Shown here piece by piece: positions 1 through 51,528 of a DNA stretch of 51,528 bases. A program made the position numbers and the translations under genes. A model generated the notes under the pieces. That model did no database searches. It worked only from the letters and a program-made list of their open reading frames with translations, and was not told where the DNA came from. Source of the stretch: Oehlia diaphana (taxonomy: Eukaryota; Glomeromycota; Glomeromycetes; Glomerales; Glomeraceae); NCBI GenBank assembly GCA_003833135.1, contig QZLH01000103.1, positions 57,049 through 108,576 on the forward strand, given 5' to 3'. The stretch's first letter is position 1; the number at the start of each line of letters is the position of its first letter.

Positions 1-130
1 AACCTTCTTCAATTTTACTTATAAAAAATACCGTTTTCATTTTGGAATCTTCATACCCTGCAATTATTGCACCAAGAACGATTTCAGTTCCACTTTTACA
101 CAAATATGTTCTACACCTGTTCCTTATATT

Positions 131-1477
131 ATGTCTTTTAATAGACGTGGTTGTGTAACCCACCAAAAATTTATAAAAATCTTTCAAAACACCAAACATC
201 CGTCGAATAACCTCACAGAAAACAACAACAACAAACAGTTCCATGCAACACACATATTCAACCAATGGGGCAAAGACTCTAAAAAACAAATTTACTCAAA
301 TCGGCTCGGAATCTCTTATGAGGTTTCTTATATAGCTAACGATCGCAAATTCCTTTATGGTCAAAATAACTATAAGATGTATTGCAAGCGTCTTTATAAT
401 TTCCGATCACATCATCAAGATTCACACCCTACTTGTAAAAAGCAACGGTCCAGATTTGAGCGTGCCTGTCGGTCTGTTTTTACTGGCAGACGACTCAAGT
501 TCGATAAATACAAGAAAACAACTCACAACAAGAATACCCGTGCTGACGATATCACAGACAAGCTACATCGGGCTAGAATACACCGATTTTTATTTCTACC
601 AACACAACACATCAACAAACCTATCCAACACCTTAAATACCACAAGAACAGTTCTCCTTATGTGCCTACAAATTATAACTACCCTATTCCACCGCAATTA
701 ATTAGGGCCTCACCAGCAAAACCTGCACGTCACCAAGACTATGATCAAGTCTCGAATATTAACGTGAACGAAAGTGACTCAAATCACAACCTCACAATAG
801 ACGCCCACCTTACTCCGACAGCCCCATCACAGATGAAAGGTATATCCGCCAAAGCACCAATCAAAAATTGCTCCAAAGAAGGCCATACATGGCATGAAAA
901 CCTGGGCATTCTCATCCCCAATGACCTACTCCCATATGTAACGGAGGAGCCTATTTATATTAATAAGACGCAAGAACGCAAAAAAGGCACACAATATCCA
1001 CCAGGACATAAAGAATGGTTTGCTGTTTTCAAAACACGAAAGTTATATCACAAACAAGCGATTGCTCAGAAACAATATGAGAAGGAACTCTCAGACAGAG
1101 CTAAACTCTGGTGCACATCTACCAACAGTATAGAATACCGAGAAGGAATGGTCAAAGATTTAACCAAATTTCAAGATTACTATCATGAGAAGATTAGTAG
1201 ATTGACCAACAACCTCACGCGTACACAAATCAAGGTCAATAATAAATACGGCAAACAACCCGAGCATGCTATCCAAAGATTAAACAAATTAAAGCAAGAA
1301 TTTGCTCGATTCAAAATCGATTACTTTGATATAATGGACAGGGGTGACTCACATTACCGATATAAAGGTCATACCTCTGAAGACACCAAAATGTTAGAAT
1401 TACGTCCTCACAAACGACAAATCACCCGTTCAGTTATACTTGATGAACAAACAAGTTCTAACAAAAAAACGAAATGA
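131..1477 (+). CDS. Uncharacterised 448-residue ORF, possibly retroelement-derived
   Basis: Open frame of 448 codons starting ATG at 131. I do not recognise the family. The product is basic and hydrophilic, rich in Lys, His, Asn and Thr, with no signal peptide or membrane segment. The second half looks more protein-like, with long helical stretches of alternating charge around residues 290-400. The codons are richer in C and G than elsewhere in the window, as often seen in multi-copy elements. A second open frame overlaps at 357-701, so the true reading frame of the first third is uncertain and a frameshift or an intron is possible. About 500 bp downstream lies a short A-rich tandem tail (2004-2029), the usual end of a non-LTR retrotransposon. 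An ORF1-like or 5'-truncated LINE product is therefore one reading, but no reverse transcriptase or endonuclease motif is present. Confidence 0.35.
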   Translation: MSFNRRGCVTHQKFIKIFQNTKHPSNNLTENNNNKQFHATHIFNQWGKDSKKQIYSNRLGISYEVSYIANDRKFLYGQNNYKMYCKRLYNFRSHHQDSHPTCKKQRSRFERACRSVFTGRRLKFDKYKKTTHNKNTRADDITDKLHRARIHRFLFLPTQHINKPIQHLKYHKNSSPYVPTNYNYPIPPQLIRASPAKPARHQDYDQVSNINVNESDSNHNLTIDAHLTPTAPSQMKGISAKAPIKNCSKEGHTWHENLGILIPNDLLPYVTEEPIYINKTQERKKGTQYPPGHKEWFAVFKTRKLYHKQAIAQKQYEKELSDRAKLWCTSTNSIEYREGMVKDLTKFQDYYHEKISRLTNNLTRTQIKVNNKYGKQPEHAIQRLNKLKQEFARFKIDYFDIMDRGDSHYRYKGHTSEDTKMLELRPHKRQITRSVILDEQTSSNKKTK

Positions 1478-2035
1478 CCACCACCCACAAAGGAAGACCA
1501 TAGGCCTTCCTGAACATAGTATTATACTAATACTTAACGCAAACTATCAGTTTATTTCTTTACTTTTTGGTTAGATTTTACAGTGACTAGCTGATAGTTT
1601 ATTATTTTTTTTTTTTTTTAGTCACTTATATATACCTCTACCAGTAGTATTTTACATCTTACTTATTAGGTAACCCCTATGTACAAAATACCATACCATC
1701 GTACAACAATAAGAATAGTGTGAATCATTCCACCTCTGACAGTATTTACAGGTGGCAGCCCTAGTTGGCTGAAAGAACAATACGGATCTCTTTCTTTTTA
1801 GTTTTAGATTGCATAGCCTTTCATCCCTAGTGCATTCTTCTTTAGGTAGGTGATGCTTCGGTTGATCCTCCACGTTTTGATATATACACACCAGGGTGGC
1901 GCCGCCTTCGGACGGTTTCGGTTATAGCGTAGTTTTAGATAATAATTTATAACTTCTTATGTAGTTCTTTGTTATCTTTCTGTAATCGTGTTCACATGGT
2001 TTTAAAAATAAAAAATAAAAAATAAAAATGTAATA
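1478..2035 (+). repeat. Untranslated tail with hairpin and A-rich terminal repeat
   Basis: Non-coding stretch after the first ORF. It holds a perfect 10-bp inverted repeat (AAACTATCAG at 1541-1550, CTGATAGTTT at 1591-1600), a T run at 1604-1619 and a GC-rich patch near 1891-1920. It ends in an AAAAAT-type tandem tail at 2004-2029. This order is compatible with the 3' end of a LINE-like element. The target-site duplication was not identifiable. Confidence 0.35.
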
Positions 2036-4849
2036 CCTAAGCCCGTGATAAGTCACGTTGCCACCTTAGATATTAACAAACGTCACTCTTTATTGATAAT
2101 ATAAATAAATACAATAATATGCTTGGTTTAATAAAATGAATATTAGTATGAAAATTTAATTAATATATTTATCCATTCTTTAATAATTTTTGAATTCCCA
2201 TTTTTCGAGTTATTCTTTTGGGGAAGTCACATTTCACTTCCTTTTATATTTGTTCATGAGTAACTTTGTAGATCAGGGTATTTTCAAAATCATAACTTTC
2301 CAACAAAATTCTAGTAAATAATTTACCCGACACTTAATAATTTACCCGATACTTAATAATTTCATGATCTACCGTAATACTTAATATTGTTGATCATTGA
2401 TCATCCCATAGTTTAACGTCATTGCGGACTCTAATTGGTCCTTAAACATACCAATAGTTTAGAGTCATTTCGGACTCACGTGATAAAATAAACTAAACTA
2501 ACTAAATTAAACAAAATAAAATTTATACGGAAATTTTAAATATAAAACTGCGCCACATAATTAATAAATTTACTATGTATACTACGGCATTACACCATTC
2601 ATGTAACTCTTACGGTTAATTATTACCCGTGAACTTTATTTATTATATTTCCGTAATATCGTTTAATTTTTATTATATTTTTATATATAAAAATACAATA
2701 TAAAATCTTGTGAATATGTGAATAACAAAAAGAATTATCGTTGTAAATAAATACACGAGCAAGTGATACGCAATTTAATGAATAAAACATGGATGACCTT
2801 TTAATACAACGTTTAAATAGTGTTTAAATGTATTACGTTTGTGATTGTCATGAAATATAGATGGTATTTGGGGAAGTTTCTTTTGAGATTGAGACTTTTT
2901 CGACTTCTTCAGGTAAGAAACAAATTGATTCATGGTCGAATAAGTGAGTTGAAGTTTTGACGAGGTACGCTTGTACTAGATTCTTTGGATTGAAATATTT
3001 CAGGATCCTTGAAAGGAGTTGCCAATCCGGTTATGGTAATAAAGATATGACCTTTTAAATGAATTTTAATTTGAATTTTGACAATTTTGGAATTTTTTAT
3101 TTATAATTTAAAAAATCATCTATTCATAATATAATATAAGCAGTAAAAGTAGTATAATTATTAGAACATTTTTTTTATTTGTGTGTGTTTTCGCGTCTTT
3201 AATTTTTGTTGCTTAGAAGTTATAGATATGCGAAATTATAAAATTTTTAAATCGGAAATTTTCTGATATTCTTGTATAATATAGATACTAACAAAAAACT
3301 TTAATCGTATATACATGTACAGTACAAGTACATACTATTTATTAATAAATTATAAAATTCGTTAAAAAAATTCACAAAAGCTTTTATATAATGTGTGTGT
3401 ATATATTGTATAAACAGTATTATAAATGATAAAATAAAGTAATTTATTAATTTAACGTTTTATGAAATTTTTAATTCTGATGATAAAATTTTATCAGTTG
3501 TTATATACTACCGCAATTAACAAATTTTTTGATTCATGACAAAGTAAAATTAATTTATAGATTAAAATATTCATTCAAAGTTTGTAAAGTTATTTTTATC
3601 AATAAATAATAAAATAATTTTAAAAAAAAGCAAATCAAATCACATTTTATTAAACTCATCATTCATAATCGTATTATAATATATTGTTCCACAAGATAGA
3701 AATATTAACAACTACAACTCATAATTATTTACACTAATTTAGCCCTCAATTTGTTTCATCAAAAAGTTCAACAATTTATTATTACTCCAGCTGTAATAAT
3801 TCATAACTAGCTTAGAAACATAAAATCAACATATTAGGACTTTGAAGTACACTATCACCAAAAAATTACACTAGCTAGTTTATCATCTGTCTATAAATTA
3901 AATAAATATAATTAATTGATTCAAAATTTTATTTTTACATTAGGAATATTTTTTACCGTTCAAATAAAACCTATGCTTTGTAGCGTAACAAAAAAATATT
4001 ATGATTATAGCTACTGCTTTATTCCAATTAGAATTGTAAACTTAAGGCGGTGAATCTGAAACAGTAGTATCTTATACTTGATAAATGCAAGTGGTATCTC
4101 GTACTGTCATTTTGGATTATCTGCTGGTTGAATACTTGCACCCGCTATTCCACATTTTTGGGCCAATCATATACTATGCTCTGATGTGGGTGTGAGTTTA
4201 CGCTAAGATTCGTTTTATTTTTGATATGATGAAATGCTGACATTAAATTTTTTTTAACTTAGATCGGTTTCAACTTTATTAAAATGCTAATATTATTTCC
4301 GAGTCCTATTACAATAGTTACTTGAGTCAAAAAAATTTTTGCGATTTGATCGAGGGCAGTATATACAAGTAATTACGTTCTATATATGGTTAATAATTAA
4401 TTACGACCAATCACATCACTCAATTGTCAAGCGGGCAGTATTTGTGTAAACGAGTGTAGACCTGTATAGTCTTTTGTTATCGTTATGCCACGGACTAAAA
4501 GGAGCTATGTTTATCATAAAAATAATTAAAAGGTCTACTTTATTAAATTTCATGATTCTCTTACACTTTCAAATTCAGTCTTAATTAAAATCTTTTCTAC
4601 TATAAAGAGTTTGAATTTATTTCGATGATATAGCAATATAGTTTAATCAATGAAAACTTTCATCGATTAGATAAATACAAATATCGTGTGAAATGAAATG
4701 TACTCATAAATATATATTGACTTTTAACATATTACACATAATAATTTTCAAAGAAAGCGTTAATAATTAACCACAAAATTTTAATTAAAAAATCTGTTTA
4801 AGTAGATGATGATAATTCACAAATAATTGTACCGGAAGGTTAGTAATAC
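2036..4849. other. Intergenic; right part is a duplicated gene 3' flank
   Basis: No gene seen. Very AT-rich. A 19-bp unit around TTACCCGAYACTTAATAAT is repeated in tandem at about 2316-2362. Near 2405-2490 a roughly 25-bp motif (AGTTTA...GTCATT.CGGACTC) occurs twice. The right end (about 4020-4849) matches the reverse complement of about 20700-21480. It is therefore the 3' flank of gene A, shared with gene C. Confidence 0.6.
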
Positions 4850-7123
4850 TCATCTAAGAACCAATTCAAGTTTATCTTCCAAATTAAATTTGAAAGTAGT
4901 ATTGCATCTTTGTCCAGTACGTTCATTTTTTGAAGTAGCAGTAATTTCCATATTTCCGAAAGTTAATCCAAATATTAGTCGTCTATCAAGACCTGAACCG
5001 GGAAGTTCAATACAAAGTTCTCCTAAAAGATTCACTCCAGGCTCATCACAGTATTCCGCATCATGCGCTAGAGTATAATATAATTTATGTTTTGCTTGTG
5101 TTTGATAACAATCAACTGGTGCAAAATATTTTGTAACTTCTCGATTAATATCCGTTTTAGTACCACGTTCAGCTAAACGATGAAATTTCTCAATAAGATC
5201 ACCATGCTTTCTTCTATTTTCTGGATCTCCTTCTTTCTAAATAAAGTTATGTTCGATTATTAAATGAAACATAAACGTTTTCAGACAAAAATTATTATAT
5301 TTAAAATAACCTACCCATTTAGTACAATAACTAATTCCATAAGTATATTTAAGAACTCTTGAAGAAATAATACATTCATCATTTTCTACATTATTCAAAT
5401 CATTCAATCTTATAGACAATCCATAAATTGCTGCTCCACGTGAAATTGCTGCTATAGGTCGAGTAGGTACTGAAATAATATCAACTTGACTACTAAACTT
5501 TTGTTTAATTCTTTTTTGTAAATATTTTGATTCACTAAATCCTCCAACTAAGAACATTGCAGAACAAGTTTCTTGAGCATTACTATCCAGTTGAACTTTT
5601 ATTAAGTGAAGAATCTTTTGGACAACAGGTTCAAATATTGATTTCATTGTTTCAAAATCAATTTCAATTACCCATTCATCATCATCTAAAGTTTTCCTGA
5701 TATCATCATCAATAACATGTTGTTCTAAGATTGGAGCCGCATCTCGAATATCCAATTCATATACAAAATCTGGATCATCTCCTGTAAAAGGAATTTTACC
5801 ATTTTCACAAAATTGTTGTACTAAATATTGCATTTGTTCATAGTGATTATCTCTGAGTAAATCCATAGGTTCATCTCCAATTGTTTTTCGTAAATGTTTA
5901 ATAAATTCGACATCAATAAAAGTACTTCCACAAAAATCTCCGGTTCTTTCGGTTACTTCGGCCAATTGGTCATTTTTTACCAATTTACGAGTTGTTAAAT
6001 CTACTGTACCACCACCACAGTCGACTATCATAAAATTGGCTATCAAATAAATATAATGAAAAATTAATTATAATTTTTTATTAATCAAAGTGGTCAGTAA
6101 AAAAAGAGCAACAAACATACTTCCTGCTTGTGTAAGATCATGTCCTTCAAGATTACTCATACAATATATCGCAGCCGCCTCGGCTAGATGTAAATGGTTT
6201 AAAAATTAAAAATTTATTAAAAAATATATACATAATTTATATATAAACTGTAAAGATTCTTACGCTCTGTAGTAAATTGTAAATTTTTTGAATATTTTTC
6301 TTTAATCAATTCCGCATCAAATGCACATATTCTCATAATTGCTTTCGCTTTATCAGAAAATTCTGCAGGAACAGTAATAATCAAAAGAACATTTTCAAAG
6401 TAATCAATGTTTGGCCAGCGTGTGTCGATAGTGTCTTTAATTACCTGGAATATTTTTTTTTTTTTAACATATACAACATAATAATAGAAGAATTATCGGT
6501 TATGTAGAATTTTTTAAAAAAGGGTTTGAACATTTTTAAAGTTCAAAAGATTAATAAATTTATTAAAATTATGTAAAAAAATTATACCTTTCCGATTTCT
6601 TTAAGATAATCGGTAATAGCTTTTTTGTAATCAACTGGTAATTTTGGTTTAAATTCATCTAATAGATCACCCAAATGTAATTTAAACAATTCAACGGGTC
6701 TATTATTTTCGTTATTTTTTTGTTTTCTTGTTCTACGACTTTTTTTTTTAGCTAAAGCTGGTGCACCCCAAAATTTTACATTCTTATATTCATTGTCATA
6801 TTGAAGAACTGTATTTGTTTTTAATTGACCTACTTCTCCGTTCCAACTATCATTTGAACATATATTGTCTTCTTCACTAACATGACAATATGCAAATCCA
6901 GTGTAAGTTGTTCCAAAGTCTAATCCAACTACAACGCGGATATTATTTCCTTCAAAACTTAATAATTTATTGTTTTTATCTTTCAAATCTTGAAAAATGT
7001 AAAAAAAAAAAAAATAATAATAATTTTTTTATAAGAATTAATGATATTATTAATAAAAATGGTTCATTAAATTTACCGTATTTTATCATCAATATACATA
7101 CTTCTGTTAATAGGACTACTCAT
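4850..7123 (-). CDS. Hsp70-like ATPase, HSPA12 type (gene A)
   Basis: Six exons: complement(7102..7123, 6588..6988, 6264..6444, 6121..6183, 5315..6039, 4850..5236); all junctions are GT-AG and in frame, giving 592 residues. The ATPase domain is shown by the phosphate-1 loop GLDFGTTYTGFAY (about residue 28), TVPAEFSDKAKAI, PEAAAIYCM, the phosphate-2 loop VDCGGGTVD and the adenosine-site motif LVGGFSESKYL. These variants are typical of the HSPA12 branch rather than canonical Hsp70. After residue 464 only about 128 residues follow, ending in a beta-rich segment (LPGSGLDRR...FGNMEITATSKN), so the classical substrate-binding domain and lid are reduced or absent. The product is probably a cytosolic ATP-binding chaperone-like or signalling protein; no client is inferable. 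The start is set by a 22-nt first exon preceded by a TATAAAT box. It is divergent from gene B. Confidence 0.88.
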
Positions 7124-7439
7124 TTTTCAAAAAAAAAAAAAAAATAATAATAATAATAATTTTAGCATGAATAATGTTTTAATATCATGATTTAAAGGTT
7201 ATTTATACTTGCTGCATATACACATGAATTTAAAATGAAATAATTAAATAGGAAGTTAAATAAAGACCTATACGTCGTAATACATTGTGATGCATAGTTA
7301 AAACAATGATTTATGTTGACAATCCCGCCATTTCATTGATACTCTTTTGGTTTCACGACATAGAAATTCTTTTAAATATAAATAATGAACCATGCATACG
7401 TTCTAAACTGAAATTGTTGGAAAAAAAAAAAATGTTAAA
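7124..7439. promoter_or_regulatory. Bidirectional promoter between Hsp70 genes A and B
   Basis: 316 bp between the two divergent start codons. On the minus strand a TATAAAT box (forward 7201-7207) lies about 80 bp upstream of gene A, followed by a TATTCATGCTAAA-like stretch also found ahead of gene C. On the plus strand an AATATAAATAA box lies at about 7373-7384, some 60 bp upstream of gene B. A poly-A/AAT tract occupies 7127-7160. I found no convincing heat-shock element of nGAAnnTTCn form. Confidence 0.5.
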
Positions 7440-9559
7440 ATGAGCGTTCAACAAGACGAAGTATGTGATGATAATCACTTGTTATTACCTTAAACTGTAT
7501 ATCTTTGTAACAAAAAATAATTTTTTTTTTTAAGGTGAGTGATATCCGCGTTGTGATTGGATTAGACTTTGGAACAACTTATTCTGGATTCGCTTATTGT
7601 CACGTTAGTGACGAAGACAATGTATGCTCAAATGTTTTGTGGTGTGGAGAAGCAGGTCAAGTAAAAACCAACACAGTTCTCCAATATGATAACGATTATA
7701 ATCAAGTAAAATTATGGGGAGCTCCAGCCCTAGCTAAAAAGCAAGGTCGTAAAAAAAGAAGAAGTATTATAGAAGAAAGTAAGCCCATAGAACTGTTCAA
7801 ATTACATTTAGGTGATTTATCAGAAAAACATAAACCAAAACTTCCAGTTTGTTATAAAAAGGCTATTACAGATTATCTTAGAGAAATCTGCAAGGTATAA
7901 TCTTAAAAAAAAAAACATTCATATGATTTATATTTGATTTTAATGATTTTTTGAAATGTTTAAAAATCATTTTTGGAAAAAAAAAAATCTAACATATTAT
8001 TTGTATACAAAATTTTTAAGGTAATTAAAGAAACCGTTGCAACAGCTTGGCCAATGGTTGATTACTTTGAGAATGTTCTTTTAGTTATTACAATTCCTGC
8101 AGAATTTTCTGAAACTGCAAAAGCAATTATGAGGACATGTGCGTTTGATGCAGGATTGATTAAAAAAAAATACTCCACAAATTTACAATTTACCACAGAA
8201 CGTAAGAACTTATATATATATATTCTTAAAAAAAACTTTCTAGTTTGAGGTTCTCATTTTCTCTCTTCTTTTTTTAAGCCGAAGCTGCTGCGATATATTG
8301 TATGAAAAAGAATCTTAACGAACAAGCACTTGCACAACCAGGAAGTAAGCGTTAAATCGAATATATTTTTGACTTAATATTTATGAATTAACTATGATAT
8401 ATTATTGTAGCAAACTTTATGATAGTTGATTGTGGGGGTGGTACAGTAGATGTAACAACCCGAAAATTATTAAACGAAGGACAATTGGGCGAGATAACCG
8501 AAAGAGCTGGTGATTTTTGTGGAAGTACTTATGTTGATGTTGAATTTATTAAATATTTACGAAGAATACTTGGAAATGAAGCTATGGATTTATTAGAGAA
8601 TAATGTTGGACAACGACAATATTTGATTCAACAATTTTGTAAAGAGTGTAAATTCCATTTTACAGGAGAGGATCGGGACTATTGTTATACTTTGGATATT
8701 GATGAAACGATTCCGATATTAAAAGATTATGTCACTAATAATCATGTTAGAGAAGGTTTAGAAGAGAATGATTGGACAATTGATATTGATTTTGCAACAG
8801 TGAAATCAATATTTGAACCTGTTATCCAACGAATCCTTAAATTGATAAAAGGTCAATTACGTAATTCTCAAGAATCTTGTTCTGCAATGTTCTTAGTTGG
8901 AGGTTTTAGTGAATCAAAATATTTACAAAAAAGAATTAAACAGGAATTTCAACATATAGTAAAACTTATTTCGGTTCCAATTTTACCCACGGCAGCAATT
9001 TCACGTGGAGCTACAATGTATGGATTGTCCATAAGTTCAAATTTAAATAATATAGAAAATAATAGGAGAATTATTTCTTCAAGGATACTTAAATATTCTT
9101 ATGGATGTGATATGTGGAAAAAATGGGTAAGTGATATTTATTTGTATATGAAAAAATTAAAATTTATTGTATTTTAATAAATATTTATTTCAGGAACATG
9201 GAGATCCAATTGACAGAAGAACTCCAGAGGGATTTATTGCTAAATTTAAACGTTTGGCTAAACGTGGTACTACAATGGGTATCGATCAAGAAGTTACGGT
9301 TAATCGTGTACCGATATTTGAGAATCAAGATAATATGATTACTAAAATATATTATACTCGAGAGTATGATGCGGAATACTGTGATGATCCTGGCGTGATG
9401 CCTTTAGGAGATCTTATTGTTGATCTTCCTGGAGAAGGTTTTAATAGACGTATATTATTTGGATTAACTTTTGGGAAAATGGAAATTATCGCTACTTCAA
9501 GGGATAAACAAACAGGACAAAGTTATAGAACTACTTTTAAATTTAATTTGGATGAATAA
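7440..9559 (+). CDS. Hsp70-like ATPase, HSPA12 type (gene B)
   Basis: Six exons join(7440..7460, 7535..7894, 8021..8201, 8279..8344, 8411..9126, 9194..9559), all GT-AG and phase-consistent, giving 569 residues. Exon 1 codes only seven residues (MSVQQDE). Signatures in order: IGLDFGTTYSGFAYCH, PVCYKKAITDYL, TIPAEFSETAKAI, PEAAAIYCM, MIVDCGGGTVDVT, LVGGFSESKYLQK and, at the C-terminus, LGDLIVDLPGEGF followed by FGKMEIIATSRDKQTGQS. The intron positions match genes A, C and G from exon 2 onward. The protein diverges from the other copies throughout, for example KPIELFKLHLGDLSEKH and NVGQRQYL, so it is an older paralogue of A and C. The role is presumably ATP-dependent chaperone-like or signalling; the peptide-binding lid is missing. 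No truncation or frameshift was seen. Confidence 0.88.
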
Positions 9560-11989
9560 TATCAAGTCAAATTTTATTTCAATAATTTATATATAATACA
9601 TTTCCTATTTAATATTTAATAAATCAATTTATGATTTATCTCGCATATGAGTTGTAACTTGTAAATAGGATTAGTAAGAATATGATCTTGGGTTTGAATT
9701 TAAGGTTAAAGTTATGGTGACAGCTATTTTTACAAGTTCATATATTCTGTGAGGGAAATGAGAATATTTATTCCAATGATCAAGTATAATAAGAAATCGC
9801 AACAAGTTTTAGGTTATTTTTGAGAAGCATATATATTTACTGTACATTATTCATTATTGCTCTAGCATTCTATTCTGTAAAAATTAAAAATTAAAAATTT
9901 ATGCTTGCAGCGAAAAAAATGGGATAAAAAAATGATTCAAAAAACATTGTTGTTAAATTAGAGTAAAAACCATCAACGTCACATTTACAAACCGGACTGA
10001 CGGACACGTGACAAAACTTTTGAGATCCCCCTCTGAATTTATTTATTCACTAATTGATGACTTATCAAATAAAATATATGCGAATGATGTGTTTTTTAAA
10101 AAAATTTTCTTTTAAAATACATTATAAATGAACTTCTTAAATTGTTTGTTTAATGTAAATTTTTTTTCTATATCAACTGAAATGTTGATTTCTTATCAAA
10201 TTATTGTTCTACTTTCTATACAAAAAAAAAAGTTATAATGTTAGATATAAAAAAAGCCAAATTGTGATTTTTACTTGAGAAAAAAGGTAAATTAAAATAT
10301 TAATATCCATCTGTAAATTTCGTAATAACTTCCATAGGTTATAACTCATAAAGGTTAAAAAATAAAAATTGAGTTATTAAATAGCTATAAACATTAGAAT
10401 TATCCTTTTTGAATGCAGTCTATATATTATAACCCTCGTAAAACACAAATAGTGAACTCATTCTATTTTCATTTATTGCTGAAAGTTACTTTAATTGTCA
10501 CGTGGCTTCTGGTCGTCTATTTTCTATGAGAAAGTAAGGATCGAAGGAAAGAACTAGAATTAAGGAACAGAAGAATTCTACAATCGCGCGTCTTGTATGA
10601 CTTATAATAAAATGGTTACATATTATTCCTCTTTTTTTCTACTTTCAATTCTCGCTTTCTAAGAATTTACCGTACCTACCTCTCACTCCCTTGTAAAAAA
10701 ATAGCATAACATGCACTTAGGAGATGGGGAATAAAATATTAAGAACTCTTATAAGTTGTGATCAAGCCTACCATGCACTTGGGGAGAATTTACATAGTAC
10801 GTGCACTTATAAAGGGTGCACACGTGCACTATGGAAGTGTTGCTGCAAATTATTAAATGACTTTTTTCACATTACGCATACTAACAATTTTTTTAGTATT
10901 AATCAATTACTAATTTTTTTTTTTTTTTAAAAAAAAAAACATATTGAAAATAATTTGGATATTTTTTTATCTTTTAGGTGACCTGCGGCTACTATCCTAG
11001 CGTAACTGTCATTTCTTAGTTAACTTGTTATTTGAAAAAAATTTATCCCAATTTTGTTCAACTATTCATTATTAATATTTGGACAGGATTCGGCTAATTA
11101 TATATAAAATTTTGTATTTTAGCAGGAAAATCACATGGAAAAGCCGAGTATGTTGAATATAAGTTGCATGCAAAAATAGAGTATTAGCAGATAAAGTCAC
11201 TTTTTGAAATCACATGCGAGTTTTATTATAAAAGTGTAAAATGAATATGAATTTGCATGAAGAACAAGTTAACGGCTAAATATCAATATATTTGCTCTTT
11301 TAATACAAAATTACAGTAAGTATAAACATCTGATTATACTTTTTTACTATGTATTAGTGTCTGACTGATGCAATAACTATTGTATATTTTTGACATTAAA
11401 TGTTATATTATAAATTTTTACCAGTATTGCGGATGTGACACTGATGTGACCTCTATAATTATCCGGGTCCTATCTAAACCGTAACATAGTATAAATTATT
11501 ATGATCTTAATGTTTATTATATATATATAGTTCAATATTGCTGATTTAAATTGACAAGCCAAGTAAATGAGCGAATCATTCCGAAAATTTATAAATAAGA
11601 TTTCTATATAATATTTAATATGAAGACTTGAATTGTAATTATTAATCATGGATTTATATTGAATATTGACTTGCCGTAGCTTTAATTTCTGGATTTTACA
11701 TGCATAATTTGAATTTGATAGTCTATTTTCTTCCATATTCCAAGAGAATGAACGTGGTTGAATTGTGTGTCCTGTTAGTGTCCTGTTCATTCATTGTGGC
11801 TGTTTTGGTCAATTTCTTGCTTTTTTTATAAAGGCGCTCAGAATAGTCATATTAGCAAATTTCATGTTTTAAAAATTAAAAAATTCATTATCCTCACGAT
11901 TTATGTCATGTGACTATGAACCTATGGTATGTTTGTGCGACAATGTTTCATATATATATATACCGTCAAAAATTCAAAAATATTTTCCG
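9560..11989. other. Intergenic with a 200-bp dispersed repeat
   Basis: No intact gene seen. The small ORFs here show no family features. The segment at about 10640-10850 is homologous, in inverted orientation, to about 15046-15270. At 10894-10990 a stretch with AGTATTAATCAATTACTA, a long T run and GACCTGC resembles 21771-21845, suggesting another old dispersed repeat. Confidence 0.5.
10640..10850 (+). repeat. Dispersed repeat copy 1 (inverted partner at 15.05-15.27 kb)
   Basis: Shared landmarks in order are ACTTTCAATTCTC, AAAAAAATAGCA, ATGCACTTAG, TATTAAGAACTCTTATAA, CTACC.TGACTT or CTACCATGCACTT, GGGAGAAT.TAC and GTGCAC...ATGGA.GTGTT. All recur on the opposite strand at 15046-15270 with scattered substitutions. 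The copy has AGCA...TGCT-like ends, so it may be a small inverted-repeat element. It is non-coding. Confidence 0.65.
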
Positions 11990-14012
11990 TTTATATCTTT
12001 CGAAATAATTGATATTAAAATTCTTGTTGCTAAAAATTTTGGAACGAACCTGCCTATGTGCGCAAAGAAAATCCGAAATAAATCATACTTGGTAAATTAA
12101 ATTAATATTAATTAAAAGGCCAGGTGGTTTAAAAATTCCTACAATACTTTTAAATATAATGAAGCTTCTACTCAAATTATAAGTGTTATTTAAGAACCTG
12201 ATAATGATTTAAAAGAAACAAGAACTCGTCCAATTAAATTATTTTTAAATTAAATCTATCTTATTTAAGAAAAAATCAAAACCTTGGATACCACCGCAAT
12301 TACATTATCGATATGAAAGCAATCAAAGATTATTTAACTCAAATATCTTTAATTAAAAGTATACTAGAAAAAGGTGATCAATAATTAACAAGTTGGATTT
12401 ATTCTAATCATTCTTGCTGATCGGGTACATCGTACAGTACATGATTAGGACATTATTAATTTTGTAAAAAATAATTACTCATAGCCACATCATTATACAA
12501 AAGTCATGTGCGAATGTGCATAAGGCTGGTCTCTTAACTACATTAAACTCTGCCAATCTCGAGTTTACTACTGAACGTGCGTATAACAATTAATTGTTTT
12601 AATGTCATCGAAATAGCATTGAACTAATTTTCTCTTTGTTACAGCGGGGGCAGTTGCTTCGCATTGTCTAAGTGTTGTCAAGAATCATAATCTTTATTCT
12701 GGAGGTAATAATTTTTTTTTTTTAAAAGAAAAAAGTTATTTCTTATAGGTTACTTATCATTATGTACTTTCTTTTAAGAAAAGATACTTTCCTGGTTGCA
12801 GATTGTGGTGATGACGCAGTCGGTATTATGTCACGTAACTTCTTCAGAACAACAAATTACTAAACGTGTCGGCGATCTATGTGGTAGCTTAAGAATTTTA
12901 CAATTGTTTTGGACGTAAAGTCGGATTTCAAACATTAAGAAAATAAAAACGATATAAGCATCAAAAAATACAGAATTTGATTCAACGACTTTTTGCGTTA
13001 GGGTTAAATTTAAATTTAACGGAGATCCTGAAAGTTAAGATTAATTTACGTGCATTGTCCTGATTTACAACAATAGATGGAAGAAGCTGGATGGATCGTA
13101 AAACTCGATTTACTGTACATCAGTGAAAGTAATGTTCGATTCAGTTATGAATAGGATTATAAAATTAATTGATAGTCAATTAAAGGATGCTTTGTAATGA
13201 TGTTTTTCAATATTTTAGTAGGCAAATTTAGCGAGGCACCTTACCTTTTGAGTAGAGTAAGAGAAGCCTTTATAGATCAAATTTCGATTATTGCTGTACC
13301 GGATTTGCTAACAGTAGCAGTTGTTAGAGGTGCTATAACATATGGATTAAACGTTGAAATTGTATAATAACATGTTTTTAATGAATCTTTGGTATTGAAT
13401 TTGCCAAAGTTTGGTACGTGTAATTTGTTCGATTTTATTCTTTGCACAAAGATTTTATTTTATTTTGTTTTTTTAATCTGACATACTATATATTTTTTAA
13501 TTAGGTTGCGTGTAAAGATAAGAAAAATGGCGAATCGATTACTCTAGAGTAGAGTTTGTTAAAGAATTATCTTGTTTAGTCAAACTAAACACTTATTATA
13601 CAACAGATGATTCTGTAAATATCGCAATGAGAAGCTTTACGTATAAACACATCTTGATATATTATCATCTGTAGTATTCTCATTGATTTTACTAAAACAT
13701 TGCAAGACAATATACCCTGCTATTGTTGTTCTACCCCTCCTAGCTTCTTGGCCTCTGGGCTTCTAGGTAGAAAACTAGGTACAACAGGTGTTTACTTAGA
13801 TTAATCGTCCTGAGCTAAAAATGCAAGACCAACCGGGTTTTACAGACTTGGAGGTTCTATAGCAATTAGTAACCCCAAAAGTAGTCCAGTATTACCAAGG
13901 TACAACAGAAGAATTAAAAAACCATATCCTTAGATAGGATAGAAATTAAAGCAACTGCAAGGGATAAGCGAAATATATGAAGCAACTTTTGAATCAGATT
14001 TATTAGACGTTT
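11990..14012 (+). pseudogene. Decayed HSPA12-like Hsp70 copy
   Basis: Fragments of the family's exons appear in the correct order. At about 12013-12050 lies VAKNFGT (compare GLDFGTT), and at about 12215-12245 TRPIKLFLN (compare RPVELFKLH). MKAIKDYLTQI follows at about 12310, then NLEFTTE ending at a GT donor near 12575. After an AG acceptor comes GAVASHCLSVVKNHNL at about 12645, then DCGDDAVGIMSR after CAG at about 12803 and RVGDLCGS at about 12865. FSEAPYLL occurs at about 13228, PDLLTVAVVRGAITYGLN at about 13295-13355 and IEIKATARDK at about 13945. Frames change repeatedly and stops are frequent. The phosphate-2 loop is destroyed (VDCGGGT has become a DCGDDA form) and LVGGF is now LVGKF. 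Several splice sites survive, so the copy died as a DNA duplicate and not as a processed transcript. Confidence 0.75.
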
Positions 14013-15480
14013 AATTAAATAAAGAGTATACTTTTATATTATGAATTAATCGAGTTACAGAATTATTTAGATCATCAATAATTTTCCGGGGATATTTAAC
14101 CCATACAGCACTCTCTATTTCTGTGCGTAATTCATACAAGCGGATGAATGAAAAAAAACTAAAAAGACTTTCCAGATGATAAGGTTCAAGATACCTGGCC
14201 TACTTTCGATTCAAAAGTATAGTCGTGTGATCTTTTTGATTACTTTGATCGAATAGAGAAAGAATAAGTTCCTTCGAAGATGGACAAAATTGGATTTTAA
14301 CGAATAATGAAATAAGGCTTTATAGTATGCTGCATTTATACAACTGAATTCATATATTCAAAAACCAGCCCTTATTTCAAAGATACAGAACAGACTTGCA
14401 CTATGTAATTAGATATGTCATGTTAAAATTATTAGATGTCATTTATTGATTCAATAAAGTAGATTATCCTTTGATTACGTTATTTTTATCGTAACTACTG
14501 TACTGTAAATAATAAAATCTATTTAATAATTATCACGTAAGGAAAATGGTTTCTAAGAGCCGTTTGGATCGTCAAACATTCAATAAATACTTTCATGCTT
14601 TCATCATTTTCTTTATCTACAAGTAAGAACCGAACACGCAGTTCAATCCGAGTTGCAAAACGCTGCTCCAAAAGGACATCGTGATGTTAATGAACCAATT
14701 TTCATGATTTACACTCTGTGTGAAATGGGTCATTAATAAATGGTTCTAGTTAAATAAACCAATCTAACGATTTTCTTAAATCAATGTATTAATGAATCTA
14801 GTTATACCTAATCGATTATACTAATTTATATCATTGACTATAATAGAAAATTCGCAAATTCTTTGCAATCGGAGTTGTTTTAACGAATTCGGATGACGGG
14901 CGATGTAAATAACTATCATTTTTTTTTCACCAAATCGACTCCCCGGTTATAAATACGATAAATTGTTTATTTTTAACCAATGAATGCACATGAAATCATA
15001 CGTAATTGGTTAAAAAAGTTTTTTGCCTAACATTTTACAGTAACACATCCATAAGTGCACCCCTCTATATGTGCACTGTTAAGTAGATTCTCCCTAAGTC
15101 ACGGTAGGTCTATCACAATTTATAAGAGCTCTTAATAATTTACTATTTATAAATGTATATCTTCTCTAAGTGCACATTCTGCTATTTTTTTACTATGATT
15201 CCAAGTAGGAAGGCCGGTGTCTTTAGGTCAGTACGTAAAAACTAGTAGAAAATGAGAATTGAAAGTTTACTTTCATTTATTTTTATTCAAGTAAATTTTA
15301 TTATACTTAATCATACTAATATTATTAGCAGTGGTTACAACTCATATGAGACAAATCATAAATTATTATTAAATATTATACTGTATAACTTTATATTATT
15401 CATCCAAGTTAAATTTAAAATTAGTTTTATAACTTTATAAAAAATTCTTTATTTCCATAAACGTATCATATTCCCAGAAT
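14013..15480. other. Intergenic containing dispersed repeat copy 2
   Basis: No gene recognised. The segment at about 15046-15270 is the inverted partner of 10640-10850. The rest is AT-rich, without clear repeats or long frames; a 62-codon frame at 15252-15440 is hydrophobic low-complexity sequence and looks random. Confidence 0.5.
15046..15270 (-). repeat. Dispersed repeat copy 2 (inverted partner of 10.64-10.85 kb)
   Basis: On the minus strand this repeats the landmarks of copy 1: ACTTTCAATTCTC, AAAAAAATAGCA, TGCACTTAGAG, TATTAAGAGCTCTTATAA, AGGGAGAATCTAC and a GTGCAC pair near the end. Together the copies form an inverted repeat around 4.2 kb that contains the 12-14 kb Hsp70 pseudogene. 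Confidence 0.65.
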
Positions 15481-15539
15481 TTATTGCCTCAAAACATGGA
15501 AATTATCCAATTGCTTGGATTTTTGTTATTATTCCAGGA

Positions 15540-17645
15540 ATTACGGATAAAATTTTTTACAGAGTATCTTTGGCCTGTTTGTTTATCCCTTGATGTAGTG
15601 ATAATTTCCATTCTTCAAATATCGGTACACGAGTAACCGTAACTTCTTGATTTTATTTCAGAGAGGAGTAACCAACGAACAAACATAATAGGCGTTAACA
15701 ACTACAAGTAGCGGAAAAACTAATCTATTAGGGGTACTGTGGTTATTAATCCCGTGAACAGCCGTAACTTCTTGATCATTTAGCCAAATATTTTAATTTA
15801 GCAATAAATCCCCCCGGAATACTTCTGTCAATTGGATCTCCATCACATCCACAAGTATTTAAGAATCCTTAGGGAAATCATTATTCCTATATTATTTAAA
15901 TTTTTTATAGGCAATCTATACATTGTAGCTCCACGCCTCCACGTGAAATTGCTGCCGTGAGTAAAACTGGGACCGAAATAAGTATTATATGTAAAATTTC
16001 TGTTTAATTCTTTTTGTAAATATTTTGATTCACTAAAACCTCCAACTAAGAACATTACAGAACAAGTTTCTTGAAAATTACGTAATTGAAGTTTATCAAT
16101 CGTTGATAACAGATTCAAGTATTGATTTCACAATTGCAAAATCAATATTAATTGTCCAATCATTCTCCTCTTAACTTTCTCTACCATATTTATTAACAAT
16201 AATCTTTTAATTAGAGTTTTCCTCAAATGGATAATATCCTAGGATTGAATCCGGATATCCTATTTGTCTGGATTGTCAATTAATTTTTTGGTATAAACCT
16301 ATATATTTCGGATGACTCTTTACTCTGCGTCGTGAGAAACTCGGTAAGATTCGGTATAACTCAGAATAAAATAAAAATTTACACCTCGGTAATGTTTAGG
16401 GCGAAACTTGTTTTGCGATTGGCCATATAAACTTGGCGAAACTAAAATTGTCACGTGCATGATTTTAATTGGTGGCTAAATTTATGCATTTTTCTCACAA
16501 AAGATCTTTCGTATTATATACAACGCGTTTAATTGCAAATAAACCTTTATCCTATTTTTCTCTTTCATTTAAAACCATAAAAATCAACTTTTACTTTTTT
16601 TTGATTATGTTTACACAAAATTTTACCTTTTTTAACCCTTCCCCAAATGCAACTCCTATAACTACACAGAAAAAAAAGAAAAAATATTCAAGTCCTTAGT
16701 ATAGGGAGGTCATACTATTCAAAGGTGCAAAAGTATCAGAAGGCCATTACGAAGCAACTTGCGCATGCTGTAATTACTTTTACAAAAAGGCTCACCACAA
16801 GATTTGAATTAAGTATAGATATTATAGAGAGTGAAAATGATGAAAGTGGATGAACCTATGAATGAAAATGAAGATAATGATATTTCCAGCTGCTGTAGTT
16901 GATGAAATAGTTGATACGATGTACTGTAAATTGTATAGTTGCGATTTATTAATAAATTTTATCATAAAATGTAATAACTGATAAAAAAAATGTTTTGCAA
17001 GTTCGTCCAGTTTCGGAAATTTCGCCCAGTTTCGGAAGTTTCGTCAGTTTCAGATTTTGCGAAACTAGTTTCGCCAGGCTTCAGAAGTTTCACCGGAGGT
17101 CTAGTTTCGGGTTCACCCGAAACACTAATGCTTGGACCGGTGCTCCAAATCTAACAATATAGTTTTTACCTTATTTGAACTTTACCTAGTTTTACCAAAT
17201 GTACCGAGTTGTCTCTCAGTATGTGACTAGGTGTCCCGTATATTATGAAATCAGCTGTAAATAGGTTATCCAGAATTGAAATTTACAAACGGGTTATCCT
17301 ATATTAGTATTTATAGGATAATCCGGTGAAAAATTCTAGTTTGAATCATTAAAGTCGAGAAATAAATCATCAAAGATTGTACCTTGCCGATTCTCTAAGG
17401 TAATCAATAATAGCCTTTTATAATCAACTAGAAGTTTTGGTTTATGTTCTTCTAATAGATCACTTAAATGTAGTTTGAACAATTCTATGGGCTTACAATC
17501 TTCTTACTTATTTCTTTTTTACGACCTTACTTTTTATCCAGAGCTCCTCATAATTTTTTATTATCATACTGGAGGAATGTGTTGGTTTTTATTTGACCTG
17601 CCACAAAACATTTGAGCGTACGTTGTCTTCGTATATCACTCTCCT
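15540..17645 (-). pseudogene. Second decayed Hsp70 copy, interrupted by insertion
   Basis: On the minus strand the 5' part lies at about 17345-17640, with remnants of the first ATPase exon: KLWGAL, PIELFKLHLSDLLEEHKPK and VDYK followed by frame breaks. The 3' part lies at about 15540-16215 and includes the core LVGGFSESKYLQK at about 16020-16060, a corrupted ISRGA motif (WRRGATMYRLP), LRILKYL and remnants of the last exon (compare IPVFEEW and DRSILPG-like pieces). The exons coding PAEF, PEAAA and VDCGGGTVD are missing. About 1.1 kb of foreign DNA (about 16220-17340) lies between the halves. The surviving parts are closest to gene B. Confidence 0.72.
16390..17135 (+). mobile_element. Deleted hAT-like element with BED zinc-finger relic
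   Basis: The segment contains an ORF fragment starting ATG at 16606. Past a stop near 16698 it reads AKVSEGHYEATCACCNYFY and then, after a one-base frameshift, KGSPQDLN. This spacing is that of a BED-type zinc finger N-terminal to hAT transposases, including the Cys-x2-Cys pair. The remaining transposase is absent. The left edge starts near GTTTAGGGCGAAACTTG and the right edge ends near GGGTTCACCCGAAACAC. Many TTTCG or CGAAA copies lie close to both ends (16398-16445, 17000-17130), like hAT subterminal repeats. TAATG flanks both sides, but a clean 8-bp target duplication is not visible. Confidence 0.5.
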
Positions 17646-17809
17646 TAAAATAGAAAAAATTATTTTTTCTTGTTACAAAAATTTATAGTTAATAACACAC
17701 AAACTGTGTGACAGGTTACGCCGAATATATTGTTTAAAGTATGTGGCGCATTTTTTAAAAAATCGCGTTTAAGTCAAAATTTTCAGCCAAAATCTCGGTT
17801 GGCCGTTCT

Positions 17810-18232
17810 AAGTAAAATGAGTGATACGGAAAGTTGTGGATCCGTTGGGGATGATGAGTGGAGTACGGTCCCTATGTGACAGTTTACTCAAGTGATAAAT
17901 AACACGACGGGCCAAACACGTGATTCAGAGTGGGCCGAGACACTATACATCACCTGAGTACGCTTCACACCCATTATGTTACGAGTGCTACGGAAATGAG
18001 TGGTGTCGGGTCAGCGTGATGAGTATAGTATGAACCCTATGTGACAGTTTACTCAAGTGATAAATAAACACCTCGGCCTAAGCTCGGCCCAGCGGTTTGG
18101 CCGGGTGTCTATTCGTCACCTGAGTGTGCTTCATACCCTTTATGTTACACACCGCCAAATGTCACCGTACTCCACTCAACATCCTCACCGGACTCCACAA
18201 CTATTCGTCTCACCGAAGTAAAGAGATACCCT
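17810..18232. repeat. GC-richer compound fold-back repeat
   Basis: The outer arms are inverted. GTTGTGGATCCGTTGGGGAT and GAGTGGAGTACGGT (about 17833-17871) pair with the reverse complement of 18160-18215. The interior also has two direct copies of a unit starting CCCTATGTGACAGTTTACTC (about 17870 and about 18033), each followed by a copy of TCACCTGAGT.YGCTTCA (about 17950 and about 18115). The two internal motifs themselves resemble reverse complements of each other, so nested hairpins can form. The segment is visibly richer in G and C than its flanks and has no coding frame. It may be a fold-back transposon or an inverted repeat built from a tandem one. Confidence 0.65.
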
Positions 18233-18451
18233 ATATATAATTTTAAGTTTGAACATAACAGATAAGTTTAATATTTATCTCAGCGACTTAGTAATTTTTT
18301 TGTGGTCTGATCTCTATTTGTCACATGCATAAAATGTCACATCGTTTATGCAGTGTAACCAATACCATTAATATTCGTAACACGCGAGGTGGTGTGGTAT
18401 GATTACCCCAATATATCTTTGTTTAACTGATTTCTATTCACTGTAATGTGT

Positions 18452-18506
18452 TTATATAAATAACCAACCTGATCATGACAATATTCATGCTAAATTTTAT
18501 TGAAAC
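18452..18506 (+). promoter_or_regulatory. TATA box and leader of Hsp70 gene C
   Basis: TATATAAATAACC at about 18453 is followed by ATCATGACAATATTCATGCTAAA just before the start codon at 18507 (quoted in two parts: ATCATGACAATA, TTCATGCTAAA). The same order, TATAAATAACC then ATCATGATA and TATTCATGCTAAA, lies upstream of gene A. The promoter was therefore duplicated with the gene. Confidence 0.55.
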
Positions 18507-20695
18507 ATGGATAGTCTTTTTCCTATTAACATATGTATGTATATTTGAGTGGAAATTTTATTATATCATTATTAATTCTGATGATAGAAATTATTTTTTA
18601 CATTTTAAGATGACAAATTTCTTAAACAAGACAATAAATTATTAGGATCCGATGATAATAATATCCGCGTTGTAGTTGGGTTAGACTTTGGAACAACTTA
18701 CTCTGGATTTGCATATTGTCATGTTAGCGATGAAGTCAATATATGTTCAAATGATGTTTGGAACGGCAACGTAGGTCAATTAAAAACAAATACGGTTCTT
18801 CAATATGACGATGAATATAATAATGTAAAACTTTGGGGTGCACCAGCTCTAGTTAAAAAGCAAGGTCGTAGTAGAACAAGAAGACAAAAAAATAACGAAA
18901 ATGACAAACCCGTTGAATTGTTTAAATTACATTTGGGCGATTTATTAGAAGAACTTAAACCAAAACTACCAGTTGATTACAAAAAAGCTATTACCGATTA
19001 TCTTAGAGAAATCGGAAAGGTATAATTTTTTGCATAATTTTAGCAATCTTTATACTTTGAATGTTCAAACCCTTTTCAAAACTTCTATCCGATAATTCTT
19101 CTATTATGTTGTATATTAAAAAATATTCAAGGTAATTAAAGAAATTATCAACACACGATGGCCAAACATTGATTACTTTGAAAACGTTCTTTTGATTATT
19201 ACCGTTCCTGCAGAATTTTCTGAAAAGGCGAAAGCAATTATGAGAATATGTGCATTTGATGCAGTATTGATTAAAGAAAAATATTCAACAAATTTACAAT
19301 TTACTACAGAACGTAAGAATCTTTACAGTTTGTATATAAATTATGTATATACCTTTTAAATTTTTAACTTAAAAAATTTATAACAAGCTGAGGCTGCTGC
19401 GATATATTGCATGAAAAGTCTTGAAGGACAAAATCTCGCACAACCAGGAAGTATGTTTATTAATTTGCTTTATTTATTAATAAATATCGACCAATTTGTT
19501 TATAAATAATTTATACAACAGCTAATTTCATGATAGTTGATTGTGGTGGCGGTACAGTAGATTTAACAACTCGTAAATTAGTAAGTCATAATCAATTAGG
19601 TGAAATAACTGAAAGATCTGGCGATTTTTGTGGAAGTACTTTTGTTGATGTCGAGTTTATTAAATATTTACGAAAAATACTTGGAGATGAACCTATGGAT
19701 TTGCTTAGAGACAATAACTATGGACAAATGCAATATTTGATACAACAATTTTGTAATGATGGTAAAATTCCTTTTACAGGGGATGATCCAGATTTTTTAT
19801 ATGAATTAGACATTCGAGAAACGGTTCCAATCTTAGAACAACAATATGTTATTGATGATGATATCAGGAAAACTTTGGATAATGATGAATGGATAATTGA
19901 AATTGATTTAGAAACTATGAAATCAATATTTGAACCTGTTGTCCAAAATATTCTTCAATTAATAAAAACTCAACTGGATAATGCACATGAAACTTGTTCT
20001 GCGATGTTTTTAGTTGGAGGATTTAGTGAATCAAAATATTTACAAAAGAAAATCAAACAAAAGTTTAGTAGTCAGGTTAATTTTATTTCGGTACCTACTC
20101 AACCTACGGCAGCAATTTCACGTGGAGCAGCAATATACGGATTGTCTATAAGATTAAATGATTTGAATAATATAGGAAATGATGACAATATGAAATGTGT
20201 TATTTCTTCAAGAGTTCTTAAATATACTTACGGAGTTAATGTTTTATTGGACTGGGTATGTTTTTTTCAATATAATTAAGTTTTATTTCGTAAACTTTAT
20301 TATTAAAAAATCAAATAAACTTTATTTAGAAAGAAGGAGATCCGATACATAGAAAAGTCTATGATGGCCTTATAGAAAAATTTAGTTGTTTAGCTACACG
20401 TGGTACTAAAATGGATATTAATCAAGAAATAACTAGCACTCGTGCACCATTTTATTCGGAACAAAAAGCAATGTTTTTTAAATTATATTATACAGAAGAG
20501 TATGATGGAACATATATTGATGATCCTGGTATGAAGCTTTTAGGAAATTTTACTATCGATTTGCCTGGTTCAGGAATGGATAGACGTATATTATTTGGAA
20601 TAACTTTTGGGAAAATGGAAATTATTGCTACTGCAAAGAACAAACAGACTGGTCAAAGTTATAAAACTACTTTTAATTTTAACTTTAATGATTAA
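18507..20695 (+). CDS. Hsp70-like ATPase, HSPA12 type (gene C)
   Basis: Six exons join(18507..18534, 18610..19019, 19132..19312, 19388..19450, 19522..20255, 20330..20695), all GT-AG and in frame, giving 593 residues. The first exon codes nine residues plus one base and joins to a second exon that reaches VVVGLDFGTTYSGFAY. Further motifs are ELFKLHLGDLLEELKPK, TVPAEFSEKAKAI, PEAAAIYCM, IVDCGGGTVDLTT, LVGGFSESKYLQKKI and ISRGAAIYGL. The C-terminal beta segment holds LGNFTIDLPGSGMDRR and FGKMEIIATAKNKQTGQS. It is closest to gene A in exons, introns, promoter and 3' flank, but in opposite orientation. The canopy- and lid-type substrate domain of classical Hsp70 is absent. No broken motif seen; likely functional. 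Confidence 0.88.
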
Positions 20696-21480
20696 ATTAG
20701 ATTTGATCAAGAAATATTTTTAGATGAATAGATTTATTTATCACCAACCTGCTTCAAATTATTTGAATCCAAAGTAGGTAGTTCCAAATATTAATCTAAT
20801 CATATGTGGATATCATCATCTACTCGAATAGATTTTTTTAAATATATTTTTATTGTTAATTATTTACGTTTTCTTTGAAGTCTGTTTACGTGTGATGTGA
20901 TAAAAGGCACATATTTGAGTATATTTCCCACGTCATTTGTATTTATCTAAAATTTCCATTGATTAAATTATATTGCTACATCATCGAAATAAAATTGTAA
21001 GAGAATCTTGGAATTTAATAAATTGGACTTTAAGTATTTATAGATAACCACAACTCTGTAAGGTTTTTAGGCAGGAATCTGATTTGATTTTAGTCTGAAT
21101 CATAACGATAACGAAGGACTATATAATTCTACGCTCGTTTACACAAATATTCGGATCTGTTCCCGTTCCCTAGTTTTAATTACAATTACTATTGATGTTG
21201 ATTTTTTACCAGTCATTGTATAAGGCTAGGTAGAAATAAGGTTTACCATATATAGAAATATCATAACAACAATTTGTATTACATGTATTATTATATACTG
21301 CACACAGTCACAAACAAAATTTTTTTGTCTCAAGAAACTGTCCCAGAAATAATATTAGCATTTTAATAAGGCAGTAGAAAACGATCTAAGTTAAAAGGAA
21401 AGTTAATTTTAGCATTTCATATCAAATGAAACGAATCTTAACGTAAACCGATGCCCACTTACCAACCACCAGAGCAAATA
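20696..21480 (+). repeat. 3' flank shared with gene A (inverted duplication)
   Basis: The reverse complement of this stretch aligns by eye with 4020-4849. Landmarks include ATTCTCTTACA, TTTCGATGATRTAGCAATAT, TTAATCAATG, TTGTGTAAACGAG.GTAGA, TATAGTC.TT.GTTATCGTTATG, CTATATATGGT, AATGCTAATATTATTTC, TTTTAACTTAGATCG and TTACG(C/T)TAAGATTCGTTT. The copy runs to about 21480, and the order is preserved with small indels. Confidence 0.7.
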
Positions 21481-23431
21481 GTGTTTTCATAGTTATTTAT
21501 TTTTTTTTTTTTTGCAAAAACATGTGGGTTAGGGAAACCCTGGTCTTACTATTTTTAAAAAATAAGTTAAATGATTTTTGCCGATTTGGTTTTTTTGGTT
21601 ATTACTAATATTGTTTTTTTAAAGATTTTTCTTTAATTATCTCTCTTTGTTTAATTTTCTTTTTTCTTTATTTCTCTGTTTTGTTTCTTGACTTTACGGT
21701 TTGAGTAGCCATATGATTTTTTTCCATCCCCCCTTTTGATTACTAATACTATCTGGCTTTTTTTTCCTTAGCATTAATCAATTACTATTTTTTCAAAAAA
21801 AATTTTATCATCATTTAGGTTCGATCAGAGGACCTGCAGAGTTTGTTTGCTGCGGAAAATCGACAGGTATGTGATATTTTCCTTTTTATTTCTTTTACAT
21901 ATAAATTTTTTCTTTGAATGAGTCGAATCCTAGACATGCAATAATATGCTAATAAGCGATGTCATTTTTCTACGACAAGTCTGTATCTGGAAAATTCAAT
22001 TTCCATAGTTATATCAAAAAATTTTCATTATTAGAGTAAATAAACCACCCTTATTCAATGTCAAAATGTAAATCTATTCTTTTTATTCAAGGTGTTAAAT
22101 TGTTTCCGTCTATCCAGATAATCCGCCTTAAATCCGATCTGAACTCTAATTTTCTGGATGCATCATCTGTCCCGTTGATAATCCGGTATCCACTATTATA
22201 TGTTGTAAGAGAGTACTTACGTATTATTTACTATACTTATTCTCCTAATTCTTTATAAATATTAAAATAATATAAAATAAATAATAAATAAAAATAAATG
22301 GATTTAACTCTCGCGATCTTTTAAAAAGATTATGTATCAGGATTTTTCTCATAATTTCAAGGGAATGCACGCAATTTCCAAATATACATATATAATAATA
22401 AAAATTTTTCTGTTACAGTATATGTTACAAAAATTTTGTGAAATTGAGTTTAAGATAGTACGAAAATTCAAGATAAATAAAACAAGTATTAAATATAATG
22501 GATAACATAATAAGTTTAACGCGAATTTTGATGGATGGTATTTAAATTTTTTAATCTAATTCCAAAAGATGATATGATTTAACTTATACATGGTATAGCA
22601 ATAATAGCATCAAAGTATAACCTACAACTAATTAGTATTGTTAATTTCACTTTTATAATCTAATTTTTAATTATTTTCTCCATTTTTTCGCTATCTAATG
22701 ATCAGATTGGCCACAAATTTACTATTATTGGATTCCTTTTGACGTGCTTATTTTCTTTGACGAGATCGCGCATAAAAGCTATGGTTATATAGTGCTCATT
22801 TTATATATTATTTTGGGACGTTTTATGCCAATTGTGGCGTTTGGTCTTTATATAAATTTTTAATATTTTTGTATCGAACATGTTCTTAAAGTTGACGTTT
22901 CAGAAATTCTACGAGATCTGAAAATTATCACAGTCATAAATGGAAATTTAATTTTAATCCTTTACAGTCCCTCGCGAGGTGGGAATGTAGAGCATTTTCC
23001 TAATAATTATTAATACTTAAATAGGCCTTCAGAATAGTATTTTAGTTTTAAAATGGTAAGAAATTATAAATTTAATAAAAATGGCACTTAAGTAATAATG
23101 TTATAAAATTTAAAATTCTACATAATTTTTTCAGTAAAATATTTAATAATTCGAGGTAATTTTAACGGTAATAATGATGTTATGACAAAAAATAAAACAA
23201 AATTAAACTTAAAGCCCATAATCCCAAGAAATTAACGTCCTATTTATACAAAAGAAAATAGAATGTATTTATACCGAAAGGAATTAAAACATAGTTAAAT
23301 ACATAGAGATTGACTAATAAATTACGGGTGAAAGACAAATACGTGAACATACATCATACACAATAATATACACTATAAAGTAGTAGTATTCCGTGATAAA
23401 ATAACTATGAAAATAAAATTTTAACATTTCA
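21481..23431. other. Intergenic, AT-rich
   Basis: No gene seen. A long T-rich, pyrimidine-biased stretch occupies about 21590-21800. 21771-21845 resembles 10894-10990. At about 22110-22190 an inverted pair (ATAATCCGCC.., GATAATCCGGTATCC) recalls the GGATAATCCGG motifs bordering the insertion at 16.2-17.3 kb. A 66-codon frame at 22058-22258 lacks family features. Confidence 0.45.
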
Positions 23432-25689
23432 TTATTCATATTTAAATAATACTTGGTATTTATCCTTGGTTTTTTGATTTTCGGCTGTTGCTAAAATTTC
23501 TATATTGTTAAAATTTAATGTGAATAAAATCTTTTGATCGTCGAAATCATCTAAAATTGGTATATCGATTTCCCAACTATTAAGTAATCTTACATCTTCT
23601 TCATCGCAATATTTAACGTCGGATTTAGATGTAATATACATATTAAATGAAACTTTCTTTTGAAATAGAGAAAACGGTTTGAAAGTTGTTGTATATTTAT
23701 CTTTATCTTGGCTCGTAAGCAGTGTTCCTTTCTCGACCAATGTATGGAAAACTTTTACCATACCATTCGGTAATTTTTTAGATAATGGATCATCTGGTTC
23801 CCACTTACGAACAATATCAGTTCCTTAAAAAAATAAACACATTAGATAACATTACATAAATTAAAAATTAAAATAATAATTTATTAATAAGGAATATTAG
23901 TAGATTACCATATGTCCATTTTAAAATACGATTTGTGATCACATGTTCTTTAATACCAAATTGAACAGCTGATAATAATAAAAAAAAAAATTAGAACAGA
24001 TTTAATAATAGAATTTAAAAGAAATATTTTTTATAATTACCTCCTTTAACTACTGCTAACATGGGATGAATTGGAACTGAAATACTTTTTACTTGATGAT
24101 TAAATTCTTGTTTAATTCTCTTCTGTAAATATTTTGATTCACTGAAGCCACCGACCAATATAATTGCAGAACAATCACTGTTTAAATTTAGTTGGCCTCG
24201 GATTAATTGAATAATTCTTGCAATGATAGGATCAAACATATTTTTAACCTCTTCAGATGTGAGTTCAATAACCCATTCTAATTCTTCCATTGTTTCAAGT
24301 TCACTACCTTTGCAATATTGCTTTAACGTTGGACAAAGTTCTAAACAACAAAAAAAATGTGGATTTTAATAGCTTTGTACGTTCATTTTTAAGTATATGT
24401 ATAATTTTACCTTCAATATCTACTTCAGATATTTCTGCATCATCATCTCCTGTAAAAGGTAATTTAATTCTTCTACAGAACTCTTGGATTAAATATTGCA
24501 TTTGACGATAATGATTGTTCTTTAAATTTTCAATTGTGGACTTTCCAACTTTTCTTTCAAGAAACTTAATAAATTCTTGATCAACATAACTAGAACCACA
24601 AAAGTCTCCCATACGCTCTGTTATTTCACCGAGTGTATAATCAACTAAAAGTTGTCGTGTTGTTAAATCTACTGTTCCACCACCACAATCAACGATCATG
24701 AATGAATCTACATTTGCGAAATAACTGATTAGAACTTGTTTGAACATCGGAGATTGATGATCAAGTCAAAGAATACATTACCTCCTGGTTTTATTCCATT
24801 TCCACTTAAAGAATTCATACAATGAATTGCAGCAGCTTCGGCTTCGTATTAACAAAATTTTAACAAAAAATTTAGACCAAGATAGAATATAATGAAACAT
24901 GAATATATATTTTGAAAGTTTCTTACGTTCCGTAATAAATTTTAAATTTCTACTATTTCTTGCATCCGTTAATTTAGCTTCAAAAGCGCATTGCCGTAGA
25001 ATTGCTATTGCATTATTATCAAATTCAGCGGGTATCTATAACCATAAAAGTTTAATTTAAATTTTTAGATTGTAATTTAAAAATAAATATACCTACCGTT
25101 AAAATAATAATAACTTGATCATGAAAGTCTAAATATTTATATTTATCGGACAAGTAATTTTTCATCATTTTACCAATCTCGTGTAAATAATCCGTGATAA
25201 CTTTCTTATAATCTAACCCTTCTGGTAAGTATGGTTTTTCTTCAATATTTCCTAAATGTAATTTAAATAATTCCACTGATTTCGAGTCATCTGCTGCATT
25301 ACTTTTTCTTCGAATTGTTCGTTCTGCCAATGCTGGAATTCCCCATGATATTACATTAAAATCCTTATCATATTTAAGTACAGTAGGCGTTTCAAGATTT
25401 CCTCCATCATAATCTTGAACATATATTTCCTCGGGACTGTCTTTGTGTACGCATGCAAAGCCCTATTTATGGGCACAAGTAGTTAGATTTCTTTTTTATT
25501 TAGTAAGTATTTATTTTAAATTAACATACCGAATAAGTACATCCAAAATCTAATACGAAATTAATTGTTTTTTATTTTTTAATAAAATTTATATGTGAGC
25601 TTTTTTGAAATTTTATTGAAAAAATGAACATTAAAATGTTATTAAATACCAATAGCAGCTACTATACGAATATCATTTGTTGCAGCCAT
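23432..25689 (-). CDS. Divergent HSPA12-like Hsp70 with extra introns (gene D)
   Basis: Nine exons: complement(25650..25689, 25530..25549, 25097..25462, 24927..25035, 24782..24841, 24411..24707, 24041..24340, 23909..23968, 23432..23823), all GT-AG and in frame, giving 547 residues. Motifs: AAIDFGCTYSGFAC, WGIPALAERT, VELFKLHLGNIEEKPYLP, IPAEFDNNAIAILRQCAFEA, PEAAAIHCM, IVDCGGGTVDLTT, ILVGGFSESKYLQKRIKQEF and, in place of ISRGA, VVKGAVQFG. The C-terminal beta segment (LNFNNIEILATAENQKTKD) is kept. The phosphate-1 loop has Cys where the other copies have the first Thr of DFGTT, which may weaken ATP handling. The intron after GKV in the paralogues is missing; instead one interrupts ILT/IPAEF, and new introns split the first exon and the ATPase core. 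One exon is only 20 nt. A separate, older subfamily. Confidence 0.85.
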
Positions 25690-26018
25690 TTTTAATAGAT
25701 GGCATGAAAATTTATCAGTAATGATTTATCCCCGCTTATTCGATTTTTTAAAAGTATAAATAAATTTAAATTTATTGTGTAACTGTCATTGCCTGTATGT
25801 AAGCGGATGTTTAATTCCTTTTGATTGAGAAAATGCATGATTTTTATAGTCCTTCAATGTTCATCATTTCTTAATTAAAATTTGTGATGACAAAAAATAA
25901 GATGAAAATTTCCCGGAAAATTTTCCGTAAACATTGTACTCCTATAGTCCGCTATATATGATGGCCATTGTATCCCTTTAAAAGAAAATTCTTGAGTCAA
26001 AATTTATTCCAAACCAAT
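25690..26018. promoter_or_regulatory. Bidirectional promoter between Hsp70 genes D and E
   Basis: 329 bp between divergent starts, nearly the size of the A/B spacer. Toward gene E there is a TATATAT box at about 25952-25958, some 60 bp before the chosen ATG at 26019. Upstream lies the perfect 12-bp palindrome GGAAAATTTTCC inside CCCGGAAAATTTTCCG (about 25913-25928). Its GAA and TTC blocks are not spaced as in a standard heat-shock element. Confidence 0.45.
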
Positions 26019-28057
26019 ATGGAAGATACTAATTTTCTAGAAAATAATATTCGCGTTGTGGTTGGATTAGATTTTGGAACAACTTACTCTGGATTTGCAT
26101 ATTGTCATGTTTGCAATGAAAGAAATGTTTGTTCAAATGATAATTGGCACGGGGAAGTAGGTCAATTAAAAACCAATACAGTTCTTCAGTATGATGATAC
26201 ATACAATGTAAAATTATGGGGTGCCCCAGCTATGGCCAAAAAGCCCAATCGTCGAAACAGAGGACAAAACAATGAAAGAAATAGACCTGTTGAATTGTTC
26301 AAATTATATTTGGAAGATTTATCGGACAAATTAAAACCAAATCTTCCAGTTGAATATAAAAAAGCCATTACCGACTATCTTAGGGAAATCGGCAAGGTAT
26401 ATTTAAATAGTTAAATAAATAAAGATTGTCAATGTTTCAAAAAATCGATTTTTTAAAAGTTCAATTTTTCTATTATATTATTGCATATGTAAATGAATTT
26501 TCAAGGTAATCAAAGATACTGTCGGATTACGATGGCCAAAGATCGAATATTTCGAGAATGTCCTTCTGATTCTCACCGTTCCTGCAGAATTTTCCGAAAA
26601 GTCAAAAGCGATCATGAGAATATGTGCATTTGATGCAGAATTAATTAAAGAAGCATGCTCAACAAATTTGCAATTTACTACAGAACGTAAGAATATTCAA
26701 AATTTCTATAATATTCTTGGATTTCTAAATTAGGATTTTTTTTTTTTAGCTGAAGCAGCTGCTGTATATTGCATGAAAAATCTTGAAAAACAGAATTTTG
26801 CACAACCAGGAAGTATGTTGTTCTTTTTATAATTTTGATTATAAACATCATAATTTATTAATTTACATATAAAATTTTTTACAAAAGATAATTTTATGAT
26901 AGTTGACTGTGGTGGTGGTACAGTAGACTTAACAACTCATAAATTTATAAACAACGAACAATTGAGCGAAATAACTGAAAGAGCAGGCGATTGTTGTGGA
27001 AGTACTTGTATCGATGCTGAATTTGTTAAATATTTACGAAAGACACTTGGAGATGAACCTATGGACTTGCTTAGAGATAATAACTATGATCAAATGCAAT
27101 ATTTGATACAACAGTTTTGTAAATATGGTAAAATTTCTTTTACAGGAGATGATCCAGATTTTTTATATGAGTTGGATATTCGAGATACGATTCCGATCTT
27201 AGAACAGCAATATATTGTTGATGATGATAGCAGAGAAACTTTAGAAAAAAATGAATGGGTAATCGAAATTGATTTTGAAACTATGAAATCGATATTTGAG
27301 CCTGTTGTCCGAAAAATTCTTAAGCTGATAAAAGTTCAACTAGATAATGCTCAAGAAACTTGTTCTGCAATGTTTTTAGTTGGAGGTTTTAGTGAATCAA
27401 AATATTTACAAAAAAGAATTAAACAAGAATTTAGTCATCGAATAAATGATATTTCAGTACCTATTCAACCTATGGCAGCAATTTCACGTGGAGCAGTAAT
27501 TTACGGATTATCTATAAGATTAAATGATTTGAATAATGTAGGAAATAATGAAAATATGAAATGCGTTATTTCTTCAAGAGTTCTTAAATATACTTATGGA
27601 ATTAAAACCGCGACTAAATGGGCAAGTTCTATTTTCATTTACAATATTTATGTCAACTACTTTTTAAAAAAACTTTATATTTGTTTAGGAAAGGGAAGAT
27701 CCTTTACATAGAAAAACTCAAGATGGATTTATTGAAAAATTTCAATGTTTAGTTAGACGTGGCACTAAAATAAATATTAATCAGGAAATTAAAAGGTCTC
27801 GTGTACCGATTCATTCCGAGCAAAAAGAAATGATTCATTGTTTATACTATACTAAAGAGTATGAAGCAGAATATTGCGATGATCCTGGCATGGAGCTTTT
27901 AGGAAAACTTCATATTGATCTTCCTGGTTCAGGTCTCGATAGACCTGTGTTATTTGGAATAACTTTTGGAAATATGGAAATTACTGTTACTTCAAAAAAT
28001 GAACTTACTGGTCAAAGTTATAAAGCTATTTTCAAGTTTGACTTAGATATAAATTAA
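26019..28057 (+). CDS. Hsp70-like ATPase with a GC-AG intron (gene E)
   Basis: Five exons join(26019..26396, 26506..26686, 26750..26812, 26888..27621, 27689..28057), giving 574 residues. The start is MEDTNFLENN directly joined to IRVVVGLDFGTTYSGFAY, so the short separate first exon of A, B, C and G is absent; an in-frame ATG at 25968 is less likely because it precedes the expected leader. Further motifs: ELFKLYLEDLSDKLKPN, TVPAEFSEKSKAI, PEAAAVYCM, IVDCGGGTVDLTT, LVGGFSESKYLQKRI and LGKLHIDLPGSGLDR. The last intron begins GCAAGT after the conserved Lys-Trp codon pair, where all other copies have GTAAGT, GTATG or GTAGG. Reading through it meets stops, so it is a probable GC-AG intron. Two changes are unusual: GDCCGSTCID for GDFCGSTFVD, and DDDSRET for DDDIRKT. 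Confidence 0.87.
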
Positions 28058-29001
28058 AAGCATAATTTTGAATTATTCATCTCATCACGTGACGAACTTA
28101 CCATTTTTTGATTGGCTGATTAAAATTCAAAATTATTCTCGTTCGACTCGTTCGATCAGTTATTCGTTTATTGTTTCTATTCTCTTCCCCCTTTTTTAGT
28201 CTCCCTTTTTTCTTCGTTCCCTTTTTTTTCTTTCGTTTTTTCTCTTTTTTAATCTTCGTTGTATATTTTTCTTTTGTATATTTTTTTTTCGTTATTTGAC
28301 ATTTTTTTTAATTTTCTTTTTAAAGTCGCGTTTAATTTTATACTTTGAGAGAATAAAACTCAATTAAAGGTACATTTTCTTTTTGTCTTTTTTTTTTATT
28401 TTTTATCATTCCTTACTAATTTTATTCATTCCTATTTATGTTTCATCATTTACTTCGTTTTCTTTGAATATTGTAATTTTTGTTCTTTAACAGTCTCTTT
28501 TTGATCTTCCTTTGGGATTTCATCCTTCAACTTTTTTCATTAATTCTTTTATTATAATCTTGTCACTGTCAGATTTCACTTTTTATTTTGTATCATTATT
28601 ACTAGTCCTATTAAAAAAATAATCGAACAAAGTTTTTCTATTCAATTAGTAATAACATACAATAAATGATTTTTATAACTATATATATTTATCAAATAAA
28701 TTTCGATATTTCTATAATATAAAATAAAAAAAATGTGTTGTTTGCCGACAAAATTTTTTAAATAAAAAATTTCAAAGTAAAAATAATTAGCCAATCAAGG
28801 ATTAACCAATCAAATCTCACCAATGAATTCACTCGGTTTATTATATATATTTAAATTAAAAAAAAAAAGATAAATTTCGACTATTTTCACAATCTATTGA
28901 TTTCCTCTTTGGCTAGGCTATCACCCTACCACCCAAAATTATCTTGTTAGTTATTACCTGAATTTCCACAATCTCGATTAACATGTGGATCTTGATTGCT
29001 A
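28058..29001. other. Intergenic with pyrimidine tract
   Basis: No gene seen. About 28165-28330 is a strongly pyrimidine-rich plus strand (runs of T and CCC with TTCG steps). It is followed by AGAATAAAACTCAATTAAAG and a GT near 28369, resembling the promoter and leader of a plus-strand transcript whose coding part I cannot find. The rest is AT-rich. Confidence 0.4.
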
Positions 29002-31143
29002 TTATCGACTAACTTGACAGACAATGTATGCACGTGAATAGACTTTTTGTCCTTGTTTACCATAATTTGAAACAAATAGAGGAAAGGAACACAATTCAAC
29101 TAATAAATTGTTATTTTCATCTATAGCATATCTTTCTTCCATCAAATTTGGATCTATTTTATGATTATATGGAAACCATTTATATTCAACAGCTGGTTCC
29201 TGAACTTTTAAGCGAAAAAAGCATATTCTAATTAATTCCTGTACTAGATTAGTTGCCATATCATCATGCTTTTTACTCTTTTTTTGATCTGTAATTGAGC
29301 GAAACTTATTAATTGATTCATTTAACTTATTTTTTATATTTAATATAACAGGATGTTCTTTATGTCCATCTTTAATAATATTCGCAAATCCAAGACTGCC
29401 TAGAAGTCCATACAATTGCTGGCGCACTTTAATAGGCCTAGCTGCAATTATGCCATTGGTTCCATCACGTTCTGTTGAAAATACACTTAATAATTTAAGA
29501 AGATCATTAGTTTGTTTATAAATACTGCTTTCTAAGTCATCTGTTTGTTTATTACTATTACTTTTGTTGTTATTTGTTTGTTTATCAATATTGCTTTGAC
29601 TGACATCAGTTTTTTTGCCTTGGTTATCATCAACTTGATTACTTTGGCTATCATTGGTATTTTTGCTTTGGCTGTCATCAACTTGATTGCTTTGGCTGTT
29701 ATTGGTATTTTTGATTTTGTTGTCATCAACTTGATTGCTTTGACTGTCATCAGTATTTTTGCTTTGGCTGTCATCAATTTGATTGCTTTGGCTGTCATCA
29801 GTATTTTTGCTTTGGCTGTCATCAGTATTTTTGCTTTGGCTATTATCAACTTGATTGCTTTGATTTTCAACTACTTGATTGCTTTTGCTGTCATCAACTT
29901 GATTGCTTTGGTTGTCATCAACTTGATTGCTTTGACTGTCATTGGTATTTTTGATTTTGCTGTCATCAACTTGATTGCTTTGACTGTCATCAGTATTTTT
30001 GCTTTGGCTGTCATCAATTTGATTGCTTTGGCTGTCATCAACTTGATTACTTTGGCTATCATTGGTATTTTTGCTTTGGCTGTCATCAACTTGATTGCTT
30101 TGGCTGTCATTAGTATTTTTGCTTTGGCTATTATCAACTTGATTGCTTTGATTTTCAACTACTTGATTGCTTTTGCTGTCATCAATACTTTTGCTTTTGC
30201 TGTCATCAACTTGATTGCTTTGGTTGTCATCAACTTGATTGCTTTGGCTGTTATCAGTATTTTTGCTTTGGCTGTCATCAACTTGATTGCTTTGGCTATA
30301 ATCAGTATTTTTGCTTTGGCTGTCATCAATTTGATTGCTTTGACTATTATCAGTTTTTTTGCCTTGGTTATCATCAACTTGATTGCTTTGGCTGTCATTG
30401 GTATTTTTTCTTTGGCTGTCATCAACTTGATTGCTTTGGTTGTCATCGGTATTTTTTCTTTGGCTGTCATCAACTTGATTGCTTTGGCTATCATCAGTAT
30501 TTTTGCTTTGGCTGTCATCAATTTGATTGCTTTGACTGTTATCAGATTGTCTTTCAACTGGTTTGCTTTGATTGTCATTGGTTTGTTCATCAATAATACT
30601 TTTGCTGTCATTGATTTTTTTGCTTTGAGTCTGTTTATCAATATTGCCTTTTAATAATGGATCATCATATTTTAAAAAATATTTATTTGCACTCTTAATG
30701 ACTTCTTCAAATACATGACGTTGTAAAACAGCTTTTGCTAGTTGTACTTCGTTTTCTTTGGGTTTTTCTTTAGATTTTACTTGTGCAGAACACCCATAAA
30801 GTCGCAATAATTTGTTTACTTCTTCAAAATTTATTTTTACTTTGGGTCTCAGATTTCCGATGTAATCTACAATCATCTTTTGTAAATTCTCAATATCTTT
30901 GGCAAAATGGGTGCTGTGATTTGTATCATTATCATTTAAAGAAAAATTTGTTTCTTTACCAATGTAATTTTGCCATCTACTGTTTTCATCATTTAACTTT
31001 TTATTTTGTTTCCGAAGAGATTCAATTTCTTTGTCTAACTTTTTATTTTGTTTCCGAAGAGATTCAATTTCTTCGTCTTTAGAAGTTATTTCCGTAAGAA
31101 AGCCATCTACTATCTCGTTACTCACTTGATTTTGATCTGACAT
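29002..31143 (-). CDS. Coiled-coil protein with long 8-residue tandem repeat (gene F)
   Basis: One uninterrupted frame of 713 residues. Residues 20-52 form a short coiled coil that contains a tandem 14-residue duplication (EIESLRKQNKKL twice). Residues about 80-160 form a mixed helical region (MIVDYIGNLRPKVKI, NKLLRLYGCSA). Residues about 200-520 are some 40 copies of an 8-residue unit alternating between DDSQSNQV and DDSQSKNT, very hydrophilic and presumably disordered. Residues about 548-713 form a second folded part (FSTERDGTNGIIAARPIKV, LVQELIRICFFRLK, YKWFPYNHKI, SRAYIVCQVSR). I do not recognise either folded region; a lineage-specific domain is likely. No signal peptide, membrane helix or catalytic motif is seen. 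Both flanks of the repeat remain in one frame, which supports selection to keep the ORF. Function unknown. Confidence 0.75.
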   Translation of the reverse strand: MSDQNQVSNEIVDGFLTEITSKDEEIESLRKQNKKLDKEIESLRKQNKKLNDENSRWQNYIGKETNFSLNDNDTNHSTHFAKDIENLQKMIVDYIGNLRPKVKINFEEVNKLLRLYGCSAQVKSKEKPKENEVQLAKAVLQRHVFEEVIKSANKYFLKYDDPLLKGNIDKQTQSKKINDSKSIIDEQTNDNQSKPVERQSDNSQSNQIDDSQSKNTDDSQSNQVDDSQRKNTDDNQSNQVDDSQRKNTNDSQSNQVDDNQGKKTDNSQSNQIDDSQSKNTDYSQSNQVDDSQSKNTDNSQSNQVDDNQSNQVDDSKSKSIDDSKSNQVVENQSNQVDNSQSKNTNDSQSNQVDDSQSKNTNDSQSNQVDDSQSNQIDDSQSKNTDDSQSNQVDDSKIKNTNDSQSNQVDDNQSNQVDDSKSNQVVENQSNQVDNSQSKNTDDSQSKNTDDSQSNQIDDSQSKNTDDSQSNQVDDNKIKNTNNSQSNQVDDSQSKNTNDSQSNQVDDNQGKKTDVSQSNIDKQTNNNKSNSNKQTDDLESSIYKQTNDLLKLLSVFSTERDGTNGIIAARPIKVRQQLYGLLGSLGFANIIKDGHKEHPVILNIKNKLNESINKFRSITDQKKSKKHDDMATNLVQELIRICFFRLKVQEPAVEYKWFPYNHKIDPNLMEERYAIDENNNLLVELCSFPLFVSNYGKQGQKVYSRAYIVCQVSR
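29590..30560 (-). repeat. 24-nt coding minisatellite within gene F
   Basis: The period is 24 nt (8 codons), with a 48-nt alternation and a higher-order duplication of 288 bp. The rare variant coding VVENQSNQVDNSQ occurs at 29862 and again at 30150, exactly 12 units apart. The lack of stops in the unit creates spurious open frames on both strands. Confidence 0.9.
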
Positions 31144-32496
31144 AACTTTTTTTTTTTAACGAGCGTTGCTCTTAATAAATACGTTGGAGATATTCAAAAA
31201 CTATAAGTTTTACAAAATTAAGAAACAGCAGGTAATAACATTTTCCCGTATCCTTCGTATCCTTATATATGCAAGCTGTGTAACATAAGTAAATTAGGTT
31301 GTACTTCGGTTAAAATATTGGTGGATTATTATTCATTGATTCGATATAATCACATTAATTTGAGAAGTTTCACAACATTATTCTTTGTTATGTTTCCTAA
31401 TTAGTATTCATTATTCTTTTTTTTATTTCCGAATTTAGTTTCATTATCCATTATCTATAAAAGATAATATGATTAATTGACTCTTGCCCTACAAGAAGAC
31501 CTTCCGTGATTTGTTCGTTGACTCATTAATTCACACAGAGGGAAATGAATAAATAATAATACATTTCCTAACCTAGACTATTGTAGATGATAGCTGTTTG
31601 CACATGTAAATTTTGAGACATTTTTATGAAAATTGCCGATCCGCATGATCTTGGTTCCTTTGAAATTTTTACTGAAAATTCTTTTAGATCTTTTGTCCAA
31701 ATAATTAAAATATTTTTTATAAATTTAAAATTTTACAAATCCGCCTTAGAAATGTAAAAAATTTGTAAAAAACATATGAAATTTTTTTCCCCAAAAAAAC
31801 TATGGGATTAGATTTTTTTAATAAAGTATTAGACATCAAATATTACAAAGCTTGAAAATTTTGAGCGAGTACTTAAATATTATATTTCTTCATAAATTTA
31901 TGCCACTTTTTTTTTACCTCATAAGAATATCTTAAATTTTCCATACATATATATATTCTTTAAAAAGATTATTAAATTAAAAAAATGTAGAAAATTTTTT
32001 ATTTAAGTTCTAATAATGTCAAAACAGCAAAACTTCGCAAGTTTTCTTTTTTCGGATTTTTTTTTTTTTGGAAATTTCAATTTTTTATAAATAATCAACA
32101 AAAATCACATTATAATATACTATGCCCCTAATTATATTCTGAATATATAAATTGTGATTATTAAATAAAAATGGGTTTTAATTAATTTATATATATGCGG
32201 ATTAGCAATTAAATGTTTTAATTATGCCTCTGTTTTAAAAACTCAGTTGATTCATAATAAGAATTTATTTCTTTCATTCAGCAATTCAGCATTTATACCT
32301 TAATTATAGTCTAGATTGATAATTTAAGGCTTGAATTATTTATATTAATAGTGAATCAATTGATAGCTGAATAATGAATATCAGTTAACATAATTAATTT
32401 TTAAATTTCTATATTTTTGTTCATTTTTATTTTAAAAAAAATTCTTTTGTACTTAATGTTTTTAAATTTACAATCAACATGCATTTCTGCGAAACT
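31144..32496. other. Intergenic, AT-rich
   Basis: Upstream region of gene F. Nothing recognisable apart from a T run directly before the start codon (31148-31159) and long A/T tracts. No repeats or genes supported. Confidence 0.5.
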
Positions 32497-32790
32497 TTAC
32501 ATTTTTTTATTTTTTTTCGTTAATCGTCTAAGTAATTTGAAAGTAGCTTTATAAATTTGATCAGTTTCTTTGTTTTTAGATCCAAAGGTATTTCTGTAAC
32601 TAAACAAATAGATCCATCGTGGAATAAGTAGCGGGTCATCATTTTTCTGAAAAAGTGAATATTCGATTTTAAATAAGTTATTTTGATTAATAAAATAATT
32701 AAATTTTATTAAAAATAATATACATGTATATTCCATAAGGCAGAAGTATATTTAACTCCACGTGAAATTATACAGTCACATATAACAACA
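32497..32790 (-). pseudogene. Short Hsp70 3'-end relic
   Basis: The minus strand holds SRGVKYTS, in which the ISRGA and LKYTYG blocks of the family have been fused by a deletion. An intron-like gap follows, then KNDDPLL at the last-exon start (compare KEGDP) and GSKNKETDQIYKATFKLL (compare TSKNEQTGQSYKTTFKF) before a stop. Most of the last exon is deleted. It lies directly beside the left end of the pogo element. Confidence 0.6.
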
Positions 32791-35155
32791 GTCTGCCCTT
32801 GATATAACGAATTTGGTGTCCGGGTTGATCAGGCCTTCGTAATACAAAAATTCGGTAACACTATAACGAAATATTCGGTATATTATAGCGAATAAATCGG
32901 TATACCACTATACCGAATTTTCATTATATTATACCGAATATTCATTAAAAATTTATTATTTATTTTAAGAGATAACTATAAATAATAAATTACGCGATTT
33001 TTAAATTTTTAACAACATTTTATTATACTAAATTATTTATGAAAATGTAACAAAAATTGAGCCTCTTAATTACATGAATAAATTTACTCAATTATATTAA
33101 TATAACTATCAATATTAGTCTGTTTTGCAGAAATAAACCGTTGTTTTAAAGCTTCTTTTTTTAGCTTTTTAACAAATTTCAACTCTTCTTTTTTTGTATC
33201 AAAACCGTCTTCCTGTTGCTCCAAATATAAAATCACCTTATCATAAATTTCTTTATTAGATATCATTTCCGTTGTAATTTCTTCCCTATCACATTGAATA
33301 AATTCTTCAGCAGTAAAAAGTTTTTCAAAATCAAGTTTATCAATCAACATTTGAATCTCTTCCAATTCCTTAATATGTGTAAGATAAAATTGAGTATCGG
33401 CATGGTCATTGGAGTCATGGGCATCATGGACATGATCATCATCTCTAACTTCGTCTCCATCATCATCTTTAGGCAGGATATCCGCTTTTAGCCAACAGTT
33501 TTCAATGGTAGTTTTTGTAACACTATCCCATGCATGTGCAACATATTTGATGCATTTTTTAATATTAATTTCAACGGGTTTAGTGCCATATTCATTAAAA
33601 TTATCATATGCTTTGACTCGATTGTGTAAATATAGCTTTTGATATTGTGCCTAAAATAAACAACAAATTTTTAAAATTCCAAGTATAAAACATTACTACA
33701 TTCTGAATTGAATGTTCATTAATTGAAGCTTACCTTGAAGCTATTTATAATACCTTGATCACATGGTTGGAGGTGTGCAGTAGTATTTGGAGGAAGAAAT
33801 TCAAGCATGATATTTGTAAGGTGTGTGGTTTCAAATAGGGCATGAGTTGGAGCATTGTCGACTAAAAGAAGAATATTTCAACCTTGTGTTCTCATTCAAG
33901 CATCAAGTTTTTTAAGATATTAGTTCCAGATCGAAACTTGCATCCAACTTTTTTGATAATCTACTGGAAGAGTTTCTTATTGATGTTTTTGAGGGCTTGA
34001 GGGTTTTCATATTTGTATATAAATAATGGACATAATTTTTCACTCCCAGTTGCATTGCAAGTAAGCAAAACAGTTACATGATCTTTTGACTGTTTTGTTC
34101 CAGAAATTGGGGCATTAGAAATTGTACGACTAGGTCACATTTTCCAAAAAAGACCTGTCTCATCACAATTAAAGATGTCTTCAGGAGCATAATTCTTTAA
34201 AACTCTATGAATTTCTTCACGCATTGTATCAAGTTCTTGAACAGGTGCACTTGCTGCTTCTCCATACATGTTGTATTGGCCGCTTTTTGAAATTGTCAAC
34301 CCAACCATTTGACCCTTTGAATTTATCTTCTCCACACAAAAAAGCAAGCTCCAAGGCCTTGCTTGAAAGAATATCATCATTGATGATAAGACTGGCTTGA
34401 AGTGCACTTTCTACACAAAGAGTTAAAGCCTCTTCAATGATAGGAAAAGGAATCTTTTTTTCACGTCATAATCCAGCTTGATATAAATCAAGATCTACAA
34501 TAAGCCAACGGTCTTTTTCCTTTAAAATATCACTAATCATTCCTTCACTAACCTCATATTCGTTGGCTAGTTCTTTTTATTTTAAAGAGGAAGTAGAATT
34601 TTTTTTCAAATAAATTTCTTTCTTTTGTGCTGCTGTAAGAGATTTACGTTTTCTGGAAACTCCATTAAATTGTTTATTACCAGGTTTTACAGATTTGGCT
34701 TTTGGCATTTTTAAAAAATATCCAGAGTAATAATGAAGTGTAAAATAAAATATGAAGTATGAAGTATAAAAGTATCCATTATAAATTAATTTTATAATGT
34801 GTGATTACTACATTGAGAAAATATTTCATGATATATAGTCCTTTATAGTAAGATTCATTTCACAAAAATTCTTTAGTAAATTCATAAAAATTCAAAAAAA
34901 TACATAATAAAAAATAATTCTTTGGTATATTCATAAAAAAATCAGAAAAAATCTGTTATAAAAAAAATCTGTTATAAAAAGAGTTATTTTATATAAACAT
35001 GTTTACACTTTATTTTATTAAACATTATACAAAATTTAATTAGTAAAGTTCAGTTTGACAAGGTTTTTTTCATATGTCAAAATCTGTACCATGCTAAAGA
35101 TCTGCTATATCATGTTATTCATTATATCAAAATTTGCTATAAAAAGGGCAGACTG
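32789..35155 (-). mobile_element. Pogo/Tigger-type DNA transposon, inactive
   Basis: The ends begin CAGTCTGCCCTT: left GATATAACGAATTTGG follows, right (reverse complement) TTTATAGCAAATTTTG follows, matching at most of the first 28 positions. The right end abuts TA, the usual target of pogo elements; the left flank is AA, so that side has mutated. The whole is 2367 bp with one transposase gene on the minus strand. Gene and terminal CAG both fit the pogo branch of Tc1/mariner. Confidence 0.82.
33084..34708 (-). pseudogene. Pogo/Tigger transposase (CENP-B-like DDE), disrupted
   Basis: The start MPKAKSVKPGNKQFNGV at 34708 leads into a CENP-B-type helix-turn-helix (AAQKKEIYLKK, LANEYEVSEGMISDIL). 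The second DNA-binding region follows (PFPIIEEALTLCVES, GSNGWVDNFKKR). The DDE catalytic blocks are all visible: IFNCDETGLFWKM (about 34150), LLLVDNAPTHALFE (about 33850) and PPNTTAHLQPCDQGII (about 33770), so the three acidic positions survive. An intron at 33651-33732 with proper GT-AG ends is followed by an intact acidic C-terminal exon (33084-33650). The frame carries several stops and at least two frameshifts. TGA stops lie where related transposases have Arg, as in the DAxMRTQGxN block. Dead copy. Confidence 0.85.
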
Positions 35156-38100
35156 TAAACCATAAATCAGTTATATTTATTTACGATAAACTGATAACAT
35201 CTTAATTTCAGCTGAAATTAACTTAGTTTTAGCTAACACAATTCAGTGCAGCAGATCACCTGATATCTATGAGCCATGCATTTATTTAAAAGTTTACATT
35301 GTATTGATATTATAAGATTCCTATTATGTAATTTTTTTTTTTTTTTTGGTTACTCCTCTCTTAAATAAAATAAAATATTGATATTATAAGCATATTTTTT
35401 AGATATACCAAATTTTATACTTTTTAATATATAAATCAAATATAATAAAATATTTGATTTATCCCAAAATTGCCTGAATGAAGGGTTCGTTATATCAAGT
35501 TTTAACTGTAGCATGTCAAACAAAATTTCAAGTTATTCAAAAAGCTTACGAAGGCAAGTAAACTTTGAGGCATAAATTACCTTCTTGACTTAATGAAATA
35601 TGAGATTTTGTTATTTATTGAATTACATAATTGATGATATATGTCTTACATTATATCTATTTGTCCAGTCCTTATGGATCTGAATAAAAGAATTGTATAT
35701 GATATGTTTCAGTTAGTACCTAAACTGACTGAAGTTCGCACAAATGTATAAATTTGAAAATCATACATTGCATTCTTGAAATAAATCAAATTTTAACAAA
35801 TTTACATACTAAGTTTGGTAATTGGTATAATAATATTTATCTATTTTATTGAATACTTGATATAACAACTTATGAATCATGATCACCAGAATGGGTTATA
35901 TCAAATTTTGGCTGGCAGTAGAAATTATAGAGAAATATTATTAGGCATATTTATAGTCAATTAGTCATATAAGATTTATTTTGTATAAATACCTTTTGAA
36001 TTTCAAATTTCCAATTCTATAAAAAACAGAGTTATTTCTATTTTTATTTATTATTGTCTGGAGTGCAGTGAAGGACTTTCTATTGTAAAGCACTTATAAT
36101 GAACTAAAATTTTGGATTAATCTATAAAATTTTTCTTCTGTTCATCTGCTGATATCACCTCACTAAATACCCCTGCCTTTTCCTTTCCTGATTACGTATC
36201 TCCTTTTTTACTTTTTTACTTGTTTTACTAATGATTTTGTATTTAATTTTGGTGGTACATATTTTTATATTATGCTATTTTCATAAACAATTTTTTTTAA
36301 TAAAAAAAGATATTGAGTAAATAAACATGATGGACTTTAATGGTTTCTGTTTCCTAGTTTTTAAAATAAAAATTAAATACAATTTTTTCAATTTGTGGCT
36401 TAACAGAATCAAAAGAGTATGACTTCAGATGTGACTAACTATTACTTTATTATTTATTTATTATAATTAAACAAATATAAAACTGGGTACAAAAATCAGT
36501 TTCAACTGGGTTTGTAAAAACTGATTTGAAAAGGATCAAACCGGTTGCATCTGTTTTAAATCTGATTTCCAAAAATACAACCAGTTCCAAACTCTAGTTT
36601 AAAAAAAAAAAGAAAAAATTTTAAAAATTGGATATTGCTAAAGACTACTGGTGGTAAATAGCAAACTTCATAAATATAATCAAAAATTATTATAAAATAT
36701 ATAGATTTACAATTTTTAATATACAGTTGATTTTAAATGATTTTAATTTTAGGATTTATAATAAAATAATATCAAAATTTAAATTCTTCTTATTAAAAGA
36801 AATGTGTAAAAATAAAATACTTAAATAATATAAGAAAAACTATCAAAATTTAAAAGTTAAGTGAATAAATATATAAAATTTAAATTAAACAAAAATATAT
36901 TAATGTTTTATTAAAAATATTTATGATAATAAATACTTTGTTTATCTATAGGTAATAGATATGGGTGATAACATTTCTTAAAAAATACTAAAAAGCTTTA
37001 AAGTTTTTGCTTTAAACTTACAATATTCAAAATCTGAAAGACTTGCAATAAAACAATAAAATGTTAATATGATGTTATTTCTATAAAAATAATAAAGAAT
37101 TTGTTTACTCATTTATAAATCAAGAAGATCCAGCTGAAATCTTATAAAAAAAAAAATAAAACATTAATATGACAATATTTTGTATAAAAATACAAAAAAT
37201 TGAGTTTTAAAATAAAATACACCTATAGATCAAAATGATTTACAATAATCATATAATTAGTGTACAAAGAGACATTTGTAAAATATCATCATCTATCTAA
37301 AAAGAAACAGAAACCTATAGAAGCAAAAGAAAAAGAAATTTAATAAAATGTTTCTTAATAAAAAATTAATTTACAAATTTCTTAAATTTATACTTTCTAA
37401 GAAAAAGTCCAGTATGTACAAGTTTGTTTAAATTTACCATACTTAAATCTAAGTCTATTTAAAAAATAAAAAATACTAATCACCTCTTTTAAAAGTCTTA
37501 TTCTGATAAAAAGCATTTGTTTGCTTTGGCTAGTTTAATTTTAGTTTAAGACAAATTTTCAAATTTTGTATTTTCAAGTTACTTTATAGAAACTTAATTA
37601 ACAATTCAGCATTATTGTTATATAAACATATTAATAAATTTTGGGTAAATTTATTATGAATTTTTATCATTTTAGAATCTGAGCTGCAATATAAAGGTAA
37701 GTTATAAATATTAAAATATAATTATTGATTTATTTTACTGCATATATATATATACCAATTAAGTATTTTTAACAATTTTTAAAGTTTTTTTTAAATATAA
37801 AAGGTACTTTCTTATAAGCTCAAAAAATTAATTCTTCAAATTTATAATTATTTCTATACACAGTAAATTTAGACTATTAGTAATTTTATTAAGTACCTTA
37901 TTTCCAAAATTAATTATAAAAATAGTGCTGATCTTATCTGGATTGCCAATTAATATTTATAATCAATATATATATAGAATTGATATCGTTAAATTTATTT
38001 TAATGATATAGATATTATTTTATTTTAATATCATATTAATATTAAATTGATATTGAATCAATATTAAAATGATATCAAAATGATATCACTTAAAAACTTA

Positions 38101-38180
38101 AAGTTTCTGTAAAGATAGATCTGATCTGAAGTTTAACTTTCTTACCCTCTTTCAAATCAGCTGATTTCTGGCATACCCCT
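35156..38180. other. Intergenic with two extra pogo-like termini
   Basis: No gene seen. Near 35480-35510 the minus strand reads CAGTTAAAACTTGATATAAC next to TA. At about 35893-35914 it reads CAGCCAAAATTTGATATAAC. Both look like ends of related pogo elements without partners. The remainder is AT-rich with ATTAATATC-type simple sequence at 37975-38090. Confidence 0.5.
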
Positions 38181-38221
38181 AATATTTGGCTAAACTTTTT
38201 TTGCCAAAAATTTTAGTTTTA
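38181..38221 (+). repeat. Dispersed 41-bp repeat, copy 1
   Basis: Begins AATATTTGGCTAAAC and continues TTTTTTTGCCAAAAATTTTAG-like to GTTTT. A copy differing by one or two bases lies at 49939-49980 in the same orientation. GCCAAA and TTTGGC suggest a transposon terminus. Confidence 0.7.
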
Positions 38222-38915
38222 TTATCAACTAATTTTGATTTTATTAATGACTAAACTATATTATATGCCAATTTTTGGAATTAATCTAAATTAAGATTTT
38301 TATAAAAATTTAATATTTTAGTAAAATTTATATTACACAAATCTAAATTAGATATATGTTACATATTTATATAACTCAGATTCAATAAAAAAATAAAAAA
38401 AATTTTTTAATCAATATTCAAAAGTAACAGTAATAACCACTTCTTTTTTCCCATTACTGCCTATCACTTTTCCATCATTTTTCTATTCACTTTTATTAAA
38501 TGTAACAAAAAAGTTTATAAGCATATATAGCAGTTATTTTTAAGTGGTAAATAAAAGAAAAAACTTAATATTTTATATATATAGAAAAGATATATTTTTT
38601 TATAATTTTTAGCTTTAATTTATTGTTTTTTCTTTGTAAAAAATACATGTAAATAAAAAATAATTATTATGTAAAATAGTTGTAAAATGAATAATAAGAT
38701 ATTTTTTTTTTAAAAAAAATAACTAATTATATATTTGTTTTTTATCTTTTAAAATTATTTTATTAGATTTATTCTACTAAAATCCTTAAATAGCAAATAA
38801 AATCTTTTAAATAAAGTAAAAGAATTTGGAATTCTTTTATAAAAGCACTTTTTGGTAAGAAATAAAATTTTAAATCAGACTTTATGCAGGTGATAAAATC
38901 ATGCATTATTATTCC
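38222..38915. other. Intergenic, AT-rich
   Basis: No gene or repeat supported besides homopolymer A/T runs. Ends with the ATTATTCC target copy (38908-38915) of the next element. Confidence 0.4.
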
Positions 38916-39159
38916 TAAGGTTGCTTGCCAAAACCTAAGGGTTTAGGCAAGATGGCGTTTTGCCAAAAAGTGAAATTCTGCCAAAACTATATTAAAGTTA
39001 TATTAAAAAACTGGCAAAACTCTGGAGAAAGGAGAAACTGCTAAAACTTATTATAAATGCTGAAACTGCTGAAACTCTGTCAAAACTATAATAAATCAAT
39101 AGTAAAATTTTGACGAAACTAATCATAGGATTTTGAAGAGGTTTAGACAAACAACCTTA
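38916..39159. mobile_element. 244-bp hAT-type MITE with 8-bp target duplication
   Basis: The left end is TAAGGTTGCTTGCCAAAACC; the right end, reverse-complemented, is TAAGGTTGTTTGTCTAAACC. ATTATTCC flanks both sides exactly (38908-38915 and 39160-39167). The 8-bp duplication and the many subterminal GCCAAAAC or CTGAAAC-like repeats are hAT traits. It has no coding capacity. Confidence 0.85.
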
Positions 39160-39167
39160 ATTATTCC

Positions 39168-40350
39168 TGAAGATATGGTAACATCATCATTTTACATTTA
39201 TTTGAAAGCTGAGAACTTGCTCTATTATAGGAATTAAAAATCAGAAAATTGGATTACTGGATGGGGTGTAATTATTGCAGTTTTCAAAATGGTTGAAATT
39301 GATATCAATCATGTAACACAAAAAAAATTTTATATATGAAAAAAAATTTTTGTTCTTTATATTTAAAGTCTAAATTTTTTATAGTTCTACTATATTTTTC
39401 TTTTAATATTTCAATAAACACATGTGTATATTATGAGTTTGTAAGGTTTAGTCAAAAATAGACTGGTATTTTTACTCTTTAACTCCAAGATCTTACTTGA
39501 ATCACACTTGAATCACACTAGAATTACATTTAGATCACAGTGAATAAAAAAAACACTACACTAGAATCACATTACAACTAAACTAATCAAAGTATTCTCA
39601 GACCTCTTGAAAAACAGTAAAATGGTATTTTATAGCACTACTTTACATATTTATATGGAAATACTCTATCTATATAATTTTTTATTTAAAAGCTTATTAA
39701 CTAATTAATAATTAAAATCTTATATTTATAGCTTTGGAATAGAAAGAAAAGGGAGAAATATTTTTAATAAGTTGCTACAAAGTTTGTTTATTTATTGTTA
39801 TATTATATTATGGGATTTTATTTTAATAAAATTTATTTAATTGATTAATCTTTTTTATCTTGAACGCTATTTAAGTAAAATTTAATGTAATAAACTATAG
39901 TTGATATGAGTAAATATAATTAAAATTTAACCTAAACAACATATTCAAATTCTTTATTAATTTAGTTTATTCATTTTGTGCATAGCCTTTAAATTTTATA
40001 TAAAAATAAATAAAGAATGAACATCAATTAAATATTGTCTTGGTCACATGATCGCAGATTATTTGTGGCTTAGTGTTATATTCCAACCTTTTAAAGGTTT
40101 TTTAACGCAGAAAAAACTTAAGATTTTGTGATTTCGTATTACATGACACACATTACATGTGTTTTTTTGAGTGTGTTTTTTGATATAATTTTTATGTGTT
40201 TTTTTTATGTGTTTTTGTCATCACCTAATATAAATTATCGAATTTCAACCATTTTGAAAATGGCAATAATAATTAAAATTAAATCAAATTTAAAAATTAA
40301 AAATAAATATATTAGATGTAATTATTTACAATCCAGTAATTCAATTCATT
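39168..40350. other. Intergenic
   Basis: AT-rich with no supported gene. Short direct repeats (TTGAATCACAC, GAATCACAC.AGAAT) occur at about 39498-39570. The 87-codon frame at 40128-40391 runs into the next element's inverted repeat and is not supported. Confidence 0.4.
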
Positions 40351-40360
40351 CTATTTTAGG

Positions 40361-40770
40361 AGATCGTCTAAAGTGGAAGCAAATCACGTGATTCAGTGTA
40401 ATTTTAATTAGATTAATTTTTTATAAAGAAAGATTAATAGAAACTTTAAAATCATAATATAAGCGTATCTTTATCTGCGTTGCAAGTTTACTTAAGGAAA
40501 AAAAGTGGATTTTGAATATTGTTTTTGACTTTACATATGAATGAACGAAACTTTGCCGATCATATTCAAAAATGGATAACAAATTGAAAAAGTTAAATAA
40601 ATCAAAAACAGCATTCAAAACCCTACTCTGCGCTCTAAGTAAACTTGCAGAGCAGGCAATAATGCATTTAAAACATATGTTTAGAATAGTTGAATATATG
40701 GTAAAAAGTTTTATTTTATGAAACAATTTTTTTCTGAAGTCACGTGATTTGCTCCTGCTTTAGATGACCT
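40361..40770. mobile_element. 410-bp MULE-like MITE with 10-bp target duplication
   Basis: Inverted ends of about 36 bp: left AGATCGTCTAAAGTGGAAGC then AAATCACGTGATTCAG; right (reverse complement) AGGTCATCTAAAGCAGGAGC then AAATCACGTGACTTCAG. Exactly CTATTTTAGG flanks both sides (40351-40360 and 40771-40780). A 9-10 bp duplication with long terminal inverted repeats fits the Mutator-like class. A second, inner inverted pair (GCAAGTTTACTTA at about 40480 and AAGTAAACTTGC at about 40636) gives a nested hairpin. The 101-codon minus-strand frame inside (40421-40726) is unlikely to be a real gene. Confidence 0.85.
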
Positions 40771-41133
40771 CTATTTTAGGCTTATTAGATAGACCTTAAT
40801 TTTCTCTTTCAAATGAATATAAATTCATTTATGTAGCTTACATTTACAGGTATTTAATAAATTTTTTTATATCAGACTTTATCAAACTTATAAAATTTTA
40901 TATTAATAATAAAATTGATGATTTCTGAATATCACTAGTTGAAAAAGAAATATTCGGCCTTAATACAATTTGGCTTAAATTCAACTAGAATTAATAAAAT
41001 TTGACTTCAATTAGTAAAGATCTATGATTAGACATATATTCAAGTTAAATTATGTTAATCAAACATTACGCATTATGCATTATGCATATTAAAATAAAAG
41101 TTTAAAAAAGGATCATCCTTTTTTAAACTTTTT

Positions 41134-41300
41134 TAATTTTCTTTCTTTTCCCATCCTTTTCCTTCCTTCGTTTCCCTTTCCCTTCATCCCAGTTTCTCTT
41201 CTTCCCTTTTCCCTTCCTTTGTTCTCCTTTCCCTTCCTTCCCTTTTCCCTTCTTTACCCTTTCTTCTTTTCTTTCTTCTTTTCTTTCTTCACTTATCTTT
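41134..41300 (+). promoter_or_regulatory. Long polypyrimidine tract upstream of mini-exon array
   Basis: About 165 bp of almost pure C/T on the plus strand (CCCTTCC, TTTCTTC blocks) end about 40 bp before an ATG at 41342. Such tracts can form triplex DNA and occur in fungal promoters. The position suggests a promoter for the following array, but this is inference. Confidence 0.4.
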
Positions 41301-41341
41301 TTCGAAGGTATACATATACCTTCAAATTTTTACTTTTTTTA

Positions 41342-42588
41342 ATGAAATATTTTACTACTGTTTTCATTTTTTTCTTTTTTAGATTCAAGACACCCATTTA
41401 AAAGGCTTAGGTAGGCTTCCAAAGAATGGAAAAACCAAGTTTTGTAAATTAGTATGAAACTTGGTTTATTTTTTTTTTATTTTTTAATTTAATATGAACG
41501 GTTACTAACTGTTCTTTTTTTACTTTTTTTTTTAGATTCGGCCGTTCAGATGGACTTCTGAAATATAGAAATTCCAAAGATTCGTAAGTATGAATTCTTT
41601 GAAGTTTTTTTTTATATTTTTAATATGAATGGTTACTAACCATTTTTTTTAGATTCAGCCATTTGGGTGGGCTTCCAAAGTATAAAAACTCCAAAGATTC
41701 GTAAATATAAATTCTTTAGAGTTTTTTTATATTTTTAATATGAATGATTACTAACCGTTCTTTTTTTTACTTTTTTTTAAATTCAGCCATTCAGATGGGC
41801 TTCTGAAGAATGGAAAAACCAAGTTTCGTAAGTATGAAATTTGGTTTATTTTTTTTGTTAATTTAATATAAACGGTTACTAACCGTTTTTTTTACTTTTT
41901 TTATAGATTCAGCCGTTCAGGTGTCTTCTGAAGAATGGAAAAACTAAGTTTCATAAGTATGAAATTTGGATTATTTTTTATTTTTTTTATCTTTTTTAAT
42001 ATTATGAATGGTGTTCTAACTGTCTTTTCTTTTTTTTTACAGGTTTAGGTGGATTTCAGACAAATGGAGAAACCAAGATTCGTAATATAAATCTTAGTTT
42101 TTGGGATTTTTTTTATTATTTTAGAATAGTTTACTAACCATTCTTTTCTTTTTTTTTATAGGTTCAGGTGGATTTCCATCTTTCTGAGGAATGAAAAAAA
42201 CTAAAGATTCGTATGAATTTTTGTTTTTTTATTTTGTTTGATATTAATGACGGTTACTAATAACTGTTCTTTTTTATTTTTAGGTTTGAACAGGCTTCCG
42301 AATTCTAAAAAACAGAAAACTAAGATTCATAAGTATTCTGAATCTTAGTTTTTTTTTTCTTGTTTTTTTTTTAATTTATTAATGAATGGTTACTAATAAC
42401 CATTCTTTCTAATTTTTTTAGATTCAGGTGATCTTTCGAATTCTAAAGAACGGAAAAGAACCAAGATTTGTAAGTATATACAAAACTTAGTTTTTATTAT
42501 TATTATTATTTATTATTATGAATGGTTATTAACCGTTCTTATTCTTTTTTTTATAGGTTTGGGTAGAACTCCGGACAATTATATTTGA
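41342..42588 (+). CDS. Tandem mini-exon gene or relic, possible secreted repeat protein
   Basis: Ten mini-exons: 41383-41443, 41536-41583, 41653-41700, 41781-41827, 41907-41952, 42043-42081, 42162-42210, 42284-42328, 42422-42469 and 42557-42588. Introns of 69-93 nt carry GTAAGT-type donors, TACTAAC branch points and T-rich tracts to AG. ATG at 41342 opens a hydrophobic stretch MKYFTTVFIFFFF, signal-peptide-like, but it is one base out of frame with mini-exon 1. Mini-exons share a hydrophilic motif: GRLPKNGKTKF, GGFQTNGETKI, RLPNSKKQKTKI, DLSNSKERKRTKI, GRTPDNYI then stop. Mini-exons 1, 6, 8, 9 and 10 join in one frame (phase 1). Others carry stops, a lost acceptor (AA before the fourth) or AT donors (fifth, eighth). 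It resembles the repeat-per-exon SP7-like effectors of Rhizophagus as I remember them. It may be a functional, alternatively spliced gene or a decaying copy. Confidence 0.45.
41383..42588 (+). repeat. Ten-unit tandem array, 117-153 bp period
   Basis: Unit starts (acceptor AG) lie at 41381, 41534, 41651, 41779, 41905, 42041, 42160, 42282, 42420 and 42555. Each unit has a mini-exon, a hairpin around the donor (for example CCAAGTTTC/GAAATTTGG), a hairpin around the branch point (AACGGTT-ACT-AACCGTT or AATGGTT-ACT-AACCATT) and a T-rich tract. Sequence between units has diverged, but the two hairpins persist in most. Confidence 0.85.
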
Positions 42589-42660
42589 TCTGGTATGTAT
42601 AAATTAGAGTAAATTTTAGAAAATTTTTTTGAAAGGTAGTATGTAAAAAATGGGTTTTTT
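42589..42660 (+). repeat. Direct repeat, left copy
   Basis: GATCTGGTATGTATAAATT, then GAGTAAATTTTAGAAAATTTTTT and GTAGTATGT blocks. Matches 44608-44680 in the same orientation at most positions. The copies flank about 2 kb. Confidence 0.6.
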
Positions 42661-42858
42661 AAAAAAATGTGGGGGTAAAATGGAGTAACTGAAAAAATAG
42701 TAGTATGATTTTTTATGGGTAAAATTTTTGTGATTTTTATGTGATATATTATAAAATGGGTAAATTCTGTGATACTATTATTATATATGGTAAATCATTT
42801 ACTGCAATAGTTCTAAATTTACAATTTACCACTATCTAAATTGAGATATTTCTAACCA

Positions 42859-44582
42859 TGAAAGAATCAAAATGGTTATGATGAGCAGTTTTTTTTTAAG
42901 AATATGGAAACAATTTATTCAAAATGCATCAGATAAATATAAAGAGATTTTTGCAAATGATCGTAATTTTTTAGCTCATCAAACTTACGAAATATTATCT
43001 TATTCAATGGTATTATAATTTCAATTTTTTTATAATTAATTTTATCAAATTAGATAAATAGTAATAATGCTGATTTGTTATTACAGATTTTACTTATTAT
43101 AGCATATCAGGAATACTACAATTTAATGCCATTATTACCTTGAATGCATGGAAGTGAGACATGTGAGCATTTTTTTGGAATGGCATGGTAATACTTGCCT
43201 GATTTTACATATGCAGATTTAATTTATTTAATTCCTAAAATTCGCCATGTTACAAATGCCTATTATAATTCTGCAATTGTCAATCCAAATTCAGAATATA
43301 AAACTTCTCAAGTTGGTTGGTTTATTTAATAATTTTAGCATTTTATTATTATAATTAATCTCTAATTTTACTTATAAATATTTTAATAGGTTATATTTGT
43401 GATTATTTTGAAGGAAATGTTGACAATTTAAATTCAAGTTTAAAAATTTGGCCTACAGATGATGAAATTAGAGTTCTTATTAATGATGCATACAGGAAAG
43501 CAAATGTTTTGGCAAAATGTGTTTCTATGGTAGTTACATTATTGCCATTATCTCCAATTGATCTTCTAACAAGTAAAATGATACCAGTTGAAGAAGATTT
43601 AACAAAAGAATTTTGAGATGGGGAAGAAATTTTAGTAGAAATTGCTGAAATGATGGAAAATGTTGCAAGCTTAAATTTACAAAATAATACAGATGAGGAT
43701 TTGATAGATGCTTGTGAACAGATAACAAATTTATCTAATAATACATATTTACAACAAATTTATGATAACAATAATCCCGATATATTAGATAATAATGCCA
43801 AATGTAATTTTTGATCTACTACATCAATGCTGAAAATATTACAAAGCTTATACTTCAAAAAAAATGATCCAGTCACAGTTTCAGGAAAGTGACTATAATT
43901 TGTCAGAAATTAATCTCTCTATTGCTAGCAAAATAGTTGTGCAAGTTACTAATAATAATAATAATACAAGATTACCAAAAACACGATTAGAATGATGGGA
44001 TATTAGAAAAAGATTTGAAAATGTTAATGAAATGTTAAAAAATTCGTGAGAATTACAATTGCCAAATTACAGTAAGTATTAACTAATTTATTAATTTTAC
44101 TAATAATTATTAAATATTTAATTAAATATTTTGTAGTTTTAGATTATGTTTCTTTGATCTATATAGCAAATATTTCTTCAATTTATTCTATACAAAAAGG
44201 AGAATTTGCGTTAACATTAATTAATAAGAAAATATGTCTTGTACAAATACTTGCAATTTATTACCGTACATCAACTGAAAATAATCATTCATATACCGAA
44301 GAACCTATAAATGAAGTTAATCTAATTACATATGTGTTCACTAAAGTATTCAGAAATTTACAGCATAATTTGTTTTATTCAAAGTGTGAAGAAGGATACG
44401 AATATTTTTATCATTTAGCATTCAAACGAATACTTTATTATTTGGGATATCAAGTAGAAGAATCATGTACAGATATGTATTCATTACAATCTAATGCATA
44501 TAAGATTTATCAAACACTTTCTAATGATAGTATCTTATCTTGTATTTTATATTGTCTTAATCAAAAAGTAAAAAATAAATAA
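42859..44582 (+). pseudogene. Decayed multi-exon transposon-associated gene (EHFFG motif)
   Basis: Four exonic blocks with intact splice sites: about 42859-43009, 43087-43317, 43391-44072 and 44137-44582. Readable motifs include QNASDKYKEIFANDRNFLAH, HGSETCEHFFGMAW, YADLIYLIPKIRHVTNAYYN, GYICDYFEG, WPTDDEIRVLINDAYRKANV, and in the last exon YSIQKGEFALTLINKKICLV and YLGYQVEES. I connect this layout only from memory with a repeated fungal family of unknown function, probably transposon-borne. Stops occur at 43141, 43189, 43614, 43813, 43993 and 44047; five of the six are TGA. A frameshift lies in the A run near 43860. The last exon (from 44137) is fully open. The 5' end is undefined because an upstream TGA lies at 42842. 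Confidence 0.65.
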
Positions 44583-44607
44583 AATAATTTTTTATTAATC
44601 TGGTACT

Positions 44608-44680
44608 AATCTGGTATGTAAAAATTTGGGTAAATTTCGAATTTTTTAAATGTAGTATGTATAAATGTAGGTATAAATCC
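44608..44680 (+). repeat. Direct repeat, right copy
   Basis: ATCTGGTATGTAAAAATTTG, then GGTAAATTTCGAATTTTTT and TGTAGTATGTATAAATG. Pairs with 42589-42660, immediately downstream of the decayed gene. Confidence 0.6.
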
Positions 44681-45426
44681 ACTTAAAAGGTTTAAAGAAG
44701 TTCAGAAGTCTAACAAGATCAGACAGCTCAAAACTAGTCTCCATGGAAATACGGTTCTTTTAAATCTTCTGGGCTCTTTATAATAAATTAATAAAAAAAA
44801 AAAAAAATTATTTTCTTATTTTTTTTTTTTTTGGAAGTTAATCTGAAACTATTCAAATTTAAGGTTAAGACAGATAACCTAACCTGACCTAACCTATTTG
44901 AAACAAACCTTTTAGTAGAGTAGAAGGCTTATTATATCCAAGTGCAACTGTACAAGTTTACCTTTGATACAGTAAAGAAGCCATTTTACATCATGAATTT
45001 ATTATAACAAGTTAGCAGGATTTGATTGGTTACTTTGTTATGACAATTGCTAAGTCGAGGTGAAATCCTATTTGTCATCTGTCACAATCCTTCGATCACG
45101 TGTCAATGCATAAACGGCAGAGTTGAAGAATTTCTAAGTGCCGTTGTGGTAGTTCGAATGCGCTTGCTAAATTGTTTAAATATTAACCTTGTTAGTCACA
45201 TTACTATATAACTGATAAGTAGGAGGTAGTTTAAAATATTTATTTTGAATATTTATTAAAATAATTATAAACTTATATTATTTTGATAAAAGTATACTGT
45301 ACAAATTTCCTTCTATTTTTAAATAAGTTGAATTCACTTGCTCTAAAAGTCTCAAAAATTTGTATATTGTCTTCAGCAATTAATGAATTTGCTCATCAAA
45401 ACATATCTATAAATAAAGTACGTATT
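44681..45426. other. Intergenic
   Basis: No gene seen. AACCTAACCTGACCTAACCT at about 44878-44897 is a short CCTAA-like repeat of four imperfect units. A T/A boundary (long A run then long T run) at 44794-44832 forms a potential hairpin. Confidence 0.45.
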
Positions 45427-47788
45427 TTAGTTATCGAAGTCAATTTTAAACGTAGTTCTATAACTTTGACCAGTTTGCATATTCTTCGCAGTAGCAATAA
45501 TTTCCATTTTTCCAAAAGTTATTCCAAGCTTAACATTTCTATCAGTACCTGAACCAGGAAGATCAGTGTGAAACTTCCCTAAAAGCTCCATACCAGGATC
45601 ATTCCGATATTCTCCATCATATTCTTTAGTGTAATATATTTCATTTTCCAAATATCTTTGATATGAATATAACGGACTACAATATGTCTCGATTTCTTGA
45701 TCAATATCTATTTTAGTACCACGTCTAGCTAAACAATGAAATTTTTCAATATGGCCACCAGAGGCTTTTCTATGTTCCGGATCTCCTTCTTTCTAAATAA
45801 AGTTACGTTTGATTTTTAAATGAAACATTATCAGGCAAAAATTATTATATTTAAAATAACCTACCCATTTAGTATGATAGATAATTCCATAAGTATATTT
45901 AAGAACTCTTGAAGAAATAACACATTTCATATTACCGTCATTCCCTATATTATTCAAATCATTTAGTTTTATCGATAATCCGTAAATTGCTGCTCCACGC
46001 GAAATTGCTGCCATAGGCTGAGTAGGTACTGAAATATTATTTACTCGATGACTAAATTCTTGTTTAATTTTTTTTTGTAAATATTTTGATTCACTAAAAC
46101 CTCCAACTAAGAACATTGCAGAACAAGTTTCTTGAGCATTATCTAGTTGTGCTTTTATCAAGTGGAGAATCCTCTGGACAACAGGCTCGAATATTGATTT
46201 CATAATTTCAAAGTCAATGTCAATTACCCATTCGACTTCTTCTAAAGTTTTCCTGATATCATCATCTGTAACGTATTGTTTTAAGATTGGAACTGCCTCC
46301 TGAATATCCAATTCATACGAAAAGTCTGGATCATCCCCTGAAAAAGGAATTTTGCAATTTCTACAAAATTGCTGTATCAAATATTGCATTTGACCATAAT
46401 TATTATCTCTAAGCAAATCCATAGGTACATCTCCGAGTATTTTTCGTAAATATTTAATGAATTCAGCATCAATGAAAGTACTTCCACAAAAATCTCCGGT
46501 TCTTTCAGTTATTTCGCCCAATTGCTTATCATTTATTAATTTACGAGTTGTTAAATCTACTGTACCACCACCGCAGTCAACTATCATAAAATTAGCTGTT
46601 GTTCAAAATTATAAATAAACGAAGTTAATTATATTGTCTTTTTTTTATTGAAGAGGGAAGTTTATTTCAAACATACTTCCTGCCCGCGCAAGATTCTGTC
46701 CTTCAAGATTTTCCATGCAATATACCGCAGCAGCTTCAGCTGAAGATAGTTAAATATCTAAATTTAGAATCTGAAGAAATGATTATGATATAAAATTGTG
46801 AAAATTCTTACGTTCTGTAGTAAATTGTAAATTTGTTGAACATTCTTCTTTGATCAATCCCGCATTAAATGCACATACTCTCATAATTGCTTTTGACTTA
46901 TCAGAAAATTCTGCAGGAACGGTAATAACTAAAAGAATATTCTCAAAGTAATCAATCAATGGCCAGCGTGTTTTAATAGTATCTTTAATTACCTTGAAAA
47001 AATTATATGTGCGTACGTAAAAACATCATCTTTAAATAATAAAGAATTAGTATTATAAGAAATATTGTACCTTGCCAATTTCCCTAAGGTAGTCAGTAAT
47101 AGCCTTTTTGTAATCAACTGGAAGTTTAGGTTTAACTTCATCCGATAAATCACCTAAATGTAATTTGAACAATTCAACGGGTATACTACCATCACTATTA
47201 TTTTGCTTTCTCACTCTACGACTTTTCCTTTTAGCTAGAGCTGGTGCTCCCCAACATTTTACGTTATTATATTCAGCGTCGTATTGAAGAACTGTATTAG
47301 TTTTTAAATAACCTGTTTCACCGTGCCAAATATCATTTGAACACAGATTTCTTTCTTCATTAACATGACAATAAGCAAATCCAGAGTAGGTTGTTCCAAA
47401 GTCTAATCCAACCACAACACGGATATTACTTTCTTCAGGGCTCAATTGGTTATTATTTTCTTCAAGACTATTATTTTCTTCAGGGCTATTATTTTCTTCA
47501 GTGCTCAATTTGTCATTATTTTCTTCAGAGCCTAATCTATTGTAAACTTCTCCTTCGCTATCTTCCTTGTCGCTATCTTCCTCAGAGTTTAGTTGGTCGT
47601 TGTCTTTCTTAGAGATTGGTAATTCGTCATTTTCTTCCTCAGAACCTAGTTGGTCGATATCTTTCCTAAAGATTATTCGTTCTAAATTTTCTAAATAATT
47701 GTAAAAAGAAAAATTTAACTTCTTTAATTATCAGAATCAATGGTATTAAAAAATGTCTATTTAACGTCATATACCTACTTCGACTCAT
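45427..47788 (-). CDS. HSPA12-like Hsp70 with acidic N-terminal extension (gene G)
   Basis: Six exons: complement(47779..47788, 47071..47690, 46813..46992 adjusted to 46812..46992, 46677..46739, 45865..46595, 45427..45792), giving 656 residues, all GT-AG and in frame. The first exon is only 10 nt. About 90 acidic residues then precede IRVVVGLDFGTTYSGFAY, rich in Glu, Asp and Asn with recurring EENN and GSEEEN-like blocks (NSPEENNSLEENNNQLSPEE). ATPase motifs follow: ELFKLHLGDLSDEVKPK, TVPAEFSDKSKAI, PEAAAVYCM, IVDCGGGTVDLTT and LVGGFSESKYLQKKI. The C-terminus has LGKFHTDLPGSGTDR and FGKMEIIATAKNMQTGQS. The last intron is nearly identical to that of gene A. A TATAAAT box lies about 45 bp upstream (forward about 47831-47837). 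The 10-nt exon with a GTAGGT donor is the least certain part. Confidence 0.85.
47384..47690 (-). other. Acidic low-complexity extension of gene G
   Basis: Coding stretch for roughly residues 4-91. The repeated GAAGAAAAT and TCTGAGGAA codon blocks suggest repeat-slippage growth. Genes A, B, C, D and E have only 7-26 residues before the ATPase fold. Confidence 0.7.
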
Positions 47789-47837
47789 CTTTGATATAGT
47801 ACAGTATTAATTTTTTGAAAAATCGACATGATTTATA

Positions 47838-48693
47838 AGTATTTTGCCAAATGAAATACCAATATGCCTACTGATTGGTGTAAATCAGCATAGTACGATT
47901 TACGAAAAATGGGGTGAGTGAGACCAAATTGTAACTCAAATATCATATTATGTGATACAATAAATATAAATTATAAAACGAGTAAGATAATGTTTATTAA
48001 AGGAATATGTGACACTACATGCAAATTTATATTTATTTTTAATTTATAATAGTAATAAAAAAAAAAAATGCATTACATTAATCTTCGTGTAACCTTCGTG
48101 TTAAAACGGGTATATAATGCATCCTGATACATTTGCGTATATAACTGATAATATAGTACAGAATCAAACTTGGAGAAATTTAAACCCCCCATGATATAAG
48201 TTCTACAAAACTTCAGATTAACTGATGGGTCATGAATGTGAAGTATCTTTATCTTACTTATAAAAATATCAAAGGAAATTAAATTACCTTCACTTTTAGC
48301 TTCAAACGAATATTAAAAAATTTATGTCGTTGTAATTTACCATTATTTACCTCTTTTTTTCGAAATTTTTGCGATTTGGGTAAATGATGATAATCCGCAA
48401 GCAAAAAACTTTTATAAAAAAATTTCTAATTTTTAAAGCAGAAATGTGGAGTACCAAGGTAAGTGATAGTGCTTATAAGTGAAGAATTATTCGTTATTTT
48501 CTTTTTAAAATTAAGTTTTATTTAACGCTTACGTAGGTAAAAAAATATACTTGAAGATATTGAAGTTATAGATGACTTTGCTCCCTTTTGGCAGTGAATT
48601 TAATAGAAGAGGACCCGGAGGTAATTACTTATTATTTTAGATAAATTGATGAGACAACTTATAATTATTTACGTTTTGGTGATGAGCTACAAC
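47838..48693. other. Intergenic
   Basis: No gene seen. AT-rich, with AATAAA-like motifs and an A run at 48058-48068. The right end holds the GCTACAAC target copy of the next element. Confidence 0.4.
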
Positions 48694-48782
48694 TAAAGGT
48701 GCAAACTTAATGACGTGACGTAATTCTTAGTCGTAGACGTAATTAGGACGTAACCTAAGGGAAGGACAAGTTTGCACCCTTA
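48694..48782. mobile_element. 89-bp hAT-type MITE
   Basis: Ends TAAAGGTGCAAACTT (left) and, reverse-complemented, TAAGGGTGCAAACTT (right), 14 of 15 matching. GCTACAAC flanks both sides exactly (48686-48693 and 48783-48790), an 8-bp target duplication. The interior has several ACGTAA-type steps. Non-coding. Confidence 0.85.
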
Positions 48783-48790
48783 GCTACAAC

Positions 48791-50183
48791 AGACTGAATA
48801 TAAAAAGGTCGAAGCTCCATTAGCTTTTATATCGGAACCGCATCAAATTTAACAAGGTGTAATTTTACGTGATGAATTAATATCAAATCTGTCGTGCGGT
48901 AAATACTTCATTAATATGCTTGAATAGTGGTAAATTATCAACTTGGTAAGGTATATTTGATTAGAATGAGCTGTCACAATTATTTATTAAGAAAGTTTTT
49001 AGTATTTCATGTTTTAATAAATTTGAATAATATAGTATCTGTACATAGGACATAAGATTATTGATTGTTAGTATTAAATGATATTTTAAACTTCTGATAT
49101 AATATAAGTTGTGAAGAATAGAGTTTTAGTAATTTTAATATAAATATCAGCAGTTGGAAAAATAAAGTTTGATTTTCTAATTTTAGATTCTTGATAACTT
49201 GATATGCATTCGCTTATTAATGAGTTGGATGGGTTGTGGTTCATTTATAATGTAGTAAAGAACCAGTCTATTTATTTATTTTTAATGAAGTTGTGGAGTT
49301 GGTTTAAAGATTTGTTATTTAATAAACTGTTAAAAAGTCATGCCTAAAGAGGATTAAAAAGTTTTTAATTTTAATCAACATCTAGTACTAATATTTGATA
49401 TGTAAAATAATTGTTGAATATAATATATATTGGTGGCGGTCATCTATAAATAACAATTATAAACAATTAAAGTACTTTGTTAATACCGCGTGAGCGGTAA
49501 AATTTTTTTTTGACATATTACATGTAATTCTTGTGGATTTCCATGAAATTTTTGTAAAATCCATAAAAATTACATGAAAACTAGTCCAAAATTTTATATT
49601 TTTATTATTATTATTTAATAAAATTATCCAACTTTAACTCATAATATTGATTAAAATTCTTATTAAATTTTATAAAATAATCTGATAAAAATGTTCAGTA
49701 CATGTTGCTCTATCATTTTATCAGTTTGGTTTTTTCTTTTTACTATTCAATTTACAATTTATAAAAATTTGAAGTCACATAATGTTAGTGTGGATATAGG
49801 TGTTAGCCACCATATATAATTCACAGAATCTATATAATATTAAAGAAGGGTAATTAAGGTAATAAAATAGCCAGATAATAGTAAGTATATTATACTTCTG
49901 CTAAATAAAATTTTTGATATAATAGACTTATTTGTAGTAATATTTGGCTAAACTCTTTTTGCCAAAAATTTTAGTTTTAAGTAGTAAGGAAACTAATATT
50001 CTAAAATGAAAAAGGTTTAATAAAATGTAAAAGTTTATTTATAAAAAAAAATAAAATTTTATTTTGTTATAAATATTATAGACATAAAAATAAGTAGAAA
50101 GAGTTTATAATTTTACAAAATGTAATTATATAAATAACAGATAATAAATAAAAATTAATATTATAGTAAATTCATTTACTAAT
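48791..50183. other. Intergenic with second copy of the 41-bp repeat
   Basis: No gene seen. 49939-49980 is the partner of 38181-38221. TTACATGTAATTCTTGTGGA (about 49519) and an inverted CATGAAATTTTTG/CATAAAAATTACATG pair (about 49550-49578) form a small hairpin. Confidence 0.45.
49939..49980 (+). repeat. Dispersed 41-bp repeat, copy 2
   Basis: AATATTTGGCTAAACTC then TTTTTGCCAAAAATTTTAG. Same strand as copy 1 at 38181. The flanks differ, so the shared block ends sharply, as expected for an element end. Confidence 0.7.
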
Positions 50184-50185
50184 TA

Positions 50186-50362
50186 CCGTATTTTTCCAAA
50201 ATTAGTTATCCCGAAATTAAGCACCTCTACCAACTTTTTGAACTTTGATAAAAAGATTTTTATATAAAATACTAGTAAAAAAACTTCCAAAATTAAGCAC
50301 TTCCTAAGTTTTTTAACCAAAATCCTTGTAAAAAAGGGGTGACTAATTTTGGAAAAATACGG
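50186..50362. mobile_element. 177-bp mariner-type MITE with TA target
   Basis: The left end CCGTATTTTTCCAAAATTAG and the reverse complement of the right end are identical for 20 positions, then diverge. TA flanks both sides (50184-50185, 50363-50364). An internal motif (AAATTAAGCAC) occurs twice. Terminal inverted repeats plus TA indicate the Tc1/mariner class. Frames on both strands inside it are by-products. Confidence 0.85.
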
Positions 50363-50364
50363 TA

Positions 50365-51451
50365 TAATATATAATAAATTAATTATCACATGATACTAGG
50401 CAATAATTACCACTGGCAATAATTTTATATATTTTTATAATTTTATATAATTAAAATTTTATTACTAAATATAGGCCAATTCTTAGAATCTAATTTTTTT
50501 ACACAAAAATAATTTATTTATATAAGAATAATAAATTTATACTAAATAATGCAAAAAAAACTAATTATATTAAAAAAAAAATTAAAAATTATATAATTAA
50601 GATATTATTAAGGATAAATCTAATTGTAACAACTTGTTACGTGTCTTATTTATAACAACTCCAATTTTATCCAATTAAAATTTAAGATCAGGCGTAATGT
50701 AAACAAAAACAAAAGATCAGTCGTATAACTAAGACAAGAATTTTTTTAAAAATTTCAAGAAACTGCTTATAACTTAAAATTTTGTCTATGAAACTGTTTT
50801 AAGTACATTAAGTAAAAGTTTTCCAAATTAAATTTTGCATATAAAAATTTTATTTGTAAGTATATACTAAATTTATTATTAAAAAAAAATAAAAAAAGGA
50901 TGTTACAAATAAAATATTGTAACAAGTTGTTATAAATACATTTATTCTATTATTAAAATTTAATAAATCAAATATAACTCTTATGACAAAATCATTGATA
51001 ATTTTTTGTAGAAATAAGCTATGTGATTTATATTCATTTGAAAAAGAAAATCAAGATCTATCTAATGAATCTAAAATCAAGTGAATTGAATTACTAGTTG
51101 TTCAGTAATCATGTTCAGCTTATTTATTAAATTTTATCTAAATTTGATCATTAATTACTTCATATGTAATAATTCAATTTGAATGATATTTACTCCCTAA
51201 GGTGATGCCAACTTTTATTTTTAAAATAAATTTAAAATAATTCATTTAATATATGTAGATGCACTAATCGAAATAGGACAATTCAACCTAAATTTAATCA
51301 GGTTAAATATAGGTCGAATAATGATCTAATCTGTGTCAAATTGAAGTCGAATTTTCAGGCGTATTTAGGGTGCCAATCATCTCAAATTCAGAAAAAAAAA
51401 TTTGGCCATCATTACACTACTTACCACTGGTCAAAATCAAGGTTATCGGGT
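50365..51451. other. Intergenic, AT-rich
   Basis: No gene or clear repeat seen. An imperfect motif pair, GTAACAACTTGTTAC (50627-50641) and TTGTAACAAGTTGTTATAA (about 50919-50937), is palindromic in each copy. Confidence 0.4.
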
Positions 51452-51528
51452 ACATATCGGGTACCCGATATGTGTGCAATATATGTGATATATGTGTATG
51501 ATATTTAACAATACTACATATATCGGGT
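51452..51528. repeat. Palindrome and ATCGGGT repeats at window edge
   Basis: A perfect 22-bp palindrome spans 51452-51473 (core TATCGGGTACCCGATA). Copies of ATCGGGT also lie at 51445 and 51522, and the window ends inside the last. This looks like the edge of a transposon with subterminal repeats that continues outside. Confidence 0.55.

Follow-up and report, generated by a model that had tools for sequence, protein, structure and literature searches.

The window analyzed here, a stretch of 51,528 nucleotides from contig QZLH01000103.1 of Oehlia diaphana, contains on its forward strand a tandem array in which mini-exons alternate with short introns (41383 to 42588), and the question that this locus raises is whether the array encodes a modular protein or has some other basis. 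An earlier note on this DNA had proposed that exon amplification gave rise to a modular protein with variable repeat number or alternative splicing. The array was found where the note had placed it. It comprises nine units of exon plus intron and a tenth exon that is truncated, and it carries donors, branch sites, T-rich tracts, and acceptor AGs; a unit profile detected nine units in the window at a spacing of 117 to 139 bp. The donors, branch sites, and acceptors of these repeated exon-plus-intron units all lie in one orientation, which supports the amplification proposal as a tandem duplication of exon-intron units with splice-type signals.

Read from the sequence, mini-exon 1 (61 nt, 41383 to 41443) ends at a GTAAAT donor at 41444. 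It is followed on the same strand by mini-exons 2 (48 nt, 41536 to 41583), 3 (48 nt, 41653 to 41700), 4 (47 nt by homology, 41781 to 41827), 5 (46 nt, 41907 to 41952), 6 (39 nt, 42043 to 42081), 7 (49 nt, 42162 to 42210), 8 (45 nt, 42284 to 42328), and 9 (48 nt, 42422 to 42469). Mini-exon 10 is cut short (42557 to about 42577, an end placed by eye), and similarity to the related loci L009, L010, and L011 stops inside it. The acceptor of mini-exon 4 is damaged to AA (41779 to 41780), so that the automatic parser took the next AG (41786) and started the exon at 41787. Introns 2 to 9 begin with GTAAGT (three), GTAAAT, GTAATA, GTATGA, or ATAAGT (two), the last being the damaged donor of mini-exons 5 and 8, in which the first G is absent. 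Exact TACTAAC branch sites occur in introns 1 to 4 and 6, the same ones in which they had been reported, and the other branch sites are TTCTAAC (unit 5), TACTAAT (units 7 and 8), and TATTAAC (unit 9). An intron of the same design, which the note had not listed, precedes the array on the + strand (75 nt, 41308 to 41382, with donor GTATAC at 41308 and AG at 41381 to 41382). Triads of donor, branch site, and T tract with AG numbered seven on the + strand of the window, compared to a mean of 0.85 and a maximum of 4 in 100 dinucleotide shuffles. The − strand contained none, yet the A-rich composition of that strand depresses its count.

The remainder of the window contains six genes that are related to each other, have short introns, and lie in both orientations (4850 to 7028, 23432 to 25462, and 45427 to 47727 on the − strand; 7511 to 9559, 18609 to 20695, and 25962 to 28057 on the + strand). 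Their motifs suggest that they are Hsp70-like ATPase genes; only one of three exons scanned matched Pfam HSP70, just under the cut-off. A 717-residue open frame (29002 to 31155, − strand) contains a long tandem repeat, DDSQSNQV / DDSQSKNT, that overlies a 24/48-bp DNA repeat at 29590 to 30545, and its only match in Pfam was a subthreshold one to ZapB. No tRNA was found in the window. Rfam gave no window match above threshold and four subthreshold matches in 40920 to 42620, so the array does not correspond to a structured RNA known to Rfam.

The array is not confined to this locus. A search of the organism's own genome (108.8 Mb, 1,672 contigs) found at least 94 array matches on at least 39 contigs, a lower bound since 40 of the 107 first-look candidates were scored; the window-type head gave 13 candidates, all of which were scored. 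Arrays from 30 of the 39 matching contigs were used for unit analysis. The unit profile was held to one strand because the units are palindromic and two-strand models drift to both strands, and it gave 394 unit hits in the 30 sources. Each source contained 7 to 31 unit hits, some having several arrays, and repeat number is thus variable, as the earlier note had suggested. Unit types recur across several loci, and in the 7 of 30 sources whose units were printed their order was identical by eye, which indicates that arrays were copied whole. In one unit type GGTTACGAACC stands in place of GTAAGT, so that some units are without a good donor. At locus L013 (contig C398), several arrays follow one another together with two copies of the tail, giving 31 unit hits in 8.9 kb. 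L026, L034, and L037 form a third array group, marked by a conserved head of about 560 bp that is peculiar to it and by a short tail (80 to 145 bp).

Comparison of flanks demonstrated that the copies have a common head and tail with sharp ends bounded by terminal inverted repeats (TIRs). Two TIR families carry arrays, and the window array is part of a dispersed copy of the CACTAG family that starts at 40933. Its left TIR (CACTAGTTGAAAAAGAAATATTCGG, 40933 to 40960, + strand) marks a boundary from which L010, L012, and L028 are conserved inwards and unrelated outwards. The CACTAG start is present at 40933 and in L012 and has decayed in L010 and L028. The tails of L010, L011, and L012 end in a matching GACTAGT, and the opposite end of L011 and L012 carries GACTAGTG. 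Target duplications of 3 bp were seen by eye in two window-type copies, TAT in L012 and TAA in L010. CACTA ends and 3-bp target duplications define the CACTA/CMC group. The window copy has lost its 3′ part beyond about 42577 and has no downstream flank match, so its right end is absent. Between the left TIR and the array lies a CT-rich leader (41130 to 41298, + strand) that contains tandem repeats, is conserved in relatives, and is probably a promoter or first-exon region; its translation resembles the N-terminal part of two Rhizophagus irregularis gene models, P0060 and P0110. The note had reasoned that finding the same array many times in the genome as untranscribed satellite would count against it. 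The many copies do exist, but they are short arrays of distinct unit types within TIR elements, and hence are carried by a transposon-like element and do not form a satellite.

Elements of the second family end in CATCGGGAAATTTTTTAGGG...CCCGATG (CATCGGGAAATTTTTTAGG) and have AATAAA, a polyA-like end, in the tail. The TIR pattern of this family had 41 matches in the genome with up to 3 mismatches, compared to none for a control. Among the 13 elements for which both ends were available, to which the count was restricted, 2-bp target duplications were exact in 8 (P of about 3e−6 under assumed base frequencies). The target-site pairs of L014, L038, and L054 differ by one transition, and those of L039 and C15 mismatch. 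L038 is inserted inside a window-type array, and its flanks, when joined, align through the junction to L030 over 279 bp at 87% identity, so that L030 serves as an empty-site match for this insertion. The genome contains Transposase_21 (28 matches) and Plavaka (24 matches) domains, none of them inside an element with known ends, a set that covers part of the family, or otherwise linked to the ends of the array elements. One Transposase_21 match (L056, C1458:9468-9632) lies about 0.9 kb past the L034 array, beside a run of N; it could be a partner transposase or could be there by chance. A giant gene that had seemed to lie behind the C1458 array, a 3,217-amino-acid open frame beside this match, is in fact the run of N.

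Public gene models provided good, if indirect, evidence that the predicted junctions are used. With the joined mini-exons of L011 as the query, 14 public proteins were found, 13 from R. irregularis and 1 from R. diaphanus. These models contain 69 predicted-junction peptides, with at least one in each model, compared to a mean of 2.0 in shuffled sequences, by a pattern composed after the proteins had been seen. Removal of the head intron in the window gives SK joined to IQDTHLKGLGRLPKNGKTKF, which matches P0060 and P0110 across the junction. R. irregularis models of related arrays join their mini-exons at junctions that correspond to the exon edges given in the earlier note. Its suggestion of alternative splicing is likewise borne out at the level of gene models, some of which list isoforms that include or skip mini-exons; the isoform proteins of RIR_jg29739 (t3, t4, and t6) and of RIR_jg8231 (t2 and t3) differ by mini-exon-sized blocks. 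A profile search extended the set to 190 public proteins at an E value of ≤0.001, taken collectively rather than checked individually, and all 120 of the 120 listed were named Rhizophagus.

The RIR_jg names are presumably those of the RIR17 gene set. According to the available text of its description, RIR17 was built using RNA-Seq intron hints (PMC6123716), and the RIR_jg names are absent from that text. A Rhizophagus annotation was made with Illumina and Nanopore RNA, as stated in the available part of its report (PMC10234402), and the OCT59 names probably stem from that annotation. We infer from the models that arrays are transcribed and spliced in vivo, and the models may be partly ab initio.

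Our preferred reading, to which we assign a probability of roughly 0.6, is that a non-autonomous, CACTA-like TIR DNA transposon of a Rhizophagus-type fungus carries the array as its cargo, with transcripts that would be spliced and a reading frame that is unconserved. The strongest competitor, which we consider unlikely, is a real protein family with hydrophilic repeats, rotating frames, and splice variants, whose genes were spread on transposon ends. The 190 gene models, with their Rhizophagus names among all those listed, and the isoforms with cassette mini-exons are as expected for such a family. Moreover, the frame that is open in the window across the head exon and exon 1 is also the one used there by R. 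irregularis models, and the R. diaphanus model P0005 ends like the last-exon readings of L009 and L010. The reading frame itself argues the other way. Exon lengths fall evenly into the three classes modulo 3 (96, 104, and 108 of 308), and the 71 differences in length found within unit types include 55 indels of 1 to 2 nt and 14 that are multiples of 3. A precomputed Pfam domain is attached to only 2 of the 120 models listed. Across the 14 gene models the core of the exons is read in each of the three frames (motif counts of 13, 10, and 64), and 3 of the 14 use all three.

Open frames were examined in spliced form in the 27 of 30 sources with at least seven parsed exons. Their median length was 58 codons, compared to a shuffle mean of 70.5, and an open run of 152 codons in L011 (P = 0.005), which favors a protein, was the sole clear excess over shuffles among the 27 arrays. 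Of 406 stop triplets in 213 exons, 195 occur at positions that in relatives are CG or, often, CA. A frame test that discounted such CpG-type stops covered the 20 arrays with a run of at least six exons; the best frame contains 22 stops versus 27.6 expected, and in-frame stops are therefore not clearly depleted. Nine of the 20 arrays become stop-free after discounting, which is unexpected (P of about 0.05 each) only for L011 and L035. Exon lengths, indels, and stops together leave the frame unconserved across copies and the earlier note's modular protein, read in one frame, unsupported. On these sequence comparisons a conserved protein is unlikely, and if spliced RNA lacks a conserved frame, the open frames behind the hypothetical proteins that databases list are probably incidental.

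Most donors and branch sites in the window sit in hairpins, a feature that the earlier note had missed. The end of an exon pairs with the start of the following intron to form a donor hairpin, for example, CCAAGTTTCGTAAGTATGAAATTTGG, and in most introns the branch site is at or beside the tip of a second hairpin, for example, GAATGGTTACTAATAACCATTC. All the window hairpins are on the + strand. The head donor is enclosed by TTTTCGAAGGTATACATATACCTTCAAA (41299 to 41326, from the sequence with pairing by eye). Hairpin A of donor 1 spans 41421 to 41478 and is 77% paired, with arms at 41421 to 41442 and 41457 to 41478, and hairpins of the same type occur at donors 41584, 41701, 41828, 41953, 42211, 42329, and 42470. 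The first hairpin B (GAACGGTTACTAACTGTTC, 41496 to 41514) has the branch site at or beside its tip, and further ones are found at 41634, 41749, 41877, 42132, 42255, 42391, and 42527. Pairing is weak at donor 42082 (z = −0.97) and branch site 42014 (z = −0.46). Across the family, folding z averaged −3.84 for hairpin A (79% of 308 exons below −1.5) and −3.09 for hairpin B (74% of 360 units below −1.5), and the branch A was unpaired in 180 of 360 folds. In the ordinary introns of the Hsp70-like genes of the window, inspected by eye and uncounted, no similar hairpins and no TACTAAC were noticed.

Such strong hairpins, with splice motifs at palindrome centers and with some loops that have no donor, could mean that the array is a palindrome array acting at the DNA or RNA level, either a small-RNA hairpin cluster or the product of a repeat-forming process, in which the splice motifs would be by-products of GGTTACTAACC and CGTAAGTACG. 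The abundance of hairpin small-RNA loci in R. irregularis fits this explanation, since one survey, in its available text, reports more confirmed loci of this kind than in Arabidopsis or Drosophila (PMC9757828). We nevertheless regard it as improbable. The centers are not sense-neutral: the five commonest non-self-complementary hairpin B loops show YTAA in the sense of the T-rich strand 224 times and in reverse twice, in copies that are related and not independent. In addition, a T tract leads to the first AG at a set distance of 19 to 28 nt from the branch A in 335 of 358 window-type family units (360 of 382 aligned units were parsed). Palindromes alone would yield neither the loop sense nor the AG spacing. 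The use of the junctions by gene models also argues against this explanation, as do two arrays of a third type, L053 and L054, that keep the donor at the stem base (GTAAGTTTCGCAAC-type versus GTTGCGAAACTTTAC-type arm) rather than near the hairpin tip.

Ongoing selection for arm pairing was not seen at the CpG sites of hairpin arms. The CpG states of paired arms are near-independent in present copies, with values of 0.593 versus 0.592 shuffled for hairpin A and 0.606 versus 0.575 for hairpin B, the latter reached in 100 of 2,000 shuffles. Current maintenance of the hairpins is therefore unsupported, and present copies resemble neutrally decaying ones. Between unit types, the arms covary (GATT/AATC in 131, GTTT/AAAC in 83, and mixed in 12 of 226), which may reflect a few old events.

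The layout recurs with other sequences. Arrays at L038, L039, L053, L054, L055, and the first part of L016 have different exons and stems in the same arrangement, as in the donor hairpin TTAAAGGTAAAACCTTTGAA and the branch-site hairpin ATGAACGTTACTAAACGTTCAT of L038. Triads numbered 7 in L038, 2 in L039, 11 in L053, 11 in L054, 8 in L055, and 6 in the first part of L016, and with the 7 of the window the total for the seven arrays is 52, compared to shuffle means of 0.4 to 1.6 per array; taken alone, L039 is within its shuffle range (maximum of 3). The reverse strands of all seven arrays gave two triads, but these strands are A-rich, which makes their count an unfair control and the shuffles the fair one. 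A search with the L038-type array found at least 123 matches, with 40 of 91 candidates scored. The automatic exon parser miscalls some intron parts as exons in L038 and L053 to L055, and for these arrays it serves as a rough check only. Window-type and L038-type exons have a common purine-rich core, GAAGAATGG, which appears to resemble the exonic splicing enhancers of animals.

The copies are decaying. Within unit types, differences at CpG columns (436 of 1,418 cells) are about threefold more frequent than elsewhere (760 of 8,109 cells), and 54 of 308 donors read ATAAGT, as expected from loss of the G of TTCGTAAGT. The window copy is itself a decaying copy whose 3′ part is gone. This CpG-site decay, the lost donor G, and the truncation would also suit a relic of a captured intron-rich transposase or host gene, now dead and with splicing that has no present role, but that account is very unlikely given that no open frame of 150 codons or more lies inside any element at 35 loci (the four loci with frames of this length have them in the flanks) and that a layout common to several sequence types is not what a single captured gene predicts.

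If the array is transposon cargo, as we prefer, the element would consist of a CT-rich leader and, behind it, a chain of some 7 to 20 mini-exons, mostly 36 to 57 nt long, separated by spliceosomal introns of mostly 65 to 100 nt. In most introns one hairpin would hold the donor, and a second would have the branch site at or beside its tip, 19 to 28 nt before the AG. The chain would have grown by tandem duplication of exon-plus-intron units and then been copied as a block to many loci by transposition, with a transposase presumably acting in trans. Transcription would start in the CT-rich leader, and the polyA-like end would close the transcript. The short introns would be removed with the help of the hairpins, which may display the donor and branch site and bring the two closer together, and mini-exons may be included or skipped in the spliced transcripts. 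Structured introns may have been favored because they allow efficient removal of very short introns or yield host-like transcripts, and we speculate that host-like spliced transcripts escape silencing or are better expressed. A bolder proposal, which we hold tentatively and think rather doubtful, is that these elements form a transposon class with a self-expanding chain of structured introns, in which hairpins let short introns go regardless of exon content, many RNA and frame-rotating peptide variants result, and several stem types have converged on or kept the same layout in one genus.

Classed as a transposon, the element belongs to the non-autonomous TIR elements and in the window family is CACTA-like, and as an array it is a case of tandem exon duplication. 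It resembles CACTA/CMC elements (En/Spm and Plavaka) in the CACTAG start of the window-family TIR and perhaps in the 3-bp duplication that was seen by eye in two copies, and the CMC and Plavaka families are present in Rhizophagus according to the part of the literature available here. It differs from them in carrying an intron-dense mini-exon cargo without a transposase, and the second array TIR family (CATCGGGAAATTTTTTAGG) has 2-bp duplications. Introners, as described in the available text, are also mobile DNA bearing splice signals (PMC9860276), but the array elements move whole chains of exons and introns with their own leader and polyA-like end. SP7-like effectors of the Glomeromycotina likewise have a variable number of short hydrophilic repeats in Rhizophagus. 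They are set apart by their description, the available text of which gives one conserved intron before the first repeat and names none per repeat (PMC11333574), and we reject this identity. The closest relatives are GLOIN_2v1779851, RIR_jg29739, RIR_jg21983, OCT59_016805, and similar models, which have the same kind of exons and the same junctions but are filed as protein-coding genes for hypothetical proteins; for these proteins, the available text of the genome papers is silent on transposon termini and on hairpin introns. A literature search, mainly of open-access sources, found no description of mini-exon arrays in Rhizophagus. We know of no described element that combines a TIR transposon with a tandem exon array and hairpin-framed introns.

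If this reading is correct, up to about two hundred unnamed Rhizophagus protein entries may be pieces of transposon cargo, and their annotation would need to say so. With 394 unit hits in the 30 sources, the arrays form a naturally occurring collection of related short introns, hundreds in number, whose donors, branch sites, tracts, and hairpins are damaged to differing degrees; it offers a test bed for how the fungal spliceosome finds very short introns. They would also represent a DNA transposon that multiplies introns and mini-exons together, which bears on the origin of intron-rich genes.
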